From NCBI GenBank assembly GCA_019240755.1, contig JAFAXS010000030.1, positions 1 through 56,776 of the forward strand: a stretch of 56,776 nucleotides of DNA. The letters are read 5' to 3'. A program made the translations under genes and the position numbers. This DNA comes from Vulcanimicrobiota bacterium (GTDB lineage: Bacteria > Vulcanimicrobiota > Vulcanimicrobiia > Vulcanimicrobiales > Vulcanimicrobiaceae). Position 1 is the first letter of the stretch. Each line of letters opens with the position of its first letter. The notes under the pieces were generated by a model, which had not been told where the DNA came from, ran no database searches, and was given only the letters and a program-made list of their open reading frames with translations. Below, in pieces: positions 1-56,776 of the stretch.

Positions 1-1251
1 CTAGCCTTGGACGATCTTGGCCGCTTCCGCTTCGCAGGTAAGCTTGAGCGTCGCGTCGTCGCAGCGCGAAGCGAGCCGCTCTCCGCGTGCGTTTCGCAAT
101 CCCATCGCAAGCGCGATGGCGGCGAGCGTAAACGACTCGATTCCTGCAAAGGTCGACCCAAATGCGCCGAGCAGACCGGTGGACACCGGCGGCGCGATAA
201 CGCCGGAGAGCGAATCGAGCGACGAGCTCGTGCCCAGCACCGTCCCTTGCTCGCGGTCGGATGCGGCGTTGCTGATCAACGCGGTGATTCCGGTGTTCGT
301 CAACGCCATTCCGAAGGAGAAGAGAATCATCGTCGCGCTCAGCAGCCCCAGGCCGTGGACTATGGGAACGATCGCGAATCCAACGACCAGCGAGGCGAGA
401 CCGACATTCGACATCATTCGATCGCCGAGTCGCGCCGACACGCGTCCGACGACCACCACGTTCATGAAGACGTTGAAGATTGCAAAGACCGAAAAGAGAT
501 AGTCGGTCTGCGTGAGCGAGAAACCGAGCTGGCGCGCCAGGAAGAGCGCGAAGACCGCAAACCAGCCGTAGAGTGCGAGCGCAATGGCAAGCTTCTGGAA
601 CAAGAGCCGCGCCAGCTCCGGCTTCTCGAAGCTGACCAGCAGCGCGCTGAGCCCCACGCGCTCTTCGTCTCGCGCGCGCGACCGCGACTCGGGCAACATC
701 ACGATGGTGAGCACCAAGGTGACGAGCTGCAAGGCCGCCGCCACCAAGAACGGCGTGGCGAAGCCGAATCGCGCGTACAGTATCCCGCCGCCGAAGGGCC
801 CGAAGACCATCCCTGCGGCGAACATCGCGCTGATCAGGCCGAACGCTCGTGCGCGCTCGCCCGGCGCGACGAGGTCGGCGACGTACGCCTGCGTGATGCT
901 GATGTTTCCGCCCGAAATGCCCTCCAGGATTCGCGCCGCAAAAACCACCGCGATCGGCGCCACGGCCAAGCCCGCGGCGATCGGTGAGGCCAGGCCCATC
1001 ATCGCCCAGCCGATCGTCGCGCCGATTTGGCTGACGATCAACACGGTCTTGCGGCCGATTCTGTCCGAAACGTTGCCCCAGAGCGGGGCCGAGAGCAACT
1101 GGCAGAACGAGAACGTCGCCATCAATCCGCCGACGACGACCGCCGACGCGCCGAAATGCGTGACGAAGTACGGCAGCATCGGGATCAGCATGCTGAATCC
1201 GACGATGTCGATGAACGTCACGCCTAAGATCGGCAAAAGCTTGCGGATCAT
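1..1251 (-). CDS. MFS drug exporter, TetA-like
   Basis: Inner-membrane major facilitator superfamily antiporter of 416 aa, the usual size for a 12-helix exporter. The first helix begins at about residue 7. The loop between helices 2 and 3 carries the conserved MFS motif A (GNVSDRIGRK, residues 59-68), and the N-terminal half resembles tetracycline/multidrug proton antiporters of the TetA type. ATG start at 1251; the TAG stop lies exactly at the left edge of the window, so the gene is complete. It lies 36 bp downstream of the protease gene on the same strand and may be co-transcribed. The substrate cannot be told from sequence; drug export is a family-level inference. Confidence 0.85.
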   Translation of the reverse strand: MIRKLLPILGVTFIDIVGFSMLIPMLPYFVTHFGASAVVVGGLMATFSFCQLLSAPLWGNVSDRIGRKTVLIVSQIGATIGWAMMGLASPIAAGLAVAPIAVVFAARILEGISGGNISITQAYVADLVAPGERARAFGLISAMFAAGMVFGPFGGGILYARFGFATPFLVAAALQLVTLVLTIVMLPESRSRARDEERVGLSALLVSFEKPELARLLFQKLAIALALYGWFAVFALFLARQLGFSLTQTDYLFSVFAIFNVFMNVVVVGRVSARLGDRMMSNVGLASLVVGFAIVPIVHGLGLLSATMILFSFGMALTNTGITALISNAASDREQGTVLGTSSSLDSLSGVIAPPVSTGLLGAFGSTFAGIESFTLAAIALAMGLRNARGERLASRCDDATLKLTCEAEAAKIVQG

Positions 1252-1287
1252 GGTCTCGTCACCATTGCGGGCTTCTCTGAGCGGCTC

Positions 1288-2241
1288 CTACCGGGTCGCT
1301 TCGATCGGCAACACGAGCGTCGATATGCGCTCCGACTTGCGCACGGCGTCGATCTTGTAGGAACGGCGCAGATCGATGCTGGTCAAGATGCGGTGCAGCG
1401 TGTCCACGTTGTAGAGGCGTTCGTTTTCAAATGCAATCAGGACGTCGCCCTCGCGCAGGCGCGCGGTATCGGCGGGGCTTCCCGACTCGACGGAGATCGT
1501 CATGATGGCGCGCGGATCGTCCAATCCAAGGCGACGCACCGCTGGCTTGGGCAGCACGATGTCCTGTCCGGCGATGCCAAGATATCCGCGGCGCACCTTG
1601 CCGTATCGAATGAGTAATCCGGCAATGCGCTTGGCCGTGTTGATCGCGATCGCGAAGCACAGACCCTGACCGGGAAGGATCGCCGTATTGACCCCGACGA
1701 CGTCGCCGCCCGCGTCCACGAGCGGTCCTCCGGAGTTGCCGGGATTCAGTGCAGCGTCGGTTTGGATGATGTTGTCCATCAGACGCCCGGATTGCGAGCG
1801 CAGGGAGCGTCCGAGCGCGCTAACCACACCGGCAGTCACGGTGTACGCGAGACCAAAGGGATTGCCGACCGCGACGACGAGCTCGCCCGGTTGTAACGAC
1901 GCCGAGTCGCCGAGCGAGGCGGCGATGAGGCCCGGCGCGCTGACGCGCAGGACGGCCAGATCCGAGTGGGGGTCGTCCCCAACAACGCTCGCCGATAACT
2001 CTCGTCCGTCCAACAACGCGACGCTGACGTTACGCGATTCCGCAACGACGTGGCTGTTCGTCAGCACGAAACCGTCCGGCGTGAAGACAAAGCCGCTGCC
2101 GCTGCCGGCGCGCCCTCCGGTGCGTGCTTCTATGCTGACGACGGAGGGGCTAACGCGTTCCGCCGCCGTCGTCACCGCTTGCGAATAGGGATCCATCGCG
2201 CGTCGCTGCGCGAGCGGTTGCAACGTGAGGGCCATGCTCAT
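1288..2241 (-). CDS. HtrA/DegP-like S1C serine protease with PDZ domain
   Basis: Trypsin-like protease of about 317 aa followed by one PDZ domain. The catalytic triad is visible: His64 in TNSHVV, Asp94 in HSDLAVL and Ser170 in NPGNSGGP. The PDZ domain fills residues 219-317. This is a short HtrA with no obvious signal peptide or membrane anchor from the chosen start. ATG 2241, ATG 2235 and ATG 2196 are all possible starts and none has a strong Shine-Dalgarno site. The frame stays open upstream to 2739, but that part runs antisense through the tRNA-Leu and its repeats and should not be annotated as protein. Family role: envelope protein quality control. Confidence 0.85.
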
Positions 2242-2314
2242 CCCAAACCGCGGCCTCGCGGCGAAGTTTCGTGACAGGGCCGGTGCACGGAGTCCCGAAG
2301 CGTTCCGGCTTCCT

Positions 2315-2398
2315 GCCCAGATGGCGGAATTGGTAGACGCGCTGGTTTCAGGTACCAGTGGTGGCAACACCGTGGGGGTTCGAGTCCCTTTCTGGGCA
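2315..2398 (+). tRNA. tRNA-Leu (anticodon CAG)
   Basis: Cloverleaf read by eye. The acceptor stem GCCCAGA pairs with TCTGGGC and is followed by discriminator A at 2398. The anticodon stem CTGGT/ACCAG encloses loop TTCAGGT, giving anticodon CAG (reads CUG). There is a long class II variable arm around 2360-2373, and the T arm contains GTTCGAGTC. CCA is not encoded. The last 36 nt of this gene are duplicated twice downstream. Confidence 0.95.
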
Positions 2399-2653
2399 GG
2401 TAACGCTACGGTGTTGCCACCACAGCGGAGCACGCAGTGCGAAGCGGTACTCAAACATTCGGGGCCCCCGCCGCGATAGCGGTGGGGAATGGCAACACCA
2501 TGGGGGTTCGAGTCCCTTTCTGGGCAGGTAACGCTACGGTGTTGCCACCGCAGCGGAGCACGCGGTGCGAAGCGGTACTCAAACATTCGGGGCCCCCGCC
2601 GCGATAGCGGTGGGGAATAGCAACACGGTGGGGTTCGAGTCCCTTTCTGGGCA
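2363..2653 (+). repeat. 128-bp tandem repeat carrying the tRNA-Leu 3' end
   Basis: The unit is the last 36 nt of tRNA-Leu (from the variable arm to the discriminator) plus 92 bp of spacer. Copy 1 is 2363-2490 and copy 2 is 2491-2618. A third, partial copy (2619-2653) holds only the tRNA part with one base deleted. Spacers 1 and 2 differ at two positions. The spacer holds a stem-loop CCCCGCCGC-GATA-GCGGTGGGG. A 14-nt segment of the tRNA variable arm (2360-2373) has a perfect inverted copy at 2408-2421. The extra tRNA 3' ends lack a 5' half, so they are fragments rather than tRNAs. Confidence 0.9.
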
Positions 2654-2672
2654 GTTCGAGCGCTCGTCACCT

Positions 2673-2705
2673 TTGTAGGGAAAGCGCTTTCTGCCGCACT
2701 ATACT
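2673..2705 (+). promoter_or_regulatory. possible promoter with 12-bp palindrome
   Basis: A -10-like TATACT (2700-2705) lies just before the GloVer gene, with TTGTAG at 2673-2678 as a poorly spaced -35 (21 bp). Between them sits a perfect palindrome GAAAGCGCTTTC (2680-2691), which could be an operator. Weak evidence from consensus matching only. Confidence 0.3.
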
Positions 2706-2715
2706 CTGCCGCGCC

Positions 2716-3975
2716 GTGGTAGTGCTTTTGAAGATTCATCGCTTTGTGCGCGATCGTCGCGCCGCGCTGTTCGTTACGGCGGCGTGTTGTCTTGCTGCGT
2801 GTTCGCCGAGCGCCGGCTCGTCAGCGGTGCCCGCCGGCGTGCCGGCAGCGGACGTAGCGAGCGCTCTCAAGGGTTACGCGAAGCTCTACGCGTTTGCCGG
2901 TTCGCCGTCGGGTTCGCAGCCAACGGGATTGACCGTCGCGGGAAAGGCACTCTACGGGACCACGCTGATGGGCGGCAAGCACAATTTCGGAACGGTCTTC
3001 GCGCGTTATCGCTCCGGTAAGGTTCGAATCCTGTGGAGCTTTCGCGGCGGAATCGACGGCGCGCAACCGCAGGGCACGCTCGTACTCGTCGGCAATGCCT
3101 TCTATGGAACGACCGAGTACGGCGGAGTGTTCGGTAACGGGACGGTCTTTGCGATAACGCCCGGCGGCACGGAACGCGTGATCTACGCGTTCAAGGGTGG
3201 CGCGGACGGCGCGGCGCCGGTCCTTCTCGGAATGGTCGCCTCGAAGTCGGCGCTGATCGGCACGACCAGCGCCGGAGGCGACGTGAAGTGCAGCGTCGAG
3301 AACAGCGTCGGCTGCGGAACGATCTTTAGTGTCACCACTTCGGGGAAAGAGCGCGTGCTGTATCGCTTCAAAGGCAAATCCGACGGAGCGTTGCCGTCCG
3401 GAAGCCTCGTACTGAGCGGTAAGGTGCTCTACGGCACCACGAACTTCGGCGGAGTTGCCAATAACGGAACCGTGTATGCGTTCACCGGCAAGGGCGGCGA
3501 GCGCGTAATTTACGCATTCAAGGGCTATCCCGACGGAGCGGTCCCGTTCGGCGGCATTACGCAGCTGGGCGGCTACCTCTACGGCACGACCGGTTTCGGA
3601 GGAGCGTCCAACTATTCGGGTACGGTTTATAGGATTGATCCTTCCGGCCGCGAGCACGTGCTCTACAATTTTCGGGGCGCTCCCGACGGAGCGGTTCCCT
3701 ACGGTACGCTGATTGTCGATAAGGGGCTGCTCTATGGAACGACCGCATACGGTGGAAACTCTACGCGACCGTGCGTCGGCGGCGGCGTCGTGGGATGCGG
3801 AACGATCTACGCGGTCGGCACGTTGGGGAAGGAGCGCATCCTCTATCGCTTTGGCGGAAACCTCGATGGGGCGAACCCCTGGACGGGGCTCGTCGCGAGC
3901 GACGGCGCCTTCTTTGGAACGACAGTGTTGGGTGGTCGCTCCAAAGCCGGCACTATCTTCGCGATCGCGCCATGA
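2716..3975 (+). CDS. GloVer-type tandem-repeat lipoprotein
   Basis: A 419-aa protein with an N-terminal export signal ending in a lipobox (CCLAAC, Cys near residue 29). Seven copies of a roughly 55-aa repeat follow, each with a (Y/F/I)GTTxxGG core and a 'GT(V/I)(F/Y)' strand, alternating with 'RxxYxFxGxxDGAxP' segments. This matches the 'choice-of-anchor tandem repeat GloVer-containing' family, probably a beta-propeller-like surface protein. The biochemical role is unknown. The start is GTG at 2716; GTG 2722 and GTG 2746 are alternatives. The stop overlaps the phosphoesterase start by 4 nt (ATGA), so the two are translationally coupled. Confidence 0.8.
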
Positions 3976-5330
3976 TGCGGCAGTTTGTTCGTGGATGCGC
4001 GGCCGCGTGGCTCATTGGCGGCGGCGCGTGCGCAGGTAACGGCGGCGCGCCGGCGGGCCCGTTTCTGGCGCACGTATCCGATGGCGCCGCGGCCGGCCCA
4101 TCCTCGAAGATACGGCACGTCGTCATCATCTTTCAGGAAAATCGCAGTGTCGACAATCTCTTCAACGGCTTCCCGGGCGCCGATACGGTAAGCAGCGGAA
4201 AAAACTCGCGCGGCCAAACGGTTAAGTTGCGCGCGGTACCGCTGGCCTCCAACTACGACATTAGCCACGCGCACAGCGCATTCACCATTGAGCGGGCCAA
4301 CGGTCAGATGAACGGCTTCGATTTGGTGCCCTCGCGGTGCGTCCCGCTCAAGCACTGTCCGCCGGCCGCCATACGCGCGTACGGCTACGTGCCGCACCAG
4401 GAGATCAAACCGTACTTTGCGATGGCCGAGCACTACACGTTCGCCGACCGCTTCTTTCAAACGAACGAAGGGCCGAGTTTCCCCGCGCACCAGTACATCA
4501 TCAGCGGCACCTCGGCGATCAAGAACGGATCTCCGTTCCTCGCGTCGGGCAATCCATACACGCGCCAGGGCGGCTTCACCGGCGGCTGTGACTCGCCCGC
4601 GGGATCGTTCGTTTCGCTGATCGATCCGTTCGGGAACGAACGTCAGGCCGTCTATCCGTGTTTCGAGCGGTTAACGCTCATGGATCTGCTCGCCGCCAAG
4701 TCTCGAACGTGGCGCTACTATCAAGCGCGCACCGGCGCCGGACTCTGGAACGGGCCCGACGCGATCCTGCACCTTCGCAACAGTCCCCATTTCTCGAAGC
4801 ACGTCGTCACCCCGCCGAGCACCGTGCTCACCGATATCAAGCACGGCCGGCTGGCCGACGTTGTTTGGGTGACGCCGACGTTCTTGGCCTCCGATCATGC
4901 GGGAATCACCAACGGCTCCGGCCCGTCCTGGGTCGCCTCGGTCGTCAATGCCGTCGGACGGAGTGCCTATTGGAAAGACACGGCGATTTTTGTGACGTGG
5001 GACGACTGGGGCGGCTGGTACGACCACGTCGCGCCACCGCAGTACAACTCGTACGAGCTGGGGTTTCGCGTTCCACTGATCGTGATCTCCCCCTATGCAA
5101 AGCGGCACTATGTCTCGCATCGCCGGCACGAGTTCGGCAGCATCTTGCACTTCATCGAGGTCACGTTTGGTTTAGAATCGCTCCATACGACGGATGCCCG
5201 AGCGGACGATCTCTCGGACTGTTTCAACTTCACGCAGCCGCCGACCGTGTTCGAGACGATTGCGGCGCCGCTGCAGGCGCACGATTTCCTGCGCGACGCA
5301 TCGCCGGCGGGCTCTCCCGACGACGATTAG
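3972..5330 (+). CDS. secreted phosphoesterase (phospholipase C/acid phosphatase family)
   Basis: Metal-dependent phosphoesterase of about 452 aa (PF04185-type). The N-terminal hydrophobic signal contains Cys20. The family motif [16 protein letters not shown] starts at residue 49 and holds the metal-binding Glu-Asn and catalytic-region residues. A second motif, [15 protein letters not shown], lies in the C-terminal half, followed by [13 protein letters not shown]. The start is ATG 3972 within the ATGA overlap with the GloVer gene; the frame is open further upstream but that part is antisense or overlapping. Families of this kind hydrolyse phospholipids or phosphomonoesters outside the cytoplasm. 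The stop codon overlaps that of the convergent MFS gene. Confidence 0.88.
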
Positions 5331-6541
5331 CTCGCGGATCGCTCCGGCGCCGCTCGGGCGATCGCGCGACTCGCTAACAATGCCGGGATCACGCCGACTG
5401 CCTCGAAGATGCCGTAATAACGCCACGCCGTCGCATAGCCGACCGTCTGAATGATCGCGCCGAACAGAGCCGGAGTGATGAAACCGGCGGCGAGCGTCCA
5501 CGTCAATCCCACACCAAGCGCGCTGCCCGAATGCTCCTCGCCGCCGATCTCCGCGAAGCCGATGATGCTCAGGCCGAACCAGCCTTCGGCAGTAAATCCA
5601 AAGGCCAACGCCACGAGCGTCGCCGCCCATACCGGTGTGCCGAAGTTCAACGCCGCAAAAACAAAGCCCGCGACTGCCACCAACAGGCAGTTCAGCGCGA
5701 GCGGAAGCGCGCGGCTCCCCCCAAACCAACGGTCGCTCATCCAGCCCCAACTCAGGCGCCCGGCGGCGGCCGCAAGCTGCGCGACGGTAAACAATCCGAC
5801 CGCGACGCCGACCGAGTAACCCAAGCGATGCACGAGCGTGAGCGTGAAGAACGCCAGAAACGCGAACTGCCCGAAACTCAAAACCACCGACGTCAAACTC
5901 AATAAAATGAGGCGCGCTTCGCGCGAGAACCCGATCATCTCGGAGATCAGCGCGAGTATGGAGGCGCGCCGGCCGCGCAGTTCTTCGGGTTCTCGATAGA
6001 ATGCGGATGCGCCGGCACAGGCAATCAGCGTCAGCAGCCCGGCGAGTGCGAGAGCCCCGCGGTACTCAAAGCGTGTTGCGGTGAGGGGCAGCAGCAACGA
6101 GCCGAGCGCGCCTGCGATCGGCACGCCACACTGCCGAATTCCCATCGCGAAGCCGCGGTCGGCCTTGCGGAAGAAATAGATGATGGCGTGACTTCCGGCG
6201 GGCGTCACGGCGGCGTAGCCGATTCCGTAGATCAAGAGCCAGCCTAAGAGCCACGCGTAGTTCTGTGCGACCGCCGCGATAAGCAAAGCGGCGCCCATTA
6301 CGAGGCCGCTCCACAGGACGATCCTGCGGTCGCCGAACCTATCCGTCAACATGCCCGCGACCGACGTCATCGCGACCGAGCCGATCAGTTGAATCGAAAG
6401 GATCAAGCCGGCCTCGCTTTGGCCGATGTGGAGTCCGGCGATGAAGAACGGCAGCATGCATCCGGTGGAGACGAGCCATAACGACGAGCCGACCATCGCG
6501 GCCGTGAAGAGGGCGAGCACTTCATAGGGCGATTCCGGCAT
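5327..6541 (-). CDS. MFS transporter
   Basis: Polytopic membrane protein of 404 aa from ATG 6541, with about 12 predicted helices. MFS motif A is present in the loop after helix 2 ([11 protein letters not shown]). The C-terminal half is glycine/alanine rich with a typical second six-helix bundle. An upstream extension to 6688 is open but has no membrane character and would overlap the divergent small gene, so 6541 is preferred. The overall style is that of organic-anion or metabolite MFS carriers, but no substrate can be assigned. It converges with the phosphoesterase gene (4-bp overlap of stops). Confidence 0.82.
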
Positions 6542-6578
6542 CGGATTATGCGGGCGCGGCCGGTGAGTGCGTTGCACC

Positions 6579-6878
6579 ATGGCAGGGTTTCTTCGCGGCA
6601 ATACGGCGAACTCACCCGGCGTGCAACGCACGAACGAGATCCTGTGGCGCCTGGTGGCCGCGCTCGCGAGCGCGATCGGCGCCGTCATTCTCTGGCTGAT
6701 CTATCGCTCGGTGTCATTCAATCTCGGCGAGTCGGAAAAGGCAGTTGGTTACGTCGATCCGATGACGCAGGCCGGAATTCTTTTCGGAAACGTCGCGATG
6801 ATCGTAGGAATCGTCGTTCTCGCCGCTATCGCGCTCTGGCTGGCGATCGTGTGTATCCGGCTATTCGTGCGAGGCTGA
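6579..6878 (+). CDS. small two-helix membrane protein
   Basis: A protein of about 99 aa (ATG 6579; GTG 6567 would add four residues). It has two hydrophobic segments, one starting near ILWRLVAALASAIGAVILWL and one near the C-terminus (AGILFGNVAMIVGIVVLAAI), joined by a polar loop of about 30 residues. No known family is recognised. It ends 10 bp before the lipid-kinase gene on the same strand, so the two are probably co-transcribed, and its start lies only 37 bp from the divergent MFS start, implying back-to-back promoters. A role in membrane lipid metabolism is only a neighbourhood guess. Confidence 0.6.
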   Translation: MAGFLRGNTANSPGVQRTNEILWRLVAALASAIGAVILWLIYRSVSFNLGESEKAVGYVDPMTQAGILFGNVAMIVGIVVLAAIALWLAIVCIRLFVRG

Positions 6879-6888
6879 GGCAAGGTCC

Positions 6889-7716
6889 ATGCGGACATCG
6901 CTCATCGTCAATTCCAATTCGCGGCTCGGCCGCCGGCACGGTCCCCTCGTCGCGGAGGCTTTGGAACGGCGTGGCATTACGTTGGTACGCGACGCCGTCA
7001 CCGAGGCGGTCGACGCAATCGTGGTGGCAGGTGGCGACGGCACGTTCGCGCGTGCGATACCGCTGGCGCTCCGGCGCGGCGTGCCGATGGGCCTCGTGCC
7101 GCTAGGTACGTTCAACGACTTGGCCCGCACGCTGCGCATCCCCCTCGAGCTCGAGGCGGCCTGCGAGGTGATCGCCCGCGCGCACCGGCGCCGGATCGAC
7201 GTTGCGGAAGTCAACGGCGTCTATTACGTGACCGAGGCGAGCATCGGTCTCTCCAGCCGTCTCACGCGGTTGCAGAGCAGCGCGGGAAAACAGCGCTTCG
7301 GCTGGCTCGCAGTCGCGCTGAGCGGCGCGGCGGCGCTGCGGTACCTGCGTCCTTTTCGCGTTGAGGTGAACTACGATTCCGCTCGCATCCTCCTGAGGAC
7401 CGTTCAACTGACCGTTGCGAATAGCAACCATTTCGGGCGTTTCATCACCGTCGGCGACGCGGCGATCGACGACGGTTGGCTCGATCTCTACGCCGTAGAG
7501 CCGAGCGGCCTGCGGGGCGCGGCTGTCGTCGCGCACGCCATCCTGAGAAAGCAACGGTTTGAGGCGGAAGGACTGCGCGCATACCGCTCCACCCGCTTCC
7601 AGGTCGCGACCGCGCGCCCTCATCGCATCACGGCCGACGGCGAACCGGCTGGAACGACGCCGGCTTGCTTTCAGATTTTGCCCCAGGCGTTGCAAGTGCT
7701 CGCACCGGGTCCTTAG
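6889..7716 (+). CDS. diacylglycerol/sphingosine kinase-family lipid kinase
   Basis: A 275-aa protein with the DAGK catalytic fold. The ATP-binding GGDGT lies at residues 48-52 and GTFNDLA at 73-79, both hallmarks of the DgkB/YegS family. The C-terminal half contains the beta-sandwich domain with 'DGWLDLYAVE' and 'ITADGEPA' motifs typical of the family. It probably phosphorylates diacylglycerol or a related lipid at the inner membrane. ATG start with AAGG a few bases upstream. It follows the small membrane protein gene closely. Confidence 0.85.
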   Translation: MRTSLIVNSNSRLGRRHGPLVAEALERRGITLVRDAVTEAVDAIVVAGGDGTFARAIPLALRRGVPMGLVPLGTFNDLARTLRIPLELEAACEVIARAHRRRIDVAEVNGVYYVTEASIGLSSRLTRLQSSAGKQRFGWLAVALSGAAALRYLRPFRVEVNYDSARILLRTVQLTVANSNHFGRFITVGDAAIDDGWLDLYAVEPSGLRGAAVVAHAILRKQRFEAEGLRAYRSTRFQVATARPHRITADGEPAGTTPACFQILPQALQVLAPGP

Positions 7717-7799
7717 ACGCAAACATTCCGCTCGGCCCGGCGTATATACACTAAAGAGAGCGGGACGCACTCTCGCACGCCCTCGATAGGAGCAAAGTC

Positions 7800-9218
7800 A
7801 TGAGCTTTTATCTTTTCGGTCCCTTCCAGCTCGACGCCGACCGGTTGCTCTTGCTCGATCGGGGCGTGCCGATCGCGCTGGGGCCAAAGGTCGTTGAAAC
7901 GCTGCTGGCGCTCGTTGAGCGCCCGGGCGAGGTTTTTGCCAAGCGCGCGTTGCTCGAGCGTATTTGGCCAGAAGGATATGTCGACGAAGCGAATCTCGCA
8001 CAGAACGTCTACGTTCTGCGCAAGACGCTACGCGCTCGTTGGGACGCCGAGGCGATTGAGACGATTCCCCGCCGCGGTTACCGCTTTATCGCTCCCGTGG
8101 CCCGCAGCGAGGCGGCCCCGCTGCGGCCCGCGACGGCGAGGCGGCCCGCGCCCGCACCCATGGTCTATCGCTGGTCCGCGATGGCTGCGTCCGTTGCGCT
8201 GGCCCTCATCGGAGCGCTCAGCCTGACGATCGCGCTCTCCCACGGCGTCTCCGCGCGCGCCACTCGTTCCGCCGAGGGAACGCGGCTCTACGAGATCGGG
8301 CGTTACTATTGGAACCTGCGAACGCGCGACGGCATCGGGAAGAGCATGCAATACTTTGCGCGCGTCATCGATGCGGACCCGCGCGACGCGCGCGGATATG
8401 CGGCACTCGCCTCCGCGAACGCGATGATGGCCGATTACGGCTACGGCATCGCATCTCCACGAGTCTATGGCGATCGTGCGCGAGCCTACGCGCACAAAGC
8501 GCTGACGCTCGATCCGAACTGCGGCGAGGCGTACGCCGTGCTGGGAGTATTGAAGGAACAGAAAAAGATGGGCGCCCCCAATCAGCTGGATCCCGCATTG
8601 CGGGATTTACGGCGCGCGGTCGCGCTCGATCCGACGAGCGGCCCGGCGCACGAGTGGTACGGCGTTGCCCTCCTCAATACGGGAAACGTGCCGGCGGCGT
8701 ATCGCGAGCTCAGCACTGCCGCGCAACTCGATCCGCTGTCCGTAGCAACGACGGCCTGGCTTGGATCCGCCGCATATCTCGCCGGACGCTATACCGATGC
8801 GCTTGCTTATGCGCGCGAAACATTGGATCTGTCGCCACAGCGATCCGACGCGTATGAGATCCTCGGGCTGTCGTACGAGGCCCTCGGCGACCGGTCAGCG
8901 GCGATGAAGGCCTTCGAACAACTGGGCCGGACCTGTCCGAAGTGCCGCCCGCAGGCCGCCGTGCTCTTGGCGCCGCTCAATGCGGGCGCCCACCGCATCG
9001 CGGCGGCTCACGCCGAAGTCGCGCTCGCAATAGCACACCCGCAAGAGGTCGCCCCCGAAGATGTCGCGGTTGCCTTCGCCTCGATGGGCCGGACGGCGGC
9101 CGCGTTGACGTGGCTACGCCGTTCCAACACCGCGTTCGCAGCCACCGAGATCGCGAACGACCCCCGCTTCCATTCACTGCGGCGGGCGGCCGGGATTGGG
9201 CTTCAAAAACCGGCCTAG
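7800..9218 (+). CDS. CadC-like winged-helix regulator with TM helix and TPR domain
   Basis: A 472-aa protein. Residues 1-100 form an OmpR-type DNA-binding winged helix (ending IETIPRRGYRFIAPV). A Pro/Ala-rich linker leads to one transmembrane helix (about 126-148). The remaining 300 residues contain several TPR-like helical repeats (for example GRYTDALAYARETLDLSPQRSDAYEILGLSYEALGDRSAAMKAFE in two adjoining units). The layout matches membrane-bound CadC/ToxR-like one-component regulators whose periplasmic part senses a signal. A strong ribosome-binding site, AGGAG, lies 7 nt before ATG 7800. The target and ligand are unknown; no adjacent gene is an obvious target. Confidence 0.82.
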   Translation: MSFYLFGPFQLDADRLLLLDRGVPIALGPKVVETLLALVERPGEVFAKRALLERIWPEGYVDEANLAQNVYVLRKTLRARWDAEAIETIPRRGYRFIAPVARSEAAPLRPATARRPAPAPMVYRWSAMAASVALALIGALSLTIALSHGVSARATRSAEGTRLYEIGRYYWNLRTRDGIGKSMQYFARVIDADPRDARGYAALASANAMMADYGYGIASPRVYGDRARAYAHKALTLDPNCGEAYAVLGVLKEQKKMGAPNQLDPALRDLRRAVALDPTSGPAHEWYGVALLNTGNVPAAYRELSTAAQLDPLSVATTAWLGSAAYLAGRYTDALAYARETLDLSPQRSDAYEILGLSYEALGDRSAAMKAFEQLGRTCPKCRPQAAVLLAPLNAGAHRIAAAHAEVALAIAHPQEVAPEDVAVAFASMGRTAAALTWLRRSNTAFAATEIANDPRFHSLRRAAGIGLQKPA

Positions 9219-9237
9219 AAAATTTTTCGCCGCTGCC

Positions 9238-9298
9238 TTGACGGCTTCACCCTATTCTGCTATTGTACTAGTGTACTAGTAAAACAGCAGACTAGTAC
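9238..9298 (+). promoter_or_regulatory. sigma70-type promoter overlapped by GntR/YtrA operator
   Basis: TTGACG (9238-9243) and TATTGT (9261-9266) are 17 bp apart, a good -35/-10 pair. Over and after the -10 sits a perfect inverted repeat TACTAGT-GT-ACTAGTA (9266-9281), with a third half-site ACTAGTAC at 9291-9298. The first gene encoding a DNA-binding protein downstream is a YtrA-type GntR repressor, so autoregulation is the likely reading. Confidence 0.75.
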
Positions 9299-9320
9299 GG
9301 CTGAAAAAGGAGCGACATAA

Positions 9321-9437
9321 ATGATTAACACCCTATTCTTCCTCGAAGGCGAAGTCAGCCGCGAGACTCGCACCCCGGTTCGGCTGCCTGATCGGCGCCC
9401 GGCCGGCCTCTTTCCGGGCTGGGGACCGAAGTTCTAG
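9321..9437 (+). CDS. 38-aa micro-ORF leading the GntR/ABC operon
   Basis: A short reading frame with a strong ribosome-binding site (AAGGAG, 8 nt before ATG 9321). It encodes 38 residues, starting MINTLFFLEGEVSRE and ending LFPGWGPKF, and stops 9 bp before the GntR start. No family is recognised and there is no signal peptide. The strong ribosome-binding site, its position between operator and repressor and its clean end suggest it is translated, either as a small protein or as a leader peptide controlling downstream translation. A 50-aa ORF closes the same operon. Confidence 0.6.
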   Translation: MINTLFFLEGEVSRETRTPVRLPDRRPAGLFPGWGPKF

Positions 9438-9446
9438 GAGCCGCAG

Positions 9447-9845
9447 ATGCCGGCAGTCCTCACGGTCGATCCACGCAGCGGCGTGCCGATCTACCTCCAG
9501 ATCATCGAACAGGTCAAGCGTTCCGTCGCGCTGGGAGTTCTGCAGGCCGGCGAGCAGCTCCCGACCGTCAAGCAGCTCTCGATCGATCTGACCGTTAACC
9601 CCAACACCGTCGCACGCGCATATCGGGAGCTGGAGCGCGAGCAGGTCATCGAGACGACGCCCGGCCGCGGCTCCTTCGTTCGGCCCGACGGCGTTGCCGA
9701 ATCACCGCGAGTTGCCGCCGATATCGGCCGCGCCGCGTTAACGGCGGCCCTGCGAGAAGCGAAAGCGGTCGGCCTGGGGCGCGACGAGACTCGCGCGCTC
9801 TTCGAGGCCGTCTTAGAGCGTTGGTTTCCAACGGAGAGCACATGA
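9447..9845 (+). CDS. GntR-family repressor, YtrA subfamily
   Basis: A 132-aa regulator. The N-terminal winged helix-turn-helix (residues about 10-75) has the conserved GVPIYLQIIEQVKRSV opening and the recognition helix around VNPNTVARAYRELE. The C-terminal part is only about 55 aa, the short alpha-helical tail that defines YtrA-type members, which normally control ABC transporter operons. GGAG lies 7-8 nt upstream of ATG 9447. The stop overlaps the ABC ATPase start (ATGA). The palindromic operator at 9266-9298 is its probable binding site. Confidence 0.88.
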   Translation: MPAVLTVDPRSGVPIYLQIIEQVKRSVALGVLQAGEQLPTVKQLSIDLTVNPNTVARAYRELEREQVIETTPGRGSFVRPDGVAESPRVAADIGRAALTAALREAKAVGLGRDETRALFEAVLERWFPTEST

Positions 9846-10756
9846 GCACGATTACGATTTCAAACTTGCACAAGCGTTACGGCAGCGTCGCGGCCGTGGA
9901 CGGTGTGACGTTGGAGATTCCAACGTCCAGCGTCTTCGGCATCCTCGGCCCCAATGGCGCCGGCAAGACGACGATCTTCAAATGCATGCTGAACCTCGCT
10001 CAACCGAACGCCGGCGCAATTCGCTATGAGGGCCGCCCGTTGAGCGCGCCCCTGTTCGAGCGCATCGCGTACGTGCCCGAGCGCAGCGTGCTGTACGACT
10101 GGATGACCATCGCCGAGCACCTCGAGATGAATCGGCGCGCGTATGCAACCTTCGACTCCGGCCGAGCCGGCGAGCTGCTCGAGCAGTTCAACGTCGATCG
10201 CCGCAAGCGGGCTCGCGCGCTCTCCAAAGGGATGCGCACCGCTGCCATGGTCGCCTTCGCCTTTGCGCGCAACGCCGAAGTCTTGATTTTGGACGAGCCG
10301 ACCGGTGGTCTCGATCCCGTCAATCAGCGACACGTCTTGAGTTTGATGATCAACGAGGCGGCGAGGGGAAACTCCGTGATCTTTTCCTCGCATCAAATAG
10401 GCCAGGTAGAACGGGCAGCGGAACGGATCGCCATCGTCGACCGCGGACGCCTCGTCTTGGAAGGCCTCGTGGACGATTTGAAGGCCGACCGGAAGATCGT
10501 GGAAGGCATCTTTCCCGACACGCGCTTCCGGCTAGATGGAATCGCCGACGATGCACGCGTGGCGCGGACCGACCGAACCGAGCGAATCGTTCGGCTCTTG
10601 GTTACCGCCGGGGCCGACGAAATAGCGCAGCGCCTCTCCGGGACGGGCGCGACGGCCGTGCGCGTGCTCGATCTCAACCTCGAAGATATCTTCCTGTACG
10701 CGGTGTCGCCGGCAACGGCCACTACCGATGTTATTGCAGAGGAAAGGGTTCTATGA
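9842..10756 (+). CDS. ABC transporter ATP-binding protein
   Basis: A 304-aa ATPase. Walker A is GPNGAGKT (residues 36-43) and Walker B is LILDEPTGGLD (148-158). The signature motif is unusual: LSKGM (127-131) instead of LSGGQ. After residue 220 there is an additional C-terminal domain typical of ABC-2 exporters of the YtrB/CcmA-like class. It is translationally coupled on both sides (ATGA overlaps with the GntR gene and with the permease). Together with the permease it should form an exporter, possibly for a peptide or envelope-stress signal as in other YtrA-controlled systems; the substrate is unknown. Confidence 0.88.
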   Translation: MSTITISNLHKRYGSVAAVDGVTLEIPTSSVFGILGPNGAGKTTIFKCMLNLAQPNAGAIRYEGRPLSAPLFERIAYVPERSVLYDWMTIAEHLEMNRRAYATFDSGRAGELLEQFNVDRRKRARALSKGMRTAAMVAFAFARNAEVLILDEPTGGLDPVNQRHVLSLMINEAARGNSVIFSSHQIGQVERAAERIAIVDRGRLVLEGLVDDLKADRKIVEGIFPDTRFRLDGIADDARVARTDRTERIVRLLVTAGADEIAQRLSGTGATAVRVLDLNLEDIFLYAVSPATATTDVIAEERVL

Positions 10757-11766
10757 ACTACGTTGAGTGGCTGCGCGTTCGCAACTTGCTTCGGATCGTC
10801 GCCATCATTCTTGGAGTCTTACTCGTGTTGGCGGTCGTCCTACGGATCTCGGTCGCGCGCTATACGACGCCCGCGCACTGGATCAGCCAAATCGAGGGCC
10901 AACCGGACGTGAAGGTGCAGCACGTTACGCTGCCCGACGGCACGAAGCGAACAATAGTGGATCATCCCGCCCAAGGCACGCACGTGGTCGTGGACGACCG
11001 CGGGTATGCGGGCACCCACATCGTCGTTACGGAGCCGACCAAGTCGCATCACGAGAACGACAACTTCAGCGTCGGAAGCGTTTCCGTATCCGAATCCAAG
11101 CATGGATCGGTGAAGACGACGGTGATCGATACGAACGGCGCCGTGCCGATGATCTACTACATGGCCTTGGCGGATCTCGTGGCGCTGATCGTCGCGACGA
11201 TGCTGGCCGCCCCATTCGCCCGCGAGGCCGACGGCCATCTCGAGGTCGCGCTGACGAAGCCGATACCCCGCGCTCGATACGCGATGGAAGCGATCGCGGC
11301 CGACGTGGCCGGCATCATCGTAGCGTCGTTGCTGACCATCGCCGCGCTCTACATCTGCCAACTGCTCTTCGAGTCGCCGCGACTCGACTTCAGCGGCGTC
11401 AACGCCCGCGCGATCGCAATCGGCATCGCGTGCCCGCTCGCGTGGTACGCCCTGGTCTGCGCCGCGACTACGTGGATGCATCGCGCGTTCGGTGCGGTGC
11501 TGGGCTTTGCGTGGCCCGTTGCGATTCTCGTCGGCGTCCTCGCGGCGATCCACCCGCGCAACGTCGTCGGCCTTTTCATCCACGACGTTGCATGGGTGCT
11601 CTCGCGTTTCAATCCGATCAGCTACGTCACGTTTCCCAACGAGCCCACCTCCGCAGCCTTTTTCGCATCGGATCCGACGTTCTTGCCGCGACTCGCGGTC
11701 ATGCTACTGATGTTTGTCGTCTATAGTGGCCTCGCCATGGTCAAATGGCAGCGCATGGAGGCGTAA
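10753..11766 (+). CDS. ABC-2-type permease with large extracytoplasmic loop
   Basis: A 337-aa membrane protein. One helix at residues 13-36 is followed by a polar extracytoplasmic domain of about 95 residues containing repeated 'TxVxDxxG' beta-like segments, then a cluster of about five helices from residue 133 to the end. This is the layout of ABC-2 permeases with a large first loop. It overlaps the ATPase stop (ATGA), so the two subunits are made together. The big loop may bind the exported substrate or sense envelope conditions. Confidence 0.8.
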   Translation: MNYVEWLRVRNLLRIVAIILGVLLVLAVVLRISVARYTTPAHWISQIEGQPDVKVQHVTLPDGTKRTIVDHPAQGTHVVVDDRGYAGTHIVVTEPTKSHHENDNFSVGSVSVSESKHGSVKTTVIDTNGAVPMIYYMALADLVALIVATMLAAPFAREADGHLEVALTKPIPRARYAMEAIAADVAGIIVASLLTIAALYICQLLFESPRLDFSGVNARAIAIGIACPLAWYALVCAATTWMHRAFGAVLGFAWPVAILVGVLAAIHPRNVVGLFIHDVAWVLSRFNPISYVTFPNEPTSAAFFASDPTFLPRLAVMLLMFVVYSGLAMVKWQRMEA

Positions 11767-11768
11767 TC

Positions 11769-11921
11769 ATGGAACTACTCGGCACGAATTTTACGCTCTC
11801 GCTCGGCTCGTGGCGCCTCCGCTTCGTGCTCGCGCTCGAAGACGCCGACGAACTGCCCAAGGAGAAAAAGCCGATCCCGCACCGCGTGCGCATCGTCCCT
11901 GAAGACGAATACGTCCGCTGA
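11769..11921 (+). CDS. 50-aa micro-ORF closing the GntR/ABC operon
   Basis: A small ORF that starts 2 bp after the permease stop and encodes 50 residues: an amphipathic N-terminal half (MELLGTNFTLSLGSWRLRF) followed by an acidic/basic C-terminal tail ending EDEYVR. No family is recognised. Tight spacing and a codon pattern like its neighbours support it as a real gene. It may be a small partner of the exporter, a cargo, or an immunity-type peptide; none of these can be chosen from sequence. Confidence 0.55.
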   Translation: MELLGTNFTLSLGSWRLRFVLALEDADELPKEKKPIPHRVRIVPEDEYVR

Positions 11922-12076
11922 TTTTTGAGGCGGTTCGCCGACATAATGCCTCGGAGACGCTCGTCGCGGCGCGTCCATGCGCCGCTCCTGCTGCCGTGCG
12001 GCTCGCTCTCGGCATCCTTGCCTCCGCTCGCCGTCACGAGCCTCCACGGCATTACGTCGGCGAGCCGCTGATTCTT
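11915..12076. repeat. long imperfect inverted repeat between convergent operons
   Basis: Arms of about 40 nt (11929-11971 and 12029-12069) pair imperfectly; the core CGCCGACATAATGCC (11936-11950) matches the inverse of 12048-12062 with one mismatch. Inside lies a second perfect hairpin, GCGGCGC/GCGCCGC (11966-11985). A 12-bp direct repeat (CCGCTGATTTTT at 11915, CCGCTGATTCTT at 12065) flanks it. It could be a bidirectional terminator, a MITE/REP-like element or a structured RNA. It covers most of the 189-bp gap between the micro-ORF and the binding-protein gene. Confidence 0.7.
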
Positions 12077-12110
12077 TGGCAGTATTAGTTAGCGGGGGCG
12101 CAGAGAGGGT

Positions 12111-13289
12111 TCATAGTACGAAGCCGGTGCGGATCGCAGGGCGATCGTATTTGAAGCCGTCTTTGTGAACCGTGTATAGGTAAATGTTGGGGATCAGTGG
12201 GTCGCCGCTGATGTTGAAGCCGAACTGCCCCACGATCGTGGTGAATACCCCGCCGCTTTGCAGCGAACGCAGCACCGTCGTGCGCGTCGTGGCGTTGGCG
12301 CGCTGCGAGGCGGAGATCAGCAGTTGCGCGGCGCCGTACGCGTAGGCTGAGAAGGCAGTAACCTGGCTCACTTCGCGCTCGAAGTCCGTGACGAGCTGCA
12401 CCGCGCTCGGGACGCGCGTCAGCGGCGGAAGCGGCGACGCAACGTACGCGCCGTCGAGGACGCTGGCGTACGTTTCAATAGTCTGCGTGTTGTAGAAGCC
12501 GTCGCTCGCACCGAAGTCGCCTCGGTAGCCCGCGGCGCGCAGCGCTTCGGCCACCGGGCCGAGCTCCGCGGTCTTGCCGGCCAGGAAGACGTACTGCGGC
12601 GAACGATCGAGCACCGTTCGCGCGGCCGCGGGCGGCGTCGTGGACTTGAGCGGGAAGAGCACGACGTCGGCCGGATGGCCGTCGCGCTTCGCTTCCGTCA
12701 CGAAGCCTTGCGCGACCTCGTAACCATAATCGCCATCGAACGCGACGGCGATCGCGGGCACGCCTCGCTTGCCCTCCAACGCGGCGCCGGCGAACAGCCT
12801 TCCGGCGGTGCTGTCCTTGGCCGGGAGGCGATAGACGTTATGAAAGCCGCGCTGCGTCACGGCGTCGGCCGTCACCGTCGGCACGACGACCGCAAAACCC
12901 GTATTGGCGTAGCGTCGCAGCGCGGCGAGGGTCATCGCGGCGCTAAGATTGCCGACGATGGCGACGACAGTGGAGTCCCCCGCGGCCACGTTGGCGTTCG
13001 CCGCAGCCAGCGCCGGATCGTCGCGGTCGTCGAGCGGACGTACGCCCCACACGTGCGAGACGGGCGCGTTGAACCGATTGGTCTCGTCCACTGCCGCCGT
13101 TACGCCCTTGACGATCTCGTTGCCGTATTTTTGCAGGTCGCCCGACAGCGTGACGTTGACGGCGATCGTGAGCTGCGGCAAAAACTGCGGCGCGCCGATC
13201 GGCGGCGGAAGCGTTTGTGCCTTGATCGGCAACGCCCGGCCCGCCAGCACGGCGGCCGCCGCGCATCCTACAAAATGACGCCGCCTCAC
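12111..13289 (-). CDS. ABC-type substrate-binding protein (Leu/Ile/Val-like)
   Basis: A 392-aa periplasmic binding protein of the Peripla_BP_6 fold. It has an N-terminal Tat-like signal (RRRHFVG followed by an Ala-rich core), then two alpha/beta lobes beginning near LTIAVNVTLSGDLQKYG. The GTG start at 13289 overlaps the UbiA stop (GTGA), so it is translated with UbiA. The frame is open upstream to 13871, but that is antisense shadow. No permease or ATPase gene is nearby, which is odd for this family; it may bind an aromatic precursor for the UbiD/UbiA pathway or serve as a sensor. That link is inference. Confidence 0.8.
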   Translation of the reverse strand: MRRRHFVGCAAAAVLAGRALPIKAQTLPPPIGAPQFLPQLTIAVNVTLSGDLQKYGNEIVKGVTAAVDETNRFNAPVSHVWGVRPLDDRDDPALAAANANVAAGDSTVVAIVGNLSAAMTLAALRRYANTGFAVVVPTVTADAVTQRGFHNVYRLPAKDSTAGRLFAGAALEGKRGVPAIAVAFDGDYGYEVAQGFVTEAKRDGHPADVVLFPLKSTTPPAAARTVLDRSPQYVFLAGKTAELGPVAEALRAAGYRGDFGASDGFYNTQTIETYASVLDGAYVASPLPPLTRVPSAVQLVTDFEREVSQVTAFSAYAYGAAQLLISASQRANATTRTTVLRSLQSGGVFTTIVGQFGFNISGDPLIPNIYLYTVHKDGFKYDRPAIRTGFVL

Positions 13290-14134
13290 CGATAGCCGCC
13301 CACGGTCGTCAGTAAGAAGCAGATTGAAAAGATCATGTTTGAGACAAAGACCCGTTCGTTGATGACGAAGAGATTCGCTCCGGTGCCGAAGAGATAGCGT
13401 TCGTATAGAATTAGAACTCCCACCGCTGCGACGCCGAGATAGTACATGCTTCCCGCCGCATCGAGCACCCCGGCGCCGGCCAGCAGCAGCAGCATCGCGA
13501 GATGCAGCGCGAACGGCAACGTTCGGGCGCTGCGCTCGCCGAAGCGCACGGGCAGCGACGCGATGCCCTGCTCGCGGTCCACTCGCAGATCCATCAGCGC
13601 GTAGATGATGTCGAAGCCGGCAACCCAGAGCGTTACCGCGATGAAGAGCAAGAGCGCGGGTAGCGTGATCGCGCCCGCAACGGCGACATAGGCCCCCAGC
13701 GGCGCGAGTCCGTCCACGGCGCCCAAGACGAAGTGGCCCATCCACGTAAAGCGTTTGCAGAGAGGATAGACCAGCAAGAGGACGACGGCAATCGGCAACA
13801 GCTCGAAGCACAACGGATTGAGTTCCAACGCCGCCCACGCGAGCAGCGCAAGCCCAATGACGGTTGCCCACACCATTGTGGAGGGCGCCAGTGCCCCGCT
13901 CGCCACGGCACGCCGCGCCGTGCGAGGATTACGCGCATCGATCTCGCGGTCGAGAAAACGGTTTGCCGCCATGGCCGCCGTTCGCGCGCCGAGGACTGCC
14001 AGCGTAATCCAGCCCAGCGTCGGCAGCGGCGGAATGCCGCGCGCCGCTAGGATTGCGCCGACGTAGGCAAACGGTAACGCAAAGAGCGTATGCTCGACGC
14101 GGATCTCGCGCAAAAATATCCGCACCGAATTCAC
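13286..14134 (-). CDS. UbiA-family aromatic prenyltransferase
   Basis: A 282-aa membrane protein with about eight helices. The first Asp-rich motif is NRFLDREID (Asn58, Asp62, Asp66) and the second is DLRVDREQG (Asp182, Asp186). These bind the Mg-polyprenyl diphosphate. The GTG start at 14134 overlaps the UbiD stop by 4 nt. Pairing with UbiD fits either a 4-hydroxybenzoate route or the MqnP/MqnL steps of the futalosine menaquinone pathway; the latter would suit a cytochrome b/Rieske respirer, but sequence alone does not decide. Confidence 0.88.
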   Translation of the reverse strand: MNSVRIFLREIRVEHTLFALPFAYVGAILAARGIPPLPTLGWITLAVLGARTAAMAANRFLDREIDARNPRTARRAVASGALAPSTMVWATVIGLALLAWAALELNPLCFELLPIAVVLLLVYPLCKRFTWMGHFVLGAVDGLAPLGAYVAVAGAITLPALLLFIAVTLWVAGFDIIYALMDLRVDREQGIASLPVRFGERSARTLPFALHLAMLLLLAGAGVLDAAGSMYYLGVAAVGVLILYERYLFGTGANLFVINERVFVSNMIFSICFLLTTVGGYR

Positions 14135-15657
14135 GGCGTCCCCCGCTCTTGCAGCAGGCGCTGATAGGCCTCCATTCCCTGCCCCGACCAAGCGTCGGGG
14201 ACGACGTGACGCACGAGTCGGTCGAGACCGTAGGCTGCCCAACGCTGTGTGACCAATGCACGCGTCGCCTCGTCCATCCGCATGTCGGGTGGCCACTGCC
14301 GGTCGTATCCTTCGGATGCATCCTTGCGCGTTGCGTCAATGCCGATCTTCATACCGTACGCGATGCTATACGAGCCGTGGTCTAGATCGTCAACCGGGCC
14401 GGGCATGGTGACGACGTCACGCTCCGGCGCCAAATTGTTCAAGACGAACCATGCAACCTCGCGGGGCGCTTGCACGTCGACGTCGGCGTCCACGACGATC
14501 AGCACCCGCGTGAGCATCATCATGTGCCCCAGGCCCCACAGCGCGTTCATGACCTTCTTCGCGTGTCCGGGATAGCGCTTGCGAATCGAAACGAGGGCGA
14601 GATTATGGAAGCCGCCTTCGACGGGAAGATTCAGGTCGACTACTTCGGGCAGCATCGCCTGCAAGAGCGGCAAAAAGATGCGTTCCGTAGCCTTCCCGAG
14701 CCACGCGTCTTCCATCGGCGGCTTGCCCACAACGGTCGCCGGATAGATCGGGTCGCGCCGGTGCGTCATGCACGTAACGTGAAAGGTTGGATACCGGTCG
14801 GACAGGCTATAGACGCCGGTGTGGTCCCCAAAGGGTCCTTCCGTACGCAAGTCTGCGTTGTCAACGTACCCCTCCAGCACGAACTCGGCGTCGGCCGGCA
14901 CCGGAAGATCCACGCTCTTGGCGGGAAGCAGCTCGACCGACTTTCCGCGCAAGAGGCCGGCGAACGAGAACTCGTCGAGCAATGGCGGCAACGGCGCGGT
15001 GGCGGCATACGTCAGCGCCGGATCAGCGCCAATCGCCACGGCGACCGGAACGCGATCGCCCCACTCGTCGGCGTGCGCGCGCCCGTGCTTGTGCCGTTGC
15101 CAGTGCATCGCCGTTTCCCGTTTGCCGTAGACCTGCATGCGGTAGACGCCCGCATTGAGCCGTCCGTTGCGGGGATCTTTCGTGATGACGATGGGCAGCG
15201 TGATGAAAGGGCCGGCATCGAGCGGCCATGTCGTCAAAACCGGAAGGACGCTTAGATCGGGCTCCGCGAGCACGACGTCGTGCGCCGTCCCGGCGCGCGA
15301 CGTTTTCGGTATGGCGCTCGCGAAACGAGTCAAGCGAAACGCACCCCAAAACTTCTCGGGCAGCGAATCGCCGGGCGGCGAGATATCGATGAGGCGGCGA
15401 ACCCGCTCCTCGACCTCGCGCAGATTCGTTGCATCCAATGCCATCGCCATCCGCCGCTCCGATCCGAACTGATTCGTAAGAACGGGGAACTGCGAATCGC
15501 GCACGTTAGTAAAGAGCAGCGCCGGGCCACCGGCCTTCACGACGCGCTCGGTGATCTCGCTGATCTCGAGCCGCCGGTCGACCGGCGCGCCGATCACGTG
15601 GAGTTCGCCCGCCTTTCGTAACGCCCGTACGAAGGCAGCCAGTGAATCGAACGGCAT
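14131..15657 (-). CDS. UbiD-family prenylated-FMN decarboxylase
   Basis: A 508-aa cytoplasmic decarboxylase of full family length. It opens with the conserved LRKAGELHVIGAPVD and carries typical UbiD stretches ('VVGKPPMEDAWLG', 'LNLPVEGGFHNLALVSI', 'DHGSYSIAYGMKIGIDAT'). UbiD enzymes decarboxylate aromatic acids with prenylated FMN. Coupled expression with UbiA points to quinone biosynthesis (UbiD or MqnL role). No UbiX flavin prenyltransferase is in the window. It starts 69 bp after the histidine kinase stop, on the same strand, so readthrough from the redox cassette upstream is possible. Confidence 0.88.
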   Translation of the reverse strand: MPFDSLAAFVRALRKAGELHVIGAPVDRRLEISEITERVVKAGGPALLFTNVRDSQFPVLTNQFGSERRMAMALDATNLREVEERVRRLIDISPPGDSLPEKFWGAFRLTRFASAIPKTSRAGTAHDVVLAEPDLSVLPVLTTWPLDAGPFITLPIVITKDPRNGRLNAGVYRMQVYGKRETAMHWQRHKHGRAHADEWGDRVPVAVAIGADPALTYAATAPLPPLLDEFSFAGLLRGKSVELLPAKSVDLPVPADAEFVLEGYVDNADLRTEGPFGDHTGVYSLSDRYPTFHVTCMTHRRDPIYPATVVGKPPMEDAWLGKATERIFLPLLQAMLPEVVDLNLPVEGGFHNLALVSIRKRYPGHAKKVMNALWGLGHMMMLTRVLIVVDADVDVQAPREVAWFVLNNLAPERDVVTMPGPVDDLDHGSYSIAYGMKIGIDATRKDASEGYDRQWPPDMRMDEATRALVTQRWAAYGLDRLVRHVVPDAWSGQGMEAYQRLLQERGTP

Positions 15658-15726
15658 GGCGTCGTCACTTACGCGGCGGCAGAGCCGTATCCGCCCGCGC
15701 GCGCAAAACCTCTGAAGATGCTGTGA

Positions 15727-16674
15727 CTATGCGTGGTATGCGGGAATCGCGGTGACGAATCGAGCGCCGCCGCCGGGGGCCTCCTCGATGCTGATGCTGC
15801 CCTCGTGCGCGCGGGCAATCCAGCGGACGATCGCCAGACCGAGGCCCGTGCCGGACGCGTCGTCGTTGCGGCGATAAAAGCGCTCGAATACGAGCTCGCG
15901 CTGCGCCGGCGCGATGCCGTCGCCGTCGTCCTCTACGATCAGCTCGCAGGTCGCATCATTGCATTGCGACGCGATCGTTACTCGTTCGCGCGCGTGGCGC
16001 ACGGCGTTGTCGAGCAGGTTGCGCGCCAGCTCGCGCAAGCGCCGCGCGTCGCCATCCACGACCGCGCTCTGCGCGGCGCTCTCAATCCGGATGTCGCGCG
16101 CTCCGGCAATCGGCTCGATGTCGGCAACGGCGGCCGCAACGATGGCGGCGAGGTCGACCGGTTCGCATTGGAGCACGCCTCGCGCCGGATCGCGCGCTAG
16201 GGTGAGGAGATCGCCGACAACGTCCGACGCGTGGAACGCGCTGCGAATGATCGCCTCAAAGGCGCGCGCACTCTCCGGCGATGCGCCGCTGCGGGCCGCC
16301 TGCGCGATCGCCGAGATTGCGGTCAGCGGCGAGCGCAGTTCGTGAGCGGCGTCGGCCGCAAAAAGGCGCTCGCGCTCGCGCGCGGCTTCAAGCGGCGCGA
16401 TCGTGGCGCGGGCCAAGAGGTATGATGCGACAGCCACTAGTGCGATCAGCGGTGCATCGATCGCCAGTATGGTAACGAGCACGCTGCGCATCGTTGATGC
16501 AAGCCCGATGCGCCCTTCCGGCGTGCCCAATACGGGAGCGAGTATCGAGGAATACTCCTGCCGCATGAAAACGTACGCTCCGGCGCTCAGCGCGGCGAGA
16601 ACACACGCGAAGATCCCGAGATAGAGCGCCGCCGCACGCAGCGTTAGGGATGCAAGCGGTATCCGATACCCCAC
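15727..16674 (-). CDS. sensor histidine kinase of the redox cassette
   Basis: A 315-aa membrane kinase. It has two helices (about 10-36 and 63-88) with a short periplasmic loop, an H-box with phospho-acceptor His111 (AAHELRSPLTAI), an N-box (NLLDNAVRH), G1 (DDGDGI) and G2 (GTGLGLAIVRW). It overlaps the response regulator by 31 nt, so the pair is co-translated. The loop is too short for a ligand-binding domain, so it may sense membrane or redox state or work with a partner. It is the last gene of the cupredoxin/porin-cytochrome cassette and probably regulates it. Confidence 0.88.
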   Translation of the reverse strand: MGYRIPLASLTLRAAALYLGIFACVLAALSAGAYVFMRQEYSSILAPVLGTPEGRIGLASTMRSVLVTILAIDAPLIALVAVASYLLARATIAPLEAARERERLFAADAAHELRSPLTAISAIAQAARSGASPESARAFEAIIRSAFHASDVVGDLLTLARDPARGVLQCEPVDLAAIVAAAVADIEPIAGARDIRIESAAQSAVVDGDARRLRELARNLLDNAVRHARERVTIASQCNDATCELIVEDDGDGIAPAQRELVFERFYRRNDDASGTGLGLAIVRWIARAHEGSISIEEAPGGGARFVTAIPAYHA

Positions 16675-17312
16675 ACGGTTTCAATCACGTTGGCCGCCCC
16701 GAGCACCTTCAATTTGCGCCGCAGCTGGCTGACGTAGACGTCCACGATGTTGTTCGAGCCGTCGAAATCATAGTCCCAGACTCGCTCGACGATCTGCTCG
16801 CGGGAGAGCGCCAGGCCGACGTTGCGCGCCAGATATTCGAGCACCCGGAACTCGGTGGCCCCCAGCGTGACCGGCTTGCCGTTGTAGTGCACGGAGCGCG
16901 CCGCGAGATCGATGCGCAAGGCGCCGGCTTCGACGACGCCCACGACGGGGCGTTCGCCGCGCCGGAGAATCGCCGAGATGCGCGCGATCAGCTCTTCCTC
17001 GGCGAACGGCTTTGCAAGGTAGTCGTCGGCCCCGCAGTTCAGGCCGGCGACGCGATCCTCGACGGCATCGCGCGCCGTCAGCATCAGGATCGGCGTCTGC
17101 ACGCCTTCGGCGCGCGCGGCACGCGCCAAGGCGAATCCATCCATGCCGGGCAGGCCCACGTCGACGACCGCCGCGTCGTAGCAACGGCGCAGCAGGTGAT
17201 CGAGCCCCGCTTCACCGTCGCCCACGACGTTGGCCGCGTACCTCCGCGTTTCGAGCATCTGCCGGATGGCTTCCGCCACCGGAGCGTGATCTTCAACGAC
17301 GAGCACTCGCAT
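16644..17312 (-). CDS. OmpR-family response regulator
   Basis: A 222-aa two-domain regulator. The receiver domain has the acidic pocket near Glu7/Asp8, phospho-acceptor Asp51 (VVDVGLPG), Thr in MLTARD and Lys in LAKPF. The C-terminal winged helix ends with VWGIGYRLHP. It starts 13 bp downstream of the porin-cytochrome stop, and the kinase follows with an overlap. It resembles copper- or envelope-responsive regulators (CusR/QseB-like), which fits control of the neighbouring cupredoxin genes, but the similarity is only at family level. Confidence 0.9.
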   Translation of the reverse strand: MRVLVVEDHAPVAEAIRQMLETRRYAANVVGDGEAGLDHLLRRCYDAAVVDVGLPGMDGFALARAARAEGVQTPILMLTARDAVEDRVAGLNCGADDYLAKPFAEEELIARISAILRRGERPVVGVVEAGALRIDLAARSVHYNGKPVTLGATEFRVLEYLARNVGLALSREQIVERVWDYDFDGSNNIVDVYVSQLRRKLKVLGAANVIETVWGIGYRLHP

Positions 17313-17325
17313 TGCGTTTGCCTCC

Positions 17326-18477
17326 CTAGTATTTCAGCGGGCCCGGAAATGCGATGGTAAAGGCGCCGCTGAGGAATGGATGCTGACCGGGCGGCTGCAC
17401 CTCTTGCAGGAGCACGCGACACGGCGCGATCTGGACCGCTCCATAGTAGACGACGTCGCGAGTGATGAACGGATTCGCGTAGGCGTCGTACCGTATGCCG
17501 AGGTAGGCGTGTGGAATCGGATAATACTTCAGGCGCACGTATCCGCCCGACGAGTGTTGATTCGTCAAGAATCCGTCGGCGTCATGATCGTCACCATACC
17601 ACTGCTCGGCCTGTAAATCGAGATCGCCGTACCGGACGTGCGCGAGCAAGCCGTAGCGCGTGTACAGATCGGCGAATGGAAGACGCCCCGTCGGCAACAC
17701 GCCGAGCGTTCCGCCGAGGGCCGTTCCGCCGACGTCCAACTCGCTGGTTCTGGACTCCACCAACTTTTGCCGCAGCCAAACGCCGACTTCCGGCTGTTTG
17801 TTCCAGGTAAACTCGCCGGTCGGAACGGGTTTGCCGCCGTACGCCGCGCCCTGGTACGAGCCGAAGGCCATCGTGACGTCGGCGGTGAGGTTGCCGAAGG
17901 TTCGCTCCGCCATCAAGCCCCAGCGCGGCGACGACAGCGGGAGATTGTTCAAGCCGACGTGCGCGCCGTAATAGCCGTACTGTTGCAGGTCGTCGAGGCG
18001 CTGTCCGGGCGATTGCGCGAGCGGCAACTCGAAAAGACCGCCGCGGTAGAGCGTTTGGGTACGCGCATTGTACCCGGCGGCGAAGGCCAAGAAGGTTCCA
18101 CCGGGGCCGCCGGCTGCGCCCAAACTGTAGTGAACGAACGCGGTGATCGGTCCGATGTTTCCGCTGCCGAGGACGATGCCGCCGGGTTGCCACTGACGCG
18201 CGCCGGCCGCTGGGTGCTCGTCGTACTCAACTTGATAGCGCATCGCGAAGATCGTCGTGCCGTGCTCGGGCAACGGTAGCCGGTAGCCGTGCGAGCGAAA
18301 GTAGTTGCCGAACGCGTTGAGCTCCGGAAGGACGCTATGGCACTGGCCGCAGCGTAAGTGATAACGCTGCGCGAATATCGGAATCGCGTACGCCGGCGCC
18401 GACGCCGCCACAAAGAGTGCCGCGAGCGCGGCGCCTACGACGCTACTGCGCAATGATCGCCGCCCGCATCGGAGCAC
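17326..18477 (-). CDS. monoheme cytochrome-porin, Cyc2-like
   Basis: A 383-aa exported protein. A signal peptide ends near APAYA (residue 31). A single heme c site CGQCH (Cys43, Cys46, His47) follows in RYHLRCGQCHSVLPELNAF. About 310 residues after it have alternating aromatic/glycine strands and no helices, as expected for an outer-membrane beta-barrel. This is the layout of Cyc2-type fused porin-cytochromes, which move electrons across the outer membrane in iron oxidisers, and of related uncharacterised families. The GTG 18477 start overlaps the cupredoxin stop by 35 nt; TTG 18453 is an alternative. The assignment to Cyc2 is by architecture, not by strand-level similarity. Confidence 0.65.
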   Translation of the reverse strand: MLRCGRRSLRSSVVGAALAALFVAASAPAYAIPIFAQRYHLRCGQCHSVLPELNAFGNYFRSHGYRLPLPEHGTTIFAMRYQVEYDEHPAAGARQWQPGGIVLGSGNIGPITAFVHYSLGAAGGPGGTFLAFAAGYNARTQTLYRGGLFELPLAQSPGQRLDDLQQYGYYGAHVGLNNLPLSSPRWGLMAERTFGNLTADVTMAFGSYQGAAYGGKPVPTGEFTWNKQPEVGVWLRQKLVESRTSELDVGGTALGGTLGVLPTGRLPFADLYTRYGLLAHVRYGDLDLQAEQWYGDDHDADGFLTNQHSSGGYVRLKYYPIPHAYLGIRYDAYANPFITRDVVYYGAVQIAPCRVLLQEVQPPGQHPFLSGAFTIAFPGPLKY

Positions 18478-18898
18478 CGTAGTGGAAGAAGCAGCCGAAG
18501 AGATACGTGCCCGGACGGTCGGCAGTGATCGTCTGCGATGAGGCTCCGCCCTGCATGGCGCCGCTGCTGAATCCGCCGGAGAGCGTCGTTCCGTGTTGCA
18601 TCAAGGCCGAGACGCCGAACGGCGAACCGCTGGGAAACTGCGTCGCGTTGGGAATCTCGGTCGCCGTGTGCGGAAAGCTGTCGGTGTTCATGAAGCGGAT
18701 CTGAGTTCCGACCGCGACCGTCGTGATCGCCGGCATAAAACCGCCGCTCTCCCCGTACGGTGTCTTCGAGGGCTGACTCAGGGTCAGATTCACTTGAATC
18801 GTTGTGCCGCCGCCTCCGCCCGATGACGTCGGAACGCCGCCCGCGGTGCACGCCGTCAATACTGCGGCGGTGAGGGCTATGCCGTAACGGGAGCTCAT
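18443..18898 (-). CDS. cupredoxin lipoprotein (third of three)
   Basis: A 151-aa plastocyanin-like protein. The lipobox is LTAC with Cys17, followed by a Gly/Ser-rich spacer and a cupredoxin domain. Type 1 copper ligands are visible: His77 (FPHTAT), Cys136, His139 and Met144 in GCFFHYGAPM (C-x2-H-x4-M). Its start overlaps the SCO-fusion stop (ATGA). As an anchored small electron carrier it could pass electrons between the porin-cytochrome and the respiratory chain, or it could store or deliver copper. Confidence 0.85.
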   Translation of the reverse strand: MSSRYGIALTAAVLTACTAGGVPTSSGGGGGTTIQVNLTLSQPSKTPYGESGGFMPAITTVAVGTQIRFMNTDSFPHTATEIPNATQFPSGSPFGVSALMQHGTTLSGGFSSGAMQGGASSQTITADRPGTYLFGCFFHYGAPMRAAIIAQ

Positions 18899-19968
18899 CG
18901 TTGCGCTACCTCCTTGTGTCCGCGCAATGCATCGACAATTGCATCGCTCAGCGCGGTCGAGGCGAGCATCGTCTGCGCGAGGCGGCCCTGCGCGTCGAGC
19001 AGATAGACGAACGTCGTGTGGCGCTCGCTCTCTCCCGGACGTCCCTCGACCGAGATCACGCCGAAGCGGCGCATGACGGCTGCAACGTTCTCGGGCGTGC
19101 CGCTGGCCAGCAGCCAGTAGTGGGGATCGGCCGAGAAGCGTTGCGCCAGCGCGCGCATCACGCGCGGCGTATCGCGTCGCGGATCGAGCGTCACCGTCAA
19201 TAACTGCGCGGCGACGCCGTCATGTCTCAGGCGTTGCGCCGCATCCGAGAACTGAGCGTTGATCAGCGGACACGCGTCAGTGCAGTGAGCGGAGATGAAG
19301 GTAACGACGACAGGTTTGCCGTGCAGCGCTTGCATCGTGAAAGCGCGCCCCTGCTGATCGATCAGATGCGCCTGACCGATCGGATCGGGCCTCCGCTGCG
19401 AATATCCTCCGGGTCCGGGAGAGGCCGTTGGCCCGGGCGTCGCTCCGGCGACGACCTGAATTACGTCGCGCATGCCGAGGCCGTAGTGGAACGCGCACCC
19501 GATCAAATAAATTCCCGGCTTGGATAGTTTTACTTTGACGGACGCTCCCGCGTTGAGCGCGCCGCTCGCAAAGCCTATACCGAGTACGCCGTTGCCGCGA
19601 GGACTAAATGGGAGACTGACGCTGCCACTGCTGGGAAAGTGCGCCGGCGGCCCTTTCGTCTGCGAGATGACGTTGAGCGTGTGCGGCGTCGTCTTCGAAA
19701 AATTCGTGATCGTAATCGTTACGCCGGGGGCAAACGCCAGCACTTGCGACGTCTTGTTCTGCGTGTAGCCGCCCACCGTTCCCCATACCGGATCGTTCTC
19801 GACGCCCATCCTCGCGGTCGGAATGCCGACGCCGATCCCCGTTGCCGGAGGTGGTGACGGCGAGCCGCCCCCACCACCGATCGTTCCTAGACCGCCGCCG
19901 TTCGTGCAGGCGGAGACTGCGGCGGCAACGGCCGCGGCAAAAGCCGCCGCAACGCGCTTGGGTGTCAT
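18895..19968 (-). CDS. cupredoxin-SCO1/SenC fusion lipoprotein
   Basis: A 357-aa two-domain protein. The lipobox Cys21 is followed by a Gly/Pro-rich spacer. The cupredoxin domain (about 60-175) has His96, Cys158, His161 and Met166. A Pro/Gly linker leads to an SCO1/SenC domain (about 195-357) with the copper-binding CTDAC (Cys229, Cys233) and His317 (RHTTFVYLLD). SCO proteins insert copper into CuA centres; joining one to a cupredoxin is unusual and suggests direct copper or electron handover. It is coupled by ATGA overlaps to both neighbouring cupredoxin genes. Confidence 0.85.
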   Translation of the reverse strand: MTPKRVAAAFAAAVAAAVSACTNGGGLGTIGGGGGSPSPPPATGIGVGIPTARMGVENDPVWGTVGGYTQNKTSQVLAFAPGVTITITNFSKTTPHTLNVISQTKGPPAHFPSSGSVSLPFSPRGNGVLGIGFASGALNAGASVKVKLSKPGIYLIGCAFHYGLGMRDVIQVVAGATPGPTASPGPGGYSQRRPDPIGQAHLIDQQGRAFTMQALHGKPVVVTFISAHCTDACPLINAQFSDAAQRLRHDGVAAQLLTVTLDPRRDTPRVMRALAQRFSADPHYWLLASGTPENVAAVMRRFGVISVEGRPGESERHTTFVYLLDAQGRLAQTMLASTALSDAIVDALRGHKEVAQR

Positions 19969-20552
19969 CGCGCCGGGTGCGTCGCCTGCGGGCCCGGAGT
20001 CGCGCCGACCGCGACAACGAACACGTCCTGCATCCCGAATGTGTAGTGGAACGCGCAGCCGATGAGATAGTTGCCGGGCTTCTCGAGGTTTACCGTGACC
20101 GACTTACCCGGACTGATGATGCCGCTCGCGTAACCGTTTTTCAGTGGTCCTCCCGAGGGGGTGGTCGAAAGTTTTGGATTCTTTGGGAAGACTGCGGGCG
20201 GTCCGGCGATCTTTCCGACGACGTTGAGCGTATGCGGGTGCGACGTCGAGATGTTCTTGATGATCAGTTTCGTCTCGGGCGGAAAACCCAGCGCCTGTGA
20301 GAATTGCTGCTGCGTGTAGCCACCGAGCGTCGCTTGCCAGTGGGGATCTTTGACCGTTCCCAAACCTTCGGTCGGGAGCTCTTCGCTGACGGTTCCCGAC
20401 TTATGATTGGGCAGAATGTAGGTCACCTGCAAGTCGGGCTCGCCGGGCATCGCGAACGTGCCGGTATTGCCGGCGCCCGTGATTCCGTGGCCGGCGCAAG
20501 CGGCGAGCAACGCGCCGGCGAGCGCGATGCAGAAAGCAATCTTTTTGGACAT
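19965..20552 (-). CDS. cupredoxin lipoprotein (first gene of cassette)
   Basis: A 195-aa lipoprotein (lipobox LAAC, Cys19) with one cupredoxin domain. Copper ligands are His107 (HPHTLN), Cys166, His169 and Met174 (GCAFHYTFGM). It closely resembles the cupredoxin half of the next gene, including the GGYTQxxxSQxLxF segment, so the two probably arose by duplication. ATG 20552 has a strong Shine-Dalgarno site, GGAGG, 5 nt upstream; TTG 20564 is unlikely. As first gene it should set cassette expression from the 82-bp gap upstream. Confidence 0.87.
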   Translation of the reverse strand: MSKKIAFCIALAGALLAACAGHGITGAGNTGTFAMPGEPDLQVTYILPNHKSGTVSEELPTEGLGTVKDPHWQATLGGYTQQQFSQALGFPPETKLIIKNISTSHPHTLNVVGKIAGPPAVFPKNPKLSTTPSGGPLKNGYASGIISPGKSVTVNLEKPGNYLIGCAFHYTFGMQDVFVVAVGATPGPQATHPAR

Positions 20553-20603
20553 GTAAACCTCCAAGGAAGCAGAGAGTGTGAGAGAAGCTTACGGAGCGTT
20601 GAT

Positions 20604-20632
20604 AAAAAAAGTCTAAAGGCCTTTCTGCGACG
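20604..20632 (-). terminator. possible terminator after the TPR gene
   Basis: On the minus strand the imperfect palindrome around AAAGGCCTTT (20615-20624), extendable to GTC/GAC ends, is followed by seven T residues (20604-20610). It sits between the TPR gene stop and the first cupredoxin gene and could separate the two transcription units. The stem is short with almost no loop, so the call is weak. Confidence 0.35.
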
Positions 20633-20634
20633 TC

Positions 20635-21447
20635 TTAAGGACCTTTAATCGCGTCGCGCATGGCCGCCGCGACGTTCTTCAGCGCAGGATCGGCCGACGC
20701 ATCGGCCATCGCGCGCGAAAATTCGTCTCGCGCGGCGCCATGATGGCCTTCGCGAAGCAGGACGACTCCGAGCGCGAAACGCGCGCGCGCGTAGGCGGGC
20801 GCGAGCTCCAGTGCCGCGCGCAACTCGCGTTCGGCCGCGTCATAGTTACCGAGTCGCTCCTCGGCCAGCGCGAGATCGTAGTGCGCGATCGCGTACGAGG
20901 GATTCGTGTGAAGGAGCTTTCCAAAGTCGTCCCGGGCCGTGGCGGCATCGCCCGCATGGAGCGCGACGAGACCGCGAGAGTAGAGCGCGCGCGCCGACTG
21001 GGGATCGAGCGCGACGTAGCGATCTGCGACCGCGCGCGCTTCTTGCAAGTCGCCGCGACTAAGGTCTACCGCAATCAGGTTTGCCATTGCGGCGAGGAAC
21101 TCGTGGTCGAGCGCGAGTGCCGCCCGCAAGGCACGGGCCGCATCGTCGTAACGATGCAAGTGCGCGTACGCGATCGCCAAGTCGTAGAGCGCCGTAGAGC
21201 CTTTCGGTTCGGGCGGGCGGAGCGCTGCAACGCGCGCAAACTCGGCGGCAGCCGCCGTCCAGTCGCCGCGGGCGTCGGCGTCGAGACCTAACTTGAAGCG
21301 CTCTTCGACTTCACGCGCGATCGCGTAGGCGCGCAGTGCCGGAGCAGAGGTCGTGCGCGGAACCGGCGTCGCGGGACTATAGGCTTGAGCCGCAGCCCGG
21401 ATTTCGGCGGATGCTACGAGGAGGGCAGCGAGAAGCAGAACCCGCAT
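20635..21447 (-). CDS. secreted TPR protein
   Basis: A 270-aa protein with an N-terminal signal peptide (MRVLLLAALLVASAEIRA) and about five tetratricopeptide repeats from residue 48 onward, each with the LGLDADARGDWTAAAAEFAR-type pattern. TPR proteins are protein-interaction scaffolds; in the periplasm they often assist assembly of outer-membrane or cytochrome complexes. It lies between a small secreted protein (3 bp upstream) and the cupredoxin cassette (82 bp downstream), all on the same strand, so a role with that cassette is possible but not shown. Confidence 0.8.
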   Translation of the reverse strand: MRVLLLAALLVASAEIRAAAQAYSPATPVPRTTSAPALRAYAIAREVEERFKLGLDADARGDWTAAAAEFARVAALRPPEPKGSTALYDLAIAYAHLHRYDDAARALRAALALDHEFLAAMANLIAVDLSRGDLQEARAVADRYVALDPQSARALYSRGLVALHAGDAATARDDFGKLLHTNPSYAIAHYDLALAEERLGNYDAAERELRAALELAPAYARARFALGVVLLREGHHGAARDEFSRAMADASADPALKNVAAAMRDAIKGP

Positions 21448-21450
21448 CGG

Positions 21451-21720
21451 TCACGGAATGTTTGGGTCGTCGGGAAGCTGCGCAGCGTGCACGCTCGCCG
21501 ATGCGGCGGCTCGCTCGGGCTTGCATTCCCACCCCGTGCGGCCGGTCGAGGTGATCGGCCCCAGCAAGGCAGGGGATGACGACGGGACGAGCGCCCCCGC
21601 CAGCAGCGTCTCCAGCGAGGCTGCTTGTGCGACGGCAAAACGGCCGCAGAAGATGCTGCCGGCCAGCAGGACGGCCGCGAGCACCGGTGCGGCGAGACTT
21701 CTTGACACTCTCTCTATCAT
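21451..21720 (-). CDS. small secreted protein of unknown function
   Basis: An 89-aa product from ATG 21720. A clear signal peptide (MIERVSRSLAAPVLAAVLLAG, likely cleaved near AVAQA) is followed by a mature region of about 57 residues with a single Cys and a Pro-Asp-Asp-Pro-rich end. No family is recognised. It ends 3 bp before the TPR gene and starts 21 bp from the divergent receptor-like gene, so both promoters must overlap. The frame is open upstream but antisense to that gene. Confidence 0.5.
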   Translation of the reverse strand: MIERVSRSLAAPVLAAVLLAGSIFCGRFAVAQAASLETLLAGALVPSSSPALLGPITSTGRTGWECKPERAAASASVHAAQLPDDPNIP

Positions 21721-21741
21721 AACCGAAAGTCTAAAGAATCG

Positions 21742-23592
21742 GTGAAGCAGGCCGTGGTCTCCGTTACGGCGGCGCTCCTCGCCCTCGCCGCCACCCCGCT
21801 CGCATTGGCCCAGGCCCCGCTGACCGTCGGGTCGGTGCGCGACCAGGAAGGGCGGCCGATCGAGGCCGCCACCGTCTCTGTCGTGCGACCCGCCGGCTCG
21901 ACGATCTCCGCGCAGACGGACGCGGCGGGGACCTTTGCCTTGCCTGCCGGAGGAATTGCCGCCCTGCGAGTGACCTGCCGGTACTGCGAGGCCACCACCG
22001 TCGCCGTGCGGCCGAACGAGCCCGTGGTCGCGATCGTCCGGCGATACCTGGCACTGAGTGCGAGTGCGCCGTCGCCGGAGGACCTTGCCGGCCTTCCCTA
22101 CGCCCACGTCGAATCGGCGATCGCGCTGCATCCGTTCACCCTCTTAGCAGAGAGCAGCACGTCCTATCCGGGCTCTCGCCTGAGCGACCGCGGCCTTTCT
22201 TCGGTCGGCTCGCTGCTGGTCGACAACGGCGCGCCGAACTACGACATCGCGAACGGCCAGTCGCCTTTCGAACTGATCCCGGCAAACTACGAGCGCAGCG
22301 CGGTGATCCGCGACGCGGCCACTGCGTTCTTGTACGGCGACCAGAGTGCCGGAGGAATCGTCGAGCTCGAGCCGTTTAGCGCGGGATCCAATGCGCAGGT
22401 CGCGACGGTCGGCAGCAACACCATTGCTCGCGCCGAGGTCGGCTCGGATTCGTTCGGTTTGGCTTTTGGGTCGTCGAGCAACAATACGGAGTCCCGTCAA
22501 CGCAGCGACCTTTTTCAAACGTGGAACCTTAACGCGGATCAATCACTCAGCGTCGCAGCGGGTTCGGAGCAGGGACGCTCCTTTCAACTCCCAGACTCGT
22601 CGTTTGCTGGCAGCTTTTCTTTCGGCGATGCCGCATTTCGCGATCCGCGTGCGCTCAATCTATACGTCTCCGCCGTATCGGATCGGGGCGGCTACACCAT
22701 GACTGCGGGCGAATATCCGATCTCGGCGGGCTGGTCGGATGCAAACTTCGCCGCGGGGATCCATTCCAACGGCGCGGTTTCGGGCTTTGCCGACGTCGCG
22801 GTGCGCTCGTCGACGGGATATTACGACGCGCAGGCGCTGCCGTTCGGCCTGCCTCGGGTCGGCGCGACACTCGCTCAAACCCACGCGGACGTCGGCTTCC
22901 AGGCCGCCGCCGACGATTATAATATCGTCGGCGGGGTGGGAGCGTTCTGGGTCAACTATGCCGGCGGTACGCTCGGCGTCTCGCAACCGGCGAAGACCGC
23001 GTTCGTCTTGCCGTCCATTAACGCCGCAGTCTTTCCGAACGCGAAGTTTAGCGCAGACTTTCAGGGGAGCGGTTCGTTTACGTTGCCTACGCTTGTTGAC
23101 CAGTACCAGTATTCCGGAGGCCTTCCGATGCCGGTCGGATACGAACGCAACGCGCTGGGGGCCGTTTCCTTTACCTATACGGACGACTCACGCGTACGGC
23201 TTTCGTTCGAGGAAGCCGATGAAAGCGCGCATGGAGTATGGACGGGAACGGTGACGTCGACCGGATTCTCCGCCGTTTGGCAAGTTACGCCGACGGTCGC
23301 GCTGCGCGCGTGGACGATGCACGTTCGCGACACGGTGCAGTTGTACGGCGGAGGATTCCCGTATGGCGGTGCCGCGCCGACGGTGAACGCCGCGTGGGTT
23401 ACGTACGATCCCGGCGCCGGGTTGCGGGTCGATGCGATCTATCGCCGGGACCTACTCGACGGAGGGCCCTTCTATCATTTCGACGGCGCCATCTCCGCCC
23501 CGATCCGGGGCGGATTGCGCTGGTATGCCGGCGCCGAAAGCTGGATGCATCGCACCTTCATCGACGCCGGCTTGCGACTCGGCGGCCCTTAG
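21742..23592 (+). CDS. TonB-dependent-receptor-like outer-membrane protein
   Basis: A 616-aa exported protein. The signal peptide ends near LALAQA. A carboxypeptidase-regulatory-like domain (about 27-105, opening VGSVRDQEGRPIEAATVSV) is followed by a plug-like region ('GLSSVGSLLVDNGAPNYDI', 'FLYGDQSAGGIVELEP') and about 400 residues of beta-strand-rich sequence ending in a C-terminal strand. It is shorter than a standard TonB receptor (about 700-900 aa), so the barrel may be reduced. GTG start at 21742 with no clear Shine-Dalgarno site. The substrate is unknown; proximity to the copper/heme cassette hints at metal or heme uptake. Confidence 0.7.
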   Translation: MKQAVVSVTAALLALAATPLALAQAPLTVGSVRDQEGRPIEAATVSVVRPAGSTISAQTDAAGTFALPAGGIAALRVTCRYCEATTVAVRPNEPVVAIVRRYLALSASAPSPEDLAGLPYAHVESAIALHPFTLLAESSTSYPGSRLSDRGLSSVGSLLVDNGAPNYDIANGQSPFELIPANYERSAVIRDAATAFLYGDQSAGGIVELEPFSAGSNAQVATVGSNTIARAEVGSDSFGLAFGSSSNNTESRQRSDLFQTWNLNADQSLSVAAGSEQGRSFQLPDSSFAGSFSFGDAAFRDPRALNLYVSAVSDRGGYTMTAGEYPISAGWSDANFAAGIHSNGAVSGFADVAVRSSTGYYDAQALPFGLPRVGATLAQTHADVGFQAAADDYNIVGGVGAFWVNYAGGTLGVSQPAKTAFVLPSINAAVFPNAKFSADFQGSGSFTLPTLVDQYQYSGGLPMPVGYERNALGAVSFTYTDDSRVRLSFEEADESAHGVWTGTVTSTGFSAVWQVTPTVALRAWTMHVRDTVQLYGGGFPYGGAAPTVNAAWVTYDPGAGLRVDAIYRRDLLDGGPFYHFDGAISAPIRGGLRWYAGAESWMHRTFIDAGLRLGGP

Positions 23593-23596
23593 GGCC

Positions 23597-25849
23597 TCAG
23601 TGATCGTCGTGCCGCGAGTGCGGGCGACGGCGCCGCCGAGTCGGCGGCGCACCCGGGCCGGCCATAGGCCCGGCGTCGCGATGTTCGCGATTCGGCCGAG
23701 GCGCGCGCGTGGTGAAATCGCCGTTGCCGGAAACACCGCCTAGAAGGGCCTTGCGCGACAGATTGATGCGCCCTTGCGGGTCGATTTCAATCACCTTGAC
23801 CATGATCTCGTCGCCCACTTTGACGACATCGTCGACCCGCTCGACCCGCGCGGGCGCGAGCTGGCTGATGTGGACGAGCCCTTCCTTCCCCGGGAGAATT
23901 TGCACGAACGCGCCGATGTTGATGATGCGCGTTACGGTGCCGAGATAGCTCTCTCCAACCACGACGTCTTTCGTGAGGTTCTCGACGATCTGCTTGGCCT
24001 TGTCGCCGGATGCGCCGTCGAGCGATGTAATGAAGACGCTGCCGTCGTCCTCGATGTCGATCTTCTCGACGCCCGTATCGGCGATGATCTTGTTGATCAC
24101 CTTGCCGCCGGGGCCGATGACGTCCTTGATCTTCGCCGGATCGATCTTCAGTACGATCATTCGCGGCGCGAACTCGGAGAGTTGTTCGCGCGGACGCGCG
24201 ATCGTCTCGGCGAGCTTATCGATGATGGCGTGCCGCGACGTCTTCGCCTGCGCCATCGCTTCGCGCATGATCTGCAAGGTGATCCCCTGCACTTTGATGT
24301 CCATCTGGATTGCGGTGATGCCCTTTTTGGTGCCGGCAACTTTGAAGTCCATCTCACCCAGCGAGTCTTCGAGCCCCTGGATATCGGTAAGGATCGCGTA
24401 CTTGTCGCCTTTGAGGATCAATCCCATCGCGACTCCCGCAACGTGATCCCGAATCGGCACACCGGCGTCCATGAGCGCGAGCGTCGAGCCGCAGACCGAC
24501 GCCATTGACGAGGAGCCGTTCGATTCCAATACCTCGCTCATGAGGCGCAACGTGTACGGGAACTCGTCTTTGGGCGGCAACACTGGAATCAGAGCTCGCT
24601 CGGCGAGCAGACCGTGCCCGATCTCCCGGCGCCCGGGACCGCGCATCGGACGAGTTTCGCCGACTGAGTACGGCGGGAAATTGTAGAAGTGCATGTAGCG
24701 CTTGTCTTCGAGCGCCATGATGCCGTCGAGTCGTTGCGCGTCGCTCGTCGAGCCGAGCGTCGCCGCGGTGAACACCTGGGTCTGTCCGCGCGTAAAGATC
24801 CCGGAACCGTGAACGCGCGGAACGTAGTGCACCTTGCACCAGATCGGCCGCACTTCTTCGGGCTTGCGCCCGTCCGGGCGAAGCTTCTCGTCGACGACCA
24901 TGGAGCGCAGCTCGTCCTCCTCCATGAGCTTGACGATCTTGTTGAACTCCTTCGCGCTCGCAGGACTCTCGAGAAGCAGCTTGACGGCGTCGTCTTTCTT
25001 GCCGCAGCGTTTGATCGCTTCGTCGACGTTCAGTTCGCTGAACGCCAGCTCGCGTTTCTGCTTGTCGATCGTGCGCATTGCCTTCGCGACGTCTTTCGCA
25101 AATGTCTTGCGGACCCAGCGTTCGAGCGCCGGATCGGCGGCGCTCACCGGGTACTGGCGCTTCGGCTTGCCGGCCTTGCGCGCGAGCTCCTCGATGGCCG
25201 CGACGATCTTGCGGATCTCGCCGTGCGCGAACTCCACGGCGCCCAGAAACTCCTCCTCGTCGATTTCGTGGGCGCCGCCCTCAACCATCATGACCGCATC
25301 CGACGTTCCCGCGATGACGATGTCCATGCCGCCGCTTTCGTACTGCGGCAGGGTGGGATTGCAGATGTAGTTGCCGGCTTCGTCGCGGCCGACGCGCACC
25401 GCGGCGACCGTTTTATCGAACGGGATATCGCTGAGCGCAAGCGCGGCGCCGGCGGCGCAGACGCCGAGCGCGTCGCCATCGAGTTCCGGGTCGATGGAAA
25501 GCACCGTCGCAACGATCTGCACGTCGTTGCGAAAGCCATCGGGAAAGAGTGGGCGAATCGGCCGGTCTATCTGTCGCGAGCTTAAGACGGCGTGTTCGGG
25601 CGGGCGACCTTCGCGCTTGATGTAACCGCCGGGAATTTTACCGGCGGCGTACATTCGTTCCTCAAAGTCGCACGTCAGCGGGAAAAAATCGATTCCTTCA
25701 CGAGGTTGCTCGGAAGCGGTGACGGCGCATAGCACGACGTTCTGATCCCCATAACGAACCAATGCGGAGCCGTTTGCTTGCTTCGCGAGTTCGCCGGTTT
25801 CGATGGTCATCGTGCGCCCGCCGACCGTTAAGCTTACGGATTCGGGCAC
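23597..25849 (-). CDS. pnp: polyribonucleotide nucleotidyltransferase
   Basis: A 750-aa PNPase that degrades RNA 3'-5' by phosphorolysis. Two RNase PH domains are joined by an all-helical domain, then a KH domain (VIGPGGKVINKII) and an S1 domain (GTVTRIINIGAFVQILPGKEGLVHISQ in two parts). The C-terminus is a basic Arg/Pro/His-rich tail. The start is GTG 25849, chosen because AGGAG lies exactly 5 nt upstream; ATG 25810 has none. In most bacteria pnp follows rpsO directly; here the two are 2 kb apart with transketolase genes between them on the other strand. Confidence 0.95.
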   Translation of the reverse strand: MPESVSLTVGGRTMTIETGELAKQANGSALVRYGDQNVVLCAVTASEQPREGIDFFPLTCDFEERMYAAGKIPGGYIKREGRPPEHAVLSSRQIDRPIRPLFPDGFRNDVQIVATVLSIDPELDGDALGVCAAGAALALSDIPFDKTVAAVRVGRDEAGNYICNPTLPQYESGGMDIVIAGTSDAVMMVEGGAHEIDEEEFLGAVEFAHGEIRKIVAAIEELARKAGKPKRQYPVSAADPALERWVRKTFAKDVAKAMRTIDKQKRELAFSELNVDEAIKRCGKKDDAVKLLLESPASAKEFNKIVKLMEEDELRSMVVDEKLRPDGRKPEEVRPIWCKVHYVPRVHGSGIFTRGQTQVFTAATLGSTSDAQRLDGIMALEDKRYMHFYNFPPYSVGETRPMRGPGRREIGHGLLAERALIPVLPPKDEFPYTLRLMSEVLESNGSSSMASVCGSTLALMDAGVPIRDHVAGVAMGLILKGDKYAILTDIQGLEDSLGEMDFKVAGTKKGITAIQMDIKVQGITLQIMREAMAQAKTSRHAIIDKLAETIARPREQLSEFAPRMIVLKIDPAKIKDVIGPGGKVINKIIADTGVEKIDIEDDGSVFITSLDGASGDKAKQIVENLTKDVVVGESYLGTVTRIINIGAFVQILPGKEGLVHISQLAPARVERVDDVVKVGDEIMVKVIEIDPQGRINLSRKALLGGVSGNGDFTTRAPRPNREHRDAGPMAGPGAPPTRRRRRPHSRHDDH

Positions 25850-25970
25850 AGTTTCTCCTAATTCTATTTGTCTTCTCTTGTTTGTATGAAGCGCTCGTCG
25901 TTCGCGCCGTTTGCGCGGGCGCCCTGCTGCGACGAGGTTCCCAGGCAAATCGGCTGGTATTAACGGGCCC

Positions 25971-26828
25971 ATGCAAACGCTCTCTCCGGAGCGCCTACAG
26001 GAGCTCGAACTGCGAGCAAACGACGTGCGCCAAGGCATAATTCGTTCGTTGCTTGCAGCCGGTTCGGGACATTCGGCGGGACCGCTCGATATGTCGGACA
26101 TCTTTACCGCCCTCTACGGTCACCTCATGCGCCACGATCCCGCGCGTCCCGATTGGCCGGATCGGGATCGTTTGATCCTCTCATGCGGCCATATTGCTCC
26201 GGTGCGTTACTCGGCGATGGCGAACTTCGGCTATTTCCCAGTCGAAGAGTTGCTCACGCTGCGAAAGTTTGGTTCGCGATTGCAGGGGCACCCGGAGCGC
26301 GCCAAGCTGCCGTCGGTGGAGACCACGTCCGGGCCGCTCGGGGAAGGCCTCGGTCAGGCGGTCGGCATGGCGCTCGCCGCAAAGATGGACGCAAAAGACT
26401 TCCACCTCTGGGTCATCGCGTCCGATGCCGAGCACCAATGCGGCCTACATTGGGAGGCGGTGCTGACCGCCGCAAAGTTCAAGCTGGACAACATCACGGT
26501 CATCGTCGACCGTAACTTCATTCAGATTGACGGCAGCACCGAAGACGTGATGCCACTGGAGCCGTTCGCGCAGAAATACCGAGCGTTTAACTGGGAAGTG
26601 TTCGAGTGTGACGGTAACGACATCGCAGCGTTCGTCGAGACGGCGCAGCGAGCACGCGAAACCACCGGCAAGCCGCAAGTGATTGTCGCGTTGACCGTTC
26701 CGGGCAAGGGCATCTCGTACATGGAAGGCGATTATACGTGGCACGGCAAGCCGCCCAATGCGCAACAGGCCGACGAGGCGTTGCGCGAACTCACGGCGCA
26801 GCGCGAGAGCATTCTCGCCCGTGGCTAG
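25971..26828 (+). CDS. transketolase, N-terminal (TPP-binding) subunit
   Basis: A 285-aa protein matching the first half of transketolase. The conserved GHSAGPLDMSDIFTALY, 'HIAPVRYSAMANFG' and 'TTSGPLGEGLGQAVGMAL' segments are present. The thiamine diphosphate motif usually begins GDG; here it reads SDAEHQCGLHWEA, ending with VDRN, so the first Gly and third Gly differ while Asp is kept. Split transketolases are common in archaea and several bacterial lines. ATG 25971 is preferred; upstream in-frame sequence is not conserved-looking. The C-terminal half follows immediately. Confidence 0.88.
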   Translation: MQTLSPERLQELELRANDVRQGIIRSLLAAGSGHSAGPLDMSDIFTALYGHLMRHDPARPDWPDRDRLILSCGHIAPVRYSAMANFGYFPVEELLTLRKFGSRLQGHPERAKLPSVETTSGPLGEGLGQAVGMALAAKMDAKDFHLWVIASDAEHQCGLHWEAVLTAAKFKLDNITVIVDRNFIQIDGSTEDVMPLEPFAQKYRAFNWEVFECDGNDIAAFVETAQRARETTGKPQVIVALTVPGKGISYMEGDYTWHGKPPNAQQADEALRELTAQRESILARG

Positions 26829-26832
26829 CGGC

Positions 26833-27837
26833 ATGAGGATGAGCGACGCGGCTGCGGATGCGATGCACCTGGTCGATTACCGCGCCGGCGACTTGAGGCA
26901 AGTTCCCACCCGCAATGGTTTCGGCGAAGGGCTGATCGAGGCGGGAGCACGCGACCCCAACGTGCTCGGAATTTGCGCGGATCTGTCCGAGTCGACGCGA
27001 TTCGAAGGCTTCCGCAAGGCGCATCCCCGCCAATATATCGAGATCGGCGTTTCGGAGCAGATGCTCGTCGCGATGGCCGGCGGGCTGGCGTCCGTTGGAA
27101 AGATTCCATGGATCGCAAGCTACGCGATGTTCAATCCCGGACGTTCCTGGGAGCAAGTGCGCACGATCATGGCGCTCAACGAGACGAACGTCAAAATTGC
27201 CGGCGCACACGCCGGCGTCTCAGTAGGTCCCGACGGCGCAACGCATCAGGCGATCGAGGACATCGCGATCATGCGCGTCATTCCGCACATGACCGTCGTC
27301 GTGCCGTGCGACGCGGTGCAGACGAAAAAGGCGACGCTGATGCTGTCGCAGACGTGGGGACCGGCGTACCTGCGCTTCGGCCGCGAAAAATCGGCCGTGA
27401 TTACCAGCGACGATACGCCGTTTGAAGTCGGCAAGGCGCAGCTGTTTCGCGAGGGCCGCGACGTTGCCATCGTCGCGTGCGGAATATTGGTCTACAACGC
27501 CTTGATCGCCGCGGATCGCCTCGCGCGCGAGGCCGGGATCGAATGCCGCGTCGTCAACAATCACACGGTCAAGCCGATGGATCAAACCGGCGTCTTGGAC
27601 GCGGCGCGCGCGTGCGGCGCGATCGTCACGGTCGAAGAGCACCAGCAGCAGGCCGGCATGGGTTCGCGCGTGGCGGAGATCCTGGCGCAACATCATCCAA
27701 CTCCGGTCGAGTTCGTCGGCGTTGACGATTGCTTTGGACAGTCGGGCGATCCGGCCGAGCTGATCGAGCACTACGGCATGGGCGTTGCGGCGATCGAACA
27801 GGCCGTGCGCCGCGCCTATCGGAGAAAGAAGCTCTAG
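26833..27837 (+). CDS. transketolase, C-terminal subunit
   Basis: A protein of about 334 aa containing the pyrimidine-binding and C-terminal transketolase domains ('IEIGVSEQMLVAMAGGLASVG' in two parts, 'GPDGATHQAIEDIAIMR', 'VVEEHQQ'-like 'TVEEHQQQAGMGSRVAE'). With the upstream gene it makes a complete enzyme of the non-oxidative pentose phosphate pathway. The start is ambiguous: GTG 26821 overlaps the upstream stop by 8 nt, and ATG 26833 and ATG 26839 are alternatives. The product is a two-gene transketolase rather than DXS, judged by the archaeal-type split. Confidence 0.87.
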   Translation: MRMSDAAADAMHLVDYRAGDLRQVPTRNGFGEGLIEAGARDPNVLGICADLSESTRFEGFRKAHPRQYIEIGVSEQMLVAMAGGLASVGKIPWIASYAMFNPGRSWEQVRTIMALNETNVKIAGAHAGVSVGPDGATHQAIEDIAIMRVIPHMTVVVPCDAVQTKKATLMLSQTWGPAYLRFGREKSAVITSDDTPFEVGKAQLFREGRDVAIVACGILVYNALIAADRLAREAGIECRVVNNHTVKPMDQTGVLDAARACGAIVTVEEHQQQAGMGSRVAEILAQHHPTPVEFVGVDDCFGQSGDPAELIEHYGMGVAAIEQAVRRAYRRKKL

Positions 27838-27912
27838 CTTACCGATCCGGACCGGTACATGTACCAGCCCGGCTCGTTTAAATTAGCGCGGGAAAAAAGG
27901 CAGGGTAAACGT
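27838..27912. other. convergent intergenic region with 12-bp palindrome
   Basis: The gap between the transketolase stop and the rpsO stop contains a perfect palindrome GGTACATGTACC (27854-27865) and an A6 run at 27893-27898. It may hold a terminator for one or both genes, but no textbook hairpin plus T-run is visible on either strand. Confidence 0.3.
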
Positions 27913-28182
27913 TTAGCGCCGGAGGCCGAGGTCGCCGATGAGCTTGCGGTACCGCTCGAGATCGGTCTTGTTGAGGTAGTTCAACAGGCGGCGCCGCTGG
28001 CCGACTTGCAGTAGCAGTCCGCGCCGGCTGTGATGGTCTTTCTTGTGGATCTTCAGATGCTCGGTCAGCGCGTTGATCGACGCGGTCAGCGTCGCGACTT
28101 GCACCTCGGCCGAGCCGGTATCGTTTGTGCTCCGGCCGTACTTTGCGCTGATTTCTGCTTTTTGTTCTTTGCTCAGGGGCAC
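27913..28182 (-). CDS. rpsO: 30S ribosomal protein S15
   Basis: An 89-aa protein of exact family length, with the conserved [11 protein letters not shown], '[16 protein letters not shown]' and '[16 protein letters not shown]' segments. S15 binds 16S rRNA and helps form the platform of the small subunit. GTG start with AAGGAG upstream. Usually paired with pnp; here a two-gene transketolase block on the opposite strand separates them. Confidence 0.97.
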
Positions 28183-28292
28183 GACGAGAGTCTCCTTGCG
28201 GCAGGATAGGCTCGCTCGGGTACAGGCGGCTACGTCCGTCCCGGCGACCGGCCAAGAATATCAAAGGCCGCGCCCCGAAGCAAGGCCTTCAG

Positions 28293-29063
28293 ATGGATTT
28301 GGGAATTCGCGGCCGCACCGCGCTGGTGCTGGGCGCGAGCGCCGGCATCGGAGAAGCCGTCGCCCTTGCACTGGCTCGAGAGGGCGCCGGTCTCGTGTTG
28401 GCCGCACGGCGCTTGGAGCAGCTGCAATCGGTGGCGCGACGCGCGACCGAGCTTGGAGCCAGCACCGCGCGGGCCGTCCCTATCGATCTTACGGACGAGC
28501 ACTCGATCGAAAGTTCGGTCGAAGTCTTGCAGCGCGAGGTCGGCGCCATTGACATCGCCGTGTTGAACGGCGGCGGGCCGGTGTCCGGAAAGTTCAGCGA
28601 CGTTTCTCTGGAGCGATGGGACGATGCGTACCGTCTGGTGTTGCGCTCGATGTTGCAGTTGACTGCGGCGCTCGTGCCGGTCATGCGAAGGCGGCGCTGG
28701 GGACGCGTCGTCGCGTTGACTTCGACGTCGGTCAAACAACCGATCGATGCGCTCGTGCTGTCGAACGCATTTCGCACCGCCCTAGTGGCGGCGCTACGCA
28801 CGCTGGCGTCGGAGGTCGCCAAAGACGGCGTTACGGTGAACTGCATCGCGACCGGGCGCGTGGACACGGCGCGATTGCGCTCGCTCTATCAGGGTGACGA
28901 AGCGAGACTCCGAGAAGCCGCGGCGGAGGTGCCGATCGGCCGTATCGCCTCGGCGGACGAGTATGCGCCGCTGGTTGCCTTTCTCTGCGGCGAACCGGCA
29001 CGTTATGTCACGGGGCAGACGATCTCGATTGACGGTGGGCTCGTTCGCGGTCTCTTTGGATAG
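28293..29063 (+). CDS. SDR-family protein with altered active site
   Basis: A 256-aa Rossmann-fold short-chain dehydrogenase/reductase-like protein. The nucleotide motif GASAGIG is near residue 14, NGGGP replaces the usual NAG, and the C-terminal SIDGG is present. The catalytic Tyr-x3-Lys is missing: 13 residues after the Ser in TSTSV the sequence is SNAFR, so Tyr is Ser and Lys is Arg. A subgroup of SDR proteins shares this SNxxR pattern, so it is probably a family trait, but classical oxidoreductase chemistry is doubtful. It is divergent from rpsO (110-bp gap) and followed 42 bp later by the DJ-1-like gene. Confidence 0.85.
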   Translation: MDLGIRGRTALVLGASAGIGEAVALALAREGAGLVLAARRLEQLQSVARRATELGASTARAVPIDLTDEHSIESSVEVLQREVGAIDIAVLNGGGPVSGKFSDVSLERWDDAYRLVLRSMLQLTAALVPVMRRRRWGRVVALTSTSVKQPIDALVLSNAFRTALVAALRTLASEVAKDGVTVNCIATGRVDTARLRSLYQGDEARLREAAAEVPIGRIASADEYAPLVAFLCGEPARYVTGQTISIDGGLVRGLFG

Positions 29064-29105
29064 AGGGTAGGGTCTAAAGGGGGCGGCTCGAATCACGGGG
29101 CCGGT

Positions 29106-29672
29106 ATGCAAGCTGTAGAGGGAAAACGCGTTGCCGCGCTGATCGGCGACGGCTTCGAAGAGATGGATTTGATGGAGCCGCGCCGCGCGCTGGAAGAAGC
29201 CGGCGCAATTGTGACGATTGTCGGATGCGACGAGCGTTCTCGTCAGCGCATACGCGGAAAACGAGGGCTTGACGATGGCCAAATCGTCCGGGCGGAAGAA
29301 CTGGTCGGCGACTGTACCGCCGAGGACTTCGACGCGCTCCTCATTCCGGGCGGCACCTCGCCGGATCGCATCCGCGTCAATCGGGAGGTTCATCGTCTCG
29401 CGCGTGAGTTCGATGCCCTGAAGAAGCCGATGTTTTCTATCGGCCACGGCGCGCAGGTCCTGATCTCCGCTCAACTGCTGCGCGGGCGGCAGGTCACGGG
29501 CGCGAACTCGATCGGCGACGACATCCGCAACGCCGGCGGTCTCTATCGCGATCAACCGACGGTGATCGACGCCAACTGGGTGTCGAGCCGGGGCGGCGAG
29601 GATCTCCCCCAATTCAATCGCGCGATGCTCGAAAAGCTGGCGATGGCGGTTCCAGTACAAGTCGTAACATAA
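29106..29672 (+). CDS. DJ-1/PfpI-family protein lacking the catalytic Cys
   Basis: A 188-aa protein with the class I glutamine-amidotransferase-like fold: VAALIGDGFEEMDL at the N-terminus with Glu18, PGGTSPD near residue 81, and the nucleophile elbow SIGHGAQVL. The elbow normally reads (I/V)CHG; here Gly113 stands where Cys should be, while His114 stays. Peptidase, deglycase or hydrolase activity through Cys is therefore unlikely. ATG start at 29106. It could be a binding or stress protein; the exact role is unknown. Confidence 0.85.
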   Translation: MQAVEGKRVAALIGDGFEEMDLMEPRRALEEAGAIVTIVGCDERSRQRIRGKRGLDDGQIVRAEELVGDCTAEDFDALLIPGGTSPDRIRVNREVHRLAREFDALKKPMFSIGHGAQVLISAQLLRGRQVTGANSIGDDIRNAGGLYRDQPTVIDANWVSSRGGEDLPQFNRAMLEKLAMAVPVQVVT

Positions 29673-30248
29673 TCACATAGGATCGTAACGCGCCAGCGCT
29701 TCGCCGTATTGGCGCACGGCGAAGAACGCCGCGACTGCACAGAACAGCAGCTCTCCCCACACGCACCCAGCGACGGCGGCGATCGAGTAGGCCGCGGCTC
29801 CGGCAGCGACGGCAACGCCGAGATAGAGCGCGCGCGGCAACCCTCTGCGGATGGCCGCGCACAGCGCGACCAGCGTGCACGCAACGACGGCCGACAGTAC
29901 GACCGGCGCCGCAAAGGGCGTGCCGCTACCGCCGCGCGTCTGCGCGGCGCCCAGGTATGCGGTTGCTGTGAGTACTGCGGCGATGCAGGGCGCGGACGCC
30001 TTCGCTCGCGCGAGCTCGCGTCCGAACAGGGGCGCGCTCTGTTCGCAATGATCGAGATGAGGACGGCGTCCCGGACTCGCCGCCAAAGCGACGGCGATCC
30101 CCGCGAGGCAACAGAACGCAATCGGCCCCGCGAGACCTTGGGGTGCGAGCATTCCGACGAGCAGCGCGGCCAAGAGAGTAAACTCGATCGTGCCGAGCTC
30201 GGCGTACAGCCGCGCCGCCACGATCGCGACGAATGGCCGCGCTCTCAT
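29673..30248 (-). CDS. multi-helix membrane protein paired with ABC-like gene
   Basis: A 191-aa protein with about six hydrophobic segments, Ala-rich throughout and ending QYGEALARYDP. It overlaps the stop of the ABC-like gene by 4 nt (ATGA), so the two are made together, as permease and ATPase would be. No specific family is recognised; its size recalls small ABC-2/CcmB-type permeases, but no sequence signature supports that. Its stop is directly adjacent to the DJ-1-like stop (convergent). Confidence 0.6.
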   Translation of the reverse strand: MRARPFVAIVAARLYAELGTIEFTLLAALLVGMLAPQGLAGPIAFCCLAGIAVALAASPGRRPHLDHCEQSAPLFGRELARAKASAPCIAAVLTATAYLGAAQTRGGSGTPFAAPVVLSAVVACTLVALCAAIRRGLPRALYLGVAVAAGAAAYSIAAVAGCVWGELLFCAVAAFFAVRQYGEALARYDPM

Positions 30249-30814
30249 GCGCGCAGTCTTGCGCGCGGCGCGAACGGTCCGAACGCTGCGGCCTCGACGT
30301 CGCTCGTGTGCGTGAAGAAGATAGTCTTTGCCTCGAGCAGCGCCAGCATATCGGCGGCATACGCCGCTTGCGGTCGGTCGAGCACGACGAGCTGCGGATT
30401 TCCGATGAGCGCACCGATCAGCGGTAAGGCAAAGGCCGCGTGCATCGAGCGAAGCCGTTGACGCGCGACAGCGGCGGCGCGAAGAGCGTTCGCTTCGTCA
30501 ACATTCCACAGCGCGGCTCGGTATTTGACGTATCGTGAGAAATCACCGGCGTGCAACGCGGCCGGCTCGTGCGGAACGAGCGCGGCGATGCGCTTGCAGT
30601 GAACCGATTGCACGCGTGGATCGTAGTCGCCGATCAACACGGTGCCCGACGATGCCTTGACGATTCCGCAGGCGAGCCGAGCCGCGATCGCCGCTTCCCG
30701 CGACGAGTTGAGCACGAGCGCCGCACGGTCGCCGCGCTGAAGGTCGAGCGTGATCGGCCCCGCCCGGCAATCTCCGCGGACAAACGTCGCATCGCGCATG
30801 CGCAGGAGCGGCAT
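30245..30814 (-). CDS. degenerate ABC ATPase-like protein
   Basis: A 189-aa product with the outline of an ABC nucleotide-binding domain (LDLQRGDRAALVL strand before the P-loop; 'GNPQLVVLDRPQAAYAADML' as Walker B region; 'IFFTHTSD' as H-loop). The P-loop position reads LNSSREAAIAA with no GxxGxGK(S/T), and Walker B Glu is Arg (LDRP). ATP hydrolysis is unlikely. The ORF is intact and coupled to a membrane-protein gene, so it is more likely a repurposed pseudo-ATPase than a decaying gene, but decay cannot be excluded. Confidence 0.6.
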   Translation of the reverse strand: MPLLRMRDATFVRGDCRAGPITLDLQRGDRAALVLNSSREAAIAARLACGIVKASSGTVLIGDYDPRVQSVHCKRIAALVPHEPAALHAGDFSRYVKYRAALWNVDEANALRAAAVARQRLRSMHAAFALPLIGALIGNPQLVVLDRPQAAYAADMLALLEAKTIFFTHTSDVEAAAFGPFAPRARLRA

Positions 30815-30858
30815 CGGCAGTATGATTCGGCGTCTTCCGCCAACTCCACTACTCTGCA

Positions 30859-32580
30859 GTGATCAGCAACAGTGAAATCGCCCGTAAGCTTCTGGAAATT
30901 CGTACGCTGATGGAGATGGCCGGCGAATCGTTCTACAAGTATATGGCGTTCGAGAAGGCCGCGGCCTCGGTCGAAAACGCGCCGCCGCTTGCAGATCTGG
31001 TCGTCACGAGAGAGCATCTCAAGATTCCCGGAATCGGCAAATCGATCGGCGGCGTCATCGAGCAGCTGGTGCAGACGGGAAGCGCCGCGGAGCTCGACGC
31101 TTTGCACCGGCGTTTTCCGCCGACGCTGCTCGAAGTGCTCGGAGTGAGCGGCATCGGCACCAAAACGGCGGCGATGCTCTTCACGGAGTACGGAATCGCG
31201 TCGCTTGCGGATTTGGAGGCCGCGATTGCCGCCGGTTCGCTGGACGGCGTGCCGCGTCTGGGAAGCAAGACGATCGACAACTGGAAACGCGGAATTCTCG
31301 CGTATAAGGGTCGGCAGCGGCGAACCCCGCTGCCGATCGCGCTGCGCATTGCGCGCGACGTGCGGACGCACCTGGAATCGGGTCCGCCGTTAGAGCGACT
31401 GCAGCTCGCCGGTAGCGTGCGCCGCAACGAGGTGACCGTCGGCGACATCGATATCGTCTGCACGTCGGCGCGCGCCGCCGACGTGATCGCTCACTTCACG
31501 GGCTGGAACCAGGCCGAAGCGGTGCTCGCCGAGGGCCCGACCAAGGCGAGCCTGTGGCTTCCGGGCGGCTTGCAGATCGATCTGCGCGTGCTTCCGGATC
31601 ATCTCTACGGCAACTTGCTCCAGCATTTTACCGGCTCGCGCGAGCACAACATCAAGCTGCGCGAGTATGCCGTCCGCAGAAGCCTGCGCGTGAGCGAAAA
31701 CGGCATCTTGAACCTTGAAACCGGTGACGTCGTGACCTGCTCCGACGAGGCGGGCGTCTACGAGGCGCTCGGCATGCAGTACGTTCCGCCGGAGTTGCGC
31801 AGCGGCCTCGATGAGATCGATCTGGCGCGCAACCGCGCGATTCCGCAGCTCGTTGCTCTCGAGGATCTGCGCGGCGACTTCCACATGCACACGACCTGGA
31901 GCGACGGCGACGACTCGCTCGAGGCGATGATCGAAGCGGCAGCGTCGCGCGGCTACGAGTACCATGCCATCAGCGACCATTCGCAGGGGCGCACGCGCTT
32001 CGGCATGTCCCCGGAGGACGTCCGCCGGCAGCGCGAGCAGATCGCGGCGCTCGGCCGACGTTTTGGGATTCGAACGCTGCAGGCGAGCGAGGTAGACGTG
32101 TTGCCCGACGGCTCGCTGGATTACGCGGACGAGGTGCTGGCGGAGCTCGACCTGGTCATCGCTTCGGTACACAGCGCGACCCGCCAGTCGCGCGACGAAA
32201 TGACGGCGCGGCTGATCCGCGCCTGTGAAAACCGCTACGTCACGATCATCGGCCATCCGACCGGACGGCGCTTTGAAAGCTCGCCCGGCTACGAGTTCGA
32301 TTACGACGCGGTGTTCGCCGCCGCGGCCCGCACCGGCACGGCGCTCGAGATCGACGGTCAGGCCGCGCGGCTCGATCTTCCCGCACCGCTGGCGCGCAAG
32401 GCGAAGGAGTGCGGCGTGACGCTCTCACTCGACAGCGACGCGCATCGCACCGGCGACCTCGCGGCGATCGAATTCGCCGTCGGTCAGGCGCGCCGCGCCG
32501 GGCTCGTGAAGGCGGACGTCTTGAACGCTCGCACGTTTGAGGAACTTCAGGTCTTCATCGCGCGCAAACGCGCCGCATGA
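30859..32580 (+). CDS. polX: family X DNA polymerase with PHP exonuclease domain
   Basis: A 573-aa protein, the normal PolX length. The N-terminal helix-hairpin-helix region has IPGIGKSIGG and VSGIGTKTAAML. The polymerase palm has GSVRRNEVTVGDIDIV with the two catalytic Asp, and the third Asp in QIDLRV. The C-terminal PHP domain begins DFHMHTTWSDGDDS and has the metal-binding His/Asp/Glu set up to LDSDAHRTGDL. It fills gaps in base-excision repair with 3'-5' proofreading. GTG start. The stop overlaps the hydrolase start (ATGA). Confidence 0.94.
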   Translation: MISNSEIARKLLEIRTLMEMAGESFYKYMAFEKAAASVENAPPLADLVVTREHLKIPGIGKSIGGVIEQLVQTGSAAELDALHRRFPPTLLEVLGVSGIGTKTAAMLFTEYGIASLADLEAAIAAGSLDGVPRLGSKTIDNWKRGILAYKGRQRRTPLPIALRIARDVRTHLESGPPLERLQLAGSVRRNEVTVGDIDIVCTSARAADVIAHFTGWNQAEAVLAEGPTKASLWLPGGLQIDLRVLPDHLYGNLLQHFTGSREHNIKLREYAVRRSLRVSENGILNLETGDVVTCSDEAGVYEALGMQYVPPELRSGLDEIDLARNRAIPQLVALEDLRGDFHMHTTWSDGDDSLEAMIEAAASRGYEYHAISDHSQGRTRFGMSPEDVRRQREQIAALGRRFGIRTLQASEVDVLPDGSLDYADEVLAELDLVIASVHSATRQSRDEMTARLIRACENRYVTIIGHPTGRRFESSPGYEFDYDAVFAAAARTGTALEIDGQAARLDLPAPLARKAKECGVTLSLDSDAHRTGDLAAIEFAVGQARRAGLVKADVLNARTFEELQVFIARKRAA

Positions 32581-33374
32581 TCGAGAACGTTCGCTGCACC
32601 GCGAGTGACGGCGCGCAGACCGGCGCGCGCGTTACGCGGCCGTCAGAGGAGTCCCGCGGCGCGCTCATGTTCGTACACGGCGTCGGGTCGACAGCCGCGA
32701 TTTGGGATCGGCAGCTCGAGGCATTCGGCGACGAGTACGTCTGCGCCGCGATCGAATTACGCGGCAACGGCGCGCTTCCCGATCCGGATCCGGCGTTGAT
32801 TACGCGAGCGGGTTACGCCGCGGACGTTTGTGCTGTCGCGGATTCGCTCGGCGCCAAACGCTTCACGGTCGTCGGCTGCAGCCTTGGCGGCGTTGTCGCG
32901 TTCGAACTTTGGGAAGGGGCTCCGCAACGAGTCGAGGCGATGCTCATCCTCGGAAGCTTCGCTCGGTACCCCGACGCCGAGCGCAACGCGGAACAGCTTC
33001 GCGCGCAGGCCGTAGAGCTCGGCAACATGCGCGCCTTCGCCCAGGCGCGGGCCGCCAAGCTCGGCTTGCCGCCGGCTCGAATGCGGGAGACCATCGAGCA
33101 GTATGCGTGCAAGTCATTGGCGTCGTTCTTGGCCGCGACAGACGCGACGTGGACCGGCGACTACCGCGCCGTGTTACCGACGATTGACGTTCCGGTGCTC
33201 GTCGCCTACGGCGAACACGACACGGTGGCGCCGCGCGCACTAGCGGAAGAGATCGCCGCGGGCATTCCGGGCGCCCAGCTAGCCATTATTCCCGATTCCG
33301 GTCACGTGGCGAACGCCGACAATCCCGCCGCGTTCAACCGGCTCTTACGCGAGTTTTTGGCAACGCTACGGTAA
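32577..33374 (+). CDS. alpha/beta-hydrolase
   Basis: A 265-aa hydrolase. HGVGST (residues 34-39) forms the oxyanion hole. The nucleophile elbow is VGCSLGG, the acid Asp is in GEHDTVA and the catalytic His is in SGHVANAD near the end. The family includes esterases, lactonases (such as 3-oxoadipate enol-lactonase) and dehalogenases; the substrate is unknown. It is coupled to polX by ATGA overlap and overlaps the convergent fdhD by 9 bp. Confidence 0.85.
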   Translation: MIENVRCTASDGAQTGARVTRPSEESRGALMFVHGVGSTAAIWDRQLEAFGDEYVCAAIELRGNGALPDPDPALITRAGYAADVCAVADSLGAKRFTVVGCSLGGVVAFELWEGAPQRVEAMLILGSFARYPDAERNAEQLRAQAVELGNMRAFAQARAAKLGLPPARMRETIEQYACKSLASFLAATDATWTGDYRAVLPTIDVPVLVAYGEHDTVAPRALAEEIAAGIPGAQLAIIPDSGHVANADNPAAFNRLLREFLATLR

Positions 33375-34247
33375 AGGCGAGCTCGCGAGTATGCGGTCAG
33401 TGCCGGAGTAAACGTTCGCGCGTTCGCCCCGCAAGAAGCCCACGAGCGTGACGTTGAACTCGCGCGCGAGCTCTACCGCGAGGCTGCTGGGCGCAGAAAC
33501 GGAGCAGACGACGGGAATGCGCGCCATCGCGCTTTTCTGCAAAATCTCGTAACCCGCGCGCCCGCTCACGATCAAGATCGAGCGCTCGAACGGAAGCCGT
33601 CCATTGAGCAGGCCCCAGCCGACGAGTTTGTCCACGGCGTTATGCCGGCCGACGTCCTCGCGCACCGCGACGGCAGCGCCGCATTCGTCGAACAAGGCAG
33701 CCGCGTGAAGCCCGCCCGTGGCGGCAAAGACGCGCTGGCTCTCACGCATTCGCTGCGGGAGCTGGTAGAGAACGCTCGGCCAGATCGCAAAGTCGTCGTC
33801 GAGCGGCGCGACCCCGAGCTCACGGAGCGAATCGAGTTGAGCGCGCCCGCAGACTCCGCAGGCGCTGCTCGTGACGAAGTGCCGCTCGAACCGGGAAGCG
33901 TCGACAGGCGCGGCGGTCGCGAGCTCCGTCGTCACGATGTTGTACCGTTGTTGCGGATCGACCGCCGGATCGAGGCAGTAGGTGATCTCCGTGAACTCCC
34001 GTCGCGAGCGCACGATCCCCTCACCATAGAGAAAACCTGCGACGAGCTCGAAATCGTTCCCCGGCGTGCGCATCGTGACCGCGAGCGTCTGCGCGCGTCC
34101 GTCGCTCGTCAGTCGAATTTCGAGAGGCTCCTCGCCGACGACCTCGTCCTGTTTGGTCGAACGCCGCTCGCCGTCGAGCGCGGTGACCTCGGCGGGTACG
34201 CTTCGCCCAACTCGTCCCTCGACTGAGCCTGAATGCACGTCACTCAT
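33366..34247 (-). CDS. fdhD: formate dehydrogenase accessory sulfurtransferase FdhD
   Basis: A 293-aa FdhD. This protein carries sulfur from a cysteine desulfurase to the Mo-bisMGD cofactor of formate dehydrogenase. The essential Cys pair is in SSACGVCG, and the conserved TGGLHAAAL, REDVGRHNAVDK and SGRAGYEI stretches are present. It is the last gene of the formate dehydrogenase operon, overlapping the Fe-S subunit by 8 nt. Confidence 0.95.
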   Translation of the reverse strand: MSDVHSGSVEGRVGRSVPAEVTALDGERRSTKQDEVVGEEPLEIRLTSDGRAQTLAVTMRTPGNDFELVAGFLYGEGIVRSRREFTEITYCLDPAVDPQQRYNIVTTELATAAPVDASRFERHFVTSSACGVCGRAQLDSLRELGVAPLDDDFAIWPSVLYQLPQRMRESQRVFAATGGLHAAALFDECGAAVAVREDVGRHNAVDKLVGWGLLNGRLPFERSILIVSGRAGYEILQKSAMARIPVVCSVSAPSSLAVELAREFNVTLVGFLRGERANVYSGTDRILASSPLP

Positions 34248-35091
34248 TTTCGGGACGGCTTTGGACGTACGAGTAGCCGAAGCGGCCCTTCACGCAGAGA
34301 TGCCCGTGCGTGACGCCGTTTTCAACCGGCGAGGTGACCTTCACGATGTCGTTGTCTTGCACGTGCAGCGTTAACGTACACCCCACGCCGCAGTACGAGC
34401 AGATCGTGTCCGTTCGAGTCTGCTCGTCCTCTTTCCACAGTCCACGCTCGCGCAGTTCGTGCTCTGAGGAGAACATGAGCGCGCCCGTCGGACAGACGCC
34501 GATGCAGTTGCCGCAATAGACGCACGCCGAGTCGGGGAGGGGCACGTCATATTCGGTGGCGATCGCGGCGTCGAACCCGCGCCCCGCGGCGGCGATCGCG
34601 AACGTGTTTTGCGCGTCGGCGCCGCAGGCTTCCACGCATTTGTAGCAGAGGATGCACTTCGAGTAGTCCCGGACGTAGAGCTCGTTGTCGATCTTCACCG
34701 GCTGCGCGACCGTCGCCGCCGCGGAGCCGTAGCGTTGCGCCTGCGCGCCATACTCGTCGCAGTATCGCAGCGCGTCGGGGGCGGTGGACAGATCGACCGA
34801 CGAGGCCAAGAACTCCAGCACCATCTTGCGGCTGTGGCGCACGCGTTCGGAATCCGTACGTATCACCATGCCGGATTCCGCCTTGCGCGCGCAGGCCGGA
34901 ACCAACACGCGGGCGCCCTCGAGCTCCACGACGCACACGCGGCACGCGTTCACCGGAGTGAGGGATTCGAGAAAACAGAGCGTCGGCGTCGCGATGCCCA
35001 AGCGAGCGCAGGCATCGAGTATTGTCGCGCCTTGCGGAACGCTGATCGCCCTGCCGTCGATCGTCAGCTCGACGTTCGCTCGAGTTTGCAT
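34240..35091 (-). CDS. formate dehydrogenase iron-sulfur subunit (N-terminal part of FdhA/NuoG type)
   Basis: A 283-aa electron-transfer protein. A plant-type [2Fe-2S] domain (Cys39, then ACRVC, then VPAC) is followed by two ferredoxin sites (CILCYKCVEAC and CVYCGNCIGVC) and a last [4Fe-4S] site CSYCGVGC...HLCVKGRFG. That last site normally begins the molybdenum catalytic chain but ends here just after it, at SRPENE. The His-Cys [4Fe-4S] motif of NuoG/FdhA between the first two regions seems absent: only RYC remains. It sits 4 bp after the NuoEF-like gene. Confidence 0.9.
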   Translation of the reverse strand: MQTRANVELTIDGRAISVPQGATILDACARLGIATPTLCFLESLTPVNACRVCVVELEGARVLVPACARKAESGMVIRTDSERVRHSRKMVLEFLASSVDLSTAPDALRYCDEYGAQAQRYGSAAATVAQPVKIDNELYVRDYSKCILCYKCVEACGADAQNTFAIAAAGRGFDAAIATEYDVPLPDSACVYCGNCIGVCPTGALMFSSEHELRERGLWKEDEQTRTDTICSYCGVGCTLTLHVQDNDIVKVTSPVENGVTHGHLCVKGRFGYSYVQSRPENE

Positions 35092-35095
35092 GAAC

Positions 35096-36889
35096 CTAGA
35101 TGACCTGCAGGCGCGTGGCCGACGCGATGACGCTCGCCGCCGTTTGCCCCAAGCCGCAGATCGAGGCGTCGCGCATGGCGCGGCCGATGTCGTCGAGCAG
35201 CGAAATATCCGCCGATCGTTGCCCGGACGATTCCCGGCCGTTGGTGAGTCGCTCGAGCGCCTCTTCCTGGCGAACCGTGCCTACGCGACAGGGGACGCAC
35301 TGACCGCAGGATTCGTCGCGAAAGAACCGCGCGATTCGTCGCAAGATCGCCGTCAGATCAACCCTGTCGTCGAACGGCATGACGACGCCCGAACCCAGCG
35401 TCGTCCCGACTCGGCGCGCGTCTTCGAACGTCAAGGGAAGGTCGAGCGCATCCGGACCGACCAGCGTGCCGGCCGCACCGCCGAGCAGAATCGCTCGCAG
35501 CGAACGCCCCTTGGGCACTCCGCCCGCCATCTCGATGAGCGCGCGCAGAGTCGTTCCGTGCGCGACCTCGTACAGCCCGGCCCGCGCGATGGAACCCGAC
35601 AAGCAGAAAAGACGCGTTCCGGTCGACTCCGCCGTCCCGGTTCGTGCGAACGTTTGCGCGCCGTCGCGCATGATCGGCGGCAAATTGGCCAGCGTCTCGA
35701 CGTTGTTGATCAGCGTCGGCTGTTTGAAGAGCCCAACGTCAACCGGGAACGGCGGCTTGCTGCGCGGTTCGCCGCGCTTGCCCTCGATCGAGTTGAAGAG
35801 CGCCGTCTCCTCGCCGCAGATGTAGGCGCCGGCGCCGCGCCGCACTTCGATGTCGAAGCGAAGCTCCGTTCCCAGGATATTCGTGCCGAGCAGCCCCGCC
35901 GCGCGCGCCGCCTCGATCGCCGCCGCGACGCGGCGTGCAGCGAGCGGATACTCGCCGCGAACGTAAACGAATCCGTACTCGCAGCCGGCGGCGTACGCGG
36001 CGATCGTCATCGCCTCGACGATGGCGAACGGATCCTGCTCCATCAAGATGCGATCCTTGAACGTGCCGGGCTCGGATTCGTCGGCGTTGCAGATCAGGTA
36101 GTGTGGACGTGCCGGCGCGCGCGCGACGGCCTCGATTTTTCGCCCGGTCGGAAACGCGGCGCCGCCGCGGCCCATCAGTTTCGACGCGCTGATTTCCGCT
36201 ATCGTCCGTTCCATTCCGAGCTCCAAAGCACGGCGCAGTCCGCGATACCCGTTAGCCTCGCGATACGCCTCGAGACTCTCCGGGTCCGACCGCCCCACGC
36301 GCTGCAACAGCCGCAGCTCCGGCCCGCCGATCTGCGCCGGCGTGAGAGCGGTGCCGTTGGCAGACTGCGCCGCGAGCGCAGTTGCCGTCGACGGCGCAAT
36401 TGGCGCGACCTGTTGCGCGAAGGAATGCTCGCCCGCGACCGTCAGCAGCGCCGCGGGCGCGCGGTCGCAGAGGCCCAAACAGGGGCTGCGCAACCAGACC
36501 GGCCGGTCGTCCTTCGTCGCGCCTTCCGGGCCGAGCGCGCCTTCGAGCGCGGCACAAACATCGTTCGCACCGGCGCAGTGACAGGCGATGTCGTCGCAGA
36601 CGTGCAGTACACGCGGCGCCTCGCCTGCGCACAGCCGTTGCGTCGCAAGAAGCTTGTAAAACGTTGCGACGCCGTACGCCTCGGCCGGAGCCACGTCCAG
36701 ACGCGCGCCGACATAGTTCAGCGCGCCGGGGGTGATCCAGCCGATGCGTTCGTTGACCGCGTGCAGCAGCGGTAGCAGAAGATGACGGCGACCGGGTAGG
36801 TTCGTCGCAGCCTGCCGCGACTGCAGCGCCGCGTCCACTGTCGCGCGCTCGAGCGGCGTCGCCGTCGCGGACGTGAAGTGGAGATCCAC
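35096..36889 (-). CDS. formate dehydrogenase NAD(H)-binding subunit, NuoE-NuoF fusion
   Basis: A 597-aa fusion. Residues 1-150 form the NuoE-like thioredoxin-fold [2Fe-2S] domain (CDDIAC...SPCLGLC). Residues from about 190 form the NuoF-like part with FMN site GRGGAAFPTGRK, NADH site NADESEPGTFKDR, and a [4Fe-4S] site ESCGQCVPCR plus the Cys in SICGLGQ. It passes electrons from formate to NAD+. The start is GTG 36889, which overlaps the last base of the upstream stop codon; a longer frame to 36934 is open but not needed. Confidence 0.93.
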   Translation of the reverse strand: MDLHFTSATATPLERATVDAALQSRQAATNLPGRRHLLLPLLHAVNERIGWITPGALNYVGARLDVAPAEAYGVATFYKLLATQRLCAGEAPRVLHVCDDIACHCAGANDVCAALEGALGPEGATKDDRPVWLRSPCLGLCDRAPAALLTVAGEHSFAQQVAPIAPSTATALAAQSANGTALTPAQIGGPELRLLQRVGRSDPESLEAYREANGYRGLRRALELGMERTIAEISASKLMGRGGAAFPTGRKIEAVARAPARPHYLICNADESEPGTFKDRILMEQDPFAIVEAMTIAAYAAGCEYGFVYVRGEYPLAARRVAAAIEAARAAGLLGTNILGTELRFDIEVRRGAGAYICGEETALFNSIEGKRGEPRSKPPFPVDVGLFKQPTLINNVETLANLPPIMRDGAQTFARTGTAESTGTRLFCLSGSIARAGLYEVAHGTTLRALIEMAGGVPKGRSLRAILLGGAAGTLVGPDALDLPLTFEDARRVGTTLGSGVVMPFDDRVDLTAILRRIARFFRDESCGQCVPCRVGTVRQEEALERLTNGRESSGQRSADISLLDDIGRAMRDASICGLGQTAASVIASATRLQVI

Positions 36890-38796
36890 TATGCCGTCGC
36901 CGCGGTGCGCACCGGCTCGATTCGCACGGCGCACGCCTTGAACTCGGCGGTGCCGGACTGTGGATCGGTGGCGTCGATCGTCAGTACGTTCGTCGCGACG
37001 GCGTCGTTGAAGTGGAACGTCGTGAAGACCAGACCGGCGCGCAAGCCGGGATCAATCCGCACCGGCAACACGACGGAGCCGCGCCGCGAGCTCACGCGGA
37101 CTTCGTCGCCATCACTAAGGCCGTAGCGCGCGGCGTCTTCGACGGAGATGTCGAGCGTCTCGCCTCGCCGCAGCGGCGAGCGATAGCCGCCGCTCTGCAC
37201 GCCGGTGTTGAACGAGTCCAAACGACGCCCCGTCGTCAGACGAATCGGATACGCGTCGTCGAGCGCCTCGACCGGCGGATCGTGCTCTACGGCAGCGAAG
37301 GGCGCGCGCGGACCCCGCAACGGCTCTTGCCACAACCTCGCGTGCAAGAACTGTTCGCCTGGATGCGACTCGTCGTAACACGGCCAGTGAATGCCGCCGA
37401 GCGCGTCGAGACGCTCGTAGCTCATGCCGGCGTGCCACGGCGAGAGCGAACGGCATTCATCCCAAGCCTGCTGCGCGGAATACTGCGGCCAATCGTGGCC
37501 TAAGCGCCGCGCAAGCTCGCAGAGGATCGAGATGTCGTCGCGCGCCTCCCCCGGCGGCTCGAGCGCCTTGCGGCAGCGCTGCACGCGCCGCTCGCTGCTC
37601 GTCACCGTCCCTTCGGACTCGCACCAGCTCGCGCTCGCGGGAAAGACGACGTCGGCGAGCTCGCCGGTCCTGGTGAGAAAGATGTCTTGCACGATCAAGT
37701 GCTTTAGGCCGCGCAGGAGCGCCGTCGCATGCGACTGATCGGCTTCGGACTGGGCTGGGTTCTCGCCGATGACGTAGAGCGTGTCGAGCTCGCCGCGCTC
37801 CATCGCGGCAAACATTTCGGTGAGATTCCAGCCGCGTTCGCGCGGCAGCGTCGCATTCCACGCCTTTTCGAACTTTTCGGTGTTCGCCGCGTCCTCGACG
37901 TCTTGGCCGCCCGGGAACTTATTCGGAATGGCTCCCATGTCGCCGCCGCCCTGGACGTTGTTTTGACCGCGCAGCGGGTTGACGCCCGAGCCATATCGCC
38001 CCACGTGGCCGCACAGGAGAGCCAGGTTGATCAACGCGCGAACGTTGTCGACCGCGTTGTGATGCTCGGTGATCCCGAGAGTCCAGCAGAGTTGCGCGCG
38101 CTGCGCCGTTGCATAGACCGCAGCCAGCTCCGCAATCGCCTGCGCGGGCACGCCCGTGACGCGTTGCGCGTACTCGAGCGTGTAGGGCGCAAGCGTCGCG
38201 CGATATTCCTCCAAGCCGCTGGTCGCGTGCTCGATGAACTCCCGATTCTCCAGACCCCGTTCGAGGATCTCGCGGCCGACCGCATTCGCGAGCGCGATAT
38301 CGGAACCAACGTCCAAGCCGAGCCACCCCTGCGCCCAGCGCGCGCTCGACGTGCGGCGCGGATCGACGACGTAGAGTTTTGCGCCCTTCCGGATGGCGCG
38401 CAACACGTGATGAAAGAAGATCGGATGCGTCTCGCGCGCATTCGAGCCCCACAGTACGATGACGTCGGCCCCTGCGACTTCCTCGTAGGAGCTCGTGCCG
38501 CCGCCTGCCCCGAAGACCGCCGTCAGACCGACGACGCTAGGAGCGTGTCAAGTACGGTTGCAGCTGTCAACGTTGTTGCTGCCCATTACGACGCGAGCGA
38601 ACTTTTGCGCGATGTAGTTCATCTCGTTCGTCGCCTTCGAGCAACTGAACATGCCGTACGAGCGCGTCGCGTTCCGAGTGCGAGCGTCACGCAGAAAGCC
38701 GGTCGCAGTGGCCAGGGCCTCGTCCCACGTTGCCTTCCGCAATCGGTCGCCGTCTCGCACCAGCGGAGCGGTCAGCCGAAGATATCGCGATTTCAT
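36889..38796 (-). CDS. fdhA: selenocysteine-containing formate dehydrogenase catalytic subunit
   Basis: Mo/W-bisMGD subunit of 635 aa that oxidises formate to CO2. The reading frame is continuous only if the TGA at 38548-38550 (codon 83) is read as selenocysteine. The flanking text SNNVDSCNRT-U-HAPSVVGL is the formate dehydrogenase active site, and the same frame runs open on both sides with conserved MGD-binding text (VLWGSNARETHP, VVDPRRT, QNNVQGGGDMG). A SECIS hairpin follows the UGA. The start is ATG 38796. The protein lacks the N-terminal [4Fe-4S] domain, which is on the separate Fe-S subunit. Standard annotation would wrongly give two fragments or a pseudogene. Confidence 0.95.
38518..38550 (-). 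promoter_or_regulatory. UGA selenocysteine codon and bacterial SECIS hairpin
   Basis: UGA lies at 38550-38548 (minus strand). The hairpin at 38536-38518 has stem GUCGUC/GACGGC, closed by an extra C-G pair, with apical loop GGUCU. The loop starts exactly 18 nt after the UGA. Loop sequence and distance equal those of the E. coli fdhF SECIS, the SelB-binding element. Confidence 0.92.
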
Positions 38797-38843
38797 GATG
38801 TACAGAAATTCGCCCGCGGTCGTCGAGCTCCCACTGCATCGGG

Positions 38844-38859
38844 TCCTTTGGCCAAAGGA
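38844..38859. promoter_or_regulatory. 16-bp perfect palindrome between fdhA and ilvE
   Basis: TCCTTTGGCCAAAGGA is self-complementary over all 16 bases. It lies about midway in the 108-bp divergent gap, 47 nt upstream of the fdhA start and 45 nt upstream of the aminotransferase start. It is a candidate operator for one or both genes. Confidence 0.5.
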
Positions 38860-38904
38860 GTTCTTTCGGGCGCAGGCAACACGGGCCGCAGAGGGAGCAC
38901 ACGC

Positions 38905-39849
38905 ATGGATCTTTCTTCGGTTACGGTCTATGCCGGAGGCGGCTTTGCCCGGTATGCTGACGTCACGGTCGGACTGCTCACGCACGGCCTGCAGTACGGC
39001 ACCGGCTGCTTTGAAGGAATTCGGGGCTATTGGTCCGCCGACGACCGGGAGCTCTTTCTGGTGCTGCTGCGCGACCATTACGAGCGTTTGACGCAGTCCG
39101 CGAAGATCCTGACCATCGGGCTGCCCATGGGCGTCGACGAGCTCATCGAAACGACCGTCGAGCTCTGTCTGCGTAACGATTACCGGACCGACATCTACAT
39201 CCGCCCCTTTGCCTACAAGGCGGCCGAAGACATCGGCGTTCGCCTGCACAACGTGCCGGACGCCTTCGCGATCGTCCCGGTGCCGTTCACTGCGTACCTC
39301 GATACGTCGAAGGGTCTGCACGTCTGCGTGAGCTCCTGGCGGCGAACCGACGACACCATGGCGCCGCCGCGTGCAAAGATCACGGGGCTTTACGTCAACT
39401 CCGCCTTGGCTAAGAGCGAGGCCATCCTCAACGGATACGACGAGGCAATTCTGCTGTCGCACGATGGTCACGTGTCCGAGGGATCCGCCGAGAATATCTT
39501 CTTGGTACGCCGCGGCGTTCTCTACACTCCCGATCCCTCGCAGAACGTGCTCGAAGGCGTGACGCGCAAGGCGATCATGGATCTCGCGCGCGACGAGCTG
39601 GGCATCGAGGTCGTCGAACGAGCCATCGATCGCGGCGAGCTCTACTGTGCCCAGGAAGTATTCTTTACCGGAACGGCCGCGGGGATCGGACACGTCGCTT
39701 CGGTCGATCGGCGCACCGTGGGTGACGGAAAGATTGGTCCGGTGACCCGTCGCTTGAACGAGCTGTACAACCGGATCGTTACCGGACGCGAGCCCCGCTA
39801 CGAGTCCTGGCTCACGCGCGCGTACGCGTCGACTCGAGTCAGCGTCTAG
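38905..39849 (+). CDS. ilvE: branched-chain amino acid aminotransferase
   Basis: A 314-aa class IV PLP enzyme. The opening GLLTHGLQYGTGCFEGIRGYW is the BCAT signature (given in two overlapping parts: LLTHGLQYGTG and CFEGIRGYW). The PLP lysine is in RAKITGLYVNSALAKSEA, and the phosphate-binding EGSAENIFL and FFTGTAAG follow. It transfers amino groups for Leu, Ile and Val synthesis. ATG 38905 has GGGAG upstream. Longer in-frame sequence upstream is antisense to the formate dehydrogenase gene. It overlaps the convergent beta-lactamase-like gene by 11 bp. Confidence 0.92.
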   Translation: MDLSSVTVYAGGGFARYADVTVGLLTHGLQYGTGCFEGIRGYWSADDRELFLVLLRDHYERLTQSAKILTIGLPMGVDELIETTVELCLRNDYRTDIYIRPFAYKAAEDIGVRLHNVPDAFAIVPVPFTAYLDTSKGLHVCVSSWRRTDDTMAPPRAKITGLYVNSALAKSEAILNGYDEAILLSHDGHVSEGSAENIFLVRRGVLYTPDPSQNVLEGVTRKAIMDLARDELGIEVVERAIDRGELYCAQEVFFTGTAAGIGHVASVDRRTVGDGKIGPVTRRLNELYNRIVTGREPRYESWLTRAYASTRVSV

Positions 39850-40813
39850 GGAACTGCGGGTTCGGCGTCGGGCTGCCCGCGTCCCAATACGGCACGTCGG
39901 GTGACGTGTCGGTCGTAGCGGGCGTGATTTGCGTGCGCCAGCGCGCCGATTGCAGCTCGTCGGCGTAGGCGAGCCGCGAGATCGTGTGAATGAAGGCGCG
40001 TCCTAAGTCTTTTGACGGCAACGCGGTGGTCATCACCGCGATCACGTAGGGCGCGTCCGCCGCATAGACGATGCCGGCATCGTTCAGGGTATCGACCAAC
40101 GAGCCGGTCTTATGCGCGATCGGAATATTTTCGGGCAGCGGCGCCGGAAGCAGCGTGTTGATCTGATCGGCTTCCAGCAGCCCGATCATCTCCTTCGACG
40201 ACCACTCGTCGACGAGTTCCCCGTGCGCCATCAGCGCCAGCAAGTGGACCAGGTCGCCCGCCGACGTGCGCAACGCTCGCCGGATCGCCCAATCGTCGGT
40301 GCGTACGTCTTGCGCCAGGTGCGTGCGCCGCAGGCCGAGCTCGCCCATCTTCGCGTTGATGCTGCGGCGCCCAACGAGCCGGATCAGCATGTTCGTGGCA
40401 GTGTTGTCGCTGATGTCGATCATCTTTGCCAGTAGCTGCTCGACCGAGAACGTCTCGCCGACCGGTGCGTCGCATAGGTCGCCGGACCCGTAGTCTTTAT
40501 CGGAAGCCGTCAGCTCGACGCGGCGATTCAGATCGAAGCGGCCCGCCTCCAACTGATCGAAGACCTCAACCATCACCGGAACCTTAATCGTGGAGGCCGC
40601 CGGCATGCTCTGCGACGCGTTGAAGCCCGCTGTGTAACCGGTGTCGAGATCCAGCACGTCGAGGGCGATCGCGGCAGGAACGTGCCGCGCGATGGTCCGC
40701 ACGTCGTGACTCAAGGCGCGGAGCGACGGCGGAACGTACGCAGTCGCCGGAAGCGCGCAGGCGGCGACCACGCAGAACGCAAGCGTCAATGTGGCGATTG
40801 CACGTCGCGACAT
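39839..40813 (-). CDS. class A beta-lactamase-fold serine hydrolase
   Basis: A 324-aa exported protein with signal peptide (ends near PATAYV) and serine penicillin-recognising motifs: SxxK as Ser74-Thr-Ile-Lys77, SDN as Ser135-Asn137 and HKTGS. The ExxLN motif that carries Glu166 of true class A beta-lactamases is not found in the matching region (THLAQDVRTDDWAIRR). It may therefore be a poor beta-lactamase, a penicillin-binding or peptidoglycan-modifying enzyme, or an inactive relative. The ATG 40813 start is preferred over 40900. Confidence 0.82.
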   Translation of the reverse strand: MSRRAIATLTLAFCVVAACALPATAYVPPSLRALSHDVRTIARHVPAAIALDVLDLDTGYTAGFNASQSMPAASTIKVPVMVEVFDQLEAGRFDLNRRVELTASDKDYGSGDLCDAPVGETFSVEQLLAKMIDISDNTATNMLIRLVGRRSINAKMGELGLRRTHLAQDVRTDDWAIRRALRTSAGDLVHLLALMAHGELVDEWSSKEMIGLLEADQINTLLPAPLPENIPIAHKTGSLVDTLNDAGIVYAADAPYVIAVMTTALPSKDLGRAFIHTISRLAYADELQSARWRTQITPATTDTSPDVPYWDAGSPTPNPQFPRR

Positions 40814-40898
40814 TGCGCGGACTATCCGCTCGCGTTGCGCACAACTCCTGCTAGCAGGCTTCACGGGGCTCGCTCGTCCAGACGGTGAAGCCAGCCGC

Positions 40899-41990
40899 AT
40901 GCGGGAGCCGCACTCGAATCCCTGGCGCTGGATGACCGATGCACGATTGACCTACGCCCTCAAGGTCTTGATGGTGATTGTACTGGCGCTGTACGCCGGG
41001 CAGTTTATTCTTGCGATTCTCGGCAGCATCCACACCGTCGTCTTCATTCTGATCGGATCCGTCTTTCTCGCGTACCTGATCTATCCGGCCGTCCATCGCT
41101 TGCAGCGACGCATGCCGCTCGTCGCTGCGATCGTCGTGGTCTACGCCGCGACTCTCGGCGCTCTGGCGCTGGTGGGTTTCTTTATCGTGCCGCGCATCAG
41201 CGACGACGCCTCCGCGCTGGTTTCGCACTACCCGTCGCTCGCGGATCGGCTCCATTCGATCCTCTACGATCCTCGGGACCCTCTGACGTCGCGCATGCCG
41301 GCGTTCGTCCGCGTCGAGCTGGCGAAGATGCCGCAGCAGTTCGGCGCGTGGGTCGCGACGCGCGGTCTGCAATCCTTCGGTCACCTGATCGTCGTGCTCG
41401 CGGGCACGTTCGCCGTTATCGCCGTTTTCATCATCGTTCCAATTCTCACGGCCTATCTGCTGTTGGATCTCGACAACCTGAAGACCAGTCTCGCGGCGAT
41501 CGTTCCGGAGCGGCGCTGGCGCGCGACGCTGGTCTTTCTCAACGATATCGACGACGTAATCGGCAGCTTCATTCGGGGCCAACTGATCGTCGCGATTTCC
41601 GTCGGAGTCCTGATCACCGTCGTGCTCCTGTTCTTGCGGGTGCCGTATCCGTATCTGTTCGGGCTGCTCGCCGCGCTCGGCGACTTGATTCCGTACGTGG
41701 GCGCGGTGCTCGCCTTCATCCCGGCGTTCGCTTCTTCACTGCTTACCAACGGATGGTTCAACGCGTTGTTCGTGACGGTCGCGTTCGTTGCGATCTACGA
41801 AATCGAGGGCCACCTCATCGCGCCAAACATCGTCGGTCGCCAAGTGAAGCTCAGCGCGTTCATCGTCTTGCTATCGCTCCTGATCGGCGCGGAGCTCGCC
41901 GGCCTCTTGGGAATGCTGGTTGCGGTTCCGGTCGCCGGCGTGCTGCGCGTGATAGCGCTGCGGGTCGTGCGCGCCGGCAACACGAAGTAG
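40899..41990 (+). CDS. AI-2E-family transporter
   Basis: A 363-aa membrane permease of the AI-2E (PerM/YhhT/YdiK) family with about eight helices. The family signature lies in the C-terminal half: 'LGDLIPYVGAVLAFIPA' and 'IEGHLIAPNIVGRQVKLSAFIVLLS' (in two parts). Despite the name, most members have no proven AI-2 link; some are Na+/H+ antiporters. ATG 40899 is used, with ATG 40935 as alternative. The arginase gene starts 6 bp later. Confidence 0.88.
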   Translation: MREPHSNPWRWMTDARLTYALKVLMVIVLALYAGQFILAILGSIHTVVFILIGSVFLAYLIYPAVHRLQRRMPLVAAIVVVYAATLGALALVGFFIVPRISDDASALVSHYPSLADRLHSILYDPRDPLTSRMPAFVRVELAKMPQQFGAWVATRGLQSFGHLIVVLAGTFAVIAVFIIVPILTAYLLLDLDNLKTSLAAIVPERRWRATLVFLNDIDDVIGSFIRGQLIVAISVGVLITVVLLFLRVPYPYLFGLLAALGDLIPYVGAVLAFIPAFASSLLTNGWFNALFVTVAFVAIYEIEGHLIAPNIVGRQVKLSAFIVLLSLLIGAELAGLLGMLVAVPVAGVLRVIALRVVRAGNTK

Positions 41991-41996
41991 CGCGAC

Positions 41997-42884
41997 GTGA
42001 TAACGGTCGCTGCAACGGTGCCGCGCGTCGACATCATCGGCGTTCCGATGGATTTAGGCGCGAGTCGGCGCGGCGTGGACATGGGACCATCGGCGGTCCG
42101 CTACGCCAAGCTGCACGAGCGACTGCGCACGCTCGGCATTCCAACGATCGTGGACCGCGGCGACCTCGTGGTGCCGATTCGAGAGTCCGCAGAGACCCAA
42201 GACACGTCGGCGAAATACTTCGACGTCATCGAAGCGGCGTGCAGCCGGCTCGCGGAGCTGGTGGAAGATGCGGTGAAAGAAAAGGGCGTTCCCATCGTGC
42301 TGGGCGGGGACCATTCGATCGCGATGGGTACTCTCACCGGATTGACGCGAGGACGCGGCGCTCCACCAGGCCTAATTTGGGTGGACGCGCACGCCGACAT
42401 CAACAGCCCGGAGACGTCGCGCAGCGGTAACGTTCACGGCATGCCGCTTTACTTTGCGTTACACAACGGCGTAGCGCGCGCCGAGCAAACGGTGCAGATC
42501 GGATTGCGCGACGTCGATCCCGGCGAGAAGCGCATGTTGCGGGAGCTCGGCGTGAAGGCCTTTACGATGAGCGACGTCGACAAGCGGGGCCTGATGCACG
42601 TGATGGAAGAGGCGCGCGCGATCGCCGGAGGCGAGGATCGCCCGATCCACGTTTCGTTCGACATGGATGCCATCGATCCGAGCGAAGCGCCGGGAACCGG
42701 GACGCCCGTTCAAGGCGGACTCAGTTATCGCGAAGCGCATCTGGTCATGGAGATGCTGTACGACAGCGGTCAACTCGGCTCGATCGAGATCGTGGAGATC
42801 AATCCTATCCTAGATCATCGCAATCAGACGGCCGCGCTCGCCGTGGGACTGATCTGTTCCGCTCTCGGAAAGTCGATACTGTAG
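41997..42884 (+). CDS. rocF: arginase
   Basis: A 295-aa ureohydrolase. Manganese ligands are in GGDHS, DAHADIN and SFDMDAIDP, and the substrate-loop text VHGMPLYFAL and GLSYREAHLVMEML is typical of arginase rather than agmatinase. It converts arginine to ornithine and urea. It starts with GTG 41997, only 6 bp after the AI-2E gene, so the two are co-transcribed. It ends 1 bp before the convergent TonB-like stop. Confidence 0.9.
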   Translation: MITVAATVPRVDIIGVPMDLGASRRGVDMGPSAVRYAKLHERLRTLGIPTIVDRGDLVVPIRESAETQDTSAKYFDVIEAACSRLAELVEDAVKEKGVPIVLGGDHSIAMGTLTGLTRGRGAPPGLIWVDAHADINSPETSRSGNVHGMPLYFALHNGVARAEQTVQIGLRDVDPGEKRMLRELGVKAFTMSDVDKRGLMHVMEEARAIAGGEDRPIHVSFDMDAIDPSEAPGTGTPVQGGLSYREAHLVMEMLYDSGQLGSIEIVEINPILDHRNQTAALAVGLICSALGKSIL

Positions 42885-42885
42885 G

Positions 42886-43590
42886 CTACAGCTTTATTGT
42901 CGCGTGGCCTTCGCAGGATACTCCGCCGCCGCAGACCGCCGGGTCCCACGCCGCGTCGGCGAGCAGCGAGCGAATGCGCGTTTCCATCGCGGGGTCGAGC
43001 GTCGGCGTAAACACGACGTTCTCGGTGCGGCCATCGTCGCCGACCGTGACGAGGAGCGTGACGTGAACGCCGAGCGCGTCCAGTTGCTTCTTGACGTCCG
43101 GATTGAGGACCGGGTCCGGCTGCTGCGCTCCAAACGGCATGTAGCCGGCGACCTGATGGGTCCCCACGCTGGCGACGGCTCGGGCCTGCGGCGGCGGCGT
43201 GACATTGGTCTGCGCTACTCCGTTGGAGCTCCCTTCGCCGGTTTGGGACACGGTCGCCATCGCGGGGGCGGCGGGCGCCGCGTGCAGGGCCATCGGCGCC
43301 GGTGACGCGTGGCGGTGCGGCGAGAGCGCGACGGTCCGAGCGCTCGTCACGAACGTGATCTGCGGGCGAAGGCTGTGACGCGGCGCCAACGCTCGCCGGG
43401 CGTGTTGCACCGGCCGCGGCGGGGTGACCTGGATGTGCAAAATGTGAGTGAAGCTGATCGTCTCGACGGGCGCACCGGCAGAGCTCGTCCAGGCCAGCGC
43501 CGGGATCAGGAGCGCAACGAGCAAATGAATGCCCATTGAAACGAGCGTTGCCCGCCCAAATCGAGCCTGTGCGCCAAGCGCTGCACTCAT
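42886..43590 (-). CDS. TonB-like energy transducer
   Basis: A 234-aa protein: a short cytoplasmic tail, one membrane helix (about 17-35), a long Pro/Ala/His-rich periplasmic spacer, and a C-terminal domain with the TonB-type beta strands ('VTLLVTVGDDGRTENVVFTPTLDP' in two parts). It would transmit proton-motive force to outer-membrane receptors such as the one at 21742. No ExbB/ExbD genes are in the window. A repeated two-Cys feature (CGGGVSC) near the C-terminus is unusual for TonB. Confidence 0.75.
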   Translation of the reverse strand: MSAALGAQARFGRATLVSMGIHLLVALLIPALAWTSSAGAPVETISFTHILHIQVTPPRPVQHARRALAPRHSLRPQITFVTSARTVALSPHRHASPAPMALHAAPAAPAMATVSQTGEGSSNGVAQTNVTPPPQARAVASVGTHQVAGYMPFGAQQPDPVLNPDVKKQLDALGVHVTLLVTVGDDGRTENVVFTPTLDPAMETRIRSLLADAAWDPAVCGGGVSCEGHATIKL

Positions 43591-43655
43591 GGACCCTTCT
43601 CTCTTCGCTTTGAACGTGCAGCCGCCCCGGCTCGTGACCTCGGCGAGGCGCGCGA

Positions 43656-44348
43656 ATGAGTGACCGCGGGGCCCATGCGTCGCGTCTCGCGCGCCGCGCG
43701 CCGGCGGTCGCGCCGCGGAGCGTCCCGTCCCTACCGCGGGGTCCCTTTGACATCGTCTACGCCGACCCGCCGTGGTCGTATTACGGCAGTCCGATCAAGG
43801 ACGCGGCTGCGGCAAAGCACTATGCCTTGATGACGCAGTCCGCGCTCGCGACGCTCCCCGTGCGCGAGATCATGTCCAAGCGAGCCGCGCTCTTCCTGTG
43901 GGCCACCGGACCGCGCCTGCACTACGCTATTGAGTTGATCGAACGCTGGCAGCTCCACTTTCGCGGCGTGCTCTACGTTTGGGTCAAGACGAACCGCCGC
44001 GGAGAGATCATTCGAGGCCAAGGCATTCCGCCCACCTTTACCAAGCCGACGAGCGAGTTCGTCTTAGCCGCGACCACGATGCGCGGCGGCCGTCCTTTTC
44101 CCGTGCGCGACTTGGCACAGGCGCAGGTCGTGCTCGCGCCGCGAATCGAGCATAGCCGCAAGCCCGGCATATTTCGGGCGATGATCGAGCAGCTGTGCGG
44201 CGACCGTCCGCGCATCGAGCTTTTTGCGCGCGAGCCGGCGCCGGGGTGGGTGTCATGGGGAGCGCAGAGCGAGCGCAACGGCGGCGCCGGCCAGCGTCGC
44301 AGCGACGTTGACGGCGTCGTTCTCCACCCAGCTCACGCCCCGCCGTAA
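43656..44348 (+). CDS. MT-A70-family adenine methyltransferase
   Basis: A 230-aa N6-adenine methyltransferase-like protein. The catalytic DPPW is in DIVYADPPWSYYG. The SAM-binding and family text 'LFLWATGPRLHYAIELIERW' (in two parts), 'KPTSEFVLAATTM' and 'HSRKPGIFRAMIEQL' are clear. No restriction enzyme gene is nearby, so it is a solitary methylase. The last 32 codons overlap the convergent DUF92 gene by 96 bp, and the tail after GWVSWG is not family-like, so the true function may end near there. Confidence 0.85.
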   Translation: MSDRGAHASRLARRAPAVAPRSVPSLPRGPFDIVYADPPWSYYGSPIKDAAAAKHYALMTQSALATLPVREIMSKRAALFLWATGPRLHYAIELIERWQLHFRGVLYVWVKTNRRGEIIRGQGIPPTFTKPTSEFVLAATTMRGGRPFPVRDLAQAQVVLAPRIEHSRKPGIFRAMIEQLCGDRPRIELFAREPAPGWVSWGAQSERNGGAGQRRSDVDGVVLHPAHAPP

Positions 44349-45017
44349 CGTCGTTAACGCGCCGCAGCCGTGCCGTTTCGTTTCGCATTCGCAGCGGCAG
44401 TTCTCGCACCAGCGCGCCGATTGAAGCGTCGCTCCTAACACCGAATCGACGAGCGCGCCCGCGACACCGCCGATGGCAACGGACGAAAAGGCGGCGAGGT
44501 GCAAGGCTGAGGCGGTTGCGGCGACGACTAATGCGCCGACGACAGTTGCCACCGTTCCGGCTGCGGTCACGCCGCCGGATCGACCGCGAGCGATCCGCCG
44601 AAAACTCAGAATAGACACCGGGCTGCCCCCGAAACGAACGCCGATTTCGGTACCCCACGTATCGGCCGCCGCCGCGGCAAACGCGCCGGCGAACCCGGCC
44701 GCAAATGCCGGTGAGATCGCGGCTGCGCCCAGCGCGCAGAGAGCCGCGACCGCCCCGTTGGCCGAAACCTGCGCGGCAGTGCGGCGTTCGTCGTGATCGC
44801 CCACAGGTTGCGTCGCGCGATGAGGCAGACGCGTCAAGGCCGACGCCGGCACGAAGAACGAAAGCAGCACGGCTGCGCCGGCCCAGCCGAGCGTCGCAAA
44901 GATTGCGGTGCCGACCGCGACCGCGGCGACCGCGCCCGAAGCGTCGAGAGTTCGCGCACGATAGGCCAGCAGCGCGATAGCGGCGGCAAACGCGAAGCCC
45001 CCGGCGACTTGCATCAC
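44253..45017 (-). CDS. DUF92-family membrane protein
   Basis: A 254-aa protein with about six helices. Family motifs include 'DTWGTEIGVRFGG' and the C-terminal WVENDAVNVAATLAGA. DUF92 proteins are related to phytyl/dolichol-type phosphate kinases (VTE6-like), which act on isoprenoid alcohols, but this one is untested. It is the last gene of the heme operon, overlapping the CobA-HemD stop (ATGA). Confidence 0.82.
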   Translation of the reverse strand: MMQVAGGFAFAAAIALLAYRARTLDASGAVAAVAVGTAIFATLGWAGAAVLLSFFVPASALTRLPHRATQPVGDHDERRTAAQVSANGAVAALCALGAAAISPAFAAGFAGAFAAAAADTWGTEIGVRFGGSPVSILSFRRIARGRSGGVTAAGTVATVVGALVVAATASALHLAAFSSVAIGGVAGALVDSVLGATLQSARWCENCRCECETKRHGCGALTTLRRGVSWVENDAVNVAATLAGAAVALALRSP

Positions 45018-46528
45018 GGGCGCGCTGCCAAATGCGCTTCGAGCGCCGCGAGCAGATCGGCGGTCGTGTAGCGCTGTGCGATCACGTCAACGTTCAGTCC
45101 CGCATCCTGCGCCGCGCTTGCGGTTATTGGACCGATACAGGCGACGCATTTTCCGTGCGCCGCCGCCGTGGCGCGCGTTTTGTCGCCGAGGAGGCTCACG
45201 AAACCCCGTACGGTGCTTGCGCTGGTGAACGTCAGCACGTCGGCGTCGCGGACTTTTTCGGCGAAGGCGTCGTCCGCCGGAACGGTCGTCGAATACGCAG
45301 CAATCGCGGTCACCGATCGCCCCGCCCGGCGCAACGCGTCGGGTAGAACGTCGCGCGCGTCCCGGGCGCGATACAGCAACGTTCGATCCCGCGGGGCGGA
45401 GTTGGCTATCAGCGCGCTCGCAAGCTCTTCGGCGACGAATGCGGGCGCAACCAGATCGGCACGCACGCCGAAATGCAGCAGACGCGCCGCGGTCGCATCG
45501 CCGATCGCCGCAACGCGCGCGGTTTGAAGCGCACGAGCGTCGGCCCGCTGTTCCGCAAGGTCGCTGAAGAACGCCTCCACCCCGTTTTGCGACGTGAAGA
45601 CGATCCACGCGTAGGACGGCAATGCCGACAGGTCAATGCGCGCATCGAGGTCCCGCTCGATCTCGATGGTCGGCGCACCGATCGGCTGCGCGCCGCGCGC
45701 GAGCAACGCGCGCGCGAACTCCTCGGATTGATGGCCCGCGCGCGTGATCAGCACGCATTTGCCGAAGAGCGGCCGGCGATCGTACCACCGCAACTCGTCG
45801 CGCAGCGCAACGACGTTTCCGATCACGATGACGGCCGGAGAGCCGATGCGCTCCTCGCGCGCGCGTTTTGCGATGGTCGCCAGGGATCCGACGACGACGC
45901 GCTGCGTCGGGCGCGTCCCATCTTGGATCACGGCGACCGGCAGCTCCGGCGGCACGCCATGGGCCGTTAACTCCGCAACGATGTACTCCAGCGTTGCCGT
46001 TGCCATCAAGAGGACCAACGTGCGTTGCGGATCGGCAAGTTTGCTCCAATCCAAGCCGGAAAGCGTCTTCGCGGGATCTTCATGCCCGGTGGCGACGGTG
46101 AACGCCGCCGCGTGCTTGCGGTGTGTCAACGGGATTCCGGCATATGCGGGCACGGCCGTCGCCGACGTCACACCCAGCACGACCTCGAAATCTATCCCGG
46201 CGGCGCGCAAAGCTTGCGCCTCTTCGCCGCCGCGCCCGAAGACGAACGGGTCGCCGCCCTTGAGGCGTACGACTCGGCACCCATCGCGCGCGCGCGCAAC
46301 CATCAACGCTTCGATCTCGGATTGGGCCATCGAGGGCGCGCCGCCCCGCTTGCCGACAGAGATCCGGTCGCAGCGCTTCGGCGCGAGCGCGAGGATTGCG
46401 TCGCTGACCAGTGCGTCGTAGAGCAGCACGTCGGCGTCGCGAAGGAGCTCGGCGGCGCGTAACGTCAACAGGCCCGGATCGCCCGGGCCTGCACCGACCA
46501 AATAGACCGTCGGGCAGCCCCTACTCAC
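45014..46528 (-). CDS. uroporphyrinogen-III C-methyltransferase / uroporphyrinogen-III synthase fusion
   Basis: A 504-aa bifunctional protein. Residues 1-240 are CobA/SUMT (VGAGPGDPGLLT near the start, GGDPFVFGRGGEE, and the SAM-binding 'MATATLEYIV' area), which makes precorrin-2. Residues from about 255 are HemD (ITRAGHQSEEFARAL start, 'VFTSQNGVEAFF', 'TFTSASTVRGF'), which closes uroporphyrinogen III. Fusion of CobA and HemD is known in several phyla. It overlaps the HemA stop by 8 nt. A GTG start fits the overlap. Confidence 0.92.
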   Translation of the reverse strand: MSRGCPTVYLVGAGPGDPGLLTLRAAELLRDADVLLYDALVSDAILALAPKRCDRISVGKRGGAPSMAQSEIEALMVARARDGCRVVRLKGGDPFVFGRGGEEAQALRAAGIDFEVVLGVTSATAVPAYAGIPLTHRKHAAAFTVATGHEDPAKTLSGLDWSKLADPQRTLVLLMATATLEYIVAELTAHGVPPELPVAVIQDGTRPTQRVVVGSLATIAKRAREERIGSPAVIVIGNVVALRDELRWYDRRPLFGKCVLITRAGHQSEEFARALLARGAQPIGAPTIEIERDLDARIDLSALPSYAWIVFTSQNGVEAFFSDLAEQRADARALQTARVAAIGDATAARLLHFGVRADLVAPAFVAEELASALIANSAPRDRTLLYRARDARDVLPDALRRAGRSVTAIAAYSTTVPADDAFAEKVRDADVLTFTSASTVRGFVSLLGDKTRATAAAHGKCVACIGPITASAAQDAGLNVDVIAQRYTTADLLAALEAHLAARP

Positions 46529-47816
46529 GCACGTCGGCCACGGTTCCCAAGTCGAAGAGCTCGTCGAGCACGCGCGCGTTGGAGAGCGCTTCTTCCTCGC
46601 CGGTCGTTGCTTTCTCGCGAATCTTTAGGATCGCCGAATGCAAGAGCTTCGAGACGATCGTCATCGTCATGCCGGTCACCAGCATGCGTTCGCGGTCGTC
46701 TAAATTGGGACAGCGCGTCAGCAGCCGCTCGAGTTCGGCCGCGCGAATCGCTTCCGCTTTCTGCGTCAGGCGCGCGATGACGGGGACGGCGCTGCGTTGA
46801 CGATACCAACGCTCGAAACGCTCCACGTACTCGGCGATGATTTCCTCGACTGCCGGAATCGCCTCGCGGCGTTCTTCGAGCCGTTGATCCACGAGTGCCT
46901 TCAGGCCATCGATGTCAACGAGCGAGACGTTCGGAATCGTCGCCACGATTGGATCGGCATCTCGTGGCACCGCGATGTCGACGATGAACAGCGGTCGATC
47001 GGACCGGCGTTCCATGGCCGCCGCGACGCGCTCGTGATTGAGGATGAAGTGCGACGCGCCGGTTGAGGCGACGACGACGTCTGCCAGCGCGATCGCTTCA
47101 ACGAGTCCCGGCATCTCGATCGCTTCACCGAAACCGGCCTCGGCGACGAGATCGCGCGAGCGCGACAGCGTTCGATTCGCGACGATCACGCGCGCGGCGC
47201 CTTCACTACGGAGACGTCGGACGGCCGTCTTGCCCATCTTCCCCGCGCCGACGACGAGCACCGATTTGTCCTCGAGCGAACCCAAACGGCAGCGCGCGGC
47301 CGCCACGGCGGCAGTGGCGATGGACGCCGATGCGCTGCCGATCCGCGTCTGTGCGCGAGCCGTCTTTCCCGCCGCCAGCGCATCGTGAAACAGCCGATGC
47401 AGCGTGCGCCCCAACGATTTGGCTTGCGCGCCGGCGACGTACGCGTCTTTCACCTGACCCAGAACTTCCGCTTCGCCGATCAGCATGGAATCGAGGCCGG
47501 TGCAGACGCGAAAGAGATGCTCGACGGCTACGTGGCCCAAGTGGGTGTAGAGGTACGACTCCAGATCGTAGCCGGTCGCGCCGTGCCGGAAGTTTGCCAA
47601 GAAGGATTTGATCTGCGTAACGCCGCGCTCGTAATCGTCGAGCTCGGCGTAGATCTCGAGGCGCCCGCACGTCTGCAGCATCACCGCTTCCTGCACGGCT
47701 TCGTAGTCGCGTAACGCGACCAGCGCCTCGGCCATGCGCGACGTGGGGAACGTGTGGCGCTCGCGGACCTCGACCGGCGCGGTGTGATGCGAGAGGCCGA
47801 TACAGGTAATCGGCAT
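46521..47816 (-). CDS. hemA: glutamyl-tRNA reductase
   Basis: A 431-aa enzyme that reduces glutamyl-tRNA to glutamate-1-semialdehyde, the first step of C5 heme synthesis. The catalytic Cys is in MLQTCGRLEIY (usual form is TCNRxE; here Asn is Gly). The NADP fold is VVGAGKMGKT, and the 'GLDSMLIGEAEVLGQVKDAY' segment (two parts) is conserved. ATG 47816 is in a TGATG overlap with hemL; the longer upstream frame is antisense to nothing conserved and is rejected. Confidence 0.95.
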   Translation of the reverse strand: MPITCIGLSHHTAPVEVRERHTFPTSRMAEALVALRDYEAVQEAVMLQTCGRLEIYAELDDYERGVTQIKSFLANFRHGATGYDLESYLYTHLGHVAVEHLFRVCTGLDSMLIGEAEVLGQVKDAYVAGAQAKSLGRTLHRLFHDALAAGKTARAQTRIGSASASIATAAVAAARCRLGSLEDKSVLVVGAGKMGKTAVRRLRSEGAARVIVANRTLSRSRDLVAEAGFGEAIEMPGLVEAIALADVVVASTGASHFILNHERVAAAMERRSDRPLFIVDIAVPRDADPIVATIPNVSLVDIDGLKALVDQRLEERREAIPAVEEIIAEYVERFERWYRQRSAVPVIARLTQKAEAIRAAELERLLTRCPNLDDRERMLVTGMTMTIVSKLLHSAILKIREKATTGEEEALSNARVLDELFDLGTVADVRE

Positions 47817-49120
47817 CAGACAGTACTCGCGGCGGCGATTTCGTCGAGTGCCGCGTTCGCCGCCGTGACGGTGCGATCGACGTCGGCCGCCGTGTGGGCG
47901 GCGGAGAGAAAGTTCGTTTCGAACTGCGACGGAGCGACGTAGATGCCGTTGTCGAGCATGGCGCCGAAGTATTTCGCGAAAAGCGCTCGATCCGACTCTT
48001 GCGCTCGGCGCAAATCGGCGACCGGCCCCTTGGTGAAGAAGATTGAGAACATCGATTCCACTCGCTGCAAACAGTGCTCGACGCCGTGACGGTTGAGCAC
48101 CTCTTCCAAGCCGTCGCACAGCCTCGCGCACAATTCAGCCAGCCGGTCGTAGAGCGCCGGGTCGGCGGCGATTGCGCTCAACGTCGCAACGCCCGCCGCC
48201 ATCGCGAGAGGGTTGCCCGAAAGCGTTCCGGCTTGATAGACCGGACCGTCGGGCGAGAGGTGGGCCATGACGTCGGCCCTGCCGCCGAACGCGCCGACCG
48301 GTAAGCCCCCGCCGATGATTTTCCCGAGGGTCGTGAGGTCGGGCGTAATGCCTTCGCGCCCTTGCGCCCCGCCGGGTCCCACGCGAAAACCCGTGATCAC
48401 TTCATCGAAGATCAGCAGCGCGCCGTGGGCCGTGCAGAGCTCGCGCAACCGCGGCAGAAATCCGGTCAGCGGAAGTACGAGCCCCATGTTCGCCGGATAC
48501 GGCTCGACGATCACCGCGGCGATGGCGCCGGCACTGTGGGCGAAGGCGGATTCCACAGCGGCTGCGTCGTTGAAGGGAACGACGACCGTGTCCGCGGCGC
48601 TCGCAGCGGTGACGCCGGGAGAATCCGGCACTCCATGCGTGAGCGCACCGGAACCCGATGCGATCAAGAACGCGTCGGCGTGGCCGTGATAGCAGCCCGC
48701 AAACTTCACGATCTTCGGCCGTTGGGTAAACCCGCGCGCCAACCGGATCGCGCTCATCGTCGCTTCCGTTCCGCTGGAAACGAAGCGCATGCGTTGCAGC
48801 GACGGCATCATGCCGGCGATCGTTTCGGCCAGTTCGCTCTCGAGCTCGGTGGGCGCGCCGAACGACGTTCCTCTCAGCGCCGTGTTCGCGATGGCGCGGG
48901 TGATCGCCGGCGCCGCGTGCCCGAAGAGCAACGCGCCCCACGACATCATGTAATCGAGGTACTCGTGACCGTCGAGATCGTACAGCATTGCGCCCACTCC
49001 GCTCTTCACAAAAACGGGCGACAGCCCGACGGCACCGAGTGCGCGCACGGGCGAGTTCACGCCGCCCGCGATCGTCTTGCGCGCGCGAGCAAAGGCCGCG
49101 ATCGAGCGTTCCAGCTTCAT
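47816..49120 (-). CDS. hemL: glutamate-1-semialdehyde 2,1-aminomutase
   Basis: A 434-aa PLP enzyme that converts glutamate-1-semialdehyde to 5-aminolevulinate. The PLP lysine is in TTLGKIIGGGLPVGAFGG, and FVSSGTEATMSAIRLAR and 'FDEVITGFRV' are family motifs. It overlaps mobA (ATGA) and hemA (1 nt). Confidence 0.95.
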   Translation of the reverse strand: MKLERSIAAFARARKTIAGGVNSPVRALGAVGLSPVFVKSGVGAMLYDLDGHEYLDYMMSWGALLFGHAAPAITRAIANTALRGTSFGAPTELESELAETIAGMMPSLQRMRFVSSGTEATMSAIRLARGFTQRPKIVKFAGCYHGHADAFLIASGSGALTHGVPDSPGVTAASAADTVVVPFNDAAAVESAFAHSAGAIAAVIVEPYPANMGLVLPLTGFLPRLRELCTAHGALLIFDEVITGFRVGPGGAQGREGITPDLTTLGKIIGGGLPVGAFGGRADVMAHLSPDGPVYQAGTLSGNPLAMAAGVATLSAIAADPALYDRLAELCARLCDGLEEVLNRHGVEHCLQRVESMFSIFFTKGPVADLRRAQESDRALFAKYFGAMLDNGIYVAPSQFETNFLSAAHTAADVDRTVTAANAALDEIAAASTV

Positions 49121-49695
49121 GGGGCGTTTCTCGCCGCCGAAAGATCGCCGGGACGATTGACGTTCGTGAAATAGGCCGCCGGCAACGGGACGAAGCGCGT
49201 TGCGAGCCGTTCGATCAGTGCGTGCATCGAATGCGTGTCATTGTTCCGCAGCGCCGGGCACGCGTCGAGTAGGGCGCTGCGCCGATAGAGCGCGGCGAGC
49301 GGCTCGATCGAGCCGCCGTGGATGGGCACGACCGCCTCGTCACCTGGCCGGCGCACCTCTGCGAGACGCTCGACGACGCAAGCCTGCAGCTCAGGCATGT
49401 CGGCCGCCGCGACGAACACGTAGTCGCAGCGCACCGCGCCGCACGCATCGCATATTGCAGCCAGCGGCCCTCGATAGGGGATGCGATCCACGAGCAGCGG
49501 CGCGTCGATCGCGGCATTCACGCCGGCCGGCAACGGACCGTCGGCTACGATCCAAATGCGCCGGCCGGTCGTCTTCAGCGCCTCGTACGTTCGTTGCAGC
49601 ATCGGCACGCCGTCGACGCGCTGCATCAGCTTCCCCGGGAAGCGCCGCGCCGCACCGCCCGCGAGCAGAAGAATGTCAAGCGTGGCGTCGCGCAT
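49117..49695 (-). CDS. mobA: molybdenum cofactor guanylyltransferase
   Basis: A 192-aa nucleotidyltransferase that adds GMP to molybdopterin to make MGD, the cofactor of the formate dehydrogenase 13 kb away. The N-terminal GTP motif LLLAGGAARRFPGK, 'DAPLLVDR', 'AAADMPELQ' and the C-terminal 'FTNVNRPGDL' are the MobA landmarks. ATG 49695 is used (overlap of 20 nt with hemB); ATG 49707 is an alternative. It lies in the middle of the heme operon, between hemB and hemL. Confidence 0.88.
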   Translation of the reverse strand: MRDATLDILLLAGGAARRFPGKLMQRVDGVPMLQRTYEALKTTGRRIWIVADGPLPAGVNAAIDAPLLVDRIPYRGPLAAICDACGAVRCDYVFVAAADMPELQACVVERLAEVRRPGDEAVVPIHGGSIEPLAALYRRSALLDACPALRNNDTHSMHALIERLATRFVPLPAAYFTNVNRPGDLSAARNAP

Positions 49696-50644
49696 ATTCG
49701 GCCGCAAAGTAGGTGATCACGATATCCGCGCCGGCCCGCACGAAGCAGCTGAGCAGCTCGTCCACCGCGCGTTGGCCGTCGAGCCAGCCGCGTTCGATGG
49801 CCCCTTGCAGCATCGCATATTCGCCGCTGACGTTGTAGACGGCGATCGGTACGTCGAACCGGCGGCGCGCCGCTCGCAGGATGTCGAGGTACGGCAGGCC
49901 CGGCTTGATCATGACGATATCGGCGCCCTGTTCGATGTCCAGCGCGATCTCGCGCAGGGCCTCGCGCGCGTTGGACGGGTCCATCTGGTACGCGCGACGA
50001 TCGCCAAACTGCGGCGCGGAACCGGCGGCGTCGCGAAAAGGCCCGTAGAATGCCGACGCATACTTCGCGCTGTAGGCCATGATCGCGACGTCCGTGTAGC
50101 GCTGCCGATCAAGTGCGGCGCGGATCGCGCCGACGCGGCCGTCCATCATGTCCGAAGGCGCCACCAGATCGGCGCCCGCTTCGGCATAGCTGACGGCGAT
50201 GCGCGACAGCAGCTCGACCGTCGCGTCGTTCGCAACGTCGCCTCGCTCGTCCAGTATGCCGCAGTGACCGTGATCGGTGTACTCGCACGCGCAGAGATCG
50301 GCCATCACCAGCAGTTCGGGCAACTCGCGCTTGAGCGCACGAATCGCCTGTTGAACCACGCCGTCCGGCGCATAGCTTCCGGTCGCCGCCGCATCTTTTG
50401 CGGCGGGGATTCCGAAGATCAGCACGCTGCGCACCCCTAATCCGAAAATCTCGCGCGCGTACTCGACCGCGGCGGCAATGTCGAAGCGCGACATGCCGGG
50501 CATGGCGTCAATCGGGCCTGCATCCTCCGGGCGCTCCGAGACGAAGATCGGCTGGACGAGCTGCTCGATTGCAACGCGATGCTCGCGGACGAGCGCGCGC
50601 ACGACGTCGCTGCGCCGGAGGCGCCGCGGGCGCAGAACGATCAT
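49676..50644 (-). CDS. hemB: delta-aminolevulinic acid dehydratase
   Basis: A 322-aa porphobilinogen synthase. The metal-binding cysteines are in ADLCACEYTDHGHCG, which marks the zinc-type enzyme. The active-site lysines are in YSAKYASAFYGPFR and MIKPGLPYLD. ATG 50644 overlaps the HemC stop (ATGA). Confidence 0.95.
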   Translation of the reverse strand: MIVLRPRRLRRSDVVRALVREHRVAIEQLVQPIFVSERPEDAGPIDAMPGMSRFDIAAAVEYAREIFGLGVRSVLIFGIPAAKDAAATGSYAPDGVVQQAIRALKRELPELLVMADLCACEYTDHGHCGILDERGDVANDATVELLSRIAVSYAEAGADLVAPSDMMDGRVGAIRAALDRQRYTDVAIMAYSAKYASAFYGPFRDAAGSAPQFGDRRAYQMDPSNAREALREIALDIEQGADIVMIKPGLPYLDILRAARRRFDVPIAVYNVSGEYAMLQGAIERGWLDGQRAVDELLSCFVRAGADIVITYFAAEYARRHA

Positions 50645-52095
50645 GCGGCTTGCTGCGCGATGCGGCGGCCGAGTGCCTGCGCTTGTGCGAGCGTGTCGAC
50701 CGGTTCTTCCGCCGTCTGCCGCAGAATGCTTCCGGTGCGCGCGACCGCCAGCGCGACGCGCATTATTCCGCCCTCGCGCGCCGCATGTACGCCGATTGGG
50801 GCGCTGCACCCGGCCTGCAGCGCGCGCAGTGCCGCGCGTTCACACTCCACGCACAGCTGGGTGGGGGCGTCGTTGACGACAGAAGCGATGATCTCACCGA
50901 GCCACGTGTCCGCGGCACGAATCGTGATCGCCAAAGCGCCCTGGCCGACGGCCGGCACGAGAACATCCGGAGGGAATGGGATCGTGTGCCGTGCCGCGAC
51001 GCCTAAGCGCTTCAGGCCGGCCATCGCTAAGACGATCGCATCGAAGTCGCCCTCCGCGAGCTTGCGCAGTCGCGTATCGACGTTGCCGCGGATGCTCTCG
51101 AATCGCAGGTTGGGGCGCAGGGCCGCGAGCTGCTCTCGCCTGCGCGGACTCGACGTTCCGATCACCGCGCCGGGCGGCAAGGCTTCGAACGAAGGATAGC
51201 GCTCGCTGCAGAAGGCGTCGCGCGGATCTTCGCGCGCGCCGACCGCGCACAGCGAGATGCCGTCGGCGAGCGTACTGGGGAGGTCTTTGCAGGAATGAAC
51301 GGCATAGTCGGCCCGCTCGTCGCGCAATGCGCGCTCCAGCTCTTTGACGAACACGTTGGTCTCGCCGAGCTGGTCGATCGGCCGGTCGCGATGTGCGTCG
51401 CCGTGCGTGGTGATCTCGAGCATCGTCGTTGCAATGCCGCGCTGCGCCAACCGCGCCGCGACGGACCGGCTCTGTATCATCGCGAGCGAACTGCGGCGCG
51501 TTGCGCAGACGAGCGTCGTCGGGTTCATCGCGGCTAGCTCGTTGACGGGTTTTTCGGAGAGCGCCTCCAGAATGGCGCCGCGCTCTTCCGCAGCGAAATG
51601 CTCCTTGACGTAGGCCCGGATACGGCCGAGATTCGCGACGGCCTCGCCATACTCGCGCCCGAGATACTGCGCGACCTCGCGCGCGACGCGGGCGGCGAAC
51701 CCCGGAGCGGCGCCGCCGGAATCGACGTTGATCGTTAGTGAGCCGATGCGTTGCGTGGCCGGGATGGTGAAGTCGCCGCGAGCCCCATCGGACGCGTCGC
51801 AGACGAGCACCCGCCGTGCGCGGGCATCCGAGACGACCCGCCCATTGAGGTCGCGGTCGTTCGTCGCCGCGATCGCGAGCGCCGCATCTCCGAGATCCGC
51901 CGCGTCGTAGCCACGTCTTGCACACGTTATCTTCCGTTCGCCCACGAGCAATTCAAGGCGCGGCGAGATTGCCGGAGCTACGACGAAAATCGGATAGCCT
52001 GCCGCGAGGAGCGCTTCGACCTTGCGCGCGGCGACGTTGCCCGCGCCGACGACGACGGCGCGCCGGCCATTCGGGCGCAGAGAGATAGGCAACAT
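50641..52095 (-). CDS. SirC-HemC fusion: precorrin-2 dehydrogenase/porphobilinogen deaminase
   Basis: A 484-aa fusion. The N-terminal 189 residues match the CysG/SirC precorrin-2 dehydrogenase, with NAD fold VVGAGNVAARKVEALL and a helical part. The last 295 residues are HemC, starting LVCATRRSSLAMIQS; the dipyrromethane cofactor Cys is in LQAGCSAPIG, and 'HSCKDLPS' and 'GTSSPRRREQL' are family motifs. There is no stop between the parts; ATG 51528 could give HemC alone by internal start. It leads the heme operon and diverges from a glycosyltransferase gene with 45 bp between starts. Confidence 0.9.
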   Translation of the reverse strand: MLPISLRPNGRRAVVVGAGNVAARKVEALLAAGYPIFVVAPAISPRLELLVGERKITCARRGYDAADLGDAALAIAATNDRDLNGRVVSDARARRVLVCDASDGARGDFTIPATQRIGSLTINVDSGGAAPGFAARVAREVAQYLGREYGEAVANLGRIRAYVKEHFAAEERGAILEALSEKPVNELAAMNPTTLVCATRRSSLAMIQSRSVAARLAQRGIATTMLEITTHGDAHRDRPIDQLGETNVFVKELERALRDERADYAVHSCKDLPSTLADGISLCAVGAREDPRDAFCSERYPSFEALPPGAVIGTSSPRRREQLAALRPNLRFESIRGNVDTRLRKLAEGDFDAIVLAMAGLKRLGVAARHTIPFPPDVLVPAVGQGALAITIRAADTWLGEIIASVVNDAPTQLCVECERAALRALQAGCSAPIGVHAAREGGIMRVALAVARTGSILRQTAEEPVDTLAQAQALGRRIAQQAA

Positions 52096-52140
52096 TCGAA
52101 TGCACAAAGATTTCCCTGTCCTGCAGTCAAAAGGCCTTTC

Positions 52141-53808
52141 GTGCTGCGTCTGCGCGCCATTGGAGCACCCGTCCGCGCCGCGACGATCGGCGCGGTGGTC
52201 GCGGCGCTCGTCACGCTTCCGGGTTTGGGCGCCGGTACTCTCTGGGACAACAGCGAAACGGCGTACGGCGAGGTTGCGCGCGAGATTCTGCTGACCCACG
52301 ACTGGGTGATCATGCATCTCAACAGCGCGCCGTACTTCGTGCAGCCGCCACTTTACTTTTGGATCGGCGCGCTCTTTGCGATGCACTTCGGCGTGACGGC
52401 GTTCGCGTTGCGACTCTCCTCGGCACTGGCGACGATCGCGCTTTCTGCGGTCACGGGCTATGCCGTCGCGCGTCAGGCGGACGGCCGAATCGGCGCCTAT
52501 GCTGCGGTCATCCTTTCGACGTGTCTGATGCAGGTGGTGATCGGCCGGCTCGCGATCATGGACGCGCTGCTCGATCTCGCCATCGCGTTGACGATTCTTT
52601 GGTGGTTCCGAGGACTCGAGACCGGGCGCGACCGCTATTTCGTTTTCGGATGGATCGCGGCCGGCTTTGGTTTCCTCGCCAAAGGGCTCGTGGCGCCGGT
52701 CGCGGCGTTGCTGGTCATCGTGCCGTACTATCTGTGGAACCGCCGCGCAGAGCCGACGAATCTCCCAACGGCGCGCGCGTGGGTGCTCGGGCTCATCGCG
52801 TTTTGCGCGGTCGTCATTCCGTGGCCGGCCGCCGTGGCGGCGCATGACGGCCTCGCGGCCTTGCGCACGCTGATCGGCGAATATACCGTCGGCCGATATG
52901 TCGGCGTGATCGAGAACCAGGCCGGGCCGATTTGGTACTACGTGCCGGTGATCATCCTCGCGTTCTTTCCTTGGATTGCGTTCTTTCCGGCCGCCGTCGT
53001 GTACGCCCTCGGGCAGTTGCGCCGCGCGTCGCAGCCCACCGAGCAACTGCGCCTGTTGCGCCTCAGCTTCGTCTGGATCGTCGCGCCGCTGCTCTTCTTC
53101 AGTTTCGCGCGCACGAAACTGCCGAATTACGTGGCGCTCGAATTTCCGGCGCTCGCCATCATTACCGCGATCTACTTCGACGGTCTCGTGCGCCGCGGCG
53201 CCACGCGTTCCGCCGCGGTCTCGGCGGCGATCGTTCCCGTTACGATCGGTGCGCTGGCTCTCGCCATCTGGCTCTTCACGCGCAACAACCGCCTAACCGC
53301 GGAAGTCGCGACCGCCGTGCCGCCGCTCGTAGGAATGGCCCTCGCGATCTTTGCCGGTTCCGTGCTGACGGCGTGGCTGGTGGCGCACGCGCGCACCGTA
53401 CGCGCCGCGCCCTATGCGCTCGCGGTTGCGTGCGTGATTGCGGTGGACGTGGTCGCGGTCACCGTGTTCCCTCACGCCGAAGTCTTCAAGCCGGTGCCCC
53501 GCCTCGCGGCGCTGATCGAGCAACAACGCCGGTCGGGCGACGTCGTCGCCATTCAAGGCGTTTCCGGCGGCAACGCACTGCTGTTTTACACCCGGCCGGA
53601 AGTCCGAACGCTCGCTCCGCCAAACGACGGCGATCCTCAACTAGGCGCGTTGGATCCGCGCACCGTCATCTGCGACGCACCGCGGGCGTGGATCGTGGCT
53701 CCCGCGAGCCACGTGACGGAGGACCCAACCTACGGCCGCCATCGCAGCATCATCGCCGTGGACCGCACCGCGGCGCTCCTTTTGTACGACGGCTCCCGCT
53801 GCCGGTAA
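52141..53808 (+). CDS. PMT/ArnT-like membrane glycosyltransferase
   Basis: A 555-aa GT-C-fold protein with about 11-12 helices in the first 460 residues and a soluble C-terminal domain. The first loop carries DNSETAYGEVAREI, the acidic catalytic-loop motif of this family, followed by 'YFVQPPLYFWIGALF'. Such enzymes use polyprenyl-phosphate sugars to modify lipid A, proteins or cell-wall polymers. GTG 52141 with AAGG upstream is used; the frame is open to 51751 but that is antisense to sirC-hemC. Confidence 0.85.
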   Translation: MLRLRAIGAPVRAATIGAVVAALVTLPGLGAGTLWDNSETAYGEVAREILLTHDWVIMHLNSAPYFVQPPLYFWIGALFAMHFGVTAFALRLSSALATIALSAVTGYAVARQADGRIGAYAAVILSTCLMQVVIGRLAIMDALLDLAIALTILWWFRGLETGRDRYFVFGWIAAGFGFLAKGLVAPVAALLVIVPYYLWNRRAEPTNLPTARAWVLGLIAFCAVVIPWPAAVAAHDGLAALRTLIGEYTVGRYVGVIENQAGPIWYYVPVIILAFFPWIAFFPAAVVYALGQLRRASQPTEQLRLLRLSFVWIVAPLLFFSFARTKLPNYVALEFPALAIITAIYFDGLVRRGATRSAAVSAAIVPVTIGALALAIWLFTRNNRLTAEVATAVPPLVGMALAIFAGSVLTAWLVAHARTVRAAPYALAVACVIAVDVVAVTVFPHAEVFKPVPRLAALIEQQRRSGDVVAIQGVSGGNALLFYTRPEVRTLAPPNDGDPQLGALDPRTVICDAPRAWIVAPASHVTEDPTYGRHRSIIAVDRTAALLLYDGSRCR

Positions 53809-53828
53809 CGCGAGCAGCCGCACTCATC

Positions 53829-55367
53829 CTACGGCTTGTATCCTTTAACTTGCGCTTCCGTGACGGCGGAGGCGTGGTTGCTGCCGAGCGAGGCGCGGAT
53901 GTAGGTGATCACGTCTGCGACGTCTTTGTTCGAGAGCGTGCCCTTCCAGGGCGGCATCTGTCCGTTGTAGGTTTGGCCGTTCACCGAGATTGCGCCGTGT
54001 AATCCGCTGAGCACGATGCCGATCACTTTGTTCGGGTCGCCGGTGACCATCGGATTGTTCGCCAGCGGCGGGAACGAGCCGGGGACGCCGGCGCCCTGCG
54101 CGCCGTGGCAGGTCGCGCAGTTCGAGGCGAAGACCTTCGCGCCGTTGGAGTTCGCCGCGGGTGCCGCCCCGCTGCTGCCGGTGTTCGATTGCATCGTGCC
54201 GGCGTTGGCGGCCGAGATCGCTCCCGGCGCGCCGGCCGAGACGGGCGCCGCCTGCGCCGCGAGCACGATATTTTCCGGCGGAGAAGCCGGCGCCGCGGCC
54301 TGCTTCATCATCGTCTGCGCCTGTCCGAAGATCGACAGTCCGATGATCACGCAGACCACGATCGTCGTTCCCCACAACACGCCCGCCCGCGACGAGAACC
54401 CGCGCGTGCGGCTGCGGTCGAGCCAGGGAATCAATAGGACGATCAACAGGAATATCGTCGGAACGATGATAGTCGCGATCAGCTCCAGGCTGATCGTCAG
54501 CGGGCCGAGGTGAACCTCCGGCGGCACCAACGCCAGCAGTCCGAAGAGCGACAAGAAATACCAGGCCGGATACGGCACGAAGAACTTCGTCGGATCGGCC
54601 TTCTGATCGAGATACGGCGGCGCCACGAGAGCGAGGAAGCAGATGATGATGAAGACGATCAGCGAGAACGCGCCGTCCATGAAGAACTGGTCGGGCCAGA
54701 ATGGGCCCTTGCGCAGCGTGCGCGGATCCTCGACCACCGGCCCCGCGGGGCCGTTGTGGCGGAAGATCGTGAGATGCGCGCCCACGAGCAGCACGAGCAC
54801 CGCGGGCATCAGCCAGACGTGCAGGCCGAAGAAACGATTGATCGTCGCGGTCCCCATCGAGCCGCCGCCTTGCGCGATGTGCTGCAACACCGGCCCGAGC
54901 ACGGGCGCGAGGCCCGTGATGTTCAGCGAAACCTGCGACGCGAAGTACGCATCCATGTCCCAGGGCAGCAGGTAGCCGGTCAAGCCGAGCACGAGCGTCA
55001 CGAGCAGCAATAGGACGCCGACGACCCACTGCAGCTCGCGCGGCGACTTGTAGGCGCCGAAGATCAACACTTGCAGGAGGTGTAAGAAGACGAGCGCGAT
55101 CATGGCTGACGCGCCCCAGTAGTGCACGGAGAGCAAGAAGTGCGTCCATGGATTGAGATAGATGGCGCGCGTCGACTCCCACGCCGTTGCCGCCGACGGC
55201 GCGTAGAAGAACGTGAGGAATATTCCGGTGACGATCTGCACCATCATGGCGAAGAGCGTCGCGCTACCGAAGACGTACCAATAACTCGCGCCACCGGGGA
55301 CGTCCTCGGTGAGGAAGTCCTTCGCCATCGTGATGAAGCCGGTGCGTTGTTCGATCCAGTTCAGCAT
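53829..55367 (-). CDS. cytochrome b fused to cytochrome c (b/c complex)
   Basis: A 512-aa quinol:acceptor oxidoreductase subunit. It has about eight helices. Heme b ligands are His82 and His96 on one helix pair and His183 and His198 on the next, with a 14-residue gap in the second pair as in b6-type proteins. A PetD-like region follows; the usual PEWY reads PAWY (267-270). After the last helix and a long Ala/Ser/Gly-rich linker is a cytochrome c domain with CATCH (Cys417, Cys420, His421). It starts 10 bp downstream of the Rieske gene. Confidence 0.9.
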   Translation of the reverse strand: MLNWIEQRTGFITMAKDFLTEDVPGGASYWYVFGSATLFAMMVQIVTGIFLTFFYAPSAATAWESTRAIYLNPWTHFLLSVHYWGASAMIALVFLHLLQVLIFGAYKSPRELQWVVGVLLLLVTLVLGLTGYLLPWDMDAYFASQVSLNITGLAPVLGPVLQHIAQGGGSMGTATINRFFGLHVWLMPAVLVLLVGAHLTIFRHNGPAGPVVEDPRTLRKGPFWPDQFFMDGAFSLIVFIIICFLALVAPPYLDQKADPTKFFVPYPAWYFLSLFGLLALVPPEVHLGPLTISLELIATIIVPTIFLLIVLLIPWLDRSRTRGFSSRAGVLWGTTIVVCVIIGLSIFGQAQTMMKQAAAPASPPENIVLAAQAAPVSAGAPGAISAANAGTMQSNTGSSGAAPAANSNGAKVFASNCATCHGAQGAGVPGSFPPLANNPMVTGDPNKVIGIVLSGLHGAISVNGQTYNGQMPPWKGTLSNKDVADVITYIRASLGSNHASAVTEAQVKGYKP

Positions 55368-55377
55368 GTCAGCGTTC

Positions 55378-56013
55378 CTATGCCTGATACGAGACGACGA
55401 TGCGATTGGGCGTGTTCGATTGATAGATGATCCACGTGACCTCCGCCGCTCCGCTGCGCTCGCGGAAGGGCAGCGGGTCCAGGCCGCGCGGGGCCGGCCC
55501 CGCGATGTGCGTGCCGTCGAACGTGTACTGCGAGCCGTGGCATGGGCACATGAAGCGGTTCTGCGCATCGCTCCAGTTGTAGTAACAGCCGAGATGCGGG
55601 CAGATGGGGCTGAAGATCACGAAGCCCATGTTCACGACGTCATATGGCACGTCGGCCGCACCGCCGGCTTTGTTGAAAATATCCGGCCGCGCTGCCTTGA
55701 ACTTTGCCGGGTCTACCTTGATGCCCCAGGCGTACTCAGGAACGCTCTGCTCGGGAAGGTAGCCGTCCGTGAACTTCAACGTGAACGTGACCTTCACGGG
55801 TTTGTCGGTGGCCTTCTGCAACGCGTCCAGCTCCGCGGCGCTCAGCGGCGCCCAACTTCCGGCCGATGCGTTGCGCGGCGGCAGAAGGGAGCCGATGATC
55901 GGAATCGCCAGTACCACCCCCACGACTCCGCCGATCGCGATCGTGGCGTTTGCCATGAAGGTTCTCCGGCTGATCTCGTCCGGATCGTTGGTCACGGCAT
56001 GGACGTCAGACAA
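55378..56013 (-). CDS. Rieske iron-sulfur protein
   Basis: A 211-aa subunit of the cytochrome b/c complex. The N-terminal Tat signal has SRRTFMANATIAIGG and an uncleaved membrane helix. The [2Fe-2S] ligands are Cys138, His140, Cys156 and His159 in CPHLGC and CPCHGS, with Cys143 and Cys158 set for the disulfide. It oxidises quinol and passes an electron to cytochrome c. Same operon as the cytochrome b-c fusion. Confidence 0.95.
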   Translation of the reverse strand: MSDVHAVTNDPDEISRRTFMANATIAIGGVVGVVLAIPIIGSLLPPRNASAGSWAPLSAAELDALQKATDKPVKVTFTLKFTDGYLPEQSVPEYAWGIKVDPAKFKAARPDIFNKAGGAADVPYDVVNMGFVIFSPICPHLGCYYNWSDAQNRFMCPCHGSQYTFDGTHIAGPAPRGLDPLPFRERSGAAEVTWIIYQSNTPNRIVVSYQA

Positions 56014-56074
56014 AATCCTGTTCCTCCAAGGAGCGTAGTAACGAGACGCAGCGTGATTTGCCGATTCCGCATCA

Positions 56075-56776
56075 TTAGACCTTGTAGCTGTGCAGCCCCG
56101 AAATCCAAATGTTCACGCCCAGGTAGCAGAAGATGATCGAAAGGAAACCGACCACGCTGACCCAGTTGGTTCGTAGCCCGCGCCAGGCGTGCCGTGTATG
56201 CAGATGCATGTACGCGAGATAGATGATCCACGAAAAGAGCGCCGCCGTCTCCTTCGGATCCCACTGCCAGTACGCGCCCCACGCTTCCTTGGCCCACATT
56301 GCGCCGGTGATGATCCCGAGCGACAGCAGCGGCAGCCCGACCGCGATGATCCGGTACTGCAGCAGATCGAGCCGCGCGAGTGACGGCAATCCGCTGAGCC
56401 ACAGCGCCGTCGGGTCCCCCGCCGCGGCCGCCTGCGCGGTCGCCGGGGTGTCGTTGCGCGAGACGCCGAGCGCGGCGCTCGCCGCGTAGGCGCTCATCGT
56501 CACGTCGACCGGAGCGCCGCCCGCTGCCGCAGCGACGCCGCGCACGCGCGCGCTGCGCGAGCGATAGCGGTTCTCGAATCCCGCCCGCAGCAAGTACAGC
56601 AGCGCCACGCAGAACGAGACCATGAACGCCGCGTACGCGGTGACGACGATCGGCACGTGGATCTTGATCCAGTACGATTGCAGCGCCGGCACGGCGGGCA
56701 TGTAGCCTTCGTTCCAGGTCGTCGCGTAGCCGAGCGCGATCGCGGCGAACGCCAGCACGGGCCCGCCGATGAACGC
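56075..56776 (-). CDS. ccsA: cytochrome c biogenesis protein CcsA/ResC (partial, runs off window)
   Basis: The C-terminal 233 or so residues of a heme-handling membrane protein of system II cytochrome c maturation. The Trp-rich heme-binding WGAYWQWDPKET is present, with conserved His residues in HLHTRHAW and the preceding helices. An unusual polar insertion of about 70 residues, rich in Ala and Ser, lies between two helices. The frame remains open at the right edge, so the start is outside the window. It is in line with the Rieske and cytochrome b genes. Confidence 0.88.
   Translation of the reverse strand, partial: AFIGGPVLAFAAIALGYATTWNEGYMPAVPALQSYWIKIHVPIVVTAYAAFMVSFCVALLYLLRAGFENRYRSRSARVRGVAAAAGGAPVDVTMSAYAASAALGVSRNDTPATAQAAAAGDPTALWLSGLPSLARLDLLQYRIIAVGLPLLSLGIITGAMWAKEAWGAYWQWDPKETAALFSWIIYLAYMHLHTRHAWRGLRTNWVSVVGFLSIIFCYLGVNIWISGLHSYKV

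What the first reader, a model, noticed from the sequence alone, without database searches (positions are those of the whole stretch)
2315..2653. tRNA-Leu 3' end copied in a 128-bp tandem array
The last 36 nt of the tRNA recur at exact 128-bp steps, with spacers nearly identical. tRNA 3' ends are the classic attachment sites of integrative elements, so this may be a trace of repeated site-specific recombination or slippage, or an array that makes 3' tRNA fragments. The variable-arm segment can also pair with the spacer (perfect 14-nt inverted repeat), which could disturb tRNA folding of long transcripts.
Basis: partly seen in the sequence, partly recalled or inferred. Interest (0 to 1): 0.62.

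Follow-up and report, generated by a model that had tools for sequence, protein, structure and literature searches.

The report
Gene-restoring hairpin elements behind tRNA genes
The repeated tRNA end is the footprint of a tiny non-coding hairpin element, confined to one bacterial phylum, that sits at one fixed spot inside particular genes, leaves the gene whole, and pushes the gene's old end downstream.

Summary
The array is real. The tRNA-Leu(CAG) 3' end recurs at +128 and +255 bp, the spacers are 96.7% identical, and the inverted repeat is 16 nt. Each spacer holds one copy of a hairpin-rich, non-coding element of about 66 nt. A covariance model finds this core in 27 of 60 related genomes, all in two families of one order of Eremiobacterota.

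At tRNA-Leu(CAG/GAG), Ser, Gln, Arg, Ala, fliG and other genes the copies share one layout: intact gene, linker (sometimes with a terminator), often a' (antisense copy of the insertion site), core, b (second copy of the gene's 3' end). The site is fixed per gene across genera (Leu: between nt 49 and 50), and b starts 6-9 nt inside a. In same-genus comparisons b joins the native downstream flank. So b is the displaced old end, and the unit supplies or duplicates a working 3' end.

Units are near-identical within an array but 72-78% identical between genomes, so copy number grew by unequal exchange. No IS200/RAYT, reverse transcriptase or IS110 helper tracks the family, and no large island occupies the site. 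How the element spreads is unknown.

The parts
2314..2399 (+). tRNA-Leu(CAG), intact, identical over nt 2-86 to element-free relatives
2400..2407 (+). linker 1 (no terminator here; in three relatives this part holds an intrinsic-terminator-like hairpin)
2408..2423 (+). a' of unit 1: 16-nt perfect antisense copy of tRNA nt 45-60, spanning the insertion site
2424..2489 (+). core of element 1: small hairpin + TCAAA...GGGGCCCCC-hairpin-GGGGAA
   Evidence: covariance model R1, 66.5 bits
2490..2527 (+). b of unit 1: second copy of tRNA 3' end (from tRNA nt 49-50), 1 mismatch in 38
2528..2535 (+). linker 2
2536..2551 (+). a' of unit 2 (one mismatch to the tRNA: CCGC for CCAC)
2552..2617 (+). core of element 2
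   Evidence: covariance model R1, 64.0 bits
2618..2654 (+). last b: most diverged copy of the tRNA 3' end (one deletion, several changes); read as the displaced original 3' end

Best explanation
Two tandem copies of a short, non-coding, hairpin-rich interspersed element, of a family confined to one order of Eremiobacterota, sit inside the tRNA-Leu(CAG) gene at one fixed position (between nt 49 and 50). The inserted unit consists of a tRNA 3' end, a linker, a' (antisense of the insertion site) and the core. It leaves the tRNA whole because it supplies or duplicates the 3' part; the original 3' part (b) is pushed downstream and decays. The same layout recurs at other tRNA genes and at protein-gene 3' ends. 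The array grew from one unit to two by unequal exchange or slippage between the direct repeats. Shown: the layout, the fixed sites, b joining native flank in same-genus comparisons, target-faithful core lineages, and homogenised arrays. Inferred: that the unit moves as a mobile element. Unknown: the enzyme and the joining chemistry.
For: The core is found in 27/60 relatives, only in families f1/f2, and by pattern in 11 records, ten named Eremiobacterota and one an unnamed bacterial MAG. Its main hairpin covaries (score 0.51 against 0.13 shuffled; 92% of cells paired). Direct copies of the upstream gene 3' end score up to 94 and inverted copies up to 32, against shuffled maxima of about 11-15. 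In tRNA coordinates, a'/b starts are Leu 44/50, Ser 51/59 and Gln 15/21-24, the same across several genomes and genera. Same-genus occupied/empty pairs: tRNA-Ala in G097 vs G090, where native terminator and rnpB follow b and the unit carries another terminator; fliG in G026 vs G082 and G090 vs G097/G073, where b runs into the native fliG-fliH spacing while the upstream copy differs only at synonymous sites. 26/131 copies lie up to 220 nt behind a same-strand tRNA, against 0.2% expected. Units are 96.7-100% identical within arrays, 72-78% between genomes. Cores group by target (77%) rather than by genome (70%).
Against: No helper enzyme was found, and movement was not observed. a' is absent at the Lys, Arg and Ala sites and at the f2 genomes' Ser site. 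A long target-site duplication (16-53 nt) is formally equivalent for most tRNA cases; only fliG and the CCA differences speak against it. Cores clustering by target also fits old vertical inheritance with repeated loss. Draft MAGs limit synteny.
Confidence: 0.68

Rival explanations
1. Remnants of ordinary tyrosine-integrase islands: the unit is the fused ends of an island whose interior was deleted, so the tRNA end repeats are old attL/attR sites.
For: Regenerated target plus displaced fragment is the hallmark of tDNA islands (PMC4383910). Insertion is site-specific and the target 3' end is restored.
Against: One conserved core of about 66 nt recurs at many unrelated targets including protein genes. 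No larger version was seen, and no displaced Leu(CAG) end exists elsewhere in 60 genomes. No integrase among the 10 window proteins tested. Elements also sit inside an RNase P RNA loop.
Confidence: 0.13
2. A transposition with unusually long target-site duplications (16-53 nt) directly behind gene ends, by an unknown or lost transposase.
For: Perfect 23-nt duplication at tRNA-Lys reaching past the tRNA end. Left boundaries fall 0-8 nt past tRNA ends.
Against: In fliG the two gene ends differ at six synonymous sites or in the last codons, and both code L-V-stop. Some units carry their own terminators. It does not explain a'.
Confidence: 0.12
3. Local template switching or slippage at hairpins makes the inverted and direct copies without any mobile element.
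For: Inverted and direct copies of flank also occur inside one hairpin (G007, L118). Arrays clearly expand and contract.
Against: The same core sequence, found at unrelated genes in many genomes, cannot arise locally.
Confidence: 0.05
4. A functional RNA array, as proposed for the E. coli tyrT repeats (rtT RNA), making regulatory RNAs or 3' tRNA fragments.
For: Closest known look-alike; stable folds; conserved hairpin with covariation.
Against: Patchy presence, decaying last copies, protein-gene versions, no RtT (RF00391) hit even at E 5.
Confidence: 0.04

Closest known systems
tDNA-targeted genomic islands (Islander; tyrosine integrases)
   Same: Site-specific insertion in a tRNA or gene 3' part, regenerated target, displaced 3' fragment as direct repeat.
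   Different: Unit of about 90-170 bp, no coding capacity, one conserved hairpin core at many unrelated targets, antisense copy of the site.
Rickettsia palindromic elements (from own knowledge)
   Same: Clade-specific palindromic elements of about 100 nt, tolerated in protein and RNA genes.
   Different: As I recall they sit in frame inside genes and do not restore a gene 3' end or carry a target antisense segment.
REP/BIME elements mobilised by RAYT (IS200-like)
   Same: Short interspersed hairpins behind genes, sometimes in tandem.
   Different: No Y1 transposase in any of 41 genomes of the two families that bear the element.
E. coli tyrT 178-bp repeats / rtT RNA (from own knowledge)
   Same: tRNA gene followed by tandem repeats, each with a copy of the tRNA 3' end.
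   Different: No sequence or structure match to RF00391; here the spacer is an interspersed element found at many genes.

Membership tests
tDNA-targeted genomic islands | regenerated target gene plus displaced 3' fragment | tested here: met
tDNA-targeted genomic islands | element encodes a tyrosine integrase | tested here: not met
   unit of about 128 bp has no coding capacity; no integrase among 10 neighbouring window proteins
REP/RAYT elements | resident Y1 (RAYT) transposase | tested here: not met
   0/41 f1+f2 genomes, while 10/14 element-free f3 genomes have one
REP/RAYT elements | GTAG-type tetranucleotide before the palindrome | not tested
   not scanned
Retroelement / SINE-like | resident reverse transcriptase | tested here: not met
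   RVT_1 in only 5/41 f1+f2 genomes, none in the window's genome
IS110 / bridge RNA elements | IS110 transposase present with the elements | tested here: not met
   10/41 f1+f2 genomes, absent from element-rich G037-G040, G020, G026, G000
rtT RNA (tyrT repeats) | match to Rfam RF00391 | tested here: not met
   no hit at E up to 5
rtT RNA (tyrT repeats) | tandem repeats carrying the tRNA 3' end behind a tRNA gene | tested here: met
Rickettsia palindromic elements | palindromic element found inside protein and RNA genes | tested here: inconclusive
   copies inside RNase P RNA and inside 3' parts of genes; no sequence comparison made

The most novel reading that the evidence does not exclude
The antisense segment a' spans the insertion point at a fixed offset at every a'-bearing target, so it may be the aiming device: a minimal RNA- or ssDNA-guided homing element of about 100 nt that codes for no protein, inserts into a chosen gene, and brings that gene's 3' end and terminator with it, using a host or still unknown enzyme.
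Probability: 0.14. Interest if true: 0.92.

Novelty: new variant of a known kind. Interest (0 to 1): 0.62.

Why it matters
It gives a concrete, testable family of very small non-coding elements that insert inside essential genes without breaking them. Gene restoration is usually the work of integrase-bearing islands of many kilobases. If the antisense segment directs insertion, this would be one of the smallest guided mobile units known. Even if it does not, occupied and empty sites within one genus allow the mechanism of such insertions and array growth to be worked out, and the repeats may explain contig breaks in these MAGs.

Tried and rejected
Integrase or island using the same 36-nt core: no displaced copies elsewhere in 60 genomes. 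RAYT, reverse transcriptase and IS110 helpers: absent or not tracking. Known RNA families: only tRNA in the array, plus an unrelated c-di-AMP riboswitch near one relative's copy. Viral contigs and plasmids: none. Literature: nothing on such a family in open-access text; tyrT/rtT text not held. The idea that encoded CCA marks copying from mature tRNA was dropped, because CCA lies in the upstream copy at some sites and in b at others. The idea that a' always replaces the free form's left hairpin was dropped, because fliG copies have both.

Full report
OBSERVATION. The window holds one tRNA gene, tRNA-Leu(CAG) at 2314-2399 (Rfam 52.8 bits), and one tandem array, 2362-2654, period 128, 95% matches. 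The tRNA 3' end recurs at +128 (no mismatch in 26 nt) and +255 (one mismatch in 26 nt), so the second step is 127. The two spacers are 96.7% identical. A 16-nt perfect antisense copy of tRNA nt 45-60 lies at 2408-2423.

THE SPACER IS AN INTERSPERSED ELEMENT. The same array with other sequence sits at tRNA-Leu(CAG) of a same-genus genome, G015. Analogous units lie behind tRNA-Leu(GAG) in G004, G013 and, in another genus, G029. There the antisense and direct segments match the GAG tRNA, while the middle part is homologous to that of the window. A pattern for the middle part found it in 9 of 60 relatives with no hit for the reversed control. A covariance model (R1, 70 positions) found it in 27 of 60 relatives, all in families f1 and f2 of one order: 0-7 copies in f1 and 10-31 in f2. 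A scan of 84,980 species genomes with a stricter pattern gave 11 records, ten named Candidatus Eremiobacterota and one an unnamed bacterial MAG (L139). The window itself holds just the two copies. The main hairpin is supported by covariation (0.51 against 0.13 in shuffles; 92% of cells paired). A common free form carries a further left hairpin (GGGGGCCCC...GGGGGG) and the consensus GGAGTGCCTxTTAAAxxxxxGGGGTCCCC-hairpin-GGGGAA.

LAYOUT AT GENES. Across 141 non-redundant copies, many show direct copies (b) of the upstream gene's 3' end after the core, and inverted copies (a') before it, far above shuffled scores. Targets are tRNA-Leu(CAG), Leu(GAG), Ser(CGA), Ser(GGA), Gln, Arg, Lys and Ala. Protein genes are fliG and genes whose proteins end in EFIQLYAKSVKNLDL (gyrB-like, three units at 128-bp steps), VGAKVEIK and RETGKKKR. 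In tRNA coordinates a' starts at about nt 44 (Leu), 51 (Ser) or 15 (Gln), and b starts 6-9 nt later at 50, 59 or 21-24. These positions are the same in different species and genera (in G029 the tRNA-b alignment begins slightly earlier). The site is therefore fixed per gene. 26 of 131 copies lie within 220 nt behind a same-strand tRNA, against 0.2% expected (P about 1e-43; 15 of 105 with the model's seed loci left out).

WHICH 3' END IS NATIVE. In genus g49, G090 has an empty tRNA-Ala(GGC) followed by a terminator and the RNase P RNA gene. In G097 the tRNA is followed by a different terminator, the element, b (from tRNA nt 22), and then the homologue of the native terminator and RNase P RNA gene. 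In fliG, b of G090 and G026 runs into the native spacing before the next gene, as in empty G097, G073 and G082. The upstream copy codes the same residues with synonymous differences and a TGA stop. In genus g10, b of G082 at tRNA-Leu(CAG) carries the encoded CCA that empty G026 also has, whereas the upstream copy carries another 3' flank with a terminator. So b is best read as the displaced original end, and the unit brings or duplicates a working end. In the window the last copy (2618-2654) is the most diverged, as expected for a displaced, useless end.

ARRAY GROWTH. Units are 96.7% identical in the window and 98-100% in G015, but only 72-78% between genomes. That is homogenisation by unequal exchange or slippage between direct repeats. 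Arrays of 2-3 units also occur at tRNA-Ser, tRNA-Gln and the gyrB-like gene. G039 lacks b at tRNA-Ser(GGA) while its congener G038 has it behind the same linker and element.

HOW IT MIGHT MOVE. Cores resemble each other more by target (77%) than by genome (70%; 67% when both differ), so lineages are faithful to their target. Resident Y1 transposases are absent from all 41 f1/f2 genomes and present in 10 of 14 f3 genomes that lack the element. Reverse transcriptase is in 5 of 41 and IS110 in 10 of 41 without tracking copy number. No displaced Leu(CAG) end lies elsewhere in the 60 genomes; no copy was found in viral contigs or plasmids. The constant offset between a', which spans the insertion point, and b invites the idea that a' aims the element, but this is inference only.

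RNA LEVEL. Free RNA of the tRNA plus a' folds into a long helix that destroys the cloverleaf (-61.8 kcal/mol for 128 nt; the tRNA alone -37.1). a' can also pair with b around the core. In the 212-nt transcript the tRNA 5' half pairs with the downstream b. Whether this matters in cells, where the tRNA folds and is processed first, is unknown.

VERDICT. The finding is real and is one member of a lineage-specific family of tiny gene-restoring insertions. I found no description of it in open-access text, which does not exclude one elsewhere. Form and site-specificity resemble tDNA islands (PMC4383910); size and hairpins resemble REP or Rickettsia palindromic elements; among those tested it does not meet all defining features of any.

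Noticed in passing
window 1288-2739 (-): The trypsin-like peptidase ORF (HtrA-like) is called through the antisense of the tRNA array, giving PERDSNPHG-type residues; the real start is probably near 2258 or lower, so roughly the first 160 residues look spurious.
   Followed up: partly
L112 (G007 C41:52552), L247 (G090 C19), L243 near 2003 (G097 C67): Elements of the family sit inside what reads as the RNase P RNA gene (between ACAGAAACATACCGCC and GGGTGAAATCGTGAGGTAAGAG), in tandem or as two inverted copies, as if extending a stem.
   Followed up: partly
L036 659-717 (-) (G017 C34): A solitary degenerate element followed by a tRNA-Leu(CAG) 3' end but no tRNA, just upstream of an alpha/beta-hydrolase-like gene; G017's own tRNA-Leu contig breaks inside a'.
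   Followed up: partly
L118 969-1075 (G007 C22): The right hairpin of one element carries an inverted 10-nt and a direct 30-nt copy of its own upstream flank.
   Followed up: no
L182, L184, L099: Another short repeat (TCATCCTGAGCGAAGTCGAAGGA) lies behind tRNA-Leu(GAG) in several genomes, and a related stretch interrupts the displaced tRNA-Gln end in G017.
   Followed up: no
L049, L050, L058, L131 (G038, G039): In family f2 the same core forms arrays of roughly 80-bp units away from tRNA 3' ends, often at contig ends, with 10-31 copies per genome.
   Followed up: partly
f1/f2 versus f3 genomes: Y1 (IS200/RAYT) transposases are absent from all 41 f1/f2 genomes but present in 10 of 14 f3 genomes.
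   Followed up: no
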